From assembly GCF_023721715.1 (NCBI RefSeq), contig NZ_JAMDLG010000001.1, positions 3,325,784-3,389,783 of the forward strand: a stretch of DNA of 64,000 nt, read 5' to 3'. Both the position numbers and the translations under genes were made by a program. Numbering within the stretch: position 1 is the first letter of the stretch; the number at the start of each line of letters is the position of its first letter. The notes under the pieces were generated by a model. The model was given only the letters and a program-made list of their open reading frames with translations, made no database searches and was not told the origin of the DNA. This document shows, one piece after another, positions 1-64,000 of the stretch. The stretch comes from Parasegetibacter sp. NRK P23 (GTDB lineage: Bacteria > Bacteroidota > Bacteroidia > Chitinophagales > Chitinophagaceae).

Positions 1-389
1 TTGGTCTTGAAAAGATCGAGGTCTTTTTCGGAGCTTCTGCGGAGTATCTTTTTGATTTCGGGGTCGGCTTCAGAGATCCCTTTTTTCTTCAGTTGAAGGC
101 GCACCAATTCGCCCGTCATGCTTACTTCTCCCACATCGAAGCCACTCACCCCTTCCACAGAAACCATTTCTCCTTTTTCGAAATACTGGAGACTATTGTT
201 CCTGAAGAAGTCCTTCCGGCTTCCCTGGTTGAAAGAGACTTCTACGATCCTGCATGAACTTTCAGGGTCGCTGAAAGGCAGGTTGGCGAGCCAGTCGTGT
301 ATATTCATCCGGTTACAACCACCGGTACTACATCCTCCGTTGCTTTTACATCCGTTTGGTTTTCCTGTTCCACAGCTACTGCATCCCAT
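1..389 (-). CDS. ricT: RicT-like PSP1-domain protein (3' end cut by window)
   Basis: The gene starts at the ATG whose complement lies at 387-389 and runs off the left edge, so only about 129 N-terminal residues are visible. The N-terminus is cysteine-rich (Cys 3, 6, 14, 20, 25) and is followed by a PSP1-type segment with the pattern FEKGEMVSVEG and DVGEVSMTGELVRLQ. PSP1/YaaT (RicT) proteins in Firmicutes form an iron-sulfur-containing complex that affects RNase Y activity and phosphorelay; the role in Bacteroidota is not well defined. It lies directly downstream of holB, the same holB-yaaT order as in Bacillus, and is probably co-transcribed with it. The family call is secure; the function is inferred. 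Confidence 0.82.
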   Translation of the reverse strand, partial: MGCSSCGTGKPNGCKSNGGCSTGGCNRMNIHDWLANLPFSDPESSCRIVEVSFNQGSRKDFFRNNSLQYFEKGEMVSVEGVSGFDVGEVSMTGELVRLQLKKKGISEADPEIKKILRRSSEKDLDLFKT

Positions 390-429
390 TCTGTATATCG
401 TGATTTATATTAATGTAATAAGGTTAACG

Positions 430-1653
430 CTAATCCATCAAAATTAAAGATTTGTTTCGAATGATGTGGGAAAGCTTTATGGTGAGGGCATGGAACAGCA
501 TTTTAGCGTTGGCGTTCCGCTCAATGTAGTAGGCGGCCTGGTCCAACTCCCTGATGATGGCCTCCTGTTGGTGGATATTGGTCAGTTTATTTAGCCTGTG
601 CGCGAAATCCAGCTCCGTTTCGCTGGCGGAAATTTTATCCGGGGGAAGTACTCCCGCTCTTACCGACTGCTCCAATAAGTGACAGAAGTATTTCAGAAAC
701 TGCTTCTGCTTTTCCCTGCCCTGTTTGGCCATTTCTTCGATCCACTTCACTTGTGCCGTTGGCCCTGACTTCAGGATGCTGTTCAGCCATTCCCGGAGCA
801 GGTCCATCCAATCGTCACCCGCGTGCTGCATCTGTTGCAGGGCTTCCCGGTAATTTCCTTCTGAAATGGCGGCTATGGCCCTGGCCTTTGCGGGTTCCAA
901 TCCACATTTTGTTTCGAGGGCGGCCGCAATTTGTGCGTCCTCCGGAATCGGGATTTTCACGAGCTGGCATCTGGAAAGAATGGTTTGAAGAATCTGCGCT
1001 TCCGATTCGGCCACGAGTATAAAAAGGGTATTCGGTGGCGGCTCTTCAATCAGTTTCAATAGCTTGTTGCCCTCATTGCCCAGGTATTCGGGCATCCACA
1101 TCACCAGTATCTTGTATTCGCTCTCAAAACTTTTCAGGTTCAGCTTCCGGATGATCTCGTTGCATTCGTGCGCCGTAATGTTCCCCTGCTTGTTCTCCGC
1201 CCCGATGAACTGCAGCCAGTCGAATACATTTCCGTATGGGTATAACTTCTGAAACTCCCTCCATTCGGTGATATAATCTGTGCTGACCGGCTTATCGCCT
1301 GCCTTCCTCGGAATGACCGGGTAAGAAAAATGGATATCCGGGTGCACCATTTGCGCCGCCTTTAAACAGGAGGAACACTGTCCGCAGGCACTGAGCATGG
1401 TACTGCTCCCGGTTCCTGTTGCATCATCCGTTTCAGGTTCAGGCGCACCGAACAGTCCTGCACTTTGCGGAGAAACAGGCTTCCCATTCTTCCACTCACA
1501 AACGATGTACTGGGCAAATGCCAGCGCAAGCGGGAGCGCACCAGATCCTTCTTTCCCTAAAAAGAGCAAAGCGTGGCTTAACCGGTTGTGCTGCACCAGT
1601 TCCGCAAGGTTATTGCCTGTTTGTTCCTGACCAATGATATCCTTAAAAAGCAT
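430..1653 (-). CDS. holB: DNA polymerase III subunit delta' (clamp loader)
   Basis: This is an AAA+ clamp-loader subunit of about 407 residues beginning MLFKDIIGQEQTGNNL. It has a degenerate P-loop (FLGKEGSGALP), a zinc module (CGQCSSC followed by VHPD) and a sensor-1 region ending in LSRCQLVKIP, all usual for delta'. I chose the start at 1653 rather than the longer frame reaching 1695, because MLFKDIIGQ is the conserved beginning and a -7 box sits only 5 bases upstream. An insertion of about 35 residues, poor in conserved positions, separates the P-loop helix from the zinc module. It precedes ricT. Delta' opens and loads the sliding clamp with the gamma/tau and delta subunits. Confidence 0.92.
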   Translation of the reverse strand: MLFKDIIGQEQTGNNLAELVQHNRLSHALLFLGKEGSGALPLALAFAQYIVCEWKNGKPVSPQSAGLFGAPEPETDDATGTGSSTMLSACGQCSSCLKAAQMVHPDIHFSYPVIPRKAGDKPVSTDYITEWREFQKLYPYGNVFDWLQFIGAENKQGNITAHECNEIIRKLNLKSFESEYKILVMWMPEYLGNEGNKLLKLIEEPPPNTLFILVAESEAQILQTILSRCQLVKIPIPEDAQIAAALETKCGLEPAKARAIAAISEGNYREALQQMQHAGDDWMDLLREWLNSILKSGPTAQVKWIEEMAKQGREKQKQFLKYFCHLLEQSVRAGVLPPDKISASETELDFAHRLNKLTNIHQQEAIIRELDQAAYYIERNANAKMLFHALTIKLSHIIRNKSLILMD

Positions 1654-1658
1654 AGCAG

Positions 1659-1666
1659 CAAATATA
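1659..1666 (-). promoter_or_regulatory. -7 promoter box before holB
   Basis: The minus strand reads TATATTTG, an exact match to the Bacteroidota -7 consensus TAnnTTTG. It ends 5 bases before the holB ATG, so the mRNA would have almost no leader. No convincing -33 TTG was seen at the usual distance. Confidence 0.5.
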
Positions 1667-1711
1667 GTGGTTATTGCCGCCGGGTTCACACACAATGTAA
1701 ACCCTTCATAC

Positions 1712-2233
1712 CTACTTGAGGTATTGCAGGATATCCGGGCTCATTGGTTCCACCGCGCTGTCGAACTTAGCGACCAGCTTGCCTTTCTCGTTGATGAGAA
1801 ACTTGGTAAAGTTCCAGCGGATATCGGCGTCCATCACCCCGTTTTCTTTTTTGTTGGTGAGCCATTTGAACAGTGGGTGAATATCATCGCCCTTCACGGA
1901 GATTTTTTCGGCCATTGGAAAACTTACGCCATAATTTTTTTCGCAGAAAGCTTCAATCTCTTCGTTAGAACCAGGTTCCTGCCCACCGAAATTATTCGCG
2001 GGGAAGCCGACGATCACCAGTTTATCCTTGTATTTCTCATACAATTCCTGGAGCCCTTTGTACTGCTTGGTGTATCCACATTTGGAAGCGGTGTTCACAA
2101 TCAGGATCTTTTTCCCCTTATATTTTGAAAAATCGATGGTGCCACCATCCAGAGACGCAACTTTGAAATCATAAATTGACGTTGCCGCGGCTGCTAATGC
2201 CACAATTGCTGATATTAAAACCGTTTTTAACAT
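1712..2233 (-). CDS. glutathione peroxidase family protein, exported
   Basis: A 173-residue thiol peroxidase with an N-terminal hydrophobic signal (about residues 1-17). The catalytic tetrad of the GPx family is visible: Cys52 in NTASKCGY, Gln85 in NFGGQEPG, and Trp140-Asn141 in RWNFTKFLI. Cys97 is a candidate resolving cysteine, which would make it thioredoxin-dependent rather than strictly glutathione-dependent, as is usual for bacterial and plant non-selenium GPx. It reduces hydroperoxides, here probably in the periplasm. It lies between the beta-helix lipoprotein gene and holB on the same strand. Confidence 0.9.
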   Translation of the reverse strand: MLKTVLISAIVALAAAATSIYDFKVASLDGGTIDFSKYKGKKILIVNTASKCGYTKQYKGLQELYEKYKDKLVIVGFPANNFGGQEPGSNEEIEAFCEKNYGVSFPMAEKISVKGDDIHPLFKWLTNKKENGVMDADIRWNFTKFLINEKGKLVAKFDSAVEPMSPDILQYLK

Positions 2234-2300
2234 AATGAGTTCATTTTCGATTATTTAAACAATATATAGTCTGTTTGGTTGCGATAGAGGTTGCTTTATG

Positions 2301-3692
2301 TTATTGTTTTTCATAACAACCTGCATCCGGCGGCCCTACCTGCCGGTTATTGCCATCCAGATCAAACACAATTCCCGTTGCCGCCCCGATGTTCAACGCC
2401 GGAGATCCTTCCTTTAGCCTGAAGTTGTAATACCTGGAAGCAGTATTAATACTGTCGAATGCCGGTGCTGTATTCTTAACCGAAGACATGACGTTAAATA
2501 AAGCATTCTCCGTTTTAGCTTTATAGAGGCAGTTCCGGATATTAACTTCGAAAGGTGTGGTACCTTTTCTTTCAGCGAAAATCTCATTGTCGACATTTCC
2601 GTTTTCGCCCCAAAAAATACAGTTTGTAAAACCCGCATATAAAGGAACCGTGACTTCCGTTCCGCCAATGACGGCATGGTTCAGCAAACGGACAACCGGC
2701 GTTTTATGCTGAATATAATTATTGCCATAACTCGCGATCGTGCAATGCGTGAAACGGTAGTCTCCCCCCAGCTCAAGACTTATATTCGAACCACAGTTGG
2801 TGATAAGACAATTCTCCGCTTCAACAGAGCTTGCCTGCGCAAGGATACCAGCGTCATAAATATTACTGATCACGCATTGGCGCAACCGTAACTTTGGTTG
2901 TGTTCCGGGTGCGGGGCCATCAACGATGAGCGCCTGGTAACTGTTGAGGATATGCGTCCATTCGAGTTCATTCTCTTTACTCTCTCCACGGAAAATAATT
3001 CCAGGCCAGCTTCCGGGAAGGTCGCGGTAAGTTTCATCCAGCCGATCACCCCGGAAAACCACGGAGTCCTTTTTCGTTCCTTTCACTTTCAGCGTACCAT
3101 CCACAATAAAAGCAGCATCTGCATGAAGGTAGACCTGCGTTCCTTCCAGGATGGTAAGGGTAACGGCCGTGTCCACCTGCAATGGACCCAGTATCACATA
3201 AGGGCGCGTGTTGTCCCATACTTCATCTGCACCGATGGTATGGTTGCGCAGGAAGCGTGCGTTCCTGCCCCAGGCTTGCAGTTGAACGAAGGTTTCGTTG
3301 CCATTGAACGCAATCTTTATACTGTCGGAGAGGATGAATGGCTGGTTGTCACCATTTGCACTGATGGAAACATTTACGAACACGTACATACTGTCGTTGG
3401 CTTCCAGTTCTATATCACGTGCAGTATGGGTCGCCATTCCATCGATGTTTATCTTAAATGGCGAGTTCGTTCCTCCTGCCAGCGTTACTTCACTTAACCG
3501 TAATTTCTGATCGTTGTTGTTGAACAGCTTGAACACTTTCGTGACCGACCCTGTTGTGGTGAAAACGGTATCGAAAAGCAGGCTGTCTGCTGAAATGCCC
3601 AATCTTGCTTCTTTGCCGGTAATGAAGGATTCTTTGTTGCACGACAACAAAACAGGGAGCAATGCCAATAATATGATGAGGAACTTTTTCAT
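2301..3692 (-). CDS. lipoprotein with right-handed beta-helix region
   Basis: A 463-residue protein with a lipoprotein signal: hydrophobic residues 4-17 and lipobox LLSC with Cys18. The middle and C-terminal parts show the irregular asparagine/glycine-rich strand-turn pattern of right-handed parallel beta-helix (pectate-lyase-like) proteins (for example GTLKVKGTKKDSVVFRGD and CLITNCGSNISLELGG), ending in a DLDGNNRQVGPPDAGCYE motif common at the end of Bacteroidota beta-helix lipoproteins. It is probably anchored in the outer membrane. No catalytic residues are recognisable, so substrate and activity are unknown. It lies 33 bases downstream of comF and may share its transcript. Confidence 0.72.
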   Translation of the reverse strand: MKKFLIILLALLPVLLSCNKESFITGKEARLGISADSLLFDTVFTTTGSVTKVFKLFNNNDQKLRLSEVTLAGGTNSPFKINIDGMATHTARDIELEANDSMYVFVNVSISANGDNQPFILSDSIKIAFNGNETFVQLQAWGRNARFLRNHTIGADEVWDNTRPYVILGPLQVDTAVTLTILEGTQVYLHADAAFIVDGTLKVKGTKKDSVVFRGDRLDETYRDLPGSWPGIIFRGESKENELEWTHILNSYQALIVDGPAPGTQPKLRLRQCVISNIYDAGILAQASSVEAENCLITNCGSNISLELGGDYRFTHCTIASYGNNYIQHKTPVVRLLNHAVIGGTEVTVPLYAGFTNCIFWGENGNVDNEIFAERKGTTPFEVNIRNCLYKAKTENALFNVMSSVKNTAPAFDSINTASRYYNFRLKEGSPALNIGAATGIVFDLDGNNRQVGPPDAGCYEKQ

Positions 3693-3725
3693 TCTTTCAG
3701 GCGTAAATGTAATTCATTTTCTTAC

Positions 3726-4439
3726 CTAGAGCACCGTGGCCGCCCATGCGTATGCCGCGATGCTCACCGATGCGGGTTTTCCTTCGTATAACGCATGAAC
3801 GCAGGATTCAAATGTGGCGCCAGTGGTGATTACGTCGTCTACCAGGAGAATGTGTTTGTCTCTAACCCGCTCCGGGTCACTCAATGAGAACCTGCTTTTC
3901 ATGTTTATCCATCTTTCCAGGCGGGATTTCCGGGTTTGGCTATCCGTTTGACTGCGTTTAACCAACAGGTGCGGGTCAAATTCCTTTCCTTGCCATGTTT
4001 CCGCGATCGCTTTTCCAAGCAGGGCGGCCTGGTTGTACCCTCTTGCACGCTCTTTGCGCGGGAACATGGGCACTGGCGCGATGAGGTTAATTTCCTTATA
4101 CAACGGAGCATCACTTAATACTTTTCCCATCATCCTGCCCATGAACCCGGCCGCCGTTCTTTCGTTCTTATACTTCAATAAGTGCAGCAGCTGCTGAATG
4201 CCGGAGCCTTTATTGAAGAAACAACAAGCCATCGCCTGATGAATGTCGGCTCTTCCCCGGAATATCTTTTCAACCGGGTTTTCTTCCCAGCGTTCGAATT
4301 TTGTAAACGGCCACTTGCTCATGCACAGCAGGCAGAAATAGTTATTGGCCTGTACAATATCATTGCCGCACCCGAGACACTGAACAGGAAAAAATAACTG
4401 CATCAATCCTTCACACCAATCACTCAACATTCTTTTCAT
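3726..4439 (-). CDS. comF: ComF family phosphoribosyltransferase-like protein
   Basis: A 237-residue protein with an N-terminal zinc-ribbon-like CxxC pair (QCLGCG near residue 20, FCLLC near 35) and a C-terminal type I phosphoribosyltransferase domain carrying the PRPP loop HILLVDDVITTGAT. Family members such as ComFC/GntX take part in DNA uptake or processing during transformation. A ComEC homologue occurs about 14 kb away (18396-20516), so a DNA-uptake role is plausible, although many bacteria not known to be competent carry both genes. Confidence 0.88.
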   Translation of the reverse strand: MKRMLSDWCEGLMQLFFPVQCLGCGNDIVQANNYFCLLCMSKWPFTKFERWEENPVEKIFRGRADIHQAMACCFFNKGSGIQQLLHLLKYKNERTAAGFMGRMMGKVLSDAPLYKEINLIAPVPMFPRKERARGYNQAALLGKAIAETWQGKEFDPHLLVKRSQTDSQTRKSRLERWINMKSRFSLSDPERVRDKHILLVDDVITTGATFESCVHALYEGKPASVSIAAYAWAATVL

Positions 4440-4537
4440 TGGTGCAAGTTCAGCAAATCGTTTTGCTCCAAAAACCGTGTTTCCCTCAAAACGTTACCGT
4501 ATTAAAACGGGTAGCGGCCTGCGCAAAACACGTAGCA

Positions 4538-5911
4538 TCAGAAAAGATAGCTGTACAGTTCTTCAATCCTGCCCATGGGGATCACTTCTATATTAAAGGA
4601 TTGTTTGCCCAGTCCTTTCTGATTGTATTTGGAAACGATTATTTTTCCGAAGCCCATTTTTTCGGCTTCAGCGATGCGTTGTTCAATCCTGTTCACCGCC
4701 CTGATCTCACCACTGAGTCCGACTTCTCCGGCAAAACAGATAACAGGTGGGAGCGGAACATCTTCATAAGAAGAGAGCAACGCGGCCATCACGGCAAGGT
4801 CGATGCTGGGGTCCTCCACTTTTAATCCGCCCGCGAGGTTCAGGAATACATCTTTCATTCCGAAATGGAAACCGCCTCTTTTCTCCAATACGGCAAGCAA
4901 TAGTTGTAACCTTCGGAGATCATATCCGCTTACCGTTCGCTGTGGGGTGCCATATACGGATTGCGTTACCAGGGCCTGTACTTCTATTAATAAAGGGCGC
5001 ATCCCTTCAATGGTTGCGGCGATAGCCGTGCCACTCAGCGCTTCTTCTTTTTGTGTGATGAGGATATCGCTGGGGTTAAGCACGGGCAGCATGCCCTTCG
5101 AGTTCATTTCATATATACCCAGTTCCGCGGTGCTGCCGAACCTGTTCTTCAACGTGCGTAATATCCTGTAAGCATAGTGCCTGTCGCCTTCAAATTGTAA
5201 AACGGTATCCACCATGTGTTCCAGTATCTTCGGTCCCGCAATGCTGCCGTCTTTCGTGATATGGCCAATAAGGAATACGGGAATGCCGGACTCCTTCGCG
5301 AAACGTTGGAACAACGCGGCGCATTCTCTTATCTGTGATACGCTGCCGGGTGAAGATTCTATAAGGGGTGATTGTAAAGTTTGAATCGAGTCAACGATCA
5401 CAACTTCCGGTTTCAGTTTCCTGATCTCCTGGAATATTGTTTGTGTATCTGTTTCTGTGAGCAGGAATACGGAATCGTTTGTAACCTGTATACGATCCGC
5501 GCGCATCTTGATCTGTTGCTCACTTTCTTCTCCGCTCACATAAAGTGTGCGGATATTTTTTAAACGCAAACCTGTTTGAAGGAACAGCGTTGATTTTCCA
5601 ATACCTGGTTCACCTGCAACGAGAATAATACTGCCCGGAACAATTCCTCCACCAAGTACACGGTTCAGTTCCGGATCTTCTGTTTGAATGCGTTGCTCTT
5701 CTTTTACTTTTACATCGTGCAGTGCAACGGTAACCGTTTTTCTTTTATCGTTTGTATCTTCTTTCCAATTGAAAACATCCTTGTCTTCTTTTTTTCGGAT
5801 GTTCTCTTCTACAAAAGAATTCCATTGCTGGCAGGATGGACATTTTCCTAACCACTTGGGGCTCTCATATCCGCAGTGCTGACAAAAAAATGCCGTTTTC
5901 AATTTGCTCAT
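4538..5911 (-). CDS. radA: DNA repair protein RadA
   Basis: A 457-residue RecA-like ATPase of normal length. It has an N-terminal C4 zinc finger (Cys10, 13, 24, 27), a Walker A motif GEPGIGKST at residues 100-108, the RadA-specific KNRFG motif near residue 255, and a C-terminal Lon-protease-like domain (GGLKVEDPSIDLAV). RadA (Sms) is a hexameric helicase that drives branch migration in recombination. It is the first gene of the leftward block. A -7 box lies 15 bases before its ATG. Confidence 0.96.
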   Translation of the reverse strand: MSKLKTAFFCQHCGYESPKWLGKCPSCQQWNSFVEENIRKKEDKDVFNWKEDTNDKRKTVTVALHDVKVKEEQRIQTEDPELNRVLGGGIVPGSIILVAGEPGIGKSTLFLQTGLRLKNIRTLYVSGEESEQQIKMRADRIQVTNDSVFLLTETDTQTIFQEIRKLKPEVVIVDSIQTLQSPLIESSPGSVSQIRECAALFQRFAKESGIPVFLIGHITKDGSIAGPKILEHMVDTVLQFEGDRHYAYRILRTLKNRFGSTAELGIYEMNSKGMLPVLNPSDILITQKEEALSGTAIAATIEGMRPLLIEVQALVTQSVYGTPQRTVSGYDLRRLQLLLAVLEKRGGFHFGMKDVFLNLAGGLKVEDPSIDLAVMAALLSSYEDVPLPPVICFAGEVGLSGEIRAVNRIEQRIAEAEKMGFGKIIVSKYNQKGLGKQSFNIEVIPMGRIEELYSYLF

Positions 5912-5926
5912 AACCTGCCGTTTTCA

Positions 5927-5934
5927 CAAATGTA
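5927..5934 (-). promoter_or_regulatory. -7 promoter box before radA
   Basis: The minus strand reads TACATTTG, matching TAnnTTTG, 15 bases upstream of the radA ATG. A clear -33 element is missing because the hairpin at 5936-5961 occupies that interval. Confidence 0.45.
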
Positions 5935-5935
5935 A

Positions 5936-5961
5936 AAGGGCCGGTATTTCTACCGACCCTT
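5936..5961 (-). terminator. hairpin with T-run upstream of radA (possible attenuator)
   Basis: An 11-base stem with a TTTC loop and one imperfect pair. On the minus strand it is followed by TTTT, which resembles an intrinsic terminator. No gene upstream on that strand needs a terminator, so it may attenuate transcripts begun farther upstream (for example at 6017-6024). Function is inferred only. Confidence 0.35.
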
Positions 5962-6275
5962 GTTACTTACTAACCCATTAAATTCTTGCACTAAATTACA
6001 AATTCAGCCTACATAACAAAATTATTTTTTGGCGGTGTGAATAACTTTTGGGGTAAAACGGGCAATAAAAAAATATAAATAATTGATTTTAATACATAAA
6101 CATATTAAAAATTAGGTAGTGGCAAATATGGCGGTTGATTTTTCCGTGAAAATGCCATTGTGTCGCTACGTCATTTTATAATTTTTTATACCGACAAAAA
6201 GGCGGAATTTTAGGGTGTAAAAACGGTATGGTTATCAATTTGATAGCTAGATTATGAGTTAAAAAAGAGATACTT

Positions 6276-6965
6276 ATGACATTCGAAATTATGTTGGTCT
6301 CCATTTTCTTCCTGCTGGTGAGTATGCTGGTATCGTGGAGGCTGAAAAGCAAATTCAAGAAATATTCGGAAGTTGCCCTCAGAAGCGGGCTTACCGGCCG
6401 CGAAGTCGCGGAAAAGATGTTGCGGGAGAATGGAATTACCGATGTAAAGGTGATTTCAGTGGATGGATTCCTTTCCGATCACTATAATCCTACCAACAAG
6501 ACGGTAAACCTGAGCCCGGATGTTTACCACAGCAATAGTGTGGCTGCGGCTGCCGTGGCGGCGCACGAATGCGGTCACGCCGTTCAGCACGCCACGGCTT
6601 ACCAGTGGCTTACCATGCGTTCAAAACTGGTTCCGGCTGTGCAGTTTAGTTCTTCTATTGTGCAGTGGGTATTATTAGCCGGTGTTGTAATGGCTAATGC
6701 ATTCCCTGGCCTATTGTTGGCAGGTATTATCCTGTTTGCAGTGACTACCTTGTTTTCAGTAATTACGCTTCCGGTGGAGTTTGACGCGAGCAAAAGAGCG
6801 CTGGCATGGCTTGGGCACACCAATGTGACCAATGAGCGGGAGTACCCGCAGGCGAAAGACGCGCTAAAGTGGGCTGCAATGACTTATGTAGTGGCGGCTA
6901 TCGCTTCCATAGTTACCCTGGTGCAGTACCTGCTGATCTATCTTTCAGGATCGAGAAGAGATTAA
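6276..6965 (+). CDS. membrane zinc metallopeptidase (YugP-like)
   Basis: A 229-residue protein of the neutral zinc metallopeptidase family typified by Bacillus YugP. The zinc motif HECGH is at residues 97-101, and the downstream LPVEFDASKRAL matches the usual third-ligand region. There is an N-terminal membrane helix (about 3-20), two hydrophobic helices around 118-165 and one near the C-terminus. The conserved start region SMLVSWRLKSKFKKYS supports the ATG at 6276. Its substrate is unknown. It is a single-gene unit ending in a strong bidirectional terminator. Confidence 0.9.
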   Translation: MTFEIMLVSIFFLLVSMLVSWRLKSKFKKYSEVALRSGLTGREVAEKMLRENGITDVKVISVDGFLSDHYNPTNKTVNLSPDVYHSNSVAAAAVAAHECGHAVQHATAYQWLTMRSKLVPAVQFSSSIVQWVLLAGVVMANAFPGLLLAGIILFAVTTLFSVITLPVEFDASKRALAWLGHTNVTNEREYPQAKDALKWAAMTYVVAAIASIVTLVQYLLIYLSGSRRD

Positions 6966-6984
6966 CAGCACAACTTAAATAAGC

Positions 6985-7015
6985 AAAACGGCGCTCTTTG
7001 ATGGAGCGCCGTTTT
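6985..7015. terminator. bidirectional intrinsic terminator
   Basis: A perfect 12-base stem (AAAACGGCGCTC / GAGCGCCGTTTT) with a 7-base loop. It has T-runs on both strands and lies between the convergent zinc peptidase and RNase G genes, so it can serve both. Confidence 0.88.
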
Positions 7016-7035
7016 CTTTATAATAAGTTTCGTTC

Positions 7036-8586
7036 TTACAACTTAATCTGTTCGTCGTGCTGATCGAAGAAGTTGAATTCGGTAAGATGGTAATTGGTAT
7101 TTTCTTTTATCGTAAGCCTGGTCTTGTGTTTCCGTTGCCATTTGCGGGCTTTGGAGAACAGCCATCCTTTGGTAAGATAAGCGTATAGGATAGGGTGCAC
7201 CATCAGGGTAAGGTTGTTGTGCTGGTGGGTAACCAGGTAGCTGAGGTTCTTTTCGATCTCATCTTCCAGTACCAGTGTGGAGGTGATTTTACCTGTTCCG
7301 TGGCAGGAAGGACAAACTTCCTGGGTATTGATATTGATTTCCGGCTTCATCCTTTGCCGGGTGATCTGCATCAGTCCGAATTTGGAGATGGGCAGTACCG
7401 CGTGTTTGGCGCGGTCCGGTTTCATGAACTTCTCCATGGCGTCGGCCAGCGCTTTTTTGTTGTCGGGTAATTTCATGTCAATGAAATCCACGACGATGAT
7501 GCCACCGAGGTCGCGGAGCCGGAGTTGACGGGCTATTTCTTCCGCCGCTTCCAGGTTGGTCTCCAGGGCGTTCTGCTCCTGGTTGTTGCTCACGCTTTTG
7601 TAGCCGCTGTTTACGTCAATTACATGCAGGGCCTCGGTATGTTCAATAATAAGATATGCGCCTGAGTTGAGGTTCACGGTTTTACCGAAAGCAGACTTCA
7701 CCTGCTTGGTTACCCCGAAATGGTCGAATATGGGAGCGCCGGAATTGTAGAAAGAAACGATATCGGCTTTTTCGGGCGCGATCTTCTGGATGTAACTCTT
7801 AGTATCGTTGAAGATTGTTTTATCGTTGAGCACGATCTTGTTGAAATCTTCATTGAGCAGGTCCCGGAGGATGCTGGTGGTCTTGGTTTGCTCACTCAAT
7901 ATCTTGGCGGGGGCCACCGAACCTTTGAGGTTACGTTGAATGGTGTGCCATGTTTCGATGAGTGTGCTCAGGTCTTCATGAAGTTCGGCCGTATTCTTTC
8001 CTTCGGCGGCGGTCCTTACAATTACCCCGAAGTTTTTTGTTTTGATGGATTCCACGATGCGCTGCAGTCTTTTTCTTTCTTCAGCGGAGTGTATCTTTCT
8101 GGAAACGGCGATAATGTCGTTGAAGGGGGTGAGTACCACGAACCTGCCCGGCAGGGATATTTCGCAACTGAGCCTGGGCCCTTTGGCGGCGATGGGTTCT
8201 TTCAGGATCTGAACGAGGATATTGGGTTTACCGCCCAGTACTTCGTTCACCTTACCTGTTTTTACGATTTCGGGTTCTACGGTGAATTTGGCGAAATCAA
8301 ATCCTTCTGGTGTCTGATCCACCATAGCCATCTGCGTGAACTTCAGGATAGACCTGGCGTAGGGGCTAAGGTCGGTATAATGAAGAAATGCATCTTTTTC
8401 AAAGCCCACATCCACGAATGCGGCGTTCAGTCCGGGGATCAGCTTTTTAACCTTTCCCAGGTACAGATCGCCCACGGCGAAGTTGGCGTCATTCTTTTCA
8501 TTATGAAGCTCAACCAGCTTTTTATCCTCCAGCAATGCAATCTCTACACCCTGAGGTACCGCGTTTATTATCAGTTCCTTGTTCAC
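7036..8586 (-). CDS. rng: ribonuclease E/G family endoribonuclease (RNase G type)
   Basis: A 516-residue protein, the length of RNase G rather than the longer RNase E. An S1-like RNA-binding domain covers about residues 36-120 (GDLYLGKVKKLIPGLNAAFVDVG). The catalytic region has VIDVNSG and VVDFIDMK with the metal-binding aspartates, followed by the zinc-link cysteines CPSCHGTGK near residue 425. It processes rRNA 5' ends and degrades mRNA. The same neighbourhood (rng, small basic protein, TPR protein, HU, mutY) is common in Bacteroidota. Confidence 0.95.
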   Translation of the reverse strand: MNKELIINAVPQGVEIALLEDKKLVELHNEKNDANFAVGDLYLGKVKKLIPGLNAAFVDVGFEKDAFLHYTDLSPYARSILKFTQMAMVDQTPEGFDFAKFTVEPEIVKTGKVNEVLGGKPNILVQILKEPIAAKGPRLSCEISLPGRFVVLTPFNDIIAVSRKIHSAEERKRLQRIVESIKTKNFGVIVRTAAEGKNTAELHEDLSTLIETWHTIQRNLKGSVAPAKILSEQTKTTSILRDLLNEDFNKIVLNDKTIFNDTKSYIQKIAPEKADIVSFYNSGAPIFDHFGVTKQVKSAFGKTVNLNSGAYLIIEHTEALHVIDVNSGYKSVSNNQEQNALETNLEAAEEIARQLRLRDLGGIIVVDFIDMKLPDNKKALADAMEKFMKPDRAKHAVLPISKFGLMQITRQRMKPEININTQEVCPSCHGTGKITSTLVLEDEIEKNLSYLVTHQHNNLTLMVHPILYAYLTKGWLFSKARKWQRKHKTRLTIKENTNYHLTEFNFFDQHDEQIKL

Positions 8587-8724
8587 TAGATTTTTCTTTA
8601 CGAACTACAGCCATACATCTACAGGAATGCTGTTTAGGGGCCATAACACAGCCGTATATACGCAGAAACAACGTGTATTATTGCTGTCGAGGCTTTTTTT
8701 GATTACAGCATCAGCGAAAGTCAA

Positions 8725-8753
8725 GTAAGCCGGGAAAGGTATTCCCGGCTTAC
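8725..8753 (-). terminator. perfect 12-bp hairpin downstream of the small ribosomal-type gene
   Basis: GTAAGCCGGGAA and TTCCCGGCTTAC form a perfect 12-base stem around a 5-base loop, 29 bases beyond the stop of the 30-residue gene. No T-run follows directly on either strand, so it may be a stabilising hairpin or weak terminator. Confidence 0.5.
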
Positions 8754-8782
8754 AGAAACAGATATAGTATAAGAACCAGAAA

Positions 8783-8875
8783 TTACTTCTTCTTCTTATG
8801 ACGGTTCTTTCTCAGTCTTTTTTTACGCTTATGCGTTGCTATCTTATGACGCTTTCTCTTTTTACCACAAGGCAT
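8783..8875 (-). CDS. 30-residue basic ribosomal-type protein (AURKAIP1/COX24, bS22-like)
   Basis: A very short gene (ATG complement at 8873-8875, TAA complement at 8783-8785) that encodes a 30-residue protein composed almost only of Lys, Arg and His, beginning MPCGKKRKRHKIATHKRKKR and ending in HKKKK. This matches the small Bacteroidota protein annotated as AURKAIP1/COX24-domain, related to mitochondrial mS38 and mycobacterial bS22. Those lie in the small ribosomal subunit near the decoding region. The position next to rng and HU is typical. Family membership rests on the motif; ribosome binding is inferred. Confidence 0.85.
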   Translation of the reverse strand: MPCGKKRKRHKIATHKRKKRLRKNRHKKKK

Positions 8876-8908
8876 GACTCAATTAGTTTACGTTATTATC
8901 AATCAAAA

Positions 8909-9775
8909 TTATTTCAAACTCTTTATCCTTTCATCCACGGCTTCGCGGAATTCAGGGTTGTTGATCAGCGCTTTGCTTTTTTCGTACAGTTCAATCGCTT
9001 CCTGATTCTTGTGCTGCATCTCGTACACTTCAGCCAGTCTCAGTACGGCTTCCGCGTTTTCCGGTTGCTTCGCCATCACCGTTTTGAACCTTTCAGCTGC
9101 CTTATCAAGCTGGCCAGACATGATACCACCCACGCCCAACATGAACTGTGCATACATATTTTCCGAATCTCTCTCCGCCACTTCCCTGATCTTGGCGATC
9201 CCTTCCATTGGCGCGCCGAGGTTTCCGAAAAAGTAGCAGCTTCCCAGTCCTACTTTCGCTGAATCGTTGGCTGGATTCAGTTCCAAAGTCTTTTCAAACA
9301 ACGTTTTGGCTTCCCCGGCCATCCATGCCTTGAGGGCTGAATTGGATTGAACCTGCAGGTTGCCTAAAAATAAATTGGCTGCAAAGTTGAGGTTTTTTTC
9401 AGAATTTTCCAACTTCGCGGCTTCTCCGGTATAAAAAGCGTATGGAATAAAACTTTTTACGGAGTCTTTCCAGAACCTCGCCAGCTGATGGTACGTATGA
9501 ACTGATTGATTCTTAACGTCTCCGCGCACCACGGCATTTTCGAGCCTGGTCACATACTCCAGTTGGGTGGGGCTTAAATTTTGTTTGGAGGAAGCCAGGA
9601 TAGCTTCAATAGAAAGGGCCGCGGCTTCACCATGGCTATGGTCGTGCCCGTCACCTTCATGGTGTTCGGTTGTTGCTGCCGCCGCCTGCACCGGTTTGGT
9701 TACGGGTGCGAAAAAAAAGATAAGGGCCAGCAGCGCGATGCCGCTTCCCGCAAGGATCATTTGCTGTCTCTTCAC
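8909..9775 (-). CDS. TPR-repeat protein with histidine-rich N-terminal segment
   Basis: A 288-residue protein with an N-terminal membrane anchor or signal (about residues 7-24), then a His/Asp-rich stretch (HHEGDGHDHSHGE near residues 38-50), and several tetratricopeptide repeats over the C-terminal two thirds (for example MYAQFMLGVGGIMSGQLDKA and EAVLRLAEVYEMQHKNQEA). TPRs mediate protein contacts; the His-rich stretch could bind metal, but that is speculation. The gene lies 24 bases after HU and before the small ribosomal-type gene on the same strand, an arrangement seen across Bacteroidota. Specific function unknown. Confidence 0.75.
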   Translation of the reverse strand: MKRQQMILAGSGIALLALIFFFAPVTKPVQAAAATTEHHEGDGHDHSHGEAAALSIEAILASSKQNLSPTQLEYVTRLENAVVRGDVKNQSVHTYHQLARFWKDSVKSFIPYAFYTGEAAKLENSEKNLNFAANLFLGNLQVQSNSALKAWMAGEAKTLFEKTLELNPANDSAKVGLGSCYFFGNLGAPMEGIAKIREVAERDSENMYAQFMLGVGGIMSGQLDKAAERFKTVMAKQPENAEAVLRLAEVYEMQHKNQEAIELYEKSKALINNPEFREAVDERIKSLK

Positions 9776-9799
9776 GTTCTTCTTAATTAGAACGCGAAA

Positions 9800-10090
9800 T
9801 TACTCCTCCTTTTTCAGTTTCTTTACCTCCTGTACAAATTCTTTTGCGGGTTTGAAGGCAGGAATGAAATGTTCGGGAATGTGAACAGCCACGTTGCGCT
9901 TGATGTTGCGCCCTATTTTAGCGGCCCTTTTTTTGGTAATGAAACTGCCAAATCCACGGATGTAAATGTTTTCGCCATTCGCAAGCGCGCCTTTTACTTC
10001 TTTGAACATGGTTTCAAGCGTCACCAGTACATCAACTTTTGGAATACCTGTTTTTTCAGATATTTGATTGATGAGATCGGCTTTTCTCAT
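9800..10090 (-). CDS. HU/IHF family DNA-binding protein
   Basis: A 96-residue histone-like protein of standard length with the family features: start MRKADLINQISEKTGIPK, beta-arm region IRGFGSFITKKRAAKIGRNIK and PEHFIPAFKPAKEF. It bends and compacts DNA as a dimer. It is the first gene of the leftward unit HU - TPR protein - small ribosomal-type protein. A -7 box lies 44 bases upstream of the ATG. Confidence 0.95.
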   Translation of the reverse strand: MRKADLINQISEKTGIPKVDVLVTLETMFKEVKGALANGENIYIRGFGSFITKKRAAKIGRNIKRNVAVHIPEHFIPAFKPAKEFVQEVKKLKKEE

Positions 10091-10134
10091 AACTGAACAT
10101 ATTTTATGTTACTGAATTGATTTTCAAAGTACAA

Positions 10135-10142
10135 CAAATCTA
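10135..10142 (-). promoter_or_regulatory. -7 promoter box before HU gene
   Basis: The minus strand reads TAGATTTG (TAnnTTTG), 44 bases before the HU start. No -33 element was seen at the expected spacing. Confidence 0.45.
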
Positions 10143-10251
10143 AGGTGAAAGATGTTGCATTTTATATATAATATGGAACAAATTAAATATTTTTTCTGAT
10201 CCCCCGCTTTTTTTTTAAGCGTAAATTATTGAGAATGAAGATTCAAAATTC

Positions 10252-11322
10252 ATGCCGGGGAATATGACGAACAGTAAGAACCCAACAGCGCGCCTCCTTG
10301 AATGGAACAGGACCATGAATGCACGGGAAATGCCGTGGAAAGGAGAAAAGGACCCCTACCGCATCTGGCTCAGCGAAATTATTTTACAGCAAACAAGAGT
10401 GGAGCAGGGAAGGGCTTATTATGAACGCTTCATTACAACGTATCCTACCATCTCCGCATTGGCAAAAGCACCTGACGATGCGGTTTTCAAGCTATGGGAA
10501 GGATTGGGCTATTATTCCCGCTGCCGCAACCTGCTGTTTACCGCAAGAAGGGTGCATAGCGAGTTTGATGGAAACTTTCCTTCCGCTTACGAGGATATTA
10601 TTTCTTTGAAAGGGGTGGGGGCGTACACTGCTGCCGCAATTGCCTCCTTCGCTTTCGGGTTGCCGCATGCCGTGCTCGATGGCAATGTGTTCAGGGTATT
10701 GTCGAGGTACACCGGTTCGGCCGTGCCGATAGATTCCACGGAAGGAAAGAAACACTTCGCCGCATTAGCGGAAGCATGGCTCGATAAAAAAAATCCTGCG
10801 GAATGGAACCAGGCCATTATGGATTTCGGGGCATTGGTATGTACGCCGAAACAGCCTTCCTGTGAGACCTGTCCGTTGAATAAGGATTGTGTCGCCTCTC
10901 ATACCAATACCGTTGCAAAACTTCCTGTGAAATCCAAGCAACTGGTCAAGAGGACCCGGTATTTAAACTATGTTGCCGCCTCGTATAATAACGGTGTATA
11001 CATCAGGAAAAGAACGGATAAGGACATATGGAAAGACCTGCATGAATTCATATTGATAGAAACCGATGAACCTATTTCCGCGGATGAGCTGGTTCGCCGT
11101 GTATCCCTGCCCGGTATAGAAGCCATACAAGCTTTACCTGTTGTAAAACATGTGCTTACGCACCAGACACTGCATGTACAGGTAGTGGCGGCGCGGTTAT
11201 TGCGTAAGCCGGAACTGGAAGATGCATACCTGTATGTGCCTTTCAACAGGCTCACTGAATACGCTTTCCCCATCGTTTTAAAACGGTTTCAGGAGGCAAA
11301 ACATTTCTTTCTTTTTACCTGA
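10252..11322 (+). CDS. mutY: A/G-specific adenine glycosylase MutY
   Basis: A 356-residue base-excision glycosylase that removes adenine mispaired with 8-oxoguanine. It shows the helix-hairpin-helix LKGVGAYTAAAIASFAFG, the conserved LSEIILQQTRV with the catalytic Glu, and a 4Fe-4S cluster loop C-x6-C-x2-C-x5-C (CTPKQPSCETCPLNKDC). A NUDIX-like 8-oxoG recognition domain follows. The annotated ATG gives a few extra residues (MPGNM); the second ATG at 10264 is equally possible. It is transcribed divergently from HU and followed by ssb. Confidence 0.95.
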   Translation: MPGNMTNSKNPTARLLEWNRTMNAREMPWKGEKDPYRIWLSEIILQQTRVEQGRAYYERFITTYPTISALAKAPDDAVFKLWEGLGYYSRCRNLLFTARRVHSEFDGNFPSAYEDIISLKGVGAYTAAAIASFAFGLPHAVLDGNVFRVLSRYTGSAVPIDSTEGKKHFAALAEAWLDKKNPAEWNQAIMDFGALVCTPKQPSCETCPLNKDCVASHTNTVAKLPVKSKQLVKRTRYLNYVAASYNNGVYIRKRTDKDIWKDLHEFILIETDEPISADELVRRVSLPGIEAIQALPVVKHVLTHQTLHVQVVAARLLRKPELEDAYLYVPFNRLTEYAFPIVLKRFQEAKHFFLFT

Positions 11323-11387
11323 AATTCAGTTAACTTTAAAAGGCATATATCAGAAAGGAGTTTGTAAAATCAACAAATCAATACACT

Positions 11388-11825
11388 ATGCGTGGCGTTA
11401 ACAGAGTGATGCTCATTGGAAACCTCGGTAAAGATCCGGATGTGCAGTTCCTGGAAGGAAACATAGCGGTGGCGAAGTTCCCGCTGGCAACAACGGAAAC
11501 CTATAAAGACAGAGCAGGCAAACTGATCTCGCAAACGGAATGGCATACAGTGGTACTTTGGCGCGGCCTCGCCGAACTCGCACAGAAATACCTCCACAAA
11601 GGAAGCCTGGTGTACATTGAAGGGAGATTACGGACCCGCAGTTGGGAAGATAAGGAAGGCAATAAAAAATTCGCTACGGAAGTGGTCGGGGATAACCTGA
11701 TCATGCTGGATAAAAGAGCCGACGGGCACGGACCGGCACATCTTCCCAATGGAGAAGGGATAGAAGGAATGGGAAACCATGATATTCCACCGCTTTCAGA
11801 TCCCAATGAAGACCTCAGCTTCTGA
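11388..11825 (+). CDS. ssb: single-stranded DNA-binding protein
   Basis: A 145-residue OB-fold protein starting MRGVNRVMLIGNLGKDPDVQ, with the family motif EWHTVVLWRGLAELAQKYLHKGSLVYIEGRLRTR split around the DNA-binding strands. The acidic C-terminal tip (SDPNEDLSF) ends in aromatic Phe, as needed for partner docking. A good ribosome-binding-like AGAAAGGAG lies upstream. Position between mutY and gldE is the typical Bacteroidota order. Confidence 0.95.
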   Translation: MRGVNRVMLIGNLGKDPDVQFLEGNIAVAKFPLATTETYKDRAGKLISQTEWHTVVLWRGLAELAQKYLHKGSLVYIEGRLRTRSWEDKEGNKKFATEVVGDNLIMLDKRADGHGPAHLPNGEGIEGMGNHDIPPLSDPNEDLSF

Positions 11826-11844
11826 TTCTGTGAAGTCTAATCCT

Positions 11845-11852
11845 TAGATTTG
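11845..11852 (+). promoter_or_regulatory. -7 promoter box before gldE
   Basis: TAGATTTG matches TAnnTTTG and ends 27 bases before the TTG start chosen for gldE. It supports separate transcription of gldE-gldD from ssb. Confidence 0.4.
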
Positions 11853-11879
11853 CCCAATTCTTAACGAAAACCCATCGCT

Positions 11880-13208
11880 TTGGACCCTCACACGGTTGAC
11901 ATACCCCACTCGTTTTTCCTGCTCCAGGCCAGCTCGCAGGGAACAACGGTGCTGCTTATCGTTATCATCGTATTGCTTATTTTCTCCTTCCTTGTTTCAG
12001 GTGCGGAAGTGGCTTTTTTCTCCCTGACCTACAAGGACCTGAACATGCTCAAAACCCGGCAGCACACGGCCGCACGTAAAATCATCGAACTGCTCTCCGC
12101 CCCTAAAACATTGCTGGCATCGTTGCTGATCGCCAACAGTTTCGTGAATATTTGTCTAATTATTCTTTCCAATTTCGCCATTGATATGGTGTTAACGGGC
12201 ATCGATAATACCATTCTCCTTTATGCGATAAAAATCGGGATCATTGGATTTGTGCTGATGCTTTTCGGAGAGGTGCTTCCCAAAGTATGGGCCACACAGA
12301 ACAACCTCCGCTTCGCTTACAGCGCCGCTCCGGTCGTGGCCGCCATTCACTCCCTGCTGCGCGGTTTCAGCGGCTGGCTCGTGGGCTATTCCGATAGCCT
12401 GGAGAAAAGACTTGGTGCGAAAAGCCAGCAGTATTCGCTCAAAGAATTGGATGACGCGATTGACCTTACTTCCAATGGCGATGCCACTGAAGAAGAAAAA
12501 AATATCCTGAAAGGCATCGTGAAATTCGGGAACATTACGGTGAAGCAGATTATGCGCACCCGTCTGGATGTGTCCGGTATCGATTACAATACTTCCTTCC
12601 TGGAACTCAAAAGGAAAGTGGAGGAACAACATTATTCGCGGCTGCCGGTTTTTAAAAAAAGCATGGATGAAGTGGCCGGACTGATCCATACCAAGGACCT
12701 CATCCCATACCTCAATGAGGCTGATGATTTCAACTGGCATTCACTGATCCGTCCGCCGTATTTTGTGCACGAACAGAAAATGGTGCGCGACCTGCTGCAG
12801 CAATTCCGCGTGAAACGTATCCACTTCGCGGTTGTGGTGGATGAATTCGGGGGCACAAGCGGTATCGTGACCCTGGAAGATATTATGGAAGAAGTGATCG
12901 GCGATATCAAAGATGAATTTGATGACGAGGAGAGCGTGAACAAGAAACTCGATGAGCATACCTATATTTTCGAAGGCAAAACCATGATCAACGACATGTG
13001 CCGGATCATGGGGCTGCCGGCCACCACCTTCGACGAAGTGCGTGGCGACAGTGATTCACTCGCCGGACTGGTCCTGGAACTGGCAGGAGAATTCCCCGCA
13101 CAGGATGCCGTGGTCTCCGCAGGTGATTTTGAATTTACAGCACTGGAGGTGACCCGAAACAGGATCATCAAACTAAAAGTACATATCAACCAATCTTCAA
13201 CAGACTAA
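11880..13208 (+). CDS. gldE: gliding motility-associated protein GldE (CNNM/CBS/CorC)
   Basis: A 442-residue membrane protein starting at a TTG codon. It has an N-terminal CNNM (DUF21) transmembrane domain (about residues 20-200, including FLVSGAEVAFFSL and FGEVLPKVWA), two CBS domains (about 210-340, MRTRLDVSGID and VVVDEFGGTSGIVTLEDIMEEVIGDI) and a C-terminal CorC/HlyC transporter-associated domain. CNNM proteins transport or sense divalent cations. The gldE name rests on the architecture and on gldD following immediately. In Flavobacterium gldE overexpression can compensate for some gldB defects; its exact role is unclear. Confidence 0.88.
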   Translation: MDPHTVDIPHSFFLLQASSQGTTVLLIVIIVLLIFSFLVSGAEVAFFSLTYKDLNMLKTRQHTAARKIIELLSAPKTLLASLLIANSFVNICLIILSNFAIDMVLTGIDNTILLYAIKIGIIGFVLMLFGEVLPKVWATQNNLRFAYSAAPVVAAIHSLLRGFSGWLVGYSDSLEKRLGAKSQQYSLKELDDAIDLTSNGDATEEEKNILKGIVKFGNITVKQIMRTRLDVSGIDYNTSFLELKRKVEEQHYSRLPVFKKSMDEVAGLIHTKDLIPYLNEADDFNWHSLIRPPYFVHEQKMVRDLLQQFRVKRIHFAVVVDEFGGTSGIVTLEDIMEEVIGDIKDEFDDEESVNKKLDEHTYIFEGKTMINDMCRIMGLPATTFDEVRGDSDSLAGLVLELAGEFPAQDAVVSAGDFEFTALEVTRNRIIKLKVHINQSSTD

Positions 13209-13216
13209 TCCCACTG

Positions 13217-13798
13217 ATGTTCCGACTATTCTCAGTACTCCTGCTCATCGTTCTTTTCGCCTCGTGTAACAGCGAATACACCCCGCGTCCAAAGGGGTAT
13301 TTCCGCATCGATTTCCCGGAAAGGGCTTACCGCACCTTCGATCAACCCGGGTATCCTTATACTTTTGAATACCCTGTTTACGCCGAAGTGGTGAAGGACT
13401 CCACTTTTTTTGAGGATGATGTGAAAGGGCAGTACTGGATCAATATCGACTTTCCGCGGTTCAACGGGAAGATATATGTGAGTTATAAGGACGTAAACAA
13501 CAATTTCGACGCCCTGGTGACCGATGCCTTTAACATGGCCTATAAACAGCATACCAGCCGGGCCTCCGGTATTGAAGATTCGCTGATCCAGACCCCTAAC
13601 GGCTTATCGGGTGTTTTCTTCAAACTTTCGGGGAATACCGCCACCGGAAGACAGTTTTTTATCACCGACAGTACCCGTCATTTTCTGCGCGGGGCGCTGT
13701 ATTTTGACGCTACTCCCAACGAGGATTCCCTGGGCATCGTGCAACGTTTTCTGATGGAAGACATGAAGCACCTGGTGAACACCCTGAAGTGGAAATAG
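13217..13798 (+). CDS. gldD: gliding motility lipoprotein GldD
   Basis: A 193-residue lipoprotein with lipobox LFASC (Cys17) and the conserved GldD opening YTPRPKGYFRIDFPERAY. GldD is essential for gliding in Flavobacterium johnsoniae and is linked to the T9SS/gliding apparatus. It follows gldE by 8 bases, the conserved ssb-gldE-gldD order. Whether this organism glides cannot be seen from the window, since only gldD and gldE of the gliding set are present. Confidence 0.92.
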   Translation: MFRLFSVLLLIVLFASCNSEYTPRPKGYFRIDFPERAYRTFDQPGYPYTFEYPVYAEVVKDSTFFEDDVKGQYWINIDFPRFNGKIYVSYKDVNNNFDALVTDAFNMAYKQHTSRASGIEDSLIQTPNGLSGVFFKLSGNTATGRQFFITDSTRHFLRGALYFDATPNEDSLGIVQRFLMEDMKHLVNTLKWK

Positions 13799-13885
13799 CC
13801 AATTCACGGCAGGCCTTCGCCAATCCCCCACAGCGCAGGATGGTTATTTATCCCTAATTTTACAGCTTTACAACTTATTTGAAAG

Positions 13886-14476
13886 ATGATAGCCATCGAT
13901 AATATCCTGGTGAGTGATGAAGTGGTGCAGGAACATTTTGTATGTGACCTGAACAAGTGTAAAGGCGGATGCTGTGTAGACGGAGATGCCGGGGCGCCAC
14001 TCGAAAAAGAAGAGTTGGCATATATCCAGGAAGTATATGAGCATGTGAAGCCTTACCTGCCCGAAGAGGCGGTGAAAGAGATCGAGCGCCAGGGGCTTTA
14101 TGTGTACGACCGGGAGTTCGGCTGGGTAACCCCCACCATCAATTCCCAGATCTGTGTATATGGGCTGACCGATGCGAACGGCATTGTAAAATGCGGTATC
14201 GAACAGGCTTACCTGGATGGAAAGGTGAGTTGGAAAAAACCGATCTCCTGCCACCTGTTCCCGGTTAAAGTCTCAAAAAGCAGTGATGGAGAACTTGACC
14301 TCGTGAACTATGAACCCCGTGAGGACCTCTGTTCCGCCGCGTGTAAACTGGGCAATAAGCTAAAAGTGCCGGCCTATGTTTTCCTGAAAGAATCCCTTAC
14401 GAGGAAATTCGGGCACGAATTTTATGAAGCATTGGATGCTGTAGCAAAAGAACATTTTTCTGACGCAAAGAAATAG
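13886..14476 (+). CDS. DUF3109 family cysteine-rich protein
   Basis: A 196-residue protein of the DUF3109 family, common in Bacteroidota. Conserved cysteines include FVCDLNKCKGGCCVDGDAG near residues 17-34, a central ICVYG and KCGIEQ, KPISCHLFPV and the late LCSAACKLG. The set resembles the metal-binding cysteine pattern of YkgJ-type CxxCxxCC proteins, so a zinc or Fe-S site is likely. Function is unknown. It is 6 bases before the LutB-like gene and probably in the same operon. Confidence 0.82.
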   Translation: MIAIDNILVSDEVVQEHFVCDLNKCKGGCCVDGDAGAPLEKEELAYIQEVYEHVKPYLPEEAVKEIERQGLYVYDREFGWVTPTINSQICVYGLTDANGIVKCGIEQAYLDGKVSWKKPISCHLFPVKVSKSSDGELDLVNYEPREDLCSAACKLGNKLKVPAYVFLKESLTRKFGHEFYEALDAVAKEHFSDAKK

Positions 14477-14482
14477 ACGATT

Positions 14483-15862
14483 ATGAGCCAAACCGCCGCC
14501 TCGTTCATCGCGAAAAGTACTGTGAAGGCCGCAGACCTCGACCACCGCAATAAGATCAACTTCAACATCAGCAAATACAACGCGGTGGTGCCGATGGGGA
14601 AGAAGCAGTTCTCCGATGTGCACCTGGCGCGGGAAAGGGCCAAGAACGTGAAGTGGCGCGCCATAGAACACCTTGACGTGTACCTGGAACAATTTGAATC
14701 GGAACTGCTGCGCCGTGGCGGAAGGATCATCTGGGCACAGGACGCGGAAGAGGCACGGAAAGAAATTCTCAACATCTGTAAGGAAAAGAACTGCCGCACC
14801 GTTGTTAAAAGCAAGAGCATGGCTACGGAGGAAATCAAACTCAACGATTTCCTGCACGAGCACAATATAGAAAGTGTAGAAACTGATTTGGGTGAATACA
14901 TCCAGCAACTGGACGAAGAACCGCCGTACCACATTGTTACGCCCGCCATGCACAAAAGCAAGGAAGACGTGGCGAAATTGTTCGCGGAAAAACTGGGTAC
15001 CGACCCCAGGCTGAGTCCGGAAGAGTTGACCCTCGTTGCCCGCGAAAAACTCCGCGAAAAATATGTGCAGGCGGAAGTGGGCATCACCGGCGCGAACTTT
15101 ATTGTGGCCGATGTAGGCGGTATCGCGCTGACGGAGAACGAGGGCAATGCCAGGCTCAGCAGCGCTTTCCCCAAAACACATATCGTGCTGGTGGGCATCG
15201 AAAAGGTGATCCCCTCCATGAACGACCTGCCGCTGTTCTGGCCCCTGCTCGCTACATTCGGTACCGGACAGCAGCTCACCGTATACAACACGCTGATCTC
15301 CGGCCCCCGGCAACAGGGAGAAACCGACGGTCCCGAAGAAATGATCGTTATCCTGCTGGACAACGGCAGGACCAACCTGCTCGCCAACGAAAAAACGCGC
15401 GAAGCGCTCTATTGCATCCGTTGCGGTGCTTGTCTCAATGCCTGTCCCGTTTATAAAAATATTGGTGGTCATAGCTACGAAACCACTTACAGCGGCCCGA
15501 TCGGTGCCGTGATTACCCCGCACCTCAAGGACCTGGGAGAGTGGAAGCACCTCAGCAACGCCTCTTCCCTTTGCGGGAACTGCACAGAAGTATGCGCGGT
15601 AAAGATCAACCTCCATGAATTGCTGCTCGAGAACCGGCATGAAGCCGTGGAAGAAGGCATCGCTACCTGGGGGGAGAAAATCGCCTGGAAGGTATGGAAG
15701 AAAGCCAGTCTGAACCGTGGCATGATGAATATGGGCAATGCGAAAATGAAGAACTGGATGGTGAACAAAGTATTCAAAGGATGGACCGCGCACCGTGGCG
15801 ACCTGGATTTCTCCAACAAAACCTTCAACGAAATGTGGAAGGAAAAAAACTCGAAGAAATAA
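14483..15862 (+). CDS. lutB: LutB-type iron-sulfur protein (lactate utilisation family)
   Basis: A 459-residue protein with an N-terminal LUD domain and a C-terminal ferredoxin-like region with two 4Fe-4S motifs: CIRCGACLNACP (Cys311, 314, 317, 321) and CGNCTEVC (Cys364, 367, 371). This is the LutB/LldF architecture. LutB works with LutA and LutC to oxidise L-lactate to pyruvate in Bacillus. Here no lutA is in the window, and a LutC-like protein is encoded about 14 kb away beside ftsH, so the lactate role is inferred. The gene ends 2 bases before the stop of the convergent EamA gene. Confidence 0.87.
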   Translation: MSQTAASFIAKSTVKAADLDHRNKINFNISKYNAVVPMGKKQFSDVHLARERAKNVKWRAIEHLDVYLEQFESELLRRGGRIIWAQDAEEARKEILNICKEKNCRTVVKSKSMATEEIKLNDFLHEHNIESVETDLGEYIQQLDEEPPYHIVTPAMHKSKEDVAKLFAEKLGTDPRLSPEELTLVAREKLREKYVQAEVGITGANFIVADVGGIALTENEGNARLSSAFPKTHIVLVGIEKVIPSMNDLPLFWPLLATFGTGQQLTVYNTLISGPRQQGETDGPEEMIVILLDNGRTNLLANEKTREALYCIRCGACLNACPVYKNIGGHSYETTYSGPIGAVITPHLKDLGEWKHLSNASSLCGNCTEVCAVKINLHELLLENRHEAVEEGIATWGEKIAWKVWKKASLNRGMMNMGNAKMKNWMVNKVFKGWTAHRGDLDFSNKTFNEMWKEKNSKK

Positions 15863-15864
15863 GG

Positions 15865-16776
15865 CTATCCTTTTCTGAATCCACGATTCACCAGGTAAAC
15901 ACCCAGTAACGTAATGGCGCCACCCGCCAGCAGGAAAAGATTCACTTTTTCCCCGAGTATCACCCATCCCAGCAGTACGGCAATGATCGGGTTAACATAA
16001 GCGTAAACGGCCACCTGAGCTGTTGGCAGCTTACGCAAAGCGTATATGTAGGCCATGAAGGTAATGATTGATCCCACGATCACCAGGTAGGCGATGGCCA
16101 TTAACGCATGGTGGTGTATCTGCCGCAATGGTACCGTTTCTTCAAAGCCATACGAGGTACTCAATAGGATAATGCCTGAAATCAGCATCTGCCAACCCAG
16201 GCTATGAAAAGGATCCAGTTTAATCGAAGACCTGGCAGTGTAGATCGTACCAATCGACCAGGAAAGTGTGGCGATGATGCCCAGCACCATACCCGCTCCG
16301 AAGTTATTGCCCTTGGCAGCGGGATCGAATAACAACAGCAGGTCGTTGAAGAATACCAGTACAATGCCGGAGAAACCCAGCACCAGCCCGGCAGCCACCA
16401 GCCTGTTCAGTTTTTCCCCCATGAAGAGTACGCTGATCAGCGCGATCCACAAAGGAACGATCGCCCCAATAATCGAACCCACGCCACTTGGAATGTATTT
16501 CAGTGACCATACTGTAAGGCCGTTACTTACCACCAGGAAAAAGAAACTCAATACCGTAAGTGCTCCGAATTGCCGGAGTGTGGGCAGGGGCATTCTCCTG
16601 AAAGAAAAGTAAGTCATGAACAGTGTACCTGCCACCAACTGCCTGGTACCGGCCAGTTGAAGCGGGGGCATATAGCCCACGCCAATTTTTGAAGGCAGCC
16701 AGGTGGTGCCCCAGAAAACGCAAAGCGCCGCCACTGCCCAGTAGGCTGAAGACTTGTTCTCTTGTTGCTGTTGCAT
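15865..16776 (-). CDS. EamA/DMT family transporter
   Basis: A membrane protein of about 303 residues with ten predicted hydrophobic helices in two EamA halves (first half opens AVAALCVFWGTTWLPSKIGV, second half includes GWQMLISGIILL and AYVNPIIAVLLGWVILGE). The drug/metabolite transporter superfamily exports small metabolites; substrate unknown. I chose the ATG at 16776 because the upstream in-frame extension runs into the purH terminator and end of purH. The gene is separated from purH by a terminator-like hairpin, so its own promoter is not obvious. Confidence 0.88.
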   Translation of the reverse strand: MQQQQENKSSAYWAVAALCVFWGTTWLPSKIGVGYMPPLQLAGTRQLVAGTLFMTYFSFRRMPLPTLRQFGALTVLSFFFLVVSNGLTVWSLKYIPSGVGSIIGAIVPLWIALISVLFMGEKLNRLVAAGLVLGFSGIVLVFFNDLLLLFDPAAKGNNFGAGMVLGIIATLSWSIGTIYTARSSIKLDPFHSLGWQMLISGIILLSTSYGFEETVPLRQIHHHALMAIAYLVIVGSIITFMAYIYALRKLPTAQVAVYAYVNPIIAVLLGWVILGEKVNLFLLAGGAITLLGVYLVNRGFRKG

Positions 16777-16788
16777 GGCGCTTGCTTT

Positions 16789-16817
16789 AAAAAGAAAGAC
16801 CACCCTGAGGGGCGGCC
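16789..16817 (-). terminator. intrinsic terminator of purH
   Basis: On the minus strand an 8-base GC-rich stem (two wobble pairs) with a CTCA loop is followed by TTTCTTTTT. It lies 26 bases beyond the purH stop and just before the EamA start. Confidence 0.6.
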
Positions 16818-16843
16818 TTCCTATGTTTAAATGATTTTCTGCA

Positions 16844-18358
16844 TTAATGTTTGAAGTGCCGCAGGCCTGTGATGACCATCGCGAGGTTGTTCTCCTTACA
16901 ATACTCGATGGAGTCGTTGTCACGGATGGAGCCTCCGGGCTGAATGAATGCGGTGATGCCAGCCTCATGGCCCAGCTTCACACAATCATTGAAGGGGAAG
17001 AACGCGTCGGATGCCATCACGGCGCCATTGAGGTCGAAGTTGAATTGTTTCGCTTTTTCAACGGCGTGACGCAGTGCATCGATCCGGCTGGTTTGTCCGC
17101 AACCTTTACCAACCAGTTGTTTGTTCTTCACCAAAGCGATCGCGTTGGATTTAAGGTGCTTACAAACAATATTTGCGAAAATGAGATCGGCTTTTTCTGT
17201 TTCGGAACTTGGCCTGTTGGCCGCTTCTTTCCAATCCGCGAAATTGCCTTCATCGTTCTGCTGTTGCAGTACGCCGTTGAGCAGTGATTTGTATTGATTG
17301 GCGGAAGCCTTGTATTCTTTTTGTTGTAACAGGATCCTGTTCTTTTTCGATTTCAGTACGGTAAGCGCTTCTTCTGAGAATGAAGGTGCGATGAGTACTT
17401 CAAAAAATATCTCGTTGATGGCTTCTGCTGTGGCTTTGTCAACGATGGTATTGCAGGCGAGCACGCCGCCGAAAGCGGATTCAGGATCACCAGCCAGTGC
17501 GGCGTCCCAGGCTTCTTTCAAAGTGGCGCGGGAGGCGATGCCGCATACATTGGTATGTTTGATGATGGAAAAGGTGATGCCGTCCGCAGGCGTGAACTCA
17601 TTGATCAATTGAACGGCGGCATCTACGTCAACCAGGTTGTTGTAAGAAAGTTCCTTTCCGTTGAGTTGGTTGAACAACTGCGCAAGGTTTCCGTAGAAGA
17701 CACCTTGTTGGTGGGGGTTCTCACCATACCTGAGTACGGTTTGCTGTGTACCGAACGGATTAAAATGGTTGGTCTGGCGGAAATAGTTGGAGATGGCGAT
17801 ATCGTATCCTGTACAAACATCGAATGCTTTCATGGCGAACATTCTCCTTTGTTCAAGAGTTGTTTCACCATGCTGCTGGTCCAGTATCTCTTCGAGCAGC
17901 ACATAATCAGCTTTGGAAGCGATCACCACGACATCTTTATGGTTCTTGGCCGCAGCACGGATCATGGAAGGGCCACCGATATCAATCTTCTCGATAATGG
18001 CTTTCTCTTCAGTAGTGGAGGCAACGGTTTCCTCAAAAGGGTAGAGGTCAACAATCACAAGGTCCATTTCAGGGATCTGGTACTGCGCCATCTCTTTCAG
18101 ATCGGTCTCATTGTCGCGACGTCCCAGGATACCGCCAAAAACGGCGGGGTGAAGGGTTTTTACCCTTCCTCCCAGAATCGATGGGTATGTGGTAAGCGAT
18201 TCAACGGATATACAGGGAAGGCCCAGGCCCTCTATAAAGTTCTGTGTACCACCGGTGGAGTAGATCTTTACACCGAGATCGTTCAGTTTTTTAACGATAG
18301 CATCCAGGCCGTCTTTGTAGAAAACAGAGATCAGCGCCGACTGGATCTTTTTGGACAT
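16844..18358 (-). CDS. purH: bifunctional AICAR formyltransferase/IMP cyclohydrolase
   Basis: A 504-residue enzyme that catalyses the last two steps of IMP synthesis. The N-terminal MGS-like cyclohydrolase domain begins MSKKIQSALISVFYKDGLD with the STGGT loop; the C-terminal formyltransferase domain carries the IIKHTNVCGIA motif and the late SDAFFPFND and IQPGGSIRD segments. The start at 18358 is preferred over the upstream in-frame ATG at 18388 because it matches the family N-terminus, and a -7 box at 18386-18393 lies upstream of it. Confidence 0.96.
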   Translation of the reverse strand: MSKKIQSALISVFYKDGLDAIVKKLNDLGVKIYSTGGTQNFIEGLGLPCISVESLTTYPSILGGRVKTLHPAVFGGILGRRDNETDLKEMAQYQIPEMDLVIVDLYPFEETVASTTEEKAIIEKIDIGGPSMIRAAAKNHKDVVVIASKADYVLLEEILDQQHGETTLEQRRMFAMKAFDVCTGYDIAISNYFRQTNHFNPFGTQQTVLRYGENPHQQGVFYGNLAQLFNQLNGKELSYNNLVDVDAAVQLINEFTPADGITFSIIKHTNVCGIASRATLKEAWDAALAGDPESAFGGVLACNTIVDKATAEAINEIFFEVLIAPSFSEEALTVLKSKKNRILLQQKEYKASANQYKSLLNGVLQQQNDEGNFADWKEAANRPSSETEKADLIFANIVCKHLKSNAIALVKNKQLVGKGCGQTSRIDALRHAVEKAKQFNFDLNGAVMASDAFFPFNDCVKLGHEAGITAFIQPGGSIRDNDSIEYCKENNLAMVITGLRHFKH

Positions 18359-18385
18359 AGTTGATTGTTTTATTGAATGGAGCCG

Positions 18386-18393
18386 CAAAATTA
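18386..18393 (-). promoter_or_regulatory. -7 promoter box before purH
   Basis: The minus strand reads TAATTTTG (TAnnTTTG), 27 bases before the purH ATG at 18358. It overlaps the more upstream in-frame ATG, which argues against that longer start. Confidence 0.4.
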
Positions 18394-18395
18394 GT

Positions 18396-20516
18396 TCAAT
18401 TCGGGGGGATTACAAAAGCGCCTTCCTTCTTCATGTCATGAAGCGCAACCTGGTTTTTACGGCAATACCTCTTCCAAATAGTTGAATTGTAATGGCTTGC
18501 GTTATTGCTCAAAACAACCAGCGATGGAAGGAATTCCAGGTCCTGTTCCGGCAAGGCGTCTTCCACCAGGACGATGAAAATTTTCCCGCGGTCCGGTAAA
18601 TTGGTTTGTTGTATCGTTTTGAAGCTTGCCCATCCCATCATAAATACCACTGCTTTTCCATCAATTCTGAAAATATCCATTACCGCTTTTGTAGCTATTC
18701 TACCCGCTATATGAGCCGGGAGAACATATCTTTTATAAGTCTTTTCATCTGGCGCAAACTTATTTTCGCCGTTATTAATATGGAGAGCCAAGCGGCCTTT
18801 TATACCTTCCGCGTAAAAATGTCCGGGCATCTGGTACACAAAAATGCCGGCTTGTTTTTCAGCATAAAAAATATCCCGGCTCCGCAATATGAATACCATC
18901 AATAAGGATACTAACGCTCCTTTGAAGGCAAGTTTGTTTTTGTTGCTTAGCCATACGACCGCGCCTGCAATCAGCACATACATCCATATCATCTGGATCA
19001 TACTCACCTGAAGATTTTCCGCCGTACAAAATGGAATCGTGGCGATCGCTTCTATGTAAGCGTTCATGTAAGCAAGCAGGTGATGAATTGATTTACCGAT
19101 CATCATTGCAACGGGTTCGCACCATAGAAAAATGCAGAAGATAATCTCTACATACAGCACCAAACCAGATACAGGAACTGCTACCATATTTGTCAGCAGG
19201 AAAAGTACCGGGAACTGGTGAAAATAGAACAGCACCAACGGTGTGGTAAGCACCTGCGCTGCAATGTTCACCGCCTGCATCTGCCAGCCAAGCCGGAGCA
19301 AAGGGTGCTTTGGCTGCACAAGATCGGCTATCTTTTGCGCGAAAAGAATCAACCCCGCCACCGCGGTGAACGACAATTGAAATCCGATATCCCATAACGT
19401 CATCGGGTCCACGGTCAACATCAGGAAGGCGGTGGCCAGCAACGTGTTGATCGATCCCGGTCGTTTTCTAAGGCACTCCGCCAGCAGCAATAAACTCAGC
19501 ATAACCGCCGCCCTCACAATGGATGCCGCGCCTCCGGTAAGCAATGTGAACAGCCAGATCAGTATGCCGATGCTAATATTCCGGATACACCAGGTGATAC
19601 GTGAATTCCTCCCAACAGGTATCATGGCCATCAACCCGAAGATCATGCTCAGGTGCATACCTGATATCGCCACAATGTGCACCACGCCTGTTCTAATGTA
19701 GGCGTCATTCAACTCGTCGTCAATGCCATGCCTGTAACCTACGAGCAACGCTTTGGCTATTCCCCCGGTTGCCGGGTCGGGAATGTATCTGTCAATACCC
19801 TGAAGTACCCGCTCCCTGATCTCATAAAGCACCTTCAGACACCTGTTACCATAAAAGCCGGGCAAGATGACCGAAACTCCTGTATCTGCCCATGCCTGAA
19901 GGTAGAATCCTTTTTTAGCGCACCACCCGGCATAATCGAATGCACCTGGGTTTCCGGATGAGCGGATTTGTTGCGGACGACAAACCACGAGCATCCGGTT
20001 ACCGTATCCTGCGGGCGCAGTGGCTTCCTGCTTTCTGATGTAAGCGATGAGCTTCAGGCCAGGCGTTGGTATATATCCGTTTGCCTGAGCAGGGTTGGCT
20101 GATTCATTATTTTCAAAAGAGGTTGGCTGATGGCTTACATATCCCCGAAGCCGGCATACATATTTAAAACTCTTCTCCGTTTCAGAAGGCGGCTCAAGTA
20201 CGTCAACCACCGCCGTAATCTCCTGCCCGCTCACTTTTGCCAGGAATATACCGGGGAGGTGAACGGCTTTTTGCGCAGCTGTAATATAGCTTCCGCATCC
20301 TGCCAGCAAAAGATAAACCCCTGCCGACCCTATAAGCCTGCCTGCAACTATCTTCAGCTTGCGTATCCTCAATAGTAAAAGCAAAGAAAATCCTACTAAC
20401 AGGAGCATCACAGCGATGTTCCATTGTGGCGGCGCATACCATCCCCACATGATTCCTGCGCATAATGCGGGAAGTAACTTTAAAAACGGCGGCTTCTTTT
20501 CTGCATGATCCAACAT
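18396..20516 (-). CDS. comEC: ComEC/Rec2-family DNA uptake channel protein
   Basis: A 706-residue polytopic membrane protein. An N-terminal DUF4131 region (first about 170 residues, with three opening helices) precedes the Competence domain, recognisable from ALLVGYRHGIDDEL, HIVAISGMHLSMIFGL and LTGGAASIVRAAVMLSLLLLAE. The C-terminal 170 residues lack the HxHxDH motif, so the metallo-beta-lactamase nuclease-like domain of Bacillus ComEC is absent or strongly diverged. ComEC carries single-stranded DNA across the inner membrane. It shares the leftward strand with purH downstream. Confidence 0.88.
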   Translation of the reverse strand: MLDHAEKKPPFLKLLPALCAGIMWGWYAPPQWNIAVMLLLVGFSLLLLLRIRKLKIVAGRLIGSAGVYLLLAGCGSYITAAQKAVHLPGIFLAKVSGQEITAVVDVLEPPSETEKSFKYVCRLRGYVSHQPTSFENNESANPAQANGYIPTPGLKLIAYIRKQEATAPAGYGNRMLVVCRPQQIRSSGNPGAFDYAGWCAKKGFYLQAWADTGVSVILPGFYGNRCLKVLYEIRERVLQGIDRYIPDPATGGIAKALLVGYRHGIDDELNDAYIRTGVVHIVAISGMHLSMIFGLMAMIPVGRNSRITWCIRNISIGILIWLFTLLTGGAASIVRAAVMLSLLLLAECLRKRPGSINTLLATAFLMLTVDPMTLWDIGFQLSFTAVAGLILFAQKIADLVQPKHPLLRLGWQMQAVNIAAQVLTTPLVLFYFHQFPVLFLLTNMVAVPVSGLVLYVEIIFCIFLWCEPVAMMIGKSIHHLLAYMNAYIEAIATIPFCTAENLQVSMIQMIWMYVLIAGAVVWLSNKNKLAFKGALVSLLMVFILRSRDIFYAEKQAGIFVYQMPGHFYAEGIKGRLALHINNGENKFAPDEKTYKRYVLPAHIAGRIATKAVMDIFRIDGKAVVFMMGWASFKTIQQTNLPDRGKIFIVLVEDALPEQDLEFLPSLVVLSNNASHYNSTIWKRYCRKNQVALHDMKKEGAFVIPPN

Positions 20517-20628
20517 CTTTCATTGCCTTGATTTTTGTAAAGCTAGCAAGGGATGCCATCGAAAAAAACAGTGAAATAACGGTAAATGCGGTAGAAAAAA
20601 ACGGATCGGGTTTTAATTGAACGCTGCT

Positions 20629-20636
20629 TAACTTTG
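20629..20636 (+). promoter_or_regulatory. -7 promoter box before bcp
   Basis: TAACTTTG matches TAnnTTTG and lies 22 bases before the bcp ATG. A -33 TTG at correct spacing was not found. Confidence 0.45.
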
Positions 20637-20658
20637 CCCCCTGATAAACGAAAGAAGA

Positions 20659-21126
20659 ATGACAGCATTAACTGAAGGGACTAAAGCTCCGGCGTTCACA
20701 GGGATTGATCAGAACGGGAACAAAGTTTCATTGAAAGATTATAAAGGAAAGAAACTGGTATTGTATTTCTATCCACAAGACCTCACACCAACCTGCACGG
20801 TGCAGGCGTGTAACCTGCGTGATAATTTTTCTTTGCTGCAACAGCATGGGCTTGAAGTGTTGGGTGTAAGTCCCGATGATGCGGAGAAGCACAAAAAATT
20901 TGAATCGCGGCACCAGCTTCCGTTTCCTTTGATCGCGGACACGGAACATGCGATCATAGAAAAATATGGTGTATGGGGTGAGAAGCAATTGTATGGCCGT
21001 AAGTATATGGGCCTTCACCGCACCACTTTCGTGATTGATGAGAAGGGTGTTATCGTGAAGGTATTCCTTCGTCCGAAGAGCAAGCAACATGCGGAGGAAA
21101 TCCTGAAGGCTATCGCATCAGTGTAA
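20659..21126 (+). CDS. bcp: thioredoxin-dependent thiol peroxidase (Bcp/PrxQ)
   Basis: A 155-residue peroxiredoxin of the PrxQ/Bcp class. The peroxidatic Cys46 sits in DLTPTCTVQAC and the resolving Cys51 is five residues later, the atypical 2-Cys arrangement. It reduces hydrogen peroxide and organic hydroperoxides using thioredoxin. It has its own promoter-like box, and its 3' end overlaps the convergent PKD-repeat gene by 17 bases. Confidence 0.95.
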   Translation: MTALTEGTKAPAFTGIDQNGNKVSLKDYKGKKLVLYFYPQDLTPTCTVQACNLRDNFSLLQQHGLEVLGVSPDDAEKHKKFESRHQLPFPLIADTEHAIIEKYGVWGEKQLYGRKYMGLHRTTFVIDEKGVIVKVFLRPKSKQHAEEILKAIASV

Positions 21127-24100
21127 CCGTTCCTTTTTTCGTGAATGGTTGCCCTCCGGGACATTGTAGTTCTATGAAATACACATACGTTCCGGCGGGG
21201 GCGGGTAACCCTTTGATGTAGCCGTTCCATGCGTTGGCGGGTTCACTGGCAATGAAGTTGGAGCGTTCAAATACTTTGTCGCCCCACCTGCTGTATACCA
21301 CCATGTGTTTAATGATGCCGATGCCCTTTACGAGGAAATGGTCGTTGTGCCCATCGCCATTCGGCGTAAAGCCATTGGGGACATGAACCCTGTCGGCTTC
21401 ACATTGAAGTTTAAGCATCATGGTATCGCTAGCGCTGCATCCCACGTTGTTTGTAACGGTCAGAACATATTGGGTGGGTGCTAAAGGTTTGGCAACAGGG
21501 TTGGGGCAGTTGGCGCAGCTGAGGTAGGTGGCAGGCGCCCAATTCCATGAAACCACGTCGCTGCTGGAAGCCGTATTCATCTGGAAGGCGTTTCCGGCAA
21601 GTATTTCCGCATCGTTGCCCGCGGATAAGGTGGGTAGCTGATGTACGGTCACGTTAACATTGGCTGTGCTGGTAAAACAATTATAGCGGTCGCTTCCCTG
21701 AGCAGTATACCTGGTTGATACGACCGGTTTTACAATAGGTGTAGCGCTGGACGGATCACTTAAACCATTCAGGTTGTTTATCCAGGTAATCCTGTCGGTT
21801 CCGGAAGCTAATAGTTTGGTATCTTCTCCCAGGCATATGGCTATATCCGGCGATACCGTTACCTGTTGCGGCTGAACTACTTCAATCGCGATGGAGGCGT
21901 TCCCGGCACAGCCTATCTCATCCATGCCCTTCACTGAAAACACGTGATCTGTTGAAGGCTTCGCTGTTACAACCGGGCTATTGGATACATTCAGTGCTGT
22001 TGAGGGAGACCATTCATATTTTGCGGCGCCACTAGCTGTTAGGGTTGTGGATGAACCAAGACAAAGTCTTTTCTCCTGGGCCGCAATGCTGATTAACGGA
22101 TCTGGTCTTATTATGATCGGAGCATGTAGTGGCACTGCGCTCATGCAGCCATTCCTGTCTATCGCTGTAACTGATGGCCTGTAACTTCCTGGTGTTGCGT
22201 AGCTGTGGTCGCTGGAAGCTGCGCTGGCATTCAGCGTTTGGCCATCTCCAAAATCCCAGAGGTAGGCAGCGCTGTTTGCTGAGCTTGCGCTGAGTGTAAC
22301 GTTATGACCTTTACAGCCCTCCAGGCTATTGGATGAAATAGACGCAACAGGCTGGCCTATTTCGATGGAATCCTTGAATACACCCGTTAATCCGTTCGGA
22401 CTATACACATATAGTTTAACGTAGTATTTACCGGGTTTTTCATAAATATGTGAGGGATAATTCGTGTTGCCCAGTCGGAACCCATCTCCGAAATCCCATT
22501 CCACTCTTGAAAAATTGATAGAGGTATTCTGAAAACGCACCAGCGCCGGTGGGCAGCTTCGTCCGCCGATCAGTGTGGTGTTGAAAGTAAAGGCGTAGTT
22601 AAAAGGCTTTACCAGCAACTGTTGTGTATATGATGAACTACAGCCTGTTTCAGTACTCGCCGCCTCCAGTCTGATGGTGTAATTTCCATCTTCAACGAAC
22701 CTGTATTCCGGGTAATACATATCCGGAAGAAGTTCATCGTTTACGTACCATTTGTACGTTACGTCGTAGCTTCCGTGGTGTTGTGTGTTGTTGAAAAAGT
22801 ACACCTGGGCGTTCTGGTTCACTTCATTTCCTCCCGATAAGCTGAAATTTGCTTTCGGGCCGTTTACGCGCGCATAATTGCCGTATGCGTTAGTAGAATG
22901 TGTACATCCCGCGGCATCTTTCACCTGCAGGATTACATTATAATTGCCGGGAGTAGCGTAGGCGTGCCGCACTATTTCCTGCTTATCGGTCGTATATATG
23001 TTTCCGTCCCCAAAGTTCCATGTTCTGGAGGTAATGTTATTGTTGCCATAAGGATACGACTCATCTTTAAAAACAACATCGCCGCCATCCCAGCATTTGT
23101 TGTCTTCCACAACACTGAACGAGGCATTCGCTCCCTTTATCTTTATCGTAATGGCGGCGGTGGTGTCCGCACAGCCAAAATAATATGATGTAATAATTGC
23201 CCTGACCTTTGACACTTCGCCTGGAAAATTCCCAAGCCGGCCTTCGTATTTTGTTTTCCAGTAATAGTTATTGCTGCTAACGGTTCCGGTGAATGGTGTA
23301 TAATCTTCATTAACAAAGGAAATCATGTATTCACTATCGTAGGTATAATTTTGAGCGGGATTGTCTTCCAGCCCGTCAGCCATAACATCTGCGAAACTAC
23401 CTACACACACCTCGCGCTGCGTTGGGGAAAGCCGGGGCTTCTGCTTAAGCAATACTGGTACGGGGGTACTGGTTGTTAGAGAGCAGGCGCCATTAATGGC
23501 TGTGAGCGTTACGGTATAATTTCCCGTCTGCGTATATTGATGCGAAATAGCTGTTTCTGCGGCTGGTTTCTTAATAGGAGCACTTTTGTCGCCAAAGTCC
23601 CAGATCACTTCGGTTGCCGTATTCGAAGCGTGTTTAAAGTCTACTACTCCCCGGTCGTCGAGGCAGGTGTTTTGTTTTGTATTGATTATGGCGAAAGGGG
23701 CATTCACCGTGATATATTGTTGTTTGGTGATGCTTGCCTGGCAACGTTGGTTACTAACTGTTAGCGTGACATCATATTTCCCTTCTGTGGTATAGGATTT
23801 TTGTACACTGGAGATATAATGCGTGGTATTGTCACCAAAGTTCCAGTTCCAGTATTCCGCGTGCTGGCTTCCGGAAGCCGTGAACAAAATTGGGTTCGGT
23901 CCACAGGTTTGCTGGGAGGAAGCCGTAAAGTTGGCCACGGGTGTGCCATAAATTTTGATAGAACTGAGGGTGATGGAACCCTTACATCCGTTATTCGTGG
24001 TATATGACAGTGTTGCCCAGTGGTTGCCAACAGTGGTGAATTTTTTTGTCGGCTCAGCCGCCGTGGAAGTAGTACCATCGCTGAACTGCCAGGAATAAGC

Positions 24101-25549
24101 CGCGATCTGTGATGCATTTGAAGAAAAGAACGTAAGTTCAATCGGTTTCTCGCAGGTGGTAAGGCTGTTGGTTTCACTTACCAGATTCTTATAGCCCACA
24201 TTAATTTCAGGGGGACCGATCTGAATTTGTTTGCTGGCGGAAGCGGTGCAACCTTCCGCGGTGGTCACTTTTAACCAAATATTTTTGTATCCGTTTGAAG
24301 GGTAGTTCCAGGTGATTTTCTTCCCTGTGCCATTTACAACCTGGTCATAATAATTATAATTGAAGTTCCATTCCCATTTCACAACATCCGTACTTGGATC
24401 CTCGAATACAACATCCGTAGGGGCCCCGCAAAGGCCGGAAACATTAGAGGTGAACGCTGCCGCACTTGGCGACTTTTTGACCTGAACTGTTTTTGTAACG
24501 GAGTAAGGGCATGTACCGAAAGTGTGGTTTAGTTTTACAGTAAAGGAGCCTTCAGTTTGAAAAACCTGTTCAAGCCTTCCGTAGTAATAGTTATAAGTAG
24601 GAACCCCGTTTACTTCCCAACTGGTGGAGGAAGGAGCGGGGGATGGAGCTGCTACGAAAGAGGCGGCGGCACCTGTACATATCAGTGCAGGAACATTAAA
24701 GTCGCTGCTATACTGTGCCACATTGAGGTAATTGCTTCTTACCTGCTGCGCGGTGCAACCCTCGGAGCTTTTAACGATAAGCTTTACCGTGTAAATGCCT
24801 TTTTTATTGAATGCGTGGGACGGGGTCTTCTCGACGCTGGCTGAGCCGTCTCCATAATCCCATTCGTAACTCAGTGTTCCAGGGCCAAAACTATTGTTGC
24901 TGAAATTAACCAGGTCAGTTTCTTTACAAAGCACTTCCTGGCTCGCGGTAAATGATGCTCCTATTGCGGGTAGTATCTTTACGGCTTCATTTTTTACCAC
25001 CGTGTGCGAGCATCCGAAATTATTGGTCACCGTAAGCGATACAGGGGATTCCTGTTCCTGATTGTAAGTGTGGCTCACCGAGGGACCATAGCCCTGGGTT
25101 GCAGTTCCATCCCCAAAATCCCAGTAATATCCTGTAATGTTTCCCCCTCCAGGGTTAGAGGTGCTGGTAAAAGTGATGGCGGCGGGCAAACAAGCTTTCG
25201 GCGAGGATATGGTGAAACTTGCGGTGGGTGGCGGATGCACCGTTACCGGAATAGTTTTGGAAGACGTTTTCCCATTGTCGGAAACGGTAAGCGTAACCTG
25301 ATATGTTTTGGTATCGGTATATATAGCCGAAGGGCTGACAAAAGCAGAGCTGTTCCCATTTCCTAGGTCCCAACTGTAAGTGGCTCCGGAAGACGCTCCG
25401 GCGGTGCGATTGGTAAAACTTACTTTCAATGGAGCGCATCCCGCGTTTACATCAGCGATGAAGTCCGCGTTCAGTTGAGCATGCAGGGGGAGGAAAAATC
25501 CAGCAGGCAGCAATAGAAGTAAGGCTTTTAAAAAACGGACAAGGGTCAT
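21110..25549 (-). CDS. giant PKD-repeat protein with T9SS type B (CHU_C) sorting domain
   Basis: A 1479-residue secreted protein with a signal peptide (about residues 1-24, ending FLPLHA). Most of its length is an array of PKD domains, visible as about ten WDFGDG-type motifs (WDFGDGTATQ, WDYGDGSAS, WNWNFGDN, WDFGDKSAP, WNFGDGNIY, WDFGDGFRLG, WDFGDGQTLN). The last 90 residues form the gliding/CHU_C C-terminal domain (VPNGFTPNGDGHNDHF, YSRWGDKVFE, WNGYIKGLPAPAGTYVY), the type B signal for export through the T9SS. It is probably a cell-surface or adhesive protein; PKD domains bind proteins or glycans. No enzymatic domain is seen. Confidence 0.9.
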   Translation of the reverse strand: MTLVRFLKALLLLLPAGFFLPLHAQLNADFIADVNAGCAPLKVSFTNRTAGASSGATYSWDLGNGNSSAFVSPSAIYTDTKTYQVTLTVSDNGKTSSKTIPVTVHPPPTASFTISSPKACLPAAITFTSTSNPGGGNITGYYWDFGDGTATQGYGPSVSHTYNQEQESPVSLTVTNNFGCSHTVVKNEAVKILPAIGASFTASQEVLCKETDLVNFSNNSFGPGTLSYEWDYGDGSASVEKTPSHAFNKKGIYTVKLIVKSSEGCTAQQVRSNYLNVAQYSSDFNVPALICTGAAASFVAAPSPAPSSTSWEVNGVPTYNYYYGRLEQVFQTEGSFTVKLNHTFGTCPYSVTKTVQVKKSPSAAAFTSNVSGLCGAPTDVVFEDPSTDVVKWEWNFNYNYYDQVVNGTGKKITWNYPSNGYKNIWLKVTTAEGCTASASKQIQIGPPEINVGYKNLVSETNSLTTCEKPIELTFFSSNASQIAAYSWQFSDGTTSTAAEPTKKFTTVGNHWATLSYTTNNGCKGSITLSSIKIYGTPVANFTASSQQTCGPNPILFTASGSQHAEYWNWNFGDNTTHYISSVQKSYTTEGKYDVTLTVSNQRCQASITKQQYITVNAPFAIINTKQNTCLDDRGVVDFKHASNTATEVIWDFGDKSAPIKKPAAETAISHQYTQTGNYTVTLTAINGACSLTTSTPVPVLLKQKPRLSPTQREVCVGSFADVMADGLEDNPAQNYTYDSEYMISFVNEDYTPFTGTVSSNNYYWKTKYEGRLGNFPGEVSKVRAIITSYYFGCADTTAAITIKIKGANASFSVVEDNKCWDGGDVVFKDESYPYGNNNITSRTWNFGDGNIYTTDKQEIVRHAYATPGNYNVILQVKDAAGCTHSTNAYGNYARVNGPKANFSLSGGNEVNQNAQVYFFNNTQHHGSYDVTYKWYVNDELLPDMYYPEYRFVEDGNYTIRLEAASTETGCSSSYTQQLLVKPFNYAFTFNTTLIGGRSCPPALVRFQNTSINFSRVEWDFGDGFRLGNTNYPSHIYEKPGKYYVKLYVYSPNGLTGVFKDSIEIGQPVASISSNSLEGCKGHNVTLSASSANSAAYLWDFGDGQTLNASAASSDHSYATPGSYRPSVTAIDRNGCMSAVPLHAPIIIRPDPLISIAAQEKRLCLGSSTTLTASGAAKYEWSPSTALNVSNSPVVTAKPSTDHVFSVKGMDEIGCAGNASIAIEVVQPQQVTVSPDIAICLGEDTKLLASGTDRITWINNLNGLSDPSSATPIVKPVVSTRYTAQGSDRYNCFTSTANVNVTVHQLPTLSAGNDAEILAGNAFQMNTASSSDVVSWNWAPATYLSCANCPNPVAKPLAPTQYVLTVTNNVGCSASDTMMLKLQCEADRVHVPNGFTPNGDGHNDHFLVKGIGIIKHMVVYSRWGDKVFERSNFIASEPANAWNGYIKGLPAPAGTYVYFIELQCPGGQPFTKKGTVTLMR

Positions 25550-25738
25550 AAAGGGGTTCGAAATTACGAACCGAAGATAAGGAGGTTGTATGGGCTAAAC
25601 AATAAAAGGTGCCCGGTATTTTCACCGATCATGCTGGAAATGGATAAGTTGTTTCCAGTTGCTTTTTTAAGATAGAGGTGTTTTATTCCAGGTTGTAATT
25701 GATGAAGAAATTCCGCTTGCGACCTTACTTTTACAGGC

Positions 25739-26044
25739 GTGAAGCATACACAACAGCCGGTCATCAAAGAAAATTCTTCCTTCGCTCGCATAGCCGCGGC
25801 TTTCCGTAAGGAACCCCGCATCGCTATGGTACTCGGCAATACCATTCATTTGTATGGTGTCACGGAAGGTGCTTTCAGGGCAAACACGAGATGGGTAAGG
25901 CATGAAATGGCGCATATCCGGCAGTTCCGGCAATATGGCACCGCCGGGTTTATATTGCGGTATGTTTGGGAATGGATCAAACACGGGTATACCAACAACC
26001 GCTTCGAAGTAGAGGCGCGGGCGGCGGAGGATGAAGTGGTTTAA
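25739..26044 (+). CDS. small DUF4157-like HExxH protein
   Basis: A 101-residue protein from a GTG start. It contains RHEMAHIRQFRQYG, an HExxH zinc-protease motif near residue 55, followed by FILRYVWEWIKHGYTNNRFEVEARAAE; the Glu of the last segment is placed like the third ligand of DUF4157-type metallopeptidases. The reading frame is free-standing and not a shadow of a neighbour. Its stop overlaps the end of birA by 4 bases. Activity is unproven, and the short length is about a minimal domain. Confidence 0.7.
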   Translation: MKHTQQPVIKENSSFARIAAAFRKEPRIAMVLGNTIHLYGVTEGAFRANTRWVRHEMAHIRQFRQYGTAGFILRYVWEWIKHGYTNNRFEVEARAAEDEVV

Positions 26045-26808
26045 AGTTGCCATTCCACGGTGCCGAAGTCGAAACAATGTTCCATCGTATCCCTGGTACA
26101 GAGTTGTCCGCTGTCGTTTACGTGGGTGATGATCGTTTCAAAAACGCGGTTTTCCTGCTTTAACCGCACTTTCATGTTTCGCATGTAAAGGTGGGAGTTG
26201 TAGGCTTCGAGTAAGGTTGCCGGTCCGGAAGAGCAGATCTTTTCCAGTTCGTTTTCAAGTAGTTGGAAGAAAATCCTTGCCATTTCCAGTGGATCAGCTT
26301 CTTTTCCGGTGATCTGCTTCAGGGAAACCGGTTTTTTATCCGTTTCGGGGAAATGGGTCTGGTTGATATTCATGCCCATGCCTACTACGGCGGCGGTCCA
26401 GTTTTGGCCGCGAAAGCAGTTTTCTACCAGTATCCCTGCTGCCTTTCTGTCACGCCAATAAATATCATTGGGCCATTTAATTGAAACGTCCCCGTTGGTA
26501 TGGTTGTCCAGCAGTTGCCGGGCGGCGAGCGATACGGCCCAGTTCAGCTCAAAAGCCTTGCTGATATTGTACAGGCCCGGTTCCACTACCAGGCTCAATA
26601 CGATGTTTTCTCCTGGATTCGTGTGCCAGGTTTTCCCCCTTTGTCCTCTTCCCGCCGTTTGTTCCAGCGCGAAAAAGGCCGCGCCATTGCCTGCCTTTCC
26701 TGCGTGAACCGCCTGCATGGCATAGTTGTTGGAACTGTCAACCGTATTCAAAATGGTCAGGGGCTTGCCCATGGCGCCCCGGTGTGTGATGGATCGCATA
26801 AATACCAT
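26041..26808 (-). CDS. birA: biotin--[acetyl-CoA-carboxylase] ligase
   Basis: A biotin protein ligase of about 255 residues without the N-terminal DNA-binding domain, thus a non-regulatory type. Typical motifs are VDSSNNYA, the GRGQRGKTWHTNPGENIVLSLV ATP/biotin loop (split across residues near 50-70) and KWPNDIYWRDRKAAGILVE. I placed the start at 26808 because a GGAAGG-like site and a -7 box lie just upstream; an in-frame ATG at 26772 is the alternative. It attaches biotin to acyl-CoA carboxylase carrier protein and is divergent to rsfS. Confidence 0.9.
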   Translation of the reverse strand: MVFMRSITHRGAMGKPLTILNTVDSSNNYAMQAVHAGKAGNGAAFFALEQTAGRGQRGKTWHTNPGENIVLSLVVEPGLYNISKAFELNWAVSLAARQLLDNHTNGDVSIKWPNDIYWRDRKAAGILVENCFRGQNWTAAVVGMGMNINQTHFPETDKKPVSLKQITGKEADPLEMARIFFQLLENELEKICSSGPATLLEAYNSHLYMRNMKVRLKQENRVFETIITHVNDSGQLCTRDTMEHCFDFGTVEWQL

Positions 26809-26819
26809 GATTCCTTCCG

Positions 26820-26827
26820 CAAATGTA
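26820..26827 (-). promoter_or_regulatory. -7 promoter box before birA
   Basis: The minus strand reads TACATTTG (TAnnTTTG), 11 bases before the birA ATG at 26808, leaving a very short leader. Confidence 0.4.
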
Positions 26828-26852
26828 ACCGTGAAGTGTCGGTTTGAATCAC

Positions 26853-26860
26853 TAATTTTG
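26853..26860 (+). promoter_or_regulatory. -7 promoter box before rsfS
   Basis: TAATTTTG (TAnnTTTG) lies 40 bases before the rsfS GTG start. No -33 TTG was found at usual spacing. Confidence 0.35.
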
Positions 26861-26900
26861 AAGCACCTGTAAAAATTGAAATTGTTCACCTAAATCCAAA

Positions 26901-27311
26901 GTGTTATTGGAACCACTACAAGCATTGGCCGCGAGGGAGAAAACAAGCGTTACTAAGCTTACCAGTCGCTCGAAGATCATCAAGACCATCCTTCATACCA
27001 TCCAGGAAAAGAAAGGAGAGAATATAATTTCGCTGGATCTGCGCAAAATTCCGGAGGCAGTGGCAGATTTCTTTATCATCTGCGAAGCCACCAATACTAC
27101 TCAATTGAAAGGTATTTCCGACTTTGTGGAAGAAGAAGTGAAAAAAATCTGTGGCGAAACACCCTATAAACACGAAGGGCACCAGGCACAGCAATGGATC
27201 ATTATTGACTATGTGAACGTGGTAGTGCACGTGATGTTGCCTGAAACCAGGAAGTTTTACCGCCTGGAAGAAATGTGGAGCGACGCGGCGATGGCCGAGC
27301 ATAATTCCTGA
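26901..27311 (+). CDS. rsfS: ribosome silencing factor RsfS
   Basis: A 136-residue protein of the RsfS/DUF143 family, starting at GTG. Diagnostic segments are NIISLDLRKIPEAVADFFIIC, ATNTTQLKGISDFVEEEV and WIIIDYVNVVVHVMLPETRKFYRLEEMW (the last given in part as DYVNVVVHV). RsfS binds ribosomal protein uL14 and blocks subunit joining when nutrients are short. The N-terminal 25 residues before SKIIKTILHTI are not conserved, so a start slightly downstream is possible. It is followed by ftsH, a common Bacteroidota order. Confidence 0.93.
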   Translation: MLLEPLQALAAREKTSVTKLTSRSKIIKTILHTIQEKKGENIISLDLRKIPEAVADFFIICEATNTTQLKGISDFVEEEVKKICGETPYKHEGHQAQQWIIIDYVNVVVHVMLPETRKFYRLEEMWSDAAMAEHNS

Positions 27312-27431
27312 TCCCGTTCTGTTAAAATACTTGCAAAATACCCGTATAAACACGGGGATTTGCTTTATATTGAACAAATTAGCCCCCGATCCATTTATAT
27401 AAACACGAGAAGAACAAGCACAAATAACCTT

Positions 27432-29507
27432 ATGTCACAAGACGAATACAAAAAAGACGACCGGAATTTTCCCAGGCTGAAACCCAGGCAAGGAGGCGAA
27501 GAACCGCCCCGTAAAGGTCCCAAATTCAATATTTACTGGGTATACGGCATCATCGCGGCAGTGCTGCTGGGATTGCAGTTTTTCGGGTCTTTTTCAGCCG
27601 ATATAAAATCTATCAGCGAGCTGGAATTCAAAAACAACATGCTCGCGAAAGGTGATGTGGCCAAACTGGTTTCCGTTACCAATAAAGACCTGGTAAGGGT
27701 ATACATCAAGACCGATAGCCTTTCCAAACCTTATTACAAGGATAAACTCTCCAAAAACTGGAATGCTCAAACCAATAAAGGTCCTCAGTTCCAGTTCAAC
27801 GTAACCAATTTCGAAAGCTTCGAAAAAAGACTGGCCGATTTTTATACCGAAACCGGGATAAAAGAAGTGCCCAATGAAGCCGCGCCCGAAAGTGATTGGT
27901 TTGCACCCCTTCTCCAATTCCTGCTTCCCTTGTTGATATTCATTGGTTTATGGGTATTGCTGATGCGAAAAATGGGCGGTGGCGCCGGCGGCGGAAGTGG
28001 TCCCGGAGGTATTTTCAATATTGGCAAATCCAAGGCCCAATTGTTCGAGAAGGGAACTAAAGTAAATATTACGTTCAGTGATGTGGCCGGTTTGGATGAA
28101 GCGAAGGTGGAAGTGATGGAGATTGTTGATTTCCTGAAGAATCCCAAGAAATATACGGCCCTTGGTGGTAAAATTCCCAAAGGTGCCCTGCTGGTAGGAC
28201 CTCCCGGTACCGGTAAAACGCTCCTGGCCAAAGCGATGGCCGGGGAAGCGCAGGTGCCTTTCTTCTCGCTTTCCGGTTCCGATTTCGTGGAAATGTTTGT
28301 AGGTGTGGGTGCTAGCCGTGTGCGTGACCTGTTCAAGCAGGCCCGCGAAAAAGCGCCCTGCGTGATATTTATCGATGAAATTGACGCCATAGGCCGGGCC
28401 CGCGGAAAGAACGTGATGATGAGCAACGATGAAAGGGAAAGCACCCTCAACCAGTTGCTCGTTGAAATGGATGGTTTCGGCGGCGACAGCGGAATTATTA
28501 TTCTCGCTGCGACCAACCGCCCCGACGTACTGGATAGCGCTTTGTTGCGTCCAGGTCGTTTCGACAGGCAAATCTCTATTGATAAGCCGGATGTGAAAGG
28601 CCGTGAAGCCATCTTCAAAGTACACCTGAAAGCCATCAAGGTTTCCGAACAGGTGGACGTGCATAAACTGGCGGAGCAGACGCCCGGTTTCGCCGGAGCC
28701 GATATCGCGAATGTTTGTAACGAAGCCGCCCTCATTGCCGCCAGGAAGGGAAAGGCCGGTGTGGAGATGGTTGATTTCCAGGATGCCGTTGACCGTGTGA
28801 TCGGCGGATTAGAAAAGAAAAACAAGATCATTTCTCCCGAAGAGAAAAAGATCATCGCCTACCACGAAGCGGGCCACGCCATCTGTGGCTGGTACCTCGA
28901 ACATGCTTATCCGCTGCTCAAAGTAACCATCGTTCCCCGTGGTGTGGCCGCGCTCGGATATGCGCAGTACACCCCGAAAGAACAGTATCTCTATAATACT
29001 GATCAATTGTTCGACCAGATTTGTATGACCCTCGGGGGCCGCGCAAGCGAAGAACTGAACTTCGGTAAAATATCCACCGGCGCGCAGAACGACCTGCAAC
29101 AGATCACCCGCATGGCTTACGCCATGGTGACCGTTTACGGTATGAACGATAAGGTGGGTAACGTCAGTTTCTACGAATCACAACAGGGCGAATACAATTT
29201 TACCAAGCCTTACAGTGATGAGACCGCCCAGATGATCGATAACGAAGTGCGTAGCCTGATCCTCGGGGCCTACAACCGCACTAAGGAATTGCTTACCGAA
29301 AGAAGTCACGAAGTGAAATTGCTGGCGGAAGCGCTGTTGGAAAAAGAAGTATTGTTCCAGAGTGATGTGGAAAAACTGATCGGTAAAAGACCCTATGAAG
29401 AACGCAAGGCGTTGGACGTAGCAGACCCAACTCATGAGCCAACAGGCGGCATCAGCGCCGGCGTTCCACCAACAGAAATGCCACAATCAACTGAAGTACA
29501 GCCCTAA
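27432..29507 (+). CDS. ftsH: ATP-dependent zinc metalloprotease FtsH
   Basis: A 691-residue membrane AAA+ protease that degrades misfolded membrane proteins and regulatory targets. Two membrane helices (about 34-52 and 157-178) flank a periplasmic domain. Walker A GPPGTGKT is at 256-263, the SRH arginine region [20 protein letters not shown] follows, and the zinc motif HEAGH is at 478-482. A glycine-rich linker ([12 protein letters not shown]) precedes the AAA domain. The start at 27432 (MSQDEYKK) is preferred to the upstream ATG at 27360. It heads the operon ftsH-LUD-lpxH-unknown-mscS. Confidence 0.97.
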
Positions 29508-29511
29508 TATC

Positions 29512-30153
29512 ATGAACGTATCTCCTTCTAAAGAAAGCATCTTAAAAAAAATAAGAAAGGCGTTGACCGTATCAACGCCTCTTCCTTTTTCCCAGAGCGA
29601 AGGTTATCAATCGGTGTATCAGCCACAGCAAATGGAACCGGAAATGGAGTTTGCGGAGAACTTCTCCAGGCTCCAGGGGAAATTTGTATTCTGCCTGAAT
29701 GAAGCCGAAATGGCGGCACAGCTGAAAGCCTTGTCCGTTCAGCTCGGATGGAAAGGACTCTTCACAAAAGATAATAGTCTGAAACCCGCGCTGGAAGCGG
29801 CAGGAATAGCTTTTGATGAATCCACCACGCTCCACAATTGTGATGCAGCCATCACGACCTGCGAGGCCCTCGTGGCGCGTACCGGTTCTATCGCATTGAG
29901 CGCGGCACTGAACGGAGGGCGCACTACCAGCGTTTACGCCCCGGTACATATCTGTATCGCTTACTCCAACCAACTGGTGTACGATATCAAAGATGCCATG
30001 CAACTGGTGCGGGAGAAATACCCGGAACGTCTGCCATCGCTGATTACGTTCGCCAGCGGACCCAGCCGTACCGCCGATATTGAGAAAACACTGGTGGTAG
30101 GGGTGCATGGTCCGAAGGAAGTGTATGTATTTCTTGTAGACCAACATGCGTAG
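29512..30153 (+). CDS. lutC: LutC-like LUD domain protein
   Basis: A 213-residue LUD-domain protein beginning MNVSPSKESILKKIRKAL, 4 bases after ftsH. Conserved LUD segments are CDAAITTCEALVARTGSIAL and the late FASGPSRTADIEKTLVVGVHGP, which is the LutC/YkgG signature. LutC joins LutA and LutB in lactate oxidation in Bacillus, but here it is located between ftsH and lpxH, about 14 kb from the LutB-like gene, so the role is inferred. Its 3' end overlaps lpxH by 8 bases, which suggests translational coupling. Confidence 0.85.
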   Translation: MNVSPSKESILKKIRKALTVSTPLPFSQSEGYQSVYQPQQMEPEMEFAENFSRLQGKFVFCLNEAEMAAQLKALSVQLGWKGLFTKDNSLKPALEAAGIAFDESTTLHNCDAAITTCEALVARTGSIALSAALNGGRTTSVYAPVHICIAYSNQLVYDIKDAMQLVREKYPERLPSLITFASGPSRTADIEKTLVVGVHGPKEVYVFLVDQHA

Positions 30154-30931
30154 TAATTTTGAATTTTCCTCCATGGTCCTTCCACCGGGAAAAAAGATTT
30201 ACTTCCTCTCCGATTTCCACCTGGGCGCGCCCAACCACGCGCAGAGCCGGGAAAGAGAAGACAGGATTGTCCGTTTCCTGGAACAGATCATGCCTGAAAC
30301 GGGAGTACTCTTCATTGTTGGCGATATCTTCGATTTCTGGTACGAATACAAAACAGTTGTGCCGAAAGGCTACATCCGTTTGCTGGGGCAACTCGCACGG
30401 TTTACCGATGCAGGTATTCCCGTTCATTTTTTTACCGGAAACCACGACATGTGGATGGATGGTTATTTTGAAGAAGAACTGAATATCCCCGTGTACCATG
30501 AACCAAAAGCGTTCGAATTCAATGGGAAGCAATTCCTTATCGGACACGGAGATGGCCTGGGTCCCGGTGACCACGGCTATAAATTCATCAAAAAAATATT
30601 CCGGAACAAACTCTGCCAGTGGATGTTCGGCGCGCTGCACCCCGCATGGGGGATAGGTTTGGCGAACTTTCTGAGTAGGAGAAGCAGGGCCGCTACAGGG
30701 CAGTCCGACGAAAAGTTCCTCGGGGAAGAGAACGAATGGCTCATCATCTATTGCAAGGAAGTATTGCAGCGGCAGTTCTACGATTATTGTATATTCGGAC
30801 ACCGGCACCTGCCCATCGACTGGCCGCTGCCCGGAGGAAGCAGGTACGTGAACCTCGGCGACTGGATTAAATATTACAGCTACGCCGTTTTTGACGGTAA
30901 CCATCTTTCACTCGAGTACCACAAGGTTTGA
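30146..30931 (+). CDS. lpxH: UDP-2,3-diacylglucosamine diphosphatase-type phosphoesterase
   Basis: A 261-residue calcineurin-like phosphoesterase with all metal-binding motifs: SDFHLG, GDIFDFW, GNHD, GHGDG and GHRH. The order and spacing match the LpxH branch, which cleaves UDP-diacylglucosamine to lipid X in lipid A synthesis. The first ten residues before VLPPGKKIYFLSD may be non-native; an ATG at 30173 is the alternative start. It is in the ftsH operon and its stop overlaps the TTG start of the next gene. Confidence 0.88.
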   Translation: MRSNFEFSSMVLPPGKKIYFLSDFHLGAPNHAQSREREDRIVRFLEQIMPETGVLFIVGDIFDFWYEYKTVVPKGYIRLLGQLARFTDAGIPVHFFTGNHDMWMDGYFEEELNIPVYHEPKAFEFNGKQFLIGHGDGLGPGDHGYKFIKKIFRNKLCQWMFGALHPAWGIGLANFLSRRSRAATGQSDEKFLGEENEWLIIYCKEVLQRQFYDYCIFGHRHLPIDWPLPGGSRYVNLGDWIKYYSYAVFDGNHLSLEYHKV

Positions 30932-31728
30932 AAAAACTGATCACATATCTGTTGGCGCTGCTCGCCGGAACACAGTTCCTCCTCGCGCAAACACCGGAAC
31001 TTATCAGGGAAATTCACGGTGATTTCATTGATTTTACCACCGACAACATTGGTAATACTTACCTGCTCACCAGGCAGAACCAATTGAAGAAATACAATCC
31101 CGATGGCGATTCCCTCTCCGTTTTCAACGATGTGAAGCGCTTCGGAAAGTTGTATTCGATGGATGCCTCCAACCCGTTGAAACTCGTACTCTATTACCGT
31201 GATTTTTCCACGGTGGTGGAACTGGACCGTCTGCTTAACGTACGTAATACCATCGACCTGAAAAAGCTGAACATCTTCCAGCCCAAAGCGGTAGGGCTTT
31301 CCAACGACAACAACATCTGGGTGTACGATGAACTGGAGGCGCAACTCAAGAAGGTCGGGCAGGATGGAATGTTGCGCAGCGCCACCACCGATCTGCGCCA
31401 GGCACTGGATTCATTGCCTTCACCCACCGTGCTCTCAGACCAGGACGCGTTGGTTTACCTCTACGACACCACAAAAGGCGTTTACTTATTCGACTATTTT
31501 GGCACCCTGAAAAACAGGCTGCCATTCCGCGGCTGGCAGGATTTCCAGGTGCTTGGAAAATTCATGTTCGGAAGAAAAAACACTATACTTTACCGTTATG
31601 AAACCGGATCTTTGCAATTGCAGGAACAAGACCTGGCGGCAATATTGCAGGATGTTCTTAAACTTAGGGTGAACATGCAAAGGCTTTATGTACTGCATCC
31701 CGGTAAATTACAGGTGTACAGATTGTAA
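30928..31728 (+). CDS. unknown secreted protein, beta-propeller-like
   Basis: A 266-residue protein starting at a TTG that shares bases with the lpxH stop (TTGA). Residues 1-20 form a signal peptide (KKLITYLLALLAGTQFLLAQ). The mature part has repeated short strands reminiscent of propeller blades (DNIGNTYLLTRQNQLKKYNPDG, split here; SNDNNIWVYDELEAQLKKVG; QDALVYLYDTTKGVYLFDY). I recognise no named family. Such proteins frequently lie between lpxH and mscS in Chitinophagaceae-like genomes. Envelope location is inferred from the signal peptide; function unknown. Confidence 0.72.
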   Translation: MKKLITYLLALLAGTQFLLAQTPELIREIHGDFIDFTTDNIGNTYLLTRQNQLKKYNPDGDSLSVFNDVKRFGKLYSMDASNPLKLVLYYRDFSTVVELDRLLNVRNTIDLKKLNIFQPKAVGLSNDNNIWVYDELEAQLKKVGQDGMLRSATTDLRQALDSLPSPTVLSDQDALVYLYDTTKGVYLFDYFGTLKNRLPFRGWQDFQVLGKFMFGRKNTILYRYETGSLQLQEQDLAAILQDVLKLRVNMQRLYVLHPGKLQVYRL

Positions 31729-31742
31729 CGAAGCACATTGAT

Positions 31743-32858
31743 ATGCAAGAGTTTCTCGACTTTAAAATATTTGACAACACGATTCAGGCTTATGGCATCG
31801 TGGCGCTGAGCATTATCGCCGCGCTGATCCTGAAGCGCATCATCTCGAAATACCTGGCCAGCTTGCTTTTTAAGGTAGTGAAAGGACTGGCAAAAGGCGT
31901 CGACAAGCAATCTTTCGTGAACCTGGTGGTGCAGCCGCTGGAAGTATTTATCGTGGTGCTGATCATGGTGGTGACCTTCGATAAACTGAATTATCCCGAG
32001 GCGCTGGATGTGAAGATTTATAAAATCAGTCTGAGGCAACTCATCGATACGGCTTCCGTTTCCACCATCATCATCATGTTCATCTGGCTGCTGTTGCGGA
32101 TCATGGACTTCATCGCGCTGATCCTGCACCAGAAAGCCAATAAAACACTGGATCAGACCGACAACCAGCTCATCGTATTCTTCAAAGACTTCTTCAAAGC
32201 CGTGCTCGTGATCATCGGCGGGTTACTCGTTTTGCAATTCGGTTTCAACAAGAACGTGGGCAACCTCCTTACCGGCCTTAGTATCGCAACCGCCGCTATC
32301 GCCCTCGCCACCCGGGAAAGCCTCGAAAACCTGATCGCGTCCTTTATCATCTTTTTCGATAAACCGTTTACCACGGGTGATGTGGTGAAAGTGCACCAGG
32401 TTACGGGAACGGTAGAAAAAATCGGCCTGCGCAGCACGCGCCTCCGCACCGACCAGAAAACTTTCGTGACCGTTCCCAACAAACAAATGGTGGATTCAAT
32501 CATGGACAATCTGACCCTCCGCACCCAGCGCCGTGCCGATATACGGCTTGCGGTGAGCCTGGAAACCAGTCCGGATAGTATGAAGGAACTGGTGGATGGC
32601 ATCCGGAAAATCTTATCGAGGGAAGAAATTGAAAGCAGCACCGTATTCTTTACGGAGATCGGTTCGAACGGGTTCGTGATCCCCATCGAATTTTATACCG
32701 CCACCATTTCGATGGATGAATTCAATGCGTTACGCCAGGAAGTAAACCTGCTTGTACTACAATTGGTGGCCGCGCTGGGTATTGAACTGGCCGGTGTGAA
32801 TACCGATATCCGCATCATCAACGAACCATCGGGAGAAACACAAAGGCCGATTCTTTAA
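31743..32858 (+). CDS. MscS family mechanosensitive ion channel
   Basis: A 371-residue membrane protein with about four hydrophobic helices (near 20-35, 70-90, 98-120 and 140-158), then the pore-lining helix and beta domain of MscS: NLLTGLSIATAAIALATRESLENLIASF (in part), FDKPFTTGDVVKV, GTVEKIGLRSTRLRT and VPNKQMVDS. These channels release solutes on hypo-osmotic shock. It is the last gene of the ftsH operon; its stop overlaps the convergent thioredoxin-like gene by 4 bases. Confidence 0.92.
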   Translation: MQEFLDFKIFDNTIQAYGIVALSIIAALILKRIISKYLASLLFKVVKGLAKGVDKQSFVNLVVQPLEVFIVVLIMVVTFDKLNYPEALDVKIYKISLRQLIDTASVSTIIIMFIWLLLRIMDFIALILHQKANKTLDQTDNQLIVFFKDFFKAVLVIIGGLLVLQFGFNKNVGNLLTGLSIATAAIALATRESLENLIASFIIFFDKPFTTGDVVKVHQVTGTVEKIGLRSTRLRTDQKTFVTVPNKQMVDSIMDNLTLRTQRRADIRLAVSLETSPDSMKELVDGIRKILSREEIESSTVFFTEIGSNGFVIPIEFYTATISMDEFNALRQEVNLLVLQLVAALGIELAGVNTDIRIINEPSGETQRPIL

Positions 32859-33358
32859 CGGGGCAATAACTCCGCGAGATCCTTGTCGAATTGCCCCGAA
32901 ATGCCGTATTCCACTACACGGCCCAGTTCCTTCCCCTGCTTCAATACGATGAAAGTGGGCACATGCGTAACGTTGAAGAGCGTCGTGAGGTTGCCCAGCG
33001 ATTTCTTATAATGATCAACACCCACTAATGTGATGGATTCGTTTGGAATCCCGGCCGCATCTGCCAGCGCAAGAAATTTGGGAAGCAGCTTACGTGTATC
33101 TCCGCACCAGGTGCCGAAGAACACAAAAAACTGAACGGAATCTTTATTGGCTTTGAAACGTTCCACAATGGCCGCATCTGGCTGATAGCCCGCCCGGTTA
33201 TTGATAACCCAGGCGAAGGCCGTATCCTTTTCAAGTACTGACCTGTCGGCAAGTCCTTTGATGATCTTGTGTTTGAACTGAACATACGATTCGTACCCCT
33301 GTGAAAAAACAGGGAGCGTTACCGTGATAAGCAGGATAATGAACAGTGTTTTTCTCAT
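32855..33358 (-). CDS. exported thioredoxin-fold protein lacking the second active-site Cys
   Basis: A 167-residue protein with a signal peptide (MRKTLFIILLITVTLPVFS). The thioredoxin-like core has FFGTWCGDTRKLLPKF, where the usual CxxC is replaced by Cys-Gly-Asp-Thr, then a cis-proline loop FNVTHVPTFIVLKQGKELGR. The single cysteine would allow a mixed disulfide but not a normal dithiol cycle. Similar WCGDT/S proteins are widespread in Bacteroidota with no known partner. The start at 33358 was preferred to an in-frame ATG at 33406. Confidence 0.82.
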   Translation of the reverse strand: MRKTLFIILLITVTLPVFSQGYESYVQFKHKIIKGLADRSVLEKDTAFAWVINNRAGYQPDAAIVERFKANKDSVQFFVFFGTWCGDTRKLLPKFLALADAAGIPNESITLVGVDHYKKSLGNLTTLFNVTHVPTFIVLKQGKELGRVVEYGISGQFDKDLAELLPR

Positions 33359-33495
33359 GATAAGTTTATTGGAGCTCCCGCGGTGCGGCAAAAAAGTCGG
33401 TGCCACCGACGTTGTTTTCCCCGGATGCCCACCGTGTTTTAACGTTCCTTTCCAAGTGATTTTCTGTTTACGTTTTTAAAGGCGCAAATCCTTAA

Positions 33496-34839
33496 TTAAC
33501 CCAAATCGGCTTTCATCTGCAATAAAAATCCGCGTATTCTTTTCAGGGATTGTTCTATCTCGAAATTTTTCTCCGCCTTTTTCCGGTTGTTCTTTAAGAA
33601 GTCCTTCGCGCCTTCAATGGTAAATTTCTTGAGCCGGAGGAGGTTATGGATCATGTGCAGGTTCTTCACGTCGATGGGACGGAAAAGCCTGTCGCCCTTG
33701 CGGTTCTTTTTCGGGCGGATGATATCGAATTCGGTTTCCCAGAAACGGATGAGCGAGGTATTCACGTTGAACATCTTGGCCACTTCGCCGATCCCGTAAT
33801 ATTGTTTTTTGAACAGTTGCTCGTCTTCCGGGATTTCCACCATTTCAGCTTCCGCCATCATTTCGCGGATCGATTTCCGGCCCCGTTTGCTTTTGTTTTC
33901 CGCTGCCGCTTCTTTCTTCTCTTTCACCCGCACGATCACAACCGGTTTTGCATCCGTACCCGAGGAAGGTTTGGAGAACATCGGAATTTCAAACACTTCT
34001 TCATCGTCGCTGGCATCGGCCTTCTGGAAATAAGCGATTGAAACCTGCTTTTCAATGCCCGATTCTTCTTCGGGTGCATCGGGTTCCAGCTCAAATTCTA
34101 TGGGGCTATCATCTTCAGGTTCGGCTTCTTCAGCGAAAAACACGATACCCGCTTCAGGAGCTTTGGGGACTTCTGCATTTTCTTCCGTCCCTGAAATTTG
34201 TTTTTCCGTTCCCACTGGTGTAGGAGTGGACTCATCTTCCGGTTGTTCGGTTGGTATAGTCGTGGCTACTTCGGCAACTACATCACTTGATTCATTTGCT
34301 GAAACCGTATTTTCTTCTGCAACAAATGACGTTTCTTCTTCCGAAACATACTGTTCTTCTTCAGTAAGCGCAGTAGTTTCCGAAGGCTCCTCCGATACAA
34401 CTGCTTCTTCCGCTACAATTTCTCGGGCCGCATTATTTGCTTCTGAAGCCTCTTCAGCTACGAGAACCTCCTCCAAAACGGCTGCTTCGGTCGCTTCTTC
34501 CGAAGCCATATTTTTTTCCTCTACAGTTTCTTCTATTGCTGCCTGAGTTATGGGGGAAGGCACAAGTTCTTCCATAACTGCATCCCGGGTTTCGGGAACA
34601 ACAGTTACTGCAGGTTCCGCATCGACCTTGGGCAAGGCGCCTTCGGCCAGTATCTTATCCGGCGGTGGCGGTGTTAATCTTCTGAAACCATTATTGGTAT
34701 TACCTTTTGCGGATTCCGGCTGCGAGGCGTGCATTGCGCCGTTTCCGTTGACCGACGACTTTTTTTCTTCCGGCGCAGCGGTGGTTTCAGGCTGCGCGGG
34801 AGAAAATCCGAAATCCAAACTTATCTGAACAAACCCCAT
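33496..34839 (-). CDS. MerR family regulator with long acidic N-terminal extension
   Basis: A 447-residue protein. Residues 347-447 are a standard MerR winged-helix module (YYGIGEVAKMFNVNTSLIRF, FDIIRPKKNRKGDRLF, FTIEGAKDFL) as found in the small MerR protein beside alaS and the M23 peptidase in many Bacteroidota, where the whole protein is usually only about 110-120 residues. The first 346 residues are low-complexity and rich in Glu, Ala, Val, Ser and Thr (for example VAEEASEANNAAREIVAEEA), then a basic stretch ENKSKRGRKSIREMM precedes the DNA-binding domain. The extension is in frame without stops. Target genes are unknown. Confidence 0.85.
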   Translation of the reverse strand: MGFVQISLDFGFSPAQPETTAAPEEKKSSVNGNGAMHASQPESAKGNTNNGFRRLTPPPPDKILAEGALPKVDAEPAVTVVPETRDAVMEELVPSPITQAAIEETVEEKNMASEEATEAAVLEEVLVAEEASEANNAAREIVAEEAVVSEEPSETTALTEEEQYVSEEETSFVAEENTVSANESSDVVAEVATTIPTEQPEDESTPTPVGTEKQISGTEENAEVPKAPEAGIVFFAEEAEPEDDSPIEFELEPDAPEEESGIEKQVSIAYFQKADASDDEEVFEIPMFSKPSSGTDAKPVVIVRVKEKKEAAAENKSKRGRKSIREMMAEAEMVEIPEDEQLFKKQYYGIGEVAKMFNVNTSLIRFWETEFDIIRPKKNRKGDRLFRPIDVKNLHMIHNLLRLKKFTIEGAKDFLKNNRKKAEKNFEIEQSLKRIRGFLLQMKADLG

Positions 34840-34843
34840 GCGC

Positions 34844-34851
34844 CAAAAATA
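34844..34851 (-). promoter_or_regulatory. -7 promoter box 4 bases before the merR-like start
   Basis: The minus strand reads TATTTTTG (TAnnTTTG) and ends 4 bases before the ATG at 34839. If used, the transcript would start at or inside the start codon. Confidence 0.4.
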
Positions 34852-34917
34852 GTATAAATGTTAGATGAGCGATGCGGATTGCGGCGCGAGTTTTCTCCAA
34901 TTATTCAACATTCTGCG

Positions 34918-35889
34918 CTAATCGAAACTCTGGTTACCGGCGGCGGCCATTTTCAGCATGCGGTCGAATTGTTCGGGAGAAAGATCGTTGTAGAAATAAT
35001 AAATGGGATCCACTTTAACGCCGTTCCGGTGCACTTCATAATGCAGGTGTGGGCCGGTTGATTTTCCCGTGCTGCCCACGTAACCGATGATTTCACCGCG
35101 TTTTACTTTCTGCCCATTCCGCGCTTTGATTTTGTACAGGTGACCATACAAGGTTTCGTACCCATAACCATGGCGGATCACCACGTGGTTGCCATATCCG
35201 TTGCCAAGGTTACCGGCCACGCTGATGGTGCCATTGGCGCTGGCGTAAACAGGCGTGCCTTGCGGGGCGCTGAAATCAAGTCCGGCGTGGAACTTGGTCA
35301 TCTTATAAATAGGATCGATCCGGTAGCCGAAGCCGGAAGCGAGGCGTTTGAGATCGGCATTGCTTACGGGTTGAATGGCCGGCGTACTGGCCAGCAGGTC
35401 CTCTTTGTTTTTGATGAAGCCCTCAATATCGCCGTAAGATTTTTTCTGGGCATCCATCCGTGCCGTGAGGTTTTTGATGGAAGAAGCGATGGAGCGGGCG
35501 AGTTGTATATCGTTCAGACTGGCAACCAGTTGTTCTTCTTTTTTCTGTTCCAGTTGCTTGGCACGGGCGCTGTCGGGGATGGGATTGGCTTCAAAAATGG
35601 AACGGTACACCTCGTTGTCGCGGGTTTCCAGTTCGCGGAGCCGCGTGTTCAGTTCCCTGATCTGCTTATCGAGGAGTTCATAATCATCTTTCATGGCCTC
35701 GTTTTCGGCCCGCAGCATCTTTTCTTTCGGAGAATCCAGGTACTGGAAAGCGATGGCCACAATAATGAAAGCCGTTACTATGGCGGCCGCAAGGAAGCCC
35801 AGCACCCGCAACAACTTTACACGAAGCGGCACTTCCAGCTTTTCGTAGCGGAGGGTATGGGTGTTGTAGTAATATTTAACTTTTTTCAT
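34918..35889 (-). CDS. M23 family peptidoglycan metallopeptidase
   Basis: A 323-residue protein with a short cytoplasmic N-terminus, one membrane helix (about residues 29-50), a coiled-coil segment (about 60-115), and a C-terminal LytM/M23 domain. The zinc ligands are visible in KFHAGLDFS and in GPHLHYEVHRNG, with the glycine-rich NLGNGYGNHVVIRHGYGYET segment between them. It probably cleaves peptidoglycan cross-links or regulates an amidase in the periplasm. Its neighbours alaS (divergent) and merR (downstream) form a conserved Bacteroidota set. Confidence 0.92.
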   Translation of the reverse strand: MKKVKYYYNTHTLRYEKLEVPLRVKLLRVLGFLAAAIVTAFIIVAIAFQYLDSPKEKMLRAENEAMKDDYELLDKQIRELNTRLRELETRDNEVYRSIFEANPIPDSARAKQLEQKKEEQLVASLNDIQLARSIASSIKNLTARMDAQKKSYGDIEGFIKNKEDLLASTPAIQPVSNADLKRLASGFGYRIDPIYKMTKFHAGLDFSAPQGTPVYASANGTISVAGNLGNGYGNHVVIRHGYGYETLYGHLYKIKARNGQKVKRGEIIGYVGSTGKSTGPHLHYEVHRNGVKVDPIYYFYNDLSPEQFDRMLKMAAAGNQSFD

Positions 35890-35945
35890 GCGGGGCCTTT
35901 CGTTCCGGTTCTGCTCCTTACAGCAAATTCTACGCCTTAAAACTA

Positions 35946-35953
35946 TACCTTTG
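35946..35953 (+). promoter_or_regulatory. -7 promoter box before alaS
   Basis: TACCTTTG matches TAnnTTTG, 74 bases before the alaS ATG. No -33 TTG was seen at usual distance. Confidence 0.35.
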
Positions 35954-35976
35954 CACCACTTCCGGGCCGAAGTTTA

Positions 35977-36007
35977 CAAATATATTGGCATAGCCGGGAA
36001 TTTACAA
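35977..36007 (-). promoter_or_regulatory. promoter of the M23 peptidase gene
   Basis: The minus strand carries TTG (complement 36005-36007) and TATATTTG (35977-35984) separated by 20 bases, which fits the Bacteroidota -33/-7 pattern. It lies about 90 bases upstream of the M23 start in the region shared with alaS. Confidence 0.5.
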
Positions 36008-36027
36008 CGCATTTATTTACAAAGTTT

Positions 36028-38682
36028 ATGACTACGAGCGCAGCGATCAGGCAGCAATTTCTGGATTTCTTTCAATCTAAAGCGCATACCATCGTGCCAT
36101 CGGCACCCATCGTTATAAAAAATGACCCCACCCTGTTGTTCACCAACGCGGGTATGAACCAGTTCAAGGATTATTTCCTGGGCAACCGCACCGCGCCTTC
36201 CCCCCGGGTGGCCGATACGCAAAAATGTTTGCGGGTGAGCGGGAAACACAACGACCTGGAAGAAGTGGGCGTGGATACCTACCACCATACCATGTTCGAA
36301 ATGCTCGGCAACTGGAGCTTCGGTGATCCGAACAATCCTTCCGCTGGCTATTTCAAGAAAGAAGCCGTCGCCTGGAGCTGGGAACTGCTCACCGAAGTAT
36401 ACAAAATTCCGAAGGATCGCCTATATGTTACTGTTTTTGAAGGGGATGAAAAGGAGAACCTGCCTTTTGATGAAGAAGCTTTTTCCGAATGGAAGCGGTG
36501 GATCGCGGAGGAAAGGATTCTGAAAGGAAATAAGAAGGATAACTTTTGGGAAATGGGCGATACCGGTCCCTGCGGTCCCTGCTCTGAGATTCATGTGGAT
36601 TGCCGCGGCGATGAAGAACGTGCCGCCATAGATGGAAGCACACTGGTGAATGCAGATCATCCCCAGGTGATTGAGATATGGAACAATGTATTTATGGAGT
36701 TCAACCGCCTGAAAGATGGTTCTCTGCAACCACTGCCCGCAAAGCACGTGGATACGGGAATGGGCTTTGAACGACTGGTGCGCGTACTCCAGGGCAAACA
36801 AAGCAATTACGATACCGATGTGTTCACCGGCACCATTGCTGAAATAGAAAAAATCACCGGTAAAAAATATGATTTCAGTGATACCAAAGAAGCCATCGCC
36901 TTCCGCGTACTGGCCGATCATATCCGCGCCATCGCTTTTACCATCGCCGATGGACAACTGCCTTCCAATACCGGAGCCGGTTATGTGATCAGAAGGATAT
37001 TGAGAAGAGCCGTCCGCTATTATTATTCTTACCTCGATTTCAAAGCACCATTGCTGTTTCAATTGATGCCCGTGCTGGCAAAGCAGTTTGAAACGGTGTT
37101 CCCTGAACTCCACAACCAGCTCGAGTTTGTGAGCAAAGTGGTGAAGGAGGAAGAAGAGGCGTTTTTGAGAACTTTGGATAAAGGTTTGAAAAGACTGGAC
37201 GATCTGTTCGCCAATACCAATGAAGGTACTGCGCTGAATGGCGCTTCGGCTTTCGAACTTTACGATACTTATGGCTTCCCCCTCGATCTTACCAAACTGA
37301 TCGCTTCGGAAAAAGGGTATGCCGTAGATGAACCTGGTTTTGAAGCCGAAATGCTGCAACAGAAAAACCGCTCCCGTGCTGCAACCGCGGTAGATGCCGG
37401 AGACTGGACCGTGCTGGATGAAGATGCTTTCTCGGAATTCGTGGGTTATGATACATTGGAGATCAGAACGAAAATCGTGAAGTACCGTAAAGTGAAGGCC
37501 AAAGGAAAAGAGGGTTTCCAGATCGTACTGGAAGCTTCCCCTTTCTATGCGGAAAGCGGCGGACAGGTAGGCGATACCGGCGAACTGGTTTCAGGAGAAC
37601 AGCGCATAGCCATTACTGATACGAAGAAAGAAAACAACCTGGTGATCGTTTTCGCCGAGGAAGTACCGGCTGATCCCAAGGCGCCGGTTACGGCAATCGT
37701 GGACAAATCCCGCCGCGAAGCCATTACCCTGCACCATTCCGCCACGCACCTGATGCACGCCGCGCTCCGGGAAGTGCTGGGCACGCATGTGGCGCAGAAG
37801 GGCAGTCTGGTGAACGCGGGCCAGCTTCGTTTCGATTTCTCCCATTTCTCGAAAATGAACGATGAGGAAATCCAACGCGTGGAGGACCTCGTGAACAAAA
37901 AAATCCGGGAGAACATTCCCGTTGTCATCAAAGAAATGCCGAAAGACGAAGCCATTGCCATGGGCGCTATGGCATTGTTCGGTGAGAAATACAGTGATAC
38001 CGTGCGTGTGGTGATCATGGACCCGAATTATTCCATTGAACTCTGCGGCGGAACACATGTTGGGGCTACGGGTGAACTCGGTTATTTCCTTATACAATCT
38101 GAGTCTGCAGTAGCTGCGGGTGTGCGCAGGATCGAAGCCCTTTGCGGAGCAGCCGCCACCACACAGTTGCGGGAGCAGCAGGAGGTACTGAAAAAAGTGA
38201 AGGAAACCTTCAAAAATCCCAAAGACCTGATTCGCGCGGCAGAACAACTGCTCCAGGATAATTCAGACTGGAAGAAGAAAGCCGAAAAGATGGAGGCGAA
38301 ACTCCTTACTATCCTGAAGGAGGAACTGGTGCAGCAGAAGGAGATGCTGGGTAATGTTGAATACATCGGCACCACCGTGGAAGTAAGTGGTATGGACGCA
38401 TTGCGCAAACTGGCCATGGACCTGAAACCCGCGCTGCCCAATGGAGTGGCAGTGCTTTCCGCAGTTGTGGAAGGTAAACCACAAGTGGCAGTGCTGGTAG
38501 CCGACGGATTGGCAGCACGAGGAGCAGAGGCGCCAAAAATTATAAAAGAATTAATAACCCCTTTGATTAAAGGCGGCGGCGGCGGACAAAAGACGCTGGC
38601 AACGGCGGGAGGGCAGGATACAGCTCGTGTACCCGAAATTTCCGCCACAGTTAAATCGTGGATACTGGATCAAAAGTGGTAA
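36028..38682 (+). CDS. alaS: alanine--tRNA ligase
   Basis: An 884-residue class II aminoacyl-tRNA synthetase of full length. It has motif 1/2 regions KNDPTLLFTNAGMNQFKDYF and FEMLGNWSFGD, the editing-domain zinc ligands HHSATH (from His569) and CGGTH (Cys673), and the C-terminal C-Ala domain ending with the glycine-rich PLIKGGGGGQKTLATAGGQD. It charges tRNA-Ala and clears mischarged Ser/Gly. Confidence 0.98.
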   Translation: MTTSAAIRQQFLDFFQSKAHTIVPSAPIVIKNDPTLLFTNAGMNQFKDYFLGNRTAPSPRVADTQKCLRVSGKHNDLEEVGVDTYHHTMFEMLGNWSFGDPNNPSAGYFKKEAVAWSWELLTEVYKIPKDRLYVTVFEGDEKENLPFDEEAFSEWKRWIAEERILKGNKKDNFWEMGDTGPCGPCSEIHVDCRGDEERAAIDGSTLVNADHPQVIEIWNNVFMEFNRLKDGSLQPLPAKHVDTGMGFERLVRVLQGKQSNYDTDVFTGTIAEIEKITGKKYDFSDTKEAIAFRVLADHIRAIAFTIADGQLPSNTGAGYVIRRILRRAVRYYYSYLDFKAPLLFQLMPVLAKQFETVFPELHNQLEFVSKVVKEEEEAFLRTLDKGLKRLDDLFANTNEGTALNGASAFELYDTYGFPLDLTKLIASEKGYAVDEPGFEAEMLQQKNRSRAATAVDAGDWTVLDEDAFSEFVGYDTLEIRTKIVKYRKVKAKGKEGFQIVLEASPFYAESGGQVGDTGELVSGEQRIAITDTKKENNLVIVFAEEVPADPKAPVTAIVDKSRREAITLHHSATHLMHAALREVLGTHVAQKGSLVNAGQLRFDFSHFSKMNDEEIQRVEDLVNKKIRENIPVVIKEMPKDEAIAMGAMALFGEKYSDTVRVVIMDPNYSIELCGGTHVGATGELGYFLIQSESAVAAGVRRIEALCGAAATTQLREQQEVLKKVKETFKNPKDLIRAAEQLLQDNSDWKKKAEKMEAKLLTILKEELVQQKEMLGNVEYIGTTVEVSGMDALRKLAMDLKPALPNGVAVLSAVVEGKPQVAVLVADGLAARGAEAPKIIKELITPLIKGGGGGQKTLATAGGQDTARVPEISATVKSWILDQKW

Positions 38683-38827
38683 CTTGAACTGCCGCAAAGG
38701 TTCGTTGGAATAATGTTTGAAGACGGAATGGCAAATTGGAAATAACAGCATGGCATATATTGACGGACAGTTAACGGCACACCCCTACGACAGAGACAAA
38801 GGCTTGCTAATTGAAAAAAATCGAGAA

Positions 38828-39382
38828 ATGATCATTCTCCCGGAATCTGAGCGCCTGCTGTTCCGCAGGTTCACCATGAACGACGCGCCGCTTATTTTCG
38901 ACCTTAACAGCGATCCGGAAGTGACCATGTTCACCCACGACCCCATCACAAAACCTGAAGAAGCCACCCGCATCCTCCGCGATGTGATCATTCCACAATA
39001 CGAACAATACGGTTACGGCAGATGGGCCGTTCATGCCAAAGAAGACGACCGCTTCATCGGTTACTGCGGCCTCAAATACCGCAAAGAAAGGGCCGAAACC
39101 GACCTCGGTTACCGTTTCCTCCGCAGCGAATGGGGGAAAGGATATGCCACGGAAGCAGCACTCGCCTGCATCCGCACGGCATTTGAACAACTGCACCTCG
39201 ACCGTATCGTGGCCCGCGCCGATGTACGCAATACGCCCTCCCTCAATGTGCTGGAAAAATGCGGTCTCAAAAAGATCGGATTCGATACAGTAGACGGGAG
39301 CCTCGTGAAATCCTACGAACTCCTCGCTGAGGATTTCCCCTTCCACCAACCACAATCTCCCCTTTACCGCTCATCAATTTAA
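38828..39382 (+). CDS. GNAT family N-acetyltransferase
   Basis: A protein of about 184 residues in the RimJ/RimL-like branch: ESERLLFRRFTMNDAPLIFDL at the start, CoA-binding loop LGYRFLRSEWGKGYATEAALA, and VRNTPSLNVLEKCGLKKIG near the end. These enzymes acetylate amino groups of proteins or small molecules; substrate unknown. I chose the ATG at 38828, where homology begins; in-frame ATGs at 38717 and 38750 add residues with no GNAT resemblance. Confidence 0.85.
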   Translation: MIILPESERLLFRRFTMNDAPLIFDLNSDPEVTMFTHDPITKPEEATRILRDVIIPQYEQYGYGRWAVHAKEDDRFIGYCGLKYRKERAETDLGYRFLRSEWGKGYATEAALACIRTAFEQLHLDRIVARADVRNTPSLNVLEKCGLKKIGFDTVDGSLVKSYELLAEDFPFHQPQSPLYRSSI

Positions 39383-39417
39383 CAATTCCGAAAGGTTTCG
39401 TATTTCAAATTATTCCC

Positions 39418-39425
39418 TACATTTG
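39418..39425 (+). promoter_or_regulatory. -7 promoter box before the PDZ gene
   Basis: TACATTTG (TAnnTTTG), 35 bases before the ATG. A near -33 match TTTC lies 18 bases upstream. Confidence 0.5.
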
Positions 39426-39460
39426 ATCTACTAAACATTTCGTAATTAAAAAATGTAACA

Positions 39461-40465
39461 ATGGAGAAAGTTATACGTCTCATGTCTGCCGGAATGCTCG
39501 TGGCAGGGATGATGACTACCGTACCGGTGCTGGCGCAGCAGAAAGAGGTTGTAGTGGAAGGAAAGAAGATTCAGGAAGACATCGTGATCCGCAAGAAAGG
39601 GGATTCCAAAGAAAAAGTAACCGTGGTGATTGATGGAGATAAGGTAACCATTAACGGTAAACCAGCCGATGAATACAAAGGAGAAAATGTTATGGTGATC
39701 AAACAAAAAAACGCTTTCGAGCCATTCAATTTCAATTTCAACCAATTGGATATGGTGAAAGTGGCAGGCATGGGCAACAAAGCCGTACTGGGTGTGGTCA
39801 CCGAAAAAGTGAGCGATGGCGCTAAAATTACCGAGGTTACCAAAGCTTCAGGAGCGGAAAAAGCCGGACTGAAAGCCGGAGATGTGATCACCGGCATTAA
39901 TGATAAAAAAATTGAATCGCCTGACGACCTGGTTAAAGCGATTGGTGATTTTAAAGCCGATGAAAAGATCACCGTTAAATATAAAAGAGACGGAAAGGCT
40001 GCCAGTGCCAGCGCCACGCTGGGCAAAAGAGAGACTTCTTCCATCAGGTATTTCAATGCCGCTCCGGGTATTGAACTGGAGGGCCGCATTATGCAGGAAC
40101 TGTCACGTGCGGACGCGTTAAATGAAAGAAGACGCATCACCACAGTACCAGGCAGGCCGGGAACCATCACCTGGACCAATGTTGATCGTCCCAAACTAGG
40201 TGTTTCCGTACAGGACACAGAAGAAGGCAAAGGCGTGAAAGTAATTGATGTGGACGAAGGTTCACCCGCCGCAACAGCCGGTATCAAAGAAGGAGACATC
40301 ATCCTCTCTTTCGAGGGAAAAGAAGTGAACGACGCGGCGGTGCTCTCTAACATGGTAAAAGAAGCCAAAGACAAAAAAGTTATAGCCCTGAAAATGAACC
40401 GCGATGGCAAAACCATTAATGCGGAAGTAAAAGTGCCGAGGAAATTGAAGACAGCGGACCTCTAG
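39461..40465 (+). CDS. exported protein with two PDZ domains
   Basis: A 334-residue protein with a signal peptide ending near VLAQQ (residue 26). Two PDZ domains are evident: about 108-190 (ITEVTKASGAEKAGLKAGDVITGINDKKI, in parts) and about 250-325 (VIDVDEGSPAATAGIKEGDIILSFEGKEV, in parts). No trypsin-like catalytic triad is found, so it is not a DegP/HtrA protease. It may be a periplasmic adaptor that binds protein C-termini. It is monocistronic with its own promoter and a strong terminator. Confidence 0.83.
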   Translation: MEKVIRLMSAGMLVAGMMTTVPVLAQQKEVVVEGKKIQEDIVIRKKGDSKEKVTVVIDGDKVTINGKPADEYKGENVMVIKQKNAFEPFNFNFNQLDMVKVAGMGNKAVLGVVTEKVSDGAKITEVTKASGAEKAGLKAGDVITGINDKKIESPDDLVKAIGDFKADEKITVKYKRDGKAASASATLGKRETSSIRYFNAAPGIELEGRIMQELSRADALNERRRITTVPGRPGTITWTNVDRPKLGVSVQDTEEGKGVKVIDVDEGSPAATAGIKEGDIILSFEGKEVNDAAVLSNMVKEAKDKKVIALKMNRDGKTINAEVKVPRKLKTADL

Positions 40466-40483
40466 GAGGAATTTTAAATGTTG

Positions 40484-40537
40484 AATGTTGGATGTTGGAT
40501 CGGGATTTATCCCGGTTGAACATCCAACATTCTTTTT
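40484..40537 (+). terminator. long stem terminator built from a repeat-like sequence
   Basis: A 13-base perfect outer stem (AATGTTGGATGTT / AACATCCAACATT) encloses a second CGGGAT/ATCCCG stem and is followed by TTTTT. It ends the PDZ gene. The TTGAATGTTGGATGTTGGAT flank looks like a dispersed repeat, see findings. Confidence 0.8.
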
Positions 40538-40588
40538 GTACCCCCATTCCCCATTAATAACTAATTTTACGGCCTTCAAAACAATACT

Positions 40589-42055
40589 ATGGGGTTACCA
40601 TACGACAAGTATGAGGCGGTGATAGGACTGGAAGTGCACGCGCAACTTTTAACGGAAAGCAAACTTTTTTGCGGCGACAGCGCGGCTTATGGCGGCGCAC
40701 CCAATACGCACATCAGCCCGGTTACCCTCGCGCACCCCGGTACGCTCCCCAAAATGAACCGGAAAGCCGTGGAATACGCCATCCGCCTGGGACTGGCCTG
40801 CGGCTGCGGCATTGAGCGGTACAATTATTTTGCACGTAAGAACTATTTCTACCCCGACCTGCCCAAAGGTTACCAGGTTTCCCAACATACCACACCCATT
40901 TGTGTAGGCGGTCATGTAACCATACGAACCGCTGAAGGTACGCGCCAGGTACAGTTGAACCGCATCCACATGGAAGAAGATGCGGGCAAAAGTCTGCACG
41001 ATGTGGATGAAGCCTACACTTCCATCGACCTTAACCGCGCAGGCGTGCCCTTGCTGGAAATTGTGACCGAGCCCGACCTGCACAGCGGGGAAGAAGCCTA
41101 TGCTTACCTCACCGAATTGCGCAAACTCGTGCGTTATGTGGAGGTATGCGATGGCAATATGGAAGAAGGAAGCATGCGTTGCGACGCGAATATCTCCATA
41201 AGGCTTAAAGGAGAAACGGCGCTGGGTACCAAAGTGGAAGTGAAAAACCTGAACTCCATCAGGAACGTAAAGAAGGCCATTGAAATAGAAATAAAAAGAC
41301 TGGTGGAACTGGTGGAATCGGGCGGCACCGTGATCCAGGAAACCAGAAGCTTTGATGCGGCGAACGGTACCACCTTCTCGCTCCGCACCAAGGAAGAGGC
41401 CAACGATTACAGGTATTTTCCCGATCCCGACCTTACACCATTCCACCTCACCGAAGAGTTTATCGAAAACATCCGTTCCGGGATGCCCGCTTTACCCGAA
41501 GAAAAAGTGGCACAATACATGAACGGGTATATGCTGCCCGAATATGATGCTCGGCAACTGGCGGATGAAAAAGAAACGGCGGCTTACTACGACGCCGTGG
41601 TGTCGGCTTTCCCGGAAGGAGCGAAGTTCCATAAACAGGCGGCCAACTGGTTACTTGGCCCTGTAAGATCCTGGTTGAATGAACATGGCGGGAACATGAG
41701 CGCTTTCCCGGTAACCCCGGAAAAAATGGTGGCGCTCATTGAGTTGGTGGAAGCGGGAAAAGTGAACTTCTCCATTGCGCAACAGGAAATACTACCTGAA
41801 ATGATAATTTCAGCAGACAAAATGCCGATGGACATTGCCGTTGCCAAAAACCTTATCCAGGAAGGAGATACGGATACACTGAAAATATGGGTGGAAGAAG
41901 TGATGGCGGAAATGCCCGATAAAGTGAACGAATTCAGGAAAGGAAAAAAAGGACTGATCGGGCTATTCGTAGGCGAAGTGAAAAAGAAATCCAAAGGAAA
42001 GGCCGATCCCAAACGAACCAACGATATTTTACTGGAATACTTAAACAACAAATAA
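40589..42055 (+). CDS. gatB: Asp-tRNA(Asn)/Glu-tRNA(Gln) amidotransferase subunit B
   Basis: A 488-residue protein with the GatB N-terminal catalytic core (YEAVIGLEVHAQLLTESKLFC, HPGTLPKMNRKAVEYAI, FARKNYFYPDLPKGYQ) and the C-terminal YqeY-like tail (LIGLFVGEVKKKSKGKADPK). GatB binds the misacylated tRNA and activates it for amidation with ammonia from GatA. No gatA or gatC is in the window. It is followed by the TlpA-like gene on the same strand. Confidence 0.97.
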   Translation: MGLPYDKYEAVIGLEVHAQLLTESKLFCGDSAAYGGAPNTHISPVTLAHPGTLPKMNRKAVEYAIRLGLACGCGIERYNYFARKNYFYPDLPKGYQVSQHTTPICVGGHVTIRTAEGTRQVQLNRIHMEEDAGKSLHDVDEAYTSIDLNRAGVPLLEIVTEPDLHSGEEAYAYLTELRKLVRYVEVCDGNMEEGSMRCDANISIRLKGETALGTKVEVKNLNSIRNVKKAIEIEIKRLVELVESGGTVIQETRSFDAANGTTFSLRTKEEANDYRYFPDPDLTPFHLTEEFIENIRSGMPALPEEKVAQYMNGYMLPEYDARQLADEKETAAYYDAVVSAFPEGAKFHKQAANWLLGPVRSWLNEHGGNMSAFPVTPEKMVALIELVEAGKVNFSIAQQEILPEMIISADKMPMDIAVAKNLIQEGDTDTLKIWVEEVMAEMPDKVNEFRKGKKGLIGLFVGEVKKKSKGKADPKRTNDILLEYLNNK

Positions 42056-42065
42056 AAATTAACCA

Positions 42066-43217
42066 ATGAGCAGAAGGTTGCTGGTGATGATGATGGTAAC
42101 AGGCGCTTACCTGCTGGTATCTTGCAGCGGAAAAGATAAAGACGCTTTCGAGGTTACCGGTTCCGTTAAAAACTCAAAAAGCGCGAACGTTTTCCTCCAG
42201 GAAATCCCCATGAACGGGAAACCCCCGGTGATGATCGATTCCGCGAAAATCGAAAATGGAAAGTTTACCCTGAAAGGAATCGGAAAAGAAGAAGGACTGT
42301 ACCAGGTTGCGCTGGACGCCGAACCCGGCGTATTGATCGTGAACGATGAGCCGGAAATTTCCATTGAGCTGGACATGTCGAAGAAGAATGATTTTTATAC
42401 CGTGAAAGGTTCTCCGGCCAGCGAATCGCTCCGGAAATTTGTTTTCGGTTATACTGCGCGCCAGGAAGACCTGCAGCCTTTGTTCATGCAGGTAGACAGT
42501 ATCCAGAAATCGGGCGCTTCCGATAGTATTGTAGGCCTGGCGGTTCAAAAAAGAGAAGCCGGTATCCAGGAGTTTAACGGTTTTCTGAAAACAACGCTGA
42601 AGGAAGAAAAAAGTCCTTCCGTATCCATATTCGTGCTGGGTATGGCCGCACGTTCCATGGAGCCCGCCGAGCTAAAAACCGCGTTGACGGATATCTCCAA
42701 AAAATTTCCGGACCATGCCGGTGTCAAGGCCGTGAAGGAGACTTTCGAGCAGCAGTTGCTGGCTTTCGAAAAACAACAGCAGGCCATTAAAGACAATTCC
42801 ATGGTAGGGCAACAGGCGCCCGCGCTCTCCATGCCCGATGTGAACGGGAAAAACGTAACCCTCGCCGATTTCAAAGGCAAGTACGTATTGGTTGATTTCT
42901 GGGCAAGCTGGTGCGGACCCTGTCGCCAGGAAAATCCTAATGTTGTGGCCGCATACAACAAATACAAAGGGAAGAACTTCACCATCCTCGGCGTATCGCT
43001 GGATGAGGATAAAGCCAAATGGCTCGAAGCCGTTAAAGCCGACCAACTGGCATGGACCCATATCAGCGACCTGAAAGGCTGGGAAAGCGCCGCCACCACT
43101 ACCTATAAATTCAATGGCATTCCATTCAATGTACTGGTGGACCCCTCCGGTAAAATCGTGGCCGACAATTTAAGAGGTGACGCACTGGATAAAAAACTGG
43201 CCGAACTGCTCCAGTAA
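42066..43217 (+). CDS. TlpA-like thiol-disulfide lipoprotein with DUF4369 domain
   Basis: A 383-residue protein with lipobox LLVSC (Cys20), an N-terminal DUF4369 beta domain (about 28-125, FEVTGSVKNSKSANVFLQEI) and a C-terminal thioredoxin domain with WASWCGPCRQENP and the cis-Pro loop FNGIPFNVLVDPSGKIV. Many Bacteroidota have paralogues of this kind that reduce periplasmic disulfides, for example in cytochrome maturation. Start is 10 bases after gatB. Substrate unknown. Confidence 0.9.
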   Translation: MSRRLLVMMMVTGAYLLVSCSGKDKDAFEVTGSVKNSKSANVFLQEIPMNGKPPVMIDSAKIENGKFTLKGIGKEEGLYQVALDAEPGVLIVNDEPEISIELDMSKKNDFYTVKGSPASESLRKFVFGYTARQEDLQPLFMQVDSIQKSGASDSIVGLAVQKREAGIQEFNGFLKTTLKEEKSPSVSIFVLGMAARSMEPAELKTALTDISKKFPDHAGVKAVKETFEQQLLAFEKQQQAIKDNSMVGQQAPALSMPDVNGKNVTLADFKGKYVLVDFWASWCGPCRQENPNVVAAYNKYKGKNFTILGVSLDEDKAKWLEAVKADQLAWTHISDLKGWESAATTTYKFNGIPFNVLVDPSGKIVADNLRGDALDKKLAELLQ

Positions 43218-43219
43218 AA

Positions 43220-43870
43220 TTATACCGGTGCGGGAAGTTGTTCCGCCAGGATACGGTTGATCTCGCCGCACCTGTCAAATATCATCATATGCCCACCATC
43301 TTTTATAAGGTGCGTGGGCTTACTTTTTCCAACGGGCAGCAACCAGTCGCCCGTTCCGTGAATATGGATGTAATCGCCCGAGCCAGCCTCTCCTTTCCAG
43401 CCCAGCACGGCCTCCATGCCCCAGCGGATGAACGCGGGATCACTTTCTTTGATCACCTGCCAAATCAATTGCTTGTCTGCCGGAGATTCATTCGTGAAAA
43501 ACCTTTTCAGGTATGAACCCGCTTTCAATACGCTGATTGGCGCCACGCTATGCAGTTTCAGCCTGCCTGCCAAACGGAAGTATCCAGGCAAAAACCTGTA
43601 TGAAGGCATACTGGAAATAAGAATGGTTCTTTCCGGACGAAGCGACCTGCTTATTTCCGTAGCCATCATCCCGCCCATGGATAACCCGATCAGCACGAAA
43701 GGTTGTGTCGTATCTATACTTGCCGCCAGCCGCAGCGCGTAGGATGACAATGGCTCATGTTGATGCGGTGGTATCCAGTCGAGGTGTATCTTCTTATAAC
43801 CCGGGGGAAGTTCCAGGTGAAGAAAGGCCCGGCTGTCCGCTCCCAAACCGCTGATGAGGTATGCGTTCAT
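43220..43870 (-). CDS. alpha/beta hydrolase
   Basis: A 216-residue protein with the nucleophile elbow GLSMGG (Ser near residue 76), an opening YLISGLGADSRAFLHLELPP and a late His region IKDGGHMMIFDRCGEINRI. These give the usual Ser-Asp-His arrangement of esterases and related hydrolases. The oxyanion region lacks a clear HGxxG. Substrate unknown. It is convergent with the TlpA-like gene, 2 bases between the stops. Confidence 0.85.
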   Translation of the reverse strand: MNAYLISGLGADSRAFLHLELPPGYKKIHLDWIPPHQHEPLSSYALRLAASIDTTQPFVLIGLSMGGMMATEISRSLRPERTILISSMPSYRFLPGYFRLAGRLKLHSVAPISVLKAGSYLKRFFTNESPADKQLIWQVIKESDPAFIRWGMEAVLGWKGEAGSGDYIHIHGTGDWLLPVGKSKPTHLIKDGGHMMIFDRCGEINRILAEQLPAPV

Positions 43871-43961
43871 GTTTCAAATATACAAAACACAGCAGGCTGG
43901 GATAACACATGGTGATTAAAGCAAGGTCAACCCAGTGTTTTTCACAGGCCAGGCTCCGTCT

Positions 43962-43986
43962 AAAAACAGCAAGGCCATCTCTGCTG
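43962..43986 (-). terminator. weak terminator after the MBL-rhodanese gene
   Basis: On the minus strand a CAGCA/TGCTG stem with a 10-base loop is followed by TTTTT. It lies about 47 bases beyond the MBL-rhodanese stop. The stem is only 5 bases, so the call is weak. Confidence 0.3.
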
Positions 43987-44032
43987 AGACGGCCCGGCCG
44001 CGTTTTCAAATGTGTCCGCGCTATGTTGATTC

Positions 44033-45451
44033 TTACAGTAAAGTGCTGGGACAAACGTAGTCTGTCACCTTCAGTTTCCCACTTTCTTTAATGGCCTTGA
44101 AGCCCCCTTTCACATCAATAAGGTTATCGAATCCGCGTGCCCGCAGGATGGAGTTGAATATCATCGAACGGTAGCCCCCCGCGCAATGCACATAATATGT
44201 TTTGTTCTTATCTACCTGGGCCATGCTTTCATTGATGAAGTCCAGCGGCGCGTTTTCCGCATCCACTACATGCTCGCTTAGGTATTCACTGTTTTTGCGT
44301 ACGTCCAGGATGTTCACCGTTTTTTCACCGGCGATTTTCGCGAATTCTTCTACAGAAATGGACGTGATTTTATCCGTTTCCATGCCGGCTTTTTCCCAGG
44401 CTTCGAAACCGCCTTCCAGGTAACCGATGGTGAAATCGTATCCCACCCTTGCCAGGCGGATGATCACCTCTTCTTCCCGGCCTTTGTCGGTCACCAACAG
44501 GATTTGTTGTTTGATATCGGGGATCAGCGTGCCTACCCAGGGCGCGAAATTCCCATCAATACCGATATTGATGGCGTTGGGAATAAAGCCCTGTGCGAAC
44601 ACCTGCGGATCACGGGTATCAAGGATAAGTGCGCCTGTTTCATTGGCAGCCGCTTCAAAGGCTGCGGGTGAAAGCGCGTGCTGACCGCGTTCCATCACCT
44701 TATCGATGCTGTCGTAACCTTGTATATTCATCATCACGTTCAGCGGGAAGTAGGCGGGGGGCGCCACCAGTCCTGTGGTCACTTCCCGGATGAATTCCTC
44801 CTTCGTCATATCCGCGCGCAGCGCATAGTTCGTTTTTTTCTGGTTGCCCAAAGTATCGGTGGTTTCCTTGCTCATGTTTTTACCGCATGCGCTTCCGGCA
44901 CCATGGGCGGGATACACGGTGATATCATCGTTCAGCGGCATGATCTTGTTGCGGAGCGAATCGTACAAATGCCCGGCCAGCATATCCTGTGTAAGTTCGG
45001 CTTTCACTTTTTGCGCCAGGTCGGGACGGCCAACATCGCCAATAAAAAGCGTATCGCCGCTGAACAAAGCTGTTTCCTTTCCGCTTTCATCTTTCAGCAG
45101 GTAACAGGTGCTTTCCATGGTATGCCCCGGCGTGTGCAGCACTTTAATGGTGATCTTGCCCAGCTTCAGTTCCTCGCCATCTTTTGCGCTGTAAAAATCG
45201 AACGAAGGCTGTGCGTTTGGTCCGTACACGATTTTCGCGCCGGTTTTTTCCGCCAGGTCAATATGCCCCGAAACAAAATCAGCGTGGAAATGCGTTTCCA
45301 GCACATATTTAATCTTTGCGCCATTGCGTTCCGCCTTTTGGATATAAGGTTCCACTTCGCGGAGCGGATCTATAACGGCGGCCTCGCCTTCACTTTCAAT
45401 GTAGTAAGCGCCCTGCGCCAGGCATCCGGTATAAATTTGCTCTATTTTCAT
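44033..45451 (-). CDS. MBL-fold persulfide dioxygenase-like protein with two rhodanese domains
   Basis: A 472-residue protein. The N-terminal metallo-beta-lactamase domain has ETHFHADFVSGH (His54, His56, Asp58) and HTPGHT, like the persulfide-dioxygenase group (ETHE1/CstB-type). Two rhodanese domains follow: the first (about 265-350) has VTDKGREEE at the active-site loop and no cysteine, so is probably inactive; the second (about 370-465) carries the catalytic Cys423 in VHCAGGYRSM. This matches the CstB-like layout that detoxifies sulfide and persulfide. Upstream are a CRP/FNR-type palindrome and a promoter. Confidence 0.88.
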   Translation of the reverse strand: MKIEQIYTGCLAQGAYYIESEGEAAVIDPLREVEPYIQKAERNGAKIKYVLETHFHADFVSGHIDLAEKTGAKIVYGPNAQPSFDFYSAKDGEELKLGKITIKVLHTPGHTMESTCYLLKDESGKETALFSGDTLFIGDVGRPDLAQKVKAELTQDMLAGHLYDSLRNKIMPLNDDITVYPAHGAGSACGKNMSKETTDTLGNQKKTNYALRADMTKEEFIREVTTGLVAPPAYFPLNVMMNIQGYDSIDKVMERGQHALSPAAFEAAANETGALILDTRDPQVFAQGFIPNAINIGIDGNFAPWVGTLIPDIKQQILLVTDKGREEEVIIRLARVGYDFTIGYLEGGFEAWEKAGMETDKITSISVEEFAKIAGEKTVNILDVRKNSEYLSEHVVDAENAPLDFINESMAQVDKNKTYYVHCAGGYRSMIFNSILRARGFDNLIDVKGGFKAIKESGKLKVTDYVCPSTLL

Positions 45452-45471
45452 GGTGTTTATTTTTTATGGAA

Positions 45472-45500
45472 CAAATGTCGGAGATGGTTGGTTCTCCAAA
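45472..45500 (-). promoter_or_regulatory. promoter of the MBL-rhodanese gene
   Basis: On the minus strand a -33-like TTTG (45497-45500) is 17 bases from GACATTTG (45472-45479), one mismatch from TAnnTTTG. It is 20 bases before the ATG. Confidence 0.5.
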
Positions 45501-45516
45501 CGTGATATGTGTCACG
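45501..45516 (-). promoter_or_regulatory. CRP/FNR-type palindromic operator
   Basis: A perfect CGTGA-N6-TCACG palindrome, the pattern of CRP/FNR family sites. It abuts the -33 element of the MBL-rhodanese promoter, placing its centre about 40 bases before the predicted transcription start, as in class II activation. The regulator is unknown. Confidence 0.55.
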
Positions 45517-45557
45517 TAGGTGCCTGATCTGTGTTTGGGCGTGTCCCGGCCCCATTG

Positions 45558-45628
45558 CGAGGCACGAAGCAATCACGAGGCACGAAGCAATCACGAGGCA
45601 CGAAGCAATCACGAGGCACGAAGCAATC
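45558..45628 (+). repeat. 18-bp tandem repeat, about four copies
   Basis: Unit CGAGGCACGAAGCAATCA repeated three times perfectly, with a fourth copy of 17 matching bases. It has no spacers. The core CGAGGCACGAAGCA recurs at 49050-49063. Confidence 0.9.
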
Positions 45629-46225
45629 TTCAGTTACAAACCAATTCCCGGCTACTAAGTTGTGCCACGATATTCCAGGGGCCGTGCCGGGCTTTCCGCT
45701 GCAAGTCCTCCCCGCCTGCCTTAAATGTTTTAGCGGCAACTACCGGGCCATGGCACGGCAGATCGGGTGCGGGCTTTTCGCTGCAATCCCTCACGCGGCC
45801 CCACCCGGCAGTTCGGTGCAAGTCTAAGGTGCCGCGGAATGTGGAGTTGCGGATGAAAATGTTTTGGTATTTCTCCGCAATGAGTCTCTCATGATGCTTT
45901 CCAGGAAGTAGAGGTCAATTTATCATAAGAGAGTAACACAAGCAATACAAACGGGGCCTCTGTAAGTCGGGAATACAAGAGTTATTTACGCAAAGCACCA
46001 AAAGCCTAAGGGATAAGGATCAAGCCCGATAGGTGTGAAAATTTATTGCGTATCCGAGGTATAAACAGTGTTACAAACTTTAAAACACTCTTCCCCAAAG
46101 AACACATCTTGATGTAAGACCGCCTCGCTTCACCCGTTATTTCCTCTGTTCCCAATCAGTGAATTTACCGGTTGCAATCAAAAGGAAATTTAGCGGTTAA
46201 AGCGGCATTTTTCGGGAAAAGAGTC

Positions 46226-46245
46226 ATACCCGGTGGCACCGGTAT
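46226..46245 (-). terminator. possible terminator of the amidohydrolase gene
   Basis: A 9-base stem with one bulge (ATACC(C)GGTG / CACCGGTAT), 67 bases downstream of the amidohydrolase stop. The following bases on the minus strand include CTCTTTTCC, a weak T-run. Confidence 0.3.
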
Positions 46246-46311
46246 CATTTTCTTCCTGACGGCAGGTTATTCTTTACCTTTTAGGCGGTGAATTTCTATG
46301 CTGAAATACGG

Positions 46312-47475
46312 TTAAAAAACCCGCCTGCTCACTTCGTCCTTCAGCACAACCACCCCTGGTTTTTTCCCATGCTCAAAACTGCCGTACCTGTCTGCTATAC
46401 CCAATGTTTCAGCGCCATTGAATGTAGCGGCCCGGAGCAGTGTTTCCAAAGGTATTTCAGGGTATGCTCCATGTAAAGTGCGCACCTCGTTCCAGCAGTC
46501 CAATGTATGGTTGGAGGCGTAGCTGTCCGTGCCAACCACGAGGTGAGTATCATGCTTTAACAGCAGGCGGAGGTCCGGAAGCAATTGCTGGATGTACAGG
46601 TTCGCATTGGGGCAAAGGCAGAAATGAAGGGCGCTGAAAGGAATACCATTTTCACTGGCGACGTTTTTCATATAGTGTATATCCGCTTCGCTGGTGCATA
46701 CATTGTGCACCAGCAGTAATTGCTGCCGTTGGTTGAAATGCGGGAGCCACCATTCAATACTGTTTTTCCCCGTGGCCCGGAAAAAATCAATGGGTATGCC
46801 TAGTTGTGCGTAAAGCTCAAGGAAACCGCCTTTTTTATATTGAAAGAAAAGTGTTTCAGCGCTGCTTTCCTGGTTGTGAATGGAAACCAGTTTGTCCGCG
46901 GTATGTTGGTTAATGATGTCCAAAAGTTCGGGGGAAACCGAATAGGGCGCATGGGGCGAAACGGATGCGGGAAGTCCGGCCGCTGTAAAGGAAGCCGCTG
47001 TTTTCAACGCGAACTGCGCCCGCTGCGCGGCTCCGGAAGGCACGAAGCCTGCTGTTTCCACGAAAGTGTGGTAATACAGCGGGGACTGTTGTTTCGTCTC
47101 GATACTTGCCGGCGTATTGGAAATATCACCTACGGCAACGATCCCGTTTTCGTGCATGGTCCGGTCGGCGCGGGACATCGCTTCGAGAACGACGCTGCCT
47201 TCGCTGCCCTGGTGCCGCATTACCTCCAGCAGGAAGGGAACCATCCCTGTATGCGGGGGTATTTTGTCTTTGAGGAACGAGAGTTCGAGGTGGCAGTGCG
47301 CATTTACAAAACCCGGACAAATGATCCCTTCCAGTTGCGCCACACCTTCTCCCGCTTCCGCTTCAGGAAGGATAGCTTCCACCGTTCCATCCTCCCGCAC
47401 GATCAATACCATTTCCCCGGAAACGAAGGTTTTTCCCGTAAACAACCGATCACCTTTGAATTTTCTGTATGTCAT
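46312..47475 (-). CDS. amidohydrolase family protein (possibly aminofutalosine-deaminase-like)
   Basis: A 387-residue metal-dependent hydrolase of the TRZ/ATZ branch. Metal ligands are visible in GFVNAHCHLE, SVSPHAPYSVS, LVHNV and GTDSYASN, with a short beta-sandwich at both ends. The family includes cytosine and guanine deaminases and the aminodeoxyfutalosine deaminase of the menaquinone pathway. The sequence alone cannot fix the substrate. It is divergent from prfA; the start at 47475 leaves only 62 bases between the two start codons. Confidence 0.82.
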   Translation of the reverse strand: MTYRKFKGDRLFTGKTFVSGEMVLIVREDGTVEAILPEAEAGEGVAQLEGIICPGFVNAHCHLELSFLKDKIPPHTGMVPFLLEVMRHQGSEGSVVLEAMSRADRTMHENGIVAVGDISNTPASIETKQQSPLYYHTFVETAGFVPSGAAQRAQFALKTAASFTAAGLPASVSPHAPYSVSPELLDIINQHTADKLVSIHNQESSAETLFFQYKKGGFLELYAQLGIPIDFFRATGKNSIEWWLPHFNQRQQLLLVHNVCTSEADIHYMKNVASENGIPFSALHFCLCPNANLYIQQLLPDLRLLLKHDTHLVVGTDSYASNHTLDCWNEVRTLHGAYPEIPLETLLRAATFNGAETLGIADRYGSFEHGKKPGVVVLKDEVSRRVF

Positions 47476-47489
47476 GCCCCGAATTCAGT

Positions 47490-47497
47490 TAATTTTG
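47490..47497 (+). promoter_or_regulatory. -7 promoter box before prfA
   Basis: TAATTTTG (TAnnTTTG), 40 bases before the prfA ATG. No clear -33 element. Confidence 0.4.
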
Positions 47498-47537
47498 CAA
47501 TCCCTCGTTCCAACGGGGCCTAAAAATAAAGAAATCT

Positions 47538-48599
47538 ATGTTAGATAAGCTGGAAGCGATCAAAGCCAAATTCGACGATCTGGGCGTGGCCCTCACCAAC
47601 CCGGAAGTCGTGAACGACAACAAACGTTTCAGCCAGATGAGCAAGGAATATCGTAGCCTGGAAAAAATTGTACAGGCCTACCAGTCGTACCTGCGCATCC
47701 TGGATGATATCGCTTTCAACAAAGAAGCTTTGAACGGAGATGATGAGGAACTGAGAGACCTGGCTAAAGAAGAAGTGGCCGGACTGGAAGAGAAAAAACA
47801 GGAACTGGAAGCGCATATCCGCCAGTTGCTGATCCCGAAAGATCCGCAGGATGAAAAGAACGCCATCCTTGAAATACGCGCTGGAACCGGTGGCGACGAA
47901 GCGAGCCTTTTCGCCGGCGATCTCCTTCGTATGTACATGAAGTATTGCGAGAAGCGCGGCTGGAAAACCGCGGTGCTCAGCGAAAGCGAAGGCAGCGTAG
48001 GCGGCTACAAGGAAGTGAACCTGGAAGTAGTGGGCGATGATGTGTACGGCACCCTGAAATTTGAAAGTGGCGTGCACCGTGTACAACGTGTGCCGGCTAC
48101 CGAAGCCAGTGGCAGGGTACATACCTCGGCGGCCACTGTGGCCGTAATGCCCGAAGCAGAAGAAGTAGACTTTGAACTGAACCCGGCCGACGTAAAAATG
48201 GAAACCGCCCGAAGCGGGGGCGCAGGTGGTCAGAACGTAAACAAGGTGGAAACAAAGGTAATGCTCACGCATATTCCCACCGGAACCGTGGTGGTATGCC
48301 AGACCGAACGTTCCCAACTTGGGAACCGCGAAAAGGCGATGAACATGTTGCGGACCAAACTTTACGAAGAACAGGTGCGCAAGCAGGAAGAAGAGATTTC
48401 CCGCCACCGTAAAAGCCTCGTGAGCAGTGGCGACCGAAGCGCTAAAATACGCACCTATAACTTCCCGCAGGGCCGCATCACCGATCACCGCATCGGGCTC
48501 ACCATGTACAATATGGATGATGTGCTGAACGGGGATATCCAGGAGTTGATCGATAAGCTGCAGTTCGCGGAGAATTCAGAGAAGATGGTTGAGCGGTAG
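47538..48599 (+). CDS. prfA: peptide chain release factor 1
   Basis: A 353-residue release factor. The GGQ peptidyl-hydrolase motif is at residues 230-232 ([12 protein letters not shown]), and the codon-reading tripeptide is PAT ([15 protein letters not shown]), which marks RF1, decoding UAA and UAG. Length and N-terminal coiled coil are normal. The non-coding element at 48601-49110 begins directly after its stop. Confidence 0.97.
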
Positions 48600-49138
48600 G
48601 TTCACGCAAGCGGGAGTGGTTCACGCGAAGACGCCAGGAAGCAAGGACGCAAAGCATTGTTTGTGTTTGGAGTAGTTTAGGGCGGAGGTATTTTTATTTC
48701 TCGCTACGGCGCGGCGACGCAACGTCAGCGGTTGATTTAATTTGTTCCTGAGTAATTGCTTGCAGGGATATTAATTTTTTTTGCAGTTGCGTAGGGATCA
48801 ACATCTATTTAGAGGTTTCTGTTGAGTTTTTGAAGAATCTGAATTTATAAATCAGGTGGCTGAAAAAAGTTCTTCTCAATAAACAACCACGCCAGTCTCC
48901 GCAAGAGCAAAAAAAACGCTTCATGATTTTTACACCACAAAAGCGCCCCACTAAATAGGCCTCTACGCATAAAACAGCCGTTGCGCCGCCGCGCCGTAGC
49001 GAGAAAATAATCCCTCTACAGGCAGCACCTCAACCGCTCCTTGCGTCTGCGAGGCACGAAGCAGTGCTCCCTTGCGTTGCGAACTGCGAAGCAGGAAGCA
49101 ATTGCGTGAAAAAAAATTACCCGAACCACCTTTGCGTG
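48600..49138. other. 539-base non-coding region holding an inverted-repeat element
   Basis: No gene is present between prfA and recO. Almost the whole interval is taken by the inverted-repeat element 48601-49110. Both strands are rich in short direct motifs such as ACGCAAG and GAAGCA. Confidence 0.6.
48601..49110. repeat. 510-base inverted-repeat element (MITE- or REP-like)
   Basis: The ends carry TTCACGCAA (48601-48609) and its complement TTGCGTGAA (49102-49110). Inside, a 31-base arm at 48694-48724 (begins TTATTTCTCGCTACGGCGCG) is repeated inverted at 48979-49010 with two differences. The inner 254 bases hold no reading frame. A shorter copy of the 45558 tandem-repeat unit sits at 49050-49063. 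No transposase or clear target-site duplication was found. Confidence 0.65.
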
Positions 49139-49879
49139 CTACACCCCCATCACCGCCTGCAACACCTCCAACGACCGCATCGTCCCGAAATCCACCTGGT
49201 GCAACACATAAAAATCCAGTACCGCGCGCATCAACACATTACGTTGTTCCCTGTTCAATAACAAATCATTAAGTTCCGCCGGCTGCCGTGTACGCAGCAA
49301 TTCTGCGATCGTTTCACTGGAAGGGGGCGCAACATATCCGCCATGTACGGGAGGCTCAGGAAAAAACTGGCCTTCTTTAAGATCGAGGTAGGTGTTTAAA
49401 GTTGAGTAATTATCTGTGATCCTGTGCCCGAGAAAACTGCTGATGTGCAGCGCCGCGAACAGCGGGATATTGGCCGTTTCATTGGGAGCCGCGGTATCCA
49501 GTTCCGTGAGTACATCTTCTGAAAAGTAAAACAGGTCCGGGAGTGGCTCCGGTTGCTTCAGGCATTTCTGCAAAAGCTCCACCAGGAAAAGACATACAGC
49601 GTTCTTCTTCACATCAAAGAATACTTCCCGGTACAAGTAGCTCCAGCGTGCTTCTTTAATGCGTTGCAGGTTTTTGAGTTCGTTGTGGTAAACGGCCATT
49701 TCCAGGATGGCCCCGGGCGTGTACATGCCCGCCTTGCCCTGCGCGGATTTACTGCTGCTGCGAACGCCATTCACGAGATACGACTGCACACCGAATAGCT
49801 CCGTGAAAATGCTCACGATCACACTTGTTTCCCCGTACTTAATGGTGCGGAGCACGATTCCTTTGGTGGTCTGTATCAT
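49139..49879 (-). CDS. recO: DNA repair protein RecO
   Basis: A 246-residue RecO with the N-terminal OB-fold (TKGIVLRTIKYGETSVIVSIFTE, in part) and helical C-terminal domain. Only one Cys is present in the body, so the zinc finger of some Gram-positive RecO proteins is absent. RecO loads RecA onto SSB-coated gaps with RecR. It overlaps the end of the upstream PorZ-like gene by 4 bases and is probably translated from the same mRNA. Confidence 0.93.
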   Translation of the reverse strand: MIQTTKGIVLRTIKYGETSVIVSIFTELFGVQSYLVNGVRSSSKSAQGKAGMYTPGAILEMAVYHNELKNLQRIKEARWSYLYREVFFDVKKNAVCLFLVELLQKCLKQPEPLPDLFYFSEDVLTELDTAAPNETANIPLFAALHISSFLGHRITDNYSTLNTYLDLKEGQFFPEPPVHGGYVAPPSSETIAELLRTRQPAELNDLLLNREQRNVLMRAVLDFYVLHQVDFGTMRSLEVLQAVMGV

Positions 49880-52128
49880 CTGATGAGCACGATTTTTCCG
49901 GCCAGGTTCTCTTTTCTTTCCTCATCTGTAACAAGCACCAGGTAAACACCGGAAGCTACACGATTACCCCGGTAATCTCTTCCGTTCCATACGGCCTGCC
50001 CGCCGAGTGCTTTCGTCTGGAATACCAGTCTTCCATTGGGCTCCGTGATTTTCACGATGGCATCGCGCGGTAATTCTTTGATGGCGATGGTTCTATTGTA
50101 ACCGGATGGAACCGGGTTGGGGAATATCTTGGCGGAATAGGCTTCGGTTTTTGCTTCGGTGGCCGTTCCGCGGAAACTGCATAATCCGTTGGAGGTGGCG
50201 ATGAAGACCGTGCCATCCGATCCGTTGATGGTGATGGATAGCACATTGTTGGAAGGAAGCGGGCTGTTGACTTCCGTAAAACGACTGATTACTTTATCGC
50301 CGGCTGCATCTACCAGCCAAACGCCGTTCGTGGTGCCGATCCATTTCCTGTTGGCGCCGTCTACAGCGATGGCTTTTACCTGTTCATTCTGAAAAAGATA
50401 ACCTGCGAAGTTGTCCTGCTGTACAATGGGGAGTACTACTTCACAATTCGTAGAGAGGGCCAGGGGCGCACATTGCATTACGCCGATGCCGCGGTTGGTG
50501 CCGATCCAGATAAACCCGTTCCTGTCTTTTGCGATGGTATGAACAGTATTGTCAGGGAGGTTCCCGTTGCCCTGTCCGGCCTGGAACAAGCGCCAGCGGT
50601 CATCTGCCGCAACCTCCGGGGTATTGTTGTGGTTAAAGCAAACCAGTCCGTTGCCATTGGGTGAGACGATCCATAGCTGACCGGCATCGTCTTCCACCAT
50701 TTGTGACACGAGGTTTCCGCTTAGAGAAAAAGGCATTGGAACCGAGGCAATGGCGTTGTTTTTCAACAGTACCGCGATCGGGTTTGCCGCGCCGCTGGCC
50801 GCGATCCATAGGAAACTGTTCCGGTCGAAGACAAGGCCGTGTACACGTTGCTCCTGCGGGTTTTGTTGGTTGGAAGGAACGCCGGGCAGTAAGGATGTAC
50901 TTCCATTAGTACGCAATTCCAGTAGCCCACCGCCTGATGATCCCGCATATATGTTTCCGTTGGTTGGGTGAAAGGCTGTAACATTCACATCAGGAAATTC
51001 CGCAGGCATATTCCCGGAACCGGGAATATGGTTGGTCCAGGTTCCATTGGTATATACGCCGAATCCAGTTCGTTTGCCGGCGCCGGTTCCATTGGGAAAA
51101 ACTTTTCCAAAGGCGGCAGCAAGTTGGGCGCCGTTATGGCGCATATTTCCTTCCACTATATCATGAGGGCCATTGGGGGTGAAATCAGTTGTGTTGGCAC
51201 CAGCCCTTCGCTGGAGCCCGTTCTCTTTGTCGGCGATCCACCAGGCGTTATCGGAGAAAGTAATGTCGGAAGGTGCGGCGTCAGGGTAGGTGATAACATC
51301 CCGGACCGATCCGTTTTCGGTTAGGAAAACAATACGGGTGGATTCGATCGCCACCAGTATATTCTCCACGACTTTTATGGTGGAAATAACCTGGTCGCTT
51401 TGGTAGAACACGGTGAATATGCCGTTGTTTTCACGGTATATGGTATTGCCGGAACAGGCAAACAGTACATTGCTCCAAACGGCAAGTGACCGGATGGGTT
51501 GATCGGGGATACCTGGAAGTTTCTCCCAGGCGGCAAAGTCAGCAGGATTCGGTGTGGCCGCAGCGGTCCTTAACACTCCATTTTCAGTAGCGGCATAAAA
51601 AAAAGCGGATGTGGGCAGCAACTGGTTGATGCGTGCCGGAACACCACCCGGAGCGGGGAGCCAGGTATCCTGTGTTTCCCTTCGTAAAAGATCAAGTACA
51701 AGGATGCCGAAGCCGGTGGAAAGATAGGCTTTGTTGTTGCGGCAGCTTACATGATATACGCTTTTATCAGGGTAACCTGTGGCCAGTTTAAGGTCTGGGA
51801 TATAAGCGATACTGTTCTCCGTTACGATATCTATTCCGCCATCGGCATACACCAGCACAATGGTGCCGGAGTTTTCTTCCATACCCGCAGCTGTAACTCC
51901 GGTTGCAGAGAGACCGTTCATCTTGTGCAGCCTTGTGAGTTCGTTTCCGGGGAGGGATACGGAAAACAACCCGGAGCTGGTAACGCAAAACACCTTGTTG
52001 TCTGAAGTGCCCGTGAAATGCGCTTTCCGCCAGGAAAAATGTTCCTGCCAAACCCCAATGGGCACCTGCTGGCCATACAAGAGGTGGCAGCCAAACACCA
52101 TCAGCACAAAGGCGTACATTCTCAACAT
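49876..52128 (-). CDS. porZ: PorZ-like beta-propeller protein with T9SS type A sorting domain
   Basis: A 750-residue protein with a signal peptide (about 1-19). The N-terminal region VPIGVWQEHFSWRKAHF and DNKVFCVTSSGLFSVSL resembles the PorZ N-terminal propeller; further propeller repeats (WIGTNRGIGVMQCAPLALS, WIGTTNGVWLVDAAGD) look like two-component-regulator propellers. The last 75 residues form a type A T9SS C-terminal domain (KIFPNPVPSGYNRTIAI, VWNGRDYRGNRVASGVYLV). In Porphyromonas, PorZ binds anionic LPS and helps PorU at the T9SS surface complex. The name is a good but not certain match. Confidence 0.75.
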   Translation of the reverse strand: MLRMYAFVLMVFGCHLLYGQQVPIGVWQEHFSWRKAHFTGTSDNKVFCVTSSGLFSVSLPGNELTRLHKMNGLSATGVTAAGMEENSGTIVLVYADGGIDIVTENSIAYIPDLKLATGYPDKSVYHVSCRNNKAYLSTGFGILVLDLLRRETQDTWLPAPGGVPARINQLLPTSAFFYAATENGVLRTAAATPNPADFAAWEKLPGIPDQPIRSLAVWSNVLFACSGNTIYRENNGIFTVFYQSDQVISTIKVVENILVAIESTRIVFLTENGSVRDVITYPDAAPSDITFSDNAWWIADKENGLQRRAGANTTDFTPNGPHDIVEGNMRHNGAQLAAAFGKVFPNGTGAGKRTGFGVYTNGTWTNHIPGSGNMPAEFPDVNVTAFHPTNGNIYAGSSGGGLLELRTNGSTSLLPGVPSNQQNPQEQRVHGLVFDRNSFLWIAASGAANPIAVLLKNNAIASVPMPFSLSGNLVSQMVEDDAGQLWIVSPNGNGLVCFNHNNTPEVAADDRWRLFQAGQGNGNLPDNTVHTIAKDRNGFIWIGTNRGIGVMQCAPLALSTNCEVVLPIVQQDNFAGYLFQNEQVKAIAVDGANRKWIGTTNGVWLVDAAGDKVISRFTEVNSPLPSNNVLSITINGSDGTVFIATSNGLCSFRGTATEAKTEAYSAKIFPNPVPSGYNRTIAIKELPRDAIVKITEPNGRLVFQTKALGGQAVWNGRDYRGNRVASGVYLVLVTDEERKENLAGKIVLIR

Positions 52129-52132
52129 AGGT

Positions 52133-52140
52133 CAAAAATA
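52133..52140 (-). promoter_or_regulatory. -7 promoter box 4 bases before the PorZ-like start
   Basis: The minus strand reads TATTTTTG (TAnnTTTG), 4 bases before the ATG at 52128, another near-leaderless arrangement. Confidence 0.4.
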
Positions 52141-52203
52141 CTGGATAAATCACCGGGTATGATCCGTTGAAAGTATTTTCTTTGCCCTTCAAAATGGAGA
52201 TCA

Positions 52204-54531
52204 ATGTGGCTTAAACTTGGTAAGGGCTTGCTTCGGTACAGGATAGTATTGCTGATTTTGCTTGCCGCGGGCACCGCTTTTATGGGCTATCGCGCCTCAA
52301 AGGTGCAGCTCAGTTATGAGTTTACCCGCGCCATTCCCACCGATAATCCACGCTACCAGGATTACCAGGACTTCAGGGCCACCTTCGGGGAAGACGGTAA
52401 TATGATGGTGATAGGGCTGCAAAAAAATACATTCTTTGAACCTTCTTTTTTCAATGATTACAGGGCTCTTCAACAAAAACTGCGGAAAATAAATGGGGTG
52501 GAAGGCATACTCAGCGTGCCAGACGCTGTGAATCTCGTGAAAGATACCAAAACCAACAAGTTGAAGGCCGTTCCCATCTTCTCGGGCGAAATGCTTTCCG
52601 CGCAAAAGTTGGATAGTGCAGCAACGGTTTTTCAAGGCCTGCCATTTTACAAAGGCATTTTGTACAACCCTTCTGATCACACGTACTTAATGGGGCTGCG
52701 CATCAACCGCGATGTGGTAGCCTCCAAAAAAAGAAATGATGTGATCGCGGCTATTACCGCCGAAACAGCAGCATTCGGCAAAAAGCACCAAACGGAAATG
52801 ATGTTGAGCGGACTGCCCTATATCCGCACTGTGGTAGGGTTGAGGATACAGGAAGAAATGCGTTTTTTCCTCATCGGATCACTGGTGTTGTCAGCACTTA
52901 TCCTACTGGTGTTTTTCCGCTCTTTTTCAGCGATGGTACTCAGTCTGGCCGTGGTGCTGATTGGCGTGGTATGGAGCATGGGCACGATGGATCTTTTCGG
53001 GTATAAAATCAGTTTACTCACAGCTTTGATCCCGCCGCTGATAGTGGTGATCGGCATTCCCAACTGCATTTATTTCCTGAACAAATACCATACGGCTTAC
53101 CGTGAAACAGGGGAAAAAAACAGCGCTATGGTGCAGATGATCGCCAAGATGGGCGTGGTCACGTTATTCTGCAATATAGCCGCCGCCATTGGTTTCGCGG
53201 TGTTCGCACTTACCAGAAGTGAGATCCTGCGCGAGTTTGGTGTAGTGGCGGGTATCAACATCATGGTGATTTTCCTTATCTCCCTGGTGCTTATTCCCGG
53301 AGCGCTCAGTTTTCTGCCCGCTCCCAAACGCAGACACACAAGATACCTTGACAACAACTGGCTGAACGGATTGCTTACCCGCCTTCAACGTTGGGCGCTG
53401 CACCGCCGGAGGTTCATCTATGCTTATACCGCGCTCATTGTGCTGGTTGCCCTTGTGGGCATATTCAAATTAAGGTCGGAAGGATTCATTGTGGATGATC
53501 TTCCCAAACAGGATAAAATCTATACCGATCTGAAATTCTTCGAAAAACATTTCGAGGGCATCATGCCGCTTGAAATTGTGATAGACAGTAAAAAGAAGAA
53601 CGGCTTCGCCGGTATGCGCGCCTTGTCCATCTTTGAGAAGATGGACTCCCTGGCCATGTACCTGGGTGCCCGCCCCGATATGGCGCGTCCATTGTACCTG
53701 GGAGAAGGGTTGAAGTTTGCACGGCAGGCTTTCTATGAAGGCGACAGCCTCAGTTACGCCCTCCCCAACAGCTTCGACGGCGCTTTTGTAGCCGAATACC
53801 TTCGTCCGCAGAAAGGCGGTTCAGGCAACGACAACACCTTTGCGAAACTGTTGTCCAGTTTTATGGACAGCACACGTCGCCAGGCGCGCATGAGCGTTCA
53901 GATGGCAGACATCGGCAGCAGTGCCTTACCCCTTGTGCTGGATTCGGCCAGGTTGCGTGCCGAGCAACTTTTCGATACCGCTCAATACCAGGTGAAATTT
54001 ACCGGCACGAGTGTTACCTTCCTGGAAGGCAGCAGTTTCATCATAGATGGCCTTAAAGAAAGTATTTTCTGGGCCTTCCTGCTCATCGCTTTGTGTATGT
54101 TGTACCTTTTCCGTTCCCTGCGCATACTGATTTGTTCACTGGTGCCCAATATTATCCCGTTGCTGGTAACGGCAGGCGTAATGGGCTGGGCGGGCGTTCC
54201 ATTGAAACCCTCTACAGTACTTATTTTCAGCGTAGCGCTCGGCATCGCTATTGATGTAACAATCCGCTTCCTGGTGAACTACAAGCAGGAATTACCGTTG
54301 CACGGGGAGAACGAGCACAAAACAGTGGTGGAAACCATCCGGCATACGGGTATCAGTATTATCTACACTTCACTGGTTTTGATTGCGGGGTTCGTGATCT
54401 TCTGTTTCAGCAGTTTTGGTGGCACGCTGGCGCTGGGCTGGCTAACTGGGCTTACATTGATTGTGGCTACTGTCACGAACCTGGTGTTGTTGCCCGCTTT
54501 ACTGATCAGTACAAGTAAGGAGGCGATGTAG
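52204..54531 (+). CDS. RND/MMPL family exporter
   Basis: A 775-residue membrane protein with the RND repeat plan: one helix, a large periplasmic loop, five helices, repeated once. The sterol-sensing-like motif regions include LTALIPPLIVVIGIPNCIYFLN and VLIFSVALGIAIDVTIRFLVNY. The first periplasmic region has FGEDGNMMVIGLQ, typical of the MMPL/hopanoid-type subfamily. It probably moves lipids or hydrophobic compounds. No membrane-fusion or TolC partner is adjacent. Start 52204 is an ATG. Confidence 0.88.
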   Translation: MWLKLGKGLLRYRIVLLILLAAGTAFMGYRASKVQLSYEFTRAIPTDNPRYQDYQDFRATFGEDGNMMVIGLQKNTFFEPSFFNDYRALQQKLRKINGVEGILSVPDAVNLVKDTKTNKLKAVPIFSGEMLSAQKLDSAATVFQGLPFYKGILYNPSDHTYLMGLRINRDVVASKKRNDVIAAITAETAAFGKKHQTEMMLSGLPYIRTVVGLRIQEEMRFFLIGSLVLSALILLVFFRSFSAMVLSLAVVLIGVVWSMGTMDLFGYKISLLTALIPPLIVVIGIPNCIYFLNKYHTAYRETGEKNSAMVQMIAKMGVVTLFCNIAAAIGFAVFALTRSEILREFGVVAGINIMVIFLISLVLIPGALSFLPAPKRRHTRYLDNNWLNGLLTRLQRWALHRRRFIYAYTALIVLVALVGIFKLRSEGFIVDDLPKQDKIYTDLKFFEKHFEGIMPLEIVIDSKKKNGFAGMRALSIFEKMDSLAMYLGARPDMARPLYLGEGLKFARQAFYEGDSLSYALPNSFDGAFVAEYLRPQKGGSGNDNTFAKLLSSFMDSTRRQARMSVQMADIGSSALPLVLDSARLRAEQLFDTAQYQVKFTGTSVTFLEGSSFIIDGLKESIFWAFLLIALCMLYLFRSLRILICSLVPNIIPLLVTAGVMGWAGVPLKPSTVLIFSVALGIAIDVTIRFLVNYKQELPLHGENEHKTVVETIRHTGISIIYTSLVLIAGFVIFCFSSFGGTLALGWLTGLTLIVATVTNLVLLPALLISTSKEAM

Positions 54532-54845
54532 GAGAAAATCCATGCTTATATATATCTTGATTTTAATATTCATCAAGTTATAGCCGCGCTTATCTATTAT
54601 TAACATTTCTTTAACGATACCTTTTTTAAACTTTTCTTGTGTCTTGTACTGGATAAATATTTGAAATTCAACTTCTTAAAAATTAAACTTAAACTTATCA
54701 AGAAATCGGGTTTATATTTTCGTTAACATTTTTGTACGACTTGGATTTTTTAAGCAGCCGCCCCCCTATTTTTGATGTCATCTAAACGATCGGTTAATGC
54801 TTATGGCAGAGCCGGTTTAAAAGACCAAAATCAAACGTCACACAC
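54532..54845. other. AT-rich leader region before the first susC
   Basis: 314 bases without a gene. The final 100 bases contain the promoter elements of susC-1 (54741-54774) and a TAAGCAGC block shared with the second susC leader. The rest is AT-rich and has no recognisable sigma-factor/anti-sigma gene or RNA fold. Confidence 0.5.
54741..54774 (+). promoter_or_regulatory. promoter of the first susC-susD operon
   Basis: TTG at 54741-54743 and TATTTTTG at 54767-54774 (TAnnTTTG), 23 bases apart. The element TAAGCAGC at 54751-54758 begins 16 bases before the -7 box, exactly as in the second susC leader. Confidence 0.55.
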
Positions 54846-57800
54846 ATGAGAAAACTTGTAATGCTCCTGCTTGGAGTGTTGCTCTGTTATGGGCAACTCC
54901 ATGCGCAGACCCGTGTTATTACGGGCACTGTTTTAGATGCCAACGGCACTCCAATTCCCAACGCTTCAGTATTGATCAAAGGAACCAAAACCGGCACCAC
55001 CACCGATGAAAATGGCCGGTATTCTATTTCCGTTCCCGCCGGAGCCCGCGTTCTGGTGGTTTCTTCTATTGGCATGAACACGGAAGAGCTTGCCATCGGA
55101 ACCGCCAACACTCTCACATTTACCATGCGTACACAGGAAAACAACATGGACGAGGTTGTAGTAGTAGGTTATGGAACACAGCAAAAGAAAGCTTTCACCG
55201 GTTCGGCTTCAAAAGTTGACCCCAAAGCCTTTTCCAACCTGATGACTCCCTCTGTCGATAAACAACTTGCTGGTCGTGCTTCGGGGGTGCAGGTAACCAA
55301 TTCCGGCGGGCTTGTAAATACACCGGCCAGGATCAGGATAAGGGGAACGCAATCCATTAACCAAAGTAATGATCCGTTGATAGTTATAGATGGTGTTCCG
55401 GTGATTTCCGGTAACCTTGCCGCTGCTACGAATTCAAATACTTTTGCAGACATCAATCCTTCAGATATTGAGAACATTGAAATTCTTAAAGATGGTTCCG
55501 CTACGGCTATTTATGGATCAAGGGCCGCGGCCGGCGTTATTCTTATCACCACCAAGAAAGGTGGTAAAGGACGTGCCCGTGTAAGTTACGATGGCTTTGT
55601 GGGCTTTAGCTCAGCGCTTAAAAGATTCGACCTGTTGAATGCGCAACAATTCGTTACAATTTCCAATGAAAAATTCACCAATGCCAACCAAACGCCCCGC
55701 GCCAATATGGATGCGAACAATACTAATACCGACTGGCAGGATCAGGTGATGATCGACAATGCTGCGGTACACAACCATACGGTTTCCGTGCAGGGTGGTA
55801 CAGAGAAGACGACTTACTACCTCTCCTTAAACTATTCTAATCAGAAGGGGATTATCATTAGTAACTTCAACCGCTCCTATCGGGTAAGGCTGAATGTGGA
55901 GCATGAAGTGAATAAGTTCTTCAAAGTAGGGAACAACATCACGTTGAGCCGTCAGGAAGATGGAGATCAGAACAACGGTTCAAACGCTTTGGGTGGCGCT
56001 ATCGCCGCTTCACTCCGCCTGCTGCCCAACGTTTCCCCCTTCAATCCTAATCATATTTCGGGATACAACATCAACCACCCGGCCGGGAACTCCATGAATC
56101 CCGGAGCGAACACCACTTCGGTGGATGACAACTTCAACAATGTGGCGTTTACGCTGCGCGCCAATAAGTACTTTTCCGACAAATATCGTATTATCAACAA
56201 TGCATTCGTAGAACTGTCGCCTTTGAAAAACCTGAAGATCAGGTCACAATTTGCCCCTGAAGTATTCCTTGATTACAGCTACCAGGGTTTGAGTCCATTG
56301 CATGGAGACGGGTATGGAACACCAACTGGAGGTACCAATGGTTTGGTGTACCAGGCCAGCCAGAATATTTCAAGGTATGTTTGGCAGAACTATTTCAATT
56401 ATAACCAATCGTTCGGAGAGCATAACTTCTTTCTGACCGGTGGTTATGAGATGCAGCAGGATAAAACCAAATGGTTCTCCGCGCAGGGTACCAATATTTC
56501 CGATAACTTTTTCATAGATGAGAACCTTATTACCGGTACGGCTTCCGTACAAACGATCGGGGGATCTGTAAGCGAATCGGGCTTCGAATCCTTATTCGGC
56601 CGTTTGAACTACGATTTCAGCAACAAGTATTTCGCGCAAGCCACTATCAGGAGAGATGGACTGAGTTCTTTGGCTCCCGCCAACAGGTACGGCACCTTTC
56701 CCGGATTCTCTGTAGGCTGGCGTATCTCAGAAGAAGGATTCTGGACCAGATCCGGCACGCTGAGCAAAGCAATCAGCGAAGCAAAGATTAAGGCTTCCTA
56801 CGCCAAAGTAGGCAACCCCGTAGGCGGATTCCCTTTCCTGAGTACATATGGCTCAAGGCCTTACGGAAACCTCAGCGGAATAGCCGTTGCTTCCATCGGA
56901 AACCCGGACCTGAAATGGGAAACCAGTAACAAGTACGATGTGGGCATTGAGTTGGGCATCCTGGACAATAGGTTTAACATTACCGCCGACTGGTTCCTGA
57001 ACGATGTGAATGATATGGTATTTGGTGTTCCTACACCGCTCTCGGCCGGTGTTCCCGGAAACTCTATCTCTCAAAACATTGCGACGTTGCGCAACAAGGG
57101 GATTGAGCTGATGATCAGCGGCTCGATCGTAAAAACCAAAGACTTCAGGTGGGATGCTAGTTTCAACTATACCAATGTGCAAAATGAGATCACTTCTCTT
57201 TATTCCGTTGGTGGTGAACCTGTTGAATTCATTGAGAACGGTGGTTACAATATCATCAAAGTGGGAGAGCCAATCAACATTATCTACGGTAACCAATGGG
57301 CTGGTGTAAATACCGCCAATGGACACCCGATGTATGTTAAGGCGAACGGCTCGCTTGTTCAACTTAACCTTACACCAGGGGCCACTATTGGCGGATACTT
57401 CCTGGCAAATGGCAAGGACGACGGAACAGTAGGCGCGTCTTCATCACTTGTGTTCGCTGACAGAACAAAGCTTGGCGTTGCAGCCCCCATCTGGTTTGGT
57501 GCGCTCAGTAATACCCTTGCTTATAAGGGGTTCTCACTTGACTTTATGCTTCGCTATTCCGGTGGTAATAAGATTATGAATATCACCCGCCAGGAGGCGC
57601 TTCTCAACCAAAGCTTCCAGAACAATGGCGTTGAATTGCTGGACAGGTGGACAACGCCTGGTCAGGTGACCAATGTACCGAAGCTTTACTATGGACAGGG
57701 TAACAACATCAACCAGACTCAACTTGCGAACTCCAGGTTTGTGGAAAGCGGAGATTACATCAGGCTGCAGAATGTGGTGATCAGTTATGCGGTGGACAAC

Positions 57801-57986
57801 AGCATTTTGTCGCGTTGGACGAACGGATACCTGACCAGCCTTCGGTTCTATGTACAGGGTCAGAACCTTGCCGTATGGACCAAATATTCAGGAGCTGATC
57901 CCGATAACATCAGTACACTTGGTCTGGATGCGGCCGTATCTCCTCAGGTAAGGACCATTTCCTTTGGTGTTGGTGTCGGATTCTAA
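54846..57986 (+). CDS. SusC/RagA family TonB-linked outer membrane protein
   Basis: A 1046-residue SusC-type receptor with a signal peptide (residues 1-20), a carboxypeptidase-regulatory-like domain (about 22-105, ITGTVLDANGTPIPNASVLI), a TonB-box/plug region (DEVVVVGYGTQQKKAFTG, near 107-125) and a 22-strand barrel ending in aromatic Phe. It imports glycans or peptides with its SusD partner. The mature sequence and N-terminus resemble the second SusC at 59902. No ECF sigma/anti-sigma pair or glycoside hydrolase is adjacent, so the substrate cannot be named. Confidence 0.95.
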   Translation: MRKLVMLLLGVLLCYGQLHAQTRVITGTVLDANGTPIPNASVLIKGTKTGTTTDENGRYSISVPAGARVLVVSSIGMNTEELAIGTANTLTFTMRTQENNMDEVVVVGYGTQQKKAFTGSASKVDPKAFSNLMTPSVDKQLAGRASGVQVTNSGGLVNTPARIRIRGTQSINQSNDPLIVIDGVPVISGNLAAATNSNTFADINPSDIENIEILKDGSATAIYGSRAAAGVILITTKKGGKGRARVSYDGFVGFSSALKRFDLLNAQQFVTISNEKFTNANQTPRANMDANNTNTDWQDQVMIDNAAVHNHTVSVQGGTEKTTYYLSLNYSNQKGIIISNFNRSYRVRLNVEHEVNKFFKVGNNITLSRQEDGDQNNGSNALGGAIAASLRLLPNVSPFNPNHISGYNINHPAGNSMNPGANTTSVDDNFNNVAFTLRANKYFSDKYRIINNAFVELSPLKNLKIRSQFAPEVFLDYSYQGLSPLHGDGYGTPTGGTNGLVYQASQNISRYVWQNYFNYNQSFGEHNFFLTGGYEMQQDKTKWFSAQGTNISDNFFIDENLITGTASVQTIGGSVSESGFESLFGRLNYDFSNKYFAQATIRRDGLSSLAPANRYGTFPGFSVGWRISEEGFWTRSGTLSKAISEAKIKASYAKVGNPVGGFPFLSTYGSRPYGNLSGIAVASIGNPDLKWETSNKYDVGIELGILDNRFNITADWFLNDVNDMVFGVPTPLSAGVPGNSISQNIATLRNKGIELMISGSIVKTKDFRWDASFNYTNVQNEITSLYSVGGEPVEFIENGGYNIIKVGEPINIIYGNQWAGVNTANGHPMYVKANGSLVQLNLTPGATIGGYFLANGKDDGTVGASSSLVFADRTKLGVAAPIWFGALSNTLAYKGFSLDFMLRYSGGNKIMNITRQEALLNQSFQNNGVELLDRWTTPGQVTNVPKLYYGQGNNINQTQLANSRFVESGDYIRLQNVVISYAVDNSILSRWTNGYLTSLRFYVQGQNLAVWTKYSGADPDNISTLGLDAAVSPQVRTISFGVGVGF

Positions 57987-58015
57987 TAATTGGTTGAACA
58001 TTAAACTAACAAGAG

Positions 58016-59602
58016 ATGAAAAGAAACGCTATAAAGATACTGGCTTCGGCCATGGTTGTATTGGGCATTGCAACCGGATGCGAAAAATCGCTGGACAAAG
58101 CGCCCTTTAATGCTATTACTGACGATGTGGCTTTTGCAACCGCAGACAGGTGTCTGCTCGCCATGAATGGGGTGTATGACGCCGCACAGAGCAGCCCCTA
58201 TACTGATGGTTCTGTAAGGGGCTATCCATTCGGAGCGGCCAATATAGAACAAGGTGATGCACGTGGTGAAGATATTATTAACGTGGCCGCATTCTTCCAA
58301 ATCACCTATCAGGCTACCTATAACGCCACCACAGCAAACAACGTGGGTATGTGGGGGGCTTTGTACGCACTGATCAACAAAGCAAATATTTCCATTGATG
58401 GATTCCGAATTGCGGGTACGAACGGTGTGATCACGGATGCTGTTGCAAAGCAGTACGAAGCGGAATGCCGTTTCCTGCGGGCTATGGCGCACCATGAAGC
58501 TGTAATTTTGTATGCCCGTCCTTACCTCGATGGAAATGGAAATAAGTTGGGTGTACCTTATCGTGATTTTGCCATCAACTCAGGTTCCGCTGTGGATCAG
58601 ATCAAAACCATCGCCAGGCCTACTGTGGCGGAGAATTATGCCAAAATACTCGAGGACCTCGAATTTGCCGAGGCCAACCTGCCCAATACAATTTCGCCTG
58701 CTACGGTAAGGGCTTCAAAAGCCGCGGCTATCGCGCTTAAAATGAGGGTGAAACTGCATATGGGCGACTGGCCCGGTGTGATTACTGAGGGCGCCAAGCT
58801 TGTCCCCAACACGGCCCCTTTTGTAAGTCCGATAGGTGGGTGGACGCTCACGGCAACTCCAAACGGCCCCTTTACCAATAACAGTTCAGTAGAAAGCATT
58901 TTCTCCATTAGAAATGACGCGTTGGATAACACAGGTACAAATGGGGCGCTTCCCAGTATGTATGGCGCCGCGAACCTGGGTGCAAGAGGACTTATAGCTG
59001 TTTCTCCGATCATCTGGAACAACGGAGGCTGGCTTTGTGATGATATCCGCAGAACAAGCTTATATACTACAGGCGTTAACGCGAATGGCGCATCCACCTT
59101 TAATTATTTTACCACGAAGTATTCAAGGTATACCACACGCGAAGACTTCGCCCCGCAAATCAGGTACGCCGAAGTGTTGCTTATGCTGGCCGAAGCTGAA
59201 GCGCGCCAGGCCGCAGGTGTTTCTACCCGCGCGATCTCACTGTTGAATGCGGTTAGAAACCGGGCCCTCGCCAATCCGACTACACAGCAATATACAGCAG
59301 CAAGTTTCGCTACCAAAGTTGATCTTGTAAGGGCTATCCTGCTGGAAAGGAGAATTGAATTCCTCTGCGAAGGGAAACGTTGGGGTGATATTCACAGGAA
59401 TGTGATGGATGCTAATTACACAACAAGCGGTATCCCCGCGAAATACCAGAACGCATCACAGGGGGCTTCCATCTACAGTTGTGGTGGCGCCATCAACGCT
59501 ACACAAGCGGCCGTTCCTTATGCAGACTTTAAATTTGTCTGGCCGATTCCTGCGAGTGAAGTGGTGCAGAACCCTATTATAGAGCAAAATCCAGATTACT
59601 AG
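58016..59602 (+). CDS. SusD/RagB family surface lipoprotein
   Basis: A 528-residue SusD-type lipoprotein with lipobox ATGC (Cys22). The N-terminal SusD-like region (LDKAPFNAITDDVAFATADR) and C-terminal RagB part (RYAEVLLMLAEAEARQA, RAILLERRIEFLCEGKRWGD) are typical. It forms the lid over the SusC barrel and binds the substrate. It starts 29 bases after susC-1 and ends before a strong terminator. Confidence 0.94.
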   Translation: MKRNAIKILASAMVVLGIATGCEKSLDKAPFNAITDDVAFATADRCLLAMNGVYDAAQSSPYTDGSVRGYPFGAANIEQGDARGEDIINVAAFFQITYQATYNATTANNVGMWGALYALINKANISIDGFRIAGTNGVITDAVAKQYEAECRFLRAMAHHEAVILYARPYLDGNGNKLGVPYRDFAINSGSAVDQIKTIARPTVAENYAKILEDLEFAEANLPNTISPATVRASKAAAIALKMRVKLHMGDWPGVITEGAKLVPNTAPFVSPIGGWTLTATPNGPFTNNSSVESIFSIRNDALDNTGTNGALPSMYGAANLGARGLIAVSPIIWNNGGWLCDDIRRTSLYTTGVNANGASTFNYFTTKYSRYTTREDFAPQIRYAEVLLMLAEAEARQAAGVSTRAISLLNAVRNRALANPTTQQYTAASFATKVDLVRAILLERRIEFLCEGKRWGDIHRNVMDANYTTSGIPAKYQNASQGASIYSCGGAINATQAAVPYADFKFVWPIPASEVVQNPIIEQNPDY

Positions 59603-59626
59603 AACATAGTTCATTCACTTTATGAG

Positions 59627-59657
59627 AAGGGCTTTCCGCATGGGAAGCCCTTTTTTT
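59627..59657 (+). terminator. terminator of the first susCD operon
   Basis: An 11-base stem (AAGGGCTTTCC / GGGAAGCCCTT, one wobble) with a GCAT loop, followed by seven T. It lies 24 bases beyond the susD stop. Confidence 0.9.
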
Positions 59658-59794
59658 GTGTAGGTCATAGAGCGTTTCACCTATATGGCTTAAATATATA
59701 GTCAGAATTTTATATAATTATTGACTTTGTAAATTAATACTTTAACTAATTTTTTTAACAAACTTTTCTAGTTCATCGTTTTTACCCATTTTCC

Positions 59795-59818
59795 TAAGCA
59801 GCGGAAAAACTATATTTG
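59795..59818 (+). promoter_or_regulatory. promoter of the second susC-susD operon
   Basis: TATATTTG (59811-59818) matches TAnnTTTG. TAAGCAGC at 59795-59802 is again 16 bases upstream of the box start. No TTG at a suitable -33 distance was found. Confidence 0.5.
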
Positions 59819-59901
59819 TGGTCTTGTTAAGACTTTTCGTTAAGTAATGGTTAAACTTTTGCGAGACGAAATGGTTATTTTACTTAAATTTTAACATCAT
59901 C

Positions 59902-62900
59902 ATGAGAAAACTTGTATTACTTCTTCTGGGGGTATTGTTCCTATGCGGACAACTGCTCGCCCAAAACCGGACCATCACCGGGAAAGTGATCGATGAACAG
60001 GGCAATCCGATCTCCAACGTTTCAGTTATTATCAAAGGCACTTCTACCGGCACATCAACCTCAAGTGATGGCGCTTATTCTATCAGCGTAGCCCCAGGTG
60101 CCAGGTTTTTAGTGTTTTCCGCTGTTGGATTCGCGGAAACGGAGGTAAGTATCGGGGATCGTTCCGTTGTAAACGCTTCTTTAAGATTAGAAGACAAAGA
60201 TCTTACGGAAGTTGTGGTAGTGGGCTATAGCAATACCACTAAAGAGGCTTTTACCGGATCGGCGAAAGTGGTATCTGGAGAACTGTTGAACAATAAAGCG
60301 GTTTCAAACATTTCCCAGTCATTAGCTGGTGAGGTTGCCGGTGTGCGTGTTATCAATACTACCGGACAGCCAGGTGCTTCGGCCACCGTGCGTATCCGCG
60401 GTTTTGGTTCCGTAAACGGGAACAGGGCGCCTCTTTACGTGATTGACGGCGTTCCTTATTCTGGGAACCTCAACGCGATTAACATGGCCGATGTAGAATC
60501 TACTACAGTGCTGAAAGATGCCGCGGCTACGGCCATTTATGGTGCCCGCGGAGCGAATGGTGTAATTATTATCACTACACGCACGGGAAAAAGTAAGCGG
60601 CCCTTCATTGAAGTAGATGGTAGAATAGGCACAAACTTTTCCGCGTTACCAAGGTATAACAAACTTACTTCTCCGGAACAATACATCGGGCTTGCATGGG
60701 AGTCCATGTACAATTTCGGCGTTATTGATGGTGCAGCGGATCCAACCGCTTATGCGAATACCAACCTTTTTTCCGCTAATGGCATAGACCCCAAATATAA
60801 TTTATGGAATGTAGCCAACGGTGGAGAATTGATTGACCCCACTACCAGAACCGTAAGACCAGGTGTTACCAGGAAATATGATCCTGAAAATTGGGAAGAT
60901 TACGGTTTTCAGTCATCTACACGTCAGGAGGTTAACTTGAAGTTGGGCGGAGGCGATGCTAAATCGAACTATTATACGTCTTTAGGCTATTTGAATGATG
61001 TAGGTTATTCCATCAACTCAGATTTCAAGCGACTTTCCGCAAGGCTCAATATCAATCAGGAAGTAAAACGCTGGCTGACGGCATCCATGAATATTGGTTA
61101 CGCTAATACGGAAACCAATAACAACGGCCAGGAATCTAACTCGAATAGCATATTCTGGTTCGTAGATAACTTGCCTCCCATTTATCCTTTATTCCTGAGG
61201 GATGCCAACGGAAACTTTGTTCCGGATCCTATTTTTGGAGGCAATCAGTTTGATTATGGAGAAGACAGGGGCTTTGGCGGGTTAACTAACGCTATCGCAG
61301 ACGCAACGCTAAATACATTGAGGGCGAAACGCAATGAACTTAACGGTAACTCTTCTTTAAACTTTAAGTTTACTGATTACTTAAGTTTTGAAACAAGACT
61401 GGGTGTGCAATACTACAATAACGCATACGTCAATCTTACCAATAAGTTTTATGGTTCCGCCGCATCTCAGAATGGAAGTGTTTTTCAAACCAAAACTGAG
61501 TTGTTAAATACCAACTTCTTACAGATGTTGCGGTTTAATAAGGAGTTCGGATCTCATGGAATTGAAGCCCTTGTTGCGCATGAAGCCACGGATTGGCGCC
61601 AAAGCATAGCTTCCGCTTCAAGGTATAATCTTGTATCAAACGATATTCCGGAACTCAATAATGGTGTAGTTTCTAATCCTTCTACCTCTTATTCAAATGC
61701 CTTTAAGCTGGAAAGCTATTTTGCGCAAATCAATTATGACAAGGATAATACCTACTATCTTTCCGCTACAGCAAGAAGAGATGGTTCATCACGTTTCGTA
61801 AAAGATAAGTGGGGAAATTTCGGTTCTATTGGTGCCGGTTGGGTTATCTCCAATAACGCTTTTATGGATAAGTTCACGATCATAGACTTTCTTAAACTCA
61901 AAGCCAGCTATGGTCTTATAGGGGAACAGGAAGGTATCGGATTCTATCCTGGTTACGACCGGTTTAACGTGGATAACCTGAATGATAATCCCGCATTTTC
62001 TTTTGATTCTAAAGGTAATCCTGATCTTACATGGGAAACTTCCCAAATGTTTCAGGCAGGCCTTGAATTCAGGCTTGGGCAGTTCCTAACAGGTTCGGTT
62101 GATTATTATGTAAAAAATACTAAAGACCTGATTTTCGACCGAAGAGTTGGACCATCTATCGGTTATGCGCTTATTAAAGTAAATGATGGTGTACTTCGTA
62201 ATCAGGGACTTGAGTTTGACCTTACAGGGCATATCATCAAGAAAAAGGATACTTACATTGATTTGAACATCAATGGTGAAACCTTTAAGAACAAGATTAT
62301 TGAAATGCCAATCGATCCATCTACCGGTGAGCAAAAAGTTATTGATGTACAAGCTCCGTTTGGTTGGGCAAAAGGGAAATCAATTTATGATTTCTATATG
62401 AGAGACTTCGCTGGTGTTGATCCGGCTGATGGAACAAGCACATGGGTACTTTACTACGATGATCTGAACAATAATGATATCGCAGACGCGGGAGAAGGAA
62501 TCGCGAACATGGCCACCTTCCTTGCTGCAAATCCAAGCAAAGAAAGTTCTCTTAAGCAAACAACCACCAAAGCCTATTCTTCTGCAACCCAGTACTATGT
62601 TGGAAAATCCGCTATTCCTAAATTAAGAGGAGCGGCCAACCTGCGTGCGGGATGGAAGAACTTCAACCTTGCCGTTCAAATGTTGTATAGTTTTGGAGGT
62701 TATGCAAATGATGGGGCTTATGCATCGCTGATGGATAACGGCATTATCGGCACCAACAACTGGCACGCAGACATGTTCAACAGATGGCAAAAGGCTGGAG
62801 ATATTACCGATGTACCCCGCCTATCTAACTCCGAAGACCAAAACGTGATTTCAACCTCTACACGATTCCTTACCAAGTCGAACTTCCTGGCCTTGAACAA

Positions 62901-63105
62901 CATCAGACTTGGTTATGATTTACCTGCAGCACTTATGGCAAGACTTGGAGTTGGAAGCGCTTCCTTCTGGGTGTCTGGTGATAACCTTTGGATTCATTCA
63001 GCAAGAAAAGGATTCAATCCATCTACTTCTGAAAGCGGAGCGAGCAGTATCTATAATTACGCGCCACTTACAACTGTTACGGTTGGTCTTAAAGTAAGGC
63101 TCTAA
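59902..63105 (+). CDS. SusC/RagA family TonB-linked outer membrane protein (second)
   Basis: A 1067-residue paralogue of the first SusC with the same opening MRKLVLLLLGVLFLCGQLLAQ (one residue shorter here than written in full), carboxypeptidase-regulatory-like domain (GKVIDEQGNPISNVSVIIKG), and plug region (EVVVVGYSNTTKEAFTGS). The barrel ends VGLKVRL. It differs clearly from the first in the loops (for example GINNW..HADMFNRW and NPDLTWETSQMFQ), so substrate preference is likely different. It is followed by its SusD 18 bases later. Confidence 0.95.
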   Translation: MRKLVLLLLGVLFLCGQLLAQNRTITGKVIDEQGNPISNVSVIIKGTSTGTSTSSDGAYSISVAPGARFLVFSAVGFAETEVSIGDRSVVNASLRLEDKDLTEVVVVGYSNTTKEAFTGSAKVVSGELLNNKAVSNISQSLAGEVAGVRVINTTGQPGASATVRIRGFGSVNGNRAPLYVIDGVPYSGNLNAINMADVESTTVLKDAAATAIYGARGANGVIIITTRTGKSKRPFIEVDGRIGTNFSALPRYNKLTSPEQYIGLAWESMYNFGVIDGAADPTAYANTNLFSANGIDPKYNLWNVANGGELIDPTTRTVRPGVTRKYDPENWEDYGFQSSTRQEVNLKLGGGDAKSNYYTSLGYLNDVGYSINSDFKRLSARLNINQEVKRWLTASMNIGYANTETNNNGQESNSNSIFWFVDNLPPIYPLFLRDANGNFVPDPIFGGNQFDYGEDRGFGGLTNAIADATLNTLRAKRNELNGNSSLNFKFTDYLSFETRLGVQYYNNAYVNLTNKFYGSAASQNGSVFQTKTELLNTNFLQMLRFNKEFGSHGIEALVAHEATDWRQSIASASRYNLVSNDIPELNNGVVSNPSTSYSNAFKLESYFAQINYDKDNTYYLSATARRDGSSRFVKDKWGNFGSIGAGWVISNNAFMDKFTIIDFLKLKASYGLIGEQEGIGFYPGYDRFNVDNLNDNPAFSFDSKGNPDLTWETSQMFQAGLEFRLGQFLTGSVDYYVKNTKDLIFDRRVGPSIGYALIKVNDGVLRNQGLEFDLTGHIIKKKDTYIDLNINGETFKNKIIEMPIDPSTGEQKVIDVQAPFGWAKGKSIYDFYMRDFAGVDPADGTSTWVLYYDDLNNNDIADAGEGIANMATFLAANPSKESSLKQTTTKAYSSATQYYVGKSAIPKLRGAANLRAGWKNFNLAVQMLYSFGGYANDGAYASLMDNGIIGTNNWHADMFNRWQKAGDITDVPRLSNSEDQNVISTSTRFLTKSNFLALNNIRLGYDLPAALMARLGVGSASFWVSGDNLWIHSARKGFNPSTSESGASSIYNYAPLTTVTVGLKVRL

Positions 63106-63123
63106 CTTTAAACATTAAATATT

Positions 63124-64000
63124 ATGAAAGCAAAATATTGGATAACGGTGGGACTTGCTGGTTCTATCGCACTCACAGGATGTAAAAAAGATTTTCTTGA
63201 AGCTGAACCTTCTCAGTTTGTTTCTGCGGAGCAATTACAACGTGCATCGGAGCAAGATCCTGGCCTTTTGAATGGTAACATCGCTGGTTTATATACCACG
63301 ATGTATAATACAGGGGTTGGGGGAACTACCGGGCACGACGATTTCGGCCAAAAGGGAATTGATATTTACACCGACATGCTCTGCTCTGATATGGTGTTGG
63401 GTGGTGTGAACTACGGGTGGTATGAAACAGTTGCCAGGTATCAGTCTACACTTGACTTCACAAGAAATGAAGCTTATATTCCCTGGAGGTATTATTACAG
63501 GATTATTTTTGGTGCGAATATTATAATCGATGCCTTAGGTGGTACCGATTTCGAACCAACAGAGGAAGATAAACGACAAATCATGGGCCAGTCAAAAGCC
63601 ATGCGTGCTTATGGTTATTTTTATCTCTCTCAATTGTATGCGAAAGAATATGGTGACGGGAACGCTAAAACACTGCCAATTTACAAAGACACAAAGGTTC
63701 CCAACCAGCCAAAGAGCACTACAAAAGAGGTGTATGACCTTATGATTTCGGATTTGGAAGAGGCCATTACATACCTGGACGGGTTTACCAGAACTACAAA
63801 AGATCAGGTGGATCAGAATGTAGCCAAAGGGCTTCTAGCTTATGTGCTCGCATCAAGAGGCACGTCAGCTGATTGGGCCCGGGTAGAAACGCTAACGGCA
63901 GAAATTACCGCCGAATACCCTGTTACGCGGAAGAGTGAAGCAGTTGGGGTTGTAACCGCCCTTAGCGGAGTTCCGGCTACAAATCCTGAATCAGGGTTTA
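63124..64000 (+). CDS. SusD/RagB family lipoprotein (3' end cut by window)
   Basis: The first 292 residues of a SusD-type protein. The lipobox is ALTGC (Cys20), followed by the SusD N-terminal region (DFLEAEPSQFVSAEQL) and TPR-like helices (QSKAMRAYGYFYLSQLYAKEY, in part). It partners the preceding SusC. The C-terminal RagB region lies outside the window. Confidence 0.93.
   Translation, partial: MKAKYWITVGLAGSIALTGCKKDFLEAEPSQFVSAEQLQRASEQDPGLLNGNIAGLYTTMYNTGVGGTTGHDDFGQKGIDIYTDMLCSDMVLGGVNYGWYETVARYQSTLDFTRNEAYIPWRYYYRIIFGANIIIDALGGTDFEPTEEDKRQIMGQSKAMRAYGYFYLSQLYAKEYGDGNAKTLPIYKDTKVPNQPKSTTKEVYDLMISDLEEAITYLDGFTRTTKDQVDQNVAKGLLAYVLASRGTSADWARVETLTAEITAEYPVTRKSEAVGVVTALSGVPATNPESGF

Follow-up and report, generated by a model that had tools for sequence, protein, structure and literature searches.

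To our knowledge, the known ligands of the sliding clamp are mainly polymerases and proteins of repair, transposition and initiation control. Classes of ligands are also treated in excerpts of two papers used here (PMC11139829, PMC4549789). According to the review excerpt, the bacterial clamp motif reads Q-phi-x-[L/M]-[F/L] or Q-phi-x-[L/M]-x-[F/L], pentamer and hexamer show no difference in affinity, QLDLF was the strongest peptide in several studies, LQLELDF was recovered by phage display and negative charge after the motif is favourable (PMC11139829). The same excerpt places the motif of Hda in a disordered N-terminus. In HdaA of Caulobacter, residues 4-9 are needed for the interaction with DnaN and for replisome localisation, the N-terminus alone being insufficient (PMC3836487, in excerpt). 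Clamp-linked regulators of transcription are described for phage T4, where gp33 and gp55 act with the clamp gp45 (PMC9690074, in excerpt). Similarly, the large subunit of CAF-1 unites a PCNA motif, acidic disorder and a winged helix in one chain; the winged helix of fission yeast CAF-1 did not bind DNA (PMC10942606, in excerpt).

Here we describe a MerR-type protein of 447 aa encoded in the window, i.e., the whole stretch of 64,000 nucleotides of Parasegetibacter sp. NRK P23 that was analysed. Like Hda and HdaA, it carries a putative clamp motif in its first ten residues (PMC3836487, in excerpt), but these are AAA+ proteins, whereas it is made of a MerR helix-turn-helix (HTH) and a long leash. 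By analogy, HdaA is the nearest precedent for the candidate hook. Pol IV and other Y-family polymerases also bear a clamp motif at a disordered end, such as QLSLSF in the same genome, but theirs is mostly C-terminal or placed after the little finger, and they are enzymes, not regulators. The likeness to the phage proteins gp33 and gp55 lies in a presumed role as clamp-linked regulators, and no homology is claimed with CAF-1, a eukaryotic histone chaperone with the same combination of parts. In the literature searched (titles and abstract starts), no paper on a MerR protein that binds the clamp was found, although one may still be in print, and none on an essential MerR protein of the Bacteroidetes was found by title.

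Organization of the locus

The open reading frame runs uninterrupted from an ATG at 34839 to a stop codon ending at 33496 (Table 1), and a search of its own genome gave a single match. A Pfam search of the 447-aa protein returned MerR models only (PF13411, E = 1.5e-16), identifying a MerR winged HTH and no AAA+ domain of the Hda kind. The original prediction of a real, in-frame gene with its MerR module at the C-terminal end is thereby borne out, as are the acidic N-terminus (82 D+E vs 28 K+R in residues 1-346, net -54) and the short basic linker (net +5 in residues 300-330) that it had described. Third-position GC content is 0.686 in the core and falls to 0.419 in the extension, and internal ATGs occur near residue 328. 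An M23 peptidase gene on the same strand ends 78 bases upstream of the MerR gene, and alaS lies farther on in divergent orientation.

Table 1. Features of the MerR-type gene and its product, in positions of the window.
Feature	Position	Strand	Evidence
MerR-type protein, whole ORF, 447 aa	33496..34839	-	open frame, single genome match
QISLDF, residues 5-10, hexameric putative clamp-binding motif Q-phi-x-L-x-F	34810..34827	-	definition in PMC11139829 (excerpt), family conservation
Acidic low-complexity leash, residues 66-300, mostly low-confidence/disordered	33940..34644	-	net charge -56; AlphaFold2 pLDDT mostly <55 except helix 102-145
Single predicted helix inside the leash, residues 102-145	34405..34536	-	AlphaFold2
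Basic patch around KRGRKS, residues 314-325, before the HTH; possibly AT-hook-like	33865..33900	-	R319 G320 R321 invariant in 18 rows
MerR helix-turn-helix, residues 348-417	33589..33798	-	PF13411; Foldseek matches to MerR proteins
C-terminal helix, residues 419-446, a possible dimer helix	33502..33585	-	AlphaFold2
Promoter-like element TATTTTTG, matching TANNTTTG, four bases before the ATG	34844..34851	-	promoter-like element

In an AlphaFold2 model built on a 50-row alignment, the HTH and the C-terminal helix are confident, and the remaining linker is mostly of low confidence. Residues 1-100 have low pLDDT and no predicted structure, leaving the motif exposed in a disordered end. A predicted Glu/Ala-rich helix of 44 residues stands out within the otherwise low-confidence acidic leash, with pLDDT up to about 86 per block; it is possibly a stiff single-helix spacer. 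Foldseek retrieved ordinary MerR proteins, including RacA-DNA and GlnR-DNA. The HTH fold is alike in RacA-DNA, GlnR and BldC, which are MerR-like without effector domain (TMt 0.85, 0.79-0.82 and 0.73, respectively), but we know of no clamp leash in these three like the one proposed for the 447-aa protein.

Distribution and length in the Chitinophagaceae

The protein was found in single copy in 282 of 294 genomes of the family, taken as Chitinophagaceae on the strength of named relatives, and in 247 of the 249 near-complete ones. Twelve of the 294 gave no match, and a further search of five of these 12 with a C-terminal query again gave none. From all 282 positive genomes the locus was retrieved, its frames were parsed and the N-termini were compared. 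The gene product ranges from 133 to 998 aa. An extension, differing greatly in length between members, is common to most of the family and not special to this genome. Outside the family (53 loci), the short form of about 110-130 aa prevails, as originally stated for many Bacteroidota, and starts with MPYKE...LYYSIGEVA. This form shares a homologous HTH core and similar neighbours (M23 in 34/53 and alaS in 30/53 within 1.5 kb), but in 52 of 53 loci has neither the extension nor the clamp motif. Twenty further outgroup loci chosen for their long frames all lacked such an extension, the long frame there being an artefact. The comparison of orthologues that had been proposed as a check thus favours a genuine extension, given that the proteins of the family do not all begin at the HTH.

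A collection of named relatives, the best 80 of 577 from an alignment scan, includes Niastella, Chitinophaga, Sediminibacterium, Ferruginibacter, Terrimonas and Chitinophagaceae MAGs, and partly repeats the same genomes; the motif was present in 77 of these 80 loci. In the 56 long loci of this set, mscS (46) and trx (34) lie downstream, alaS (35) and M23 (34) upstream. A scan of genome contigs with the single protein as query returned no match, and a pattern scan of viral contigs gave 11 matches with no phage relative among them.

A motif conserved at the N-terminus

Family N-termini agree over their first twelve or so residues, and from there to the basic patch and the HTH they have little in common. 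Examples are MYKQLDLF, MRQLDLFG, MQQLSLFD, MAKQLTQITFDF and MDNRNYSQITFEF, next to MGFVQISLDF in the window. Motifs were accepted up to 18 residues from an in-frame ATG, GTG or TTG upstream of the HTH, with patterns slightly wider than the consensus in the review excerpt (PMC11139829). Under this rule, a Gln-type motif or close variant is present in 213/282 loci (213/279 unclipped), as 113 pentamers and 100 hexamers; QLDLF itself accounts for 74 loci and QLSLF for 16. The other loci have a hexamer without a preceding ATG, GTG or TTG (4/282), a Gln-less xxTLF form (53/282) or no motif (9/282), or are clipped by contig ends (3/282). A stricter rule (ATG only, at most 12 residues) retained 113 pentamers, 94 hexamers and 53 Gln-less forms among 279 loci, five of which present the motif at two places.

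Among 291 other ORFs in 400 kb of the own genome, the motif occurred in two at the first start, in four when starts within 30 aa were admitted and in 10 with starts within 100 aa, the last being the fairest match to the motif rule. The Gln-type rule matched 1.25% of shuffled extensions and one of 53 outgroup loci, and exact QL[DS]LF was found in 90/279 family loci vs 0/291 ORFs of the own genome. An acidic excess is seen in the eight residues after the motif in 215/270 cases vs 37/270 in the six residues before it. The strict published consensus is fulfilled by QISLDF of the window but by only 129/279 loci, because Phe occupies position 4, where the consensus has Leu or Met, in 71 of 104 hexamers. 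Searching six genomes for Q-I-x-F-[DE]-F gave 21 matches, and the only ORF with one close to its start was that of the MerR protein (6/6 genomes), so that the Phe-4 form is without independent witness.

The Gln-less clade carries ILTLFGEE and has the RGR patch in none of its 53 loci. Fifteen of them with full 1.5 kb flanks had trx in all cases and neither M23 nor alaS; among Gln-type loci, M23 was found in 38/98. Two loci of genus g42 (L115 and L196) have MAQVILTLFGEE and MAQQVVLTLFGEE, in which Gln is retained upstream of an LTLF core, and perhaps represent an intermediate between Gln and Gln-less forms. Five of the nine motif-less loci belong to genus g15 (L034, L135, L136, L166 and L167), where motif and leash are lost; the single Y-family polymerase met in two of these genomes (G014 and G112) has a Gln-less VPLSLFEE. 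Genes L102, L138, L162 and L163 of genus g83 are the four that show no ATG, GTG or TTG at the conserved N-terminus, and a CTG at the expected start, preceded by TANNTTTG, suggests CTG initiation. The sole match among the 53 outgroup loci is L052 (G332), from another family of the same order; its longer N-terminus has RLQMHLDF, a strict hexamer that could be an independent gain or a relic.

A linker free to drift

Over 1500 of 2766 eligible pairs (70-90% core identity), identity was 69% in the motif, 29% in the linker and 76% in the core, i.e., the motif is conserved against drift. The linker spans 10 to 876 residues (L319), with a median of 76.5, or reaches 1005 when the start of L230 is set at the first of its motifs. 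This L230 (G184) is an open frame of 1131 aa that is headed by QLELF and has QIVMDF beyond residue 360; it may encode a leash of some 1000 residues or else a protein of smaller size. A segment that drifts in both length and sequence while its two ends are kept resembles a tether. RGR[KRPM] was found in 187/270 linkers.

Acidity was rejected as a conserved trait, only 147/270 linkers being net acidic. The median net acidic fraction per linker is 0.023, so that strong acidity is particular to members such as the 447-aa protein. The extension noticed at first is real and shared by most of the family, but what the members keep is its motif rather than its acidic bulk. Its proposed growth by repeats found little support and was set aside: Tandem Repeats Finder returned no row, and only three weak, dispersed families of direct repeats of 14-28 nt were seen. 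A disordered partner-binding segment, also proposed, is likely, but the hint at its partner, namely QISLDF in the first ten residues pointing to the sliding clamp, had been missed; a transcription-activating role of the extension may also be considered.

On a FastTree phylogeny of the HTH core (113 columns, 332 rows), the pentamer label changes 11 times and the hexamer label 6 times, and all five labels require 14 changes vs 175 for shuffled labels; these are rough minima on a poorly resolved tree in which 150/321 inner branches have less than 80% support. Since pentamer and hexamer are forms that one clamp pocket accepts, their exchange points to that pocket.

A proposed clamp tether and its alternatives

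We consider it probable (about 80%), judging from sequence, that a disordered leash ties this MerR-type DNA-binding protein to the sliding clamp of replication. The N-terminal QISLDF would dock in the peptide pocket of DnaN, and the disordered linker would serve as a leash whose length is of little consequence. The basic patch and the HTH would hold DNA at the same time as the motif holds the clamp. As a result, newly replicated DNA could receive or retain the protein, or a bound site could be held beside the replisome, presumably for replication-coupled re-binding of DNA or for regulation. The own genome yields one DnaN match. Its Pol IV (DinB) terminates in QLSLSF, and another Y-family polymerase has QINLF; DinB relatives in other genomes of the family end in QLTLF, QLSLF, QLRLF or QLKLF. 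Some Y-family polymerases of the family are Gln-less (VPLSLFEE, VAYTLFDN) and come close to the ILTLFGEE of Gln-less MerR proteins.

Several observations weaken the clamp reading. Loss of Gln weakens known clamp peptides, and the 53 Gln-less loci also lack the RGR patch and, in the 15 with full flanks, have other neighbours. The strict consensus is confined to 129/279 loci owing to the frequent Phe-4, nine loci are motif-less and the outgroup protein works without a hook. Moreover, the N-terminus of HdaA alone did not suffice for replisome localisation (PMC3836487, in excerpt).

That the long open frame is an annotation artefact, the true protein beginning near the HTH, would fit the internal ATGs, the lower third-position GC of the extension and the read-through seen in all 20 outgroup loci that had been selected by frame length. 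It was nevertheless rejected for the family because the N-termini are conserved: start codon and motif are kept in frame across its members, far from the 1.25% of shuffles. A promoter-like element also stands at the long start, as TANNTTTG, which we take to be the Bacteroidota -7 element, lies within 60 nt of that start in 58/256 family genes vs 10.8 in mononucleotide shuffles, and transcription from the long form is therefore favoured. We thus give the artefact almost no credence, although an additional internal start may exist besides the long one. A genuine N-terminal peptide might instead bind another partner, such as RNA polymerase, a protease adaptor or another scaffold, in which case the protein would be an ordinary regulator and its likeness to clamp ligands convergent. 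Both the Phe-4 hexamers and the ILTLFGEE clade depart from the published consensus, and the six genomes searched gave no second protein with the Phe-4 form close to the start of its ORF. Yet exact QLDLF and QLSLF recur in 74 and 16 loci, pentamer and hexamer exchange on the tree, and Gln-less endings are shared with the Y-family polymerases of the family. The delta subunit is moreover a natural Gln-less ligand through AMSLF, of low affinity alone (PMC11139829, in excerpt), and we find another partner rather improbable.

As a sub-case of the clamp tether, the hook might control the initiation or timing of replication, the protein sitting on loaded clamps and binding DNA of the origin or of replication genes in a role like that of Hda or YabA. 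A motif at the same N-terminal place as in HdaA and a single-copy protein in 282/294 genomes would suit this role, but the protein has no AAA+ domain and its neighbourhood genes give no pointer to initiation, so that we hold it to be unlikely. Tentative, and less probable than not, is the idea that the sliding clamp licenses the access of the regulator to DNA. The MerR protein would then ride behind the fork, either switching genes with replication, as a parallel in cells to the late transcription of T4, or rebuilding nucleoid structure on new DNA in a CAF-1-like role, and its leash would be free to grow to many hundred residues.

Implications for the family

The near-universal gene in the family and the outgroup form without hook suggest that clamp tethering came on top of a function that is older. 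The clamp-tether reading also accounts for a gene product that spans 133 to 998 aa. A hook kept across most of the family, next to a freely variable tail, suggests a regulator tied to DNA replication. If this is true, a regulator present in 282/294 genomes of the family, and mostly clamp-hooked, would link DNA-binding regulation directly to the passage of the fork.
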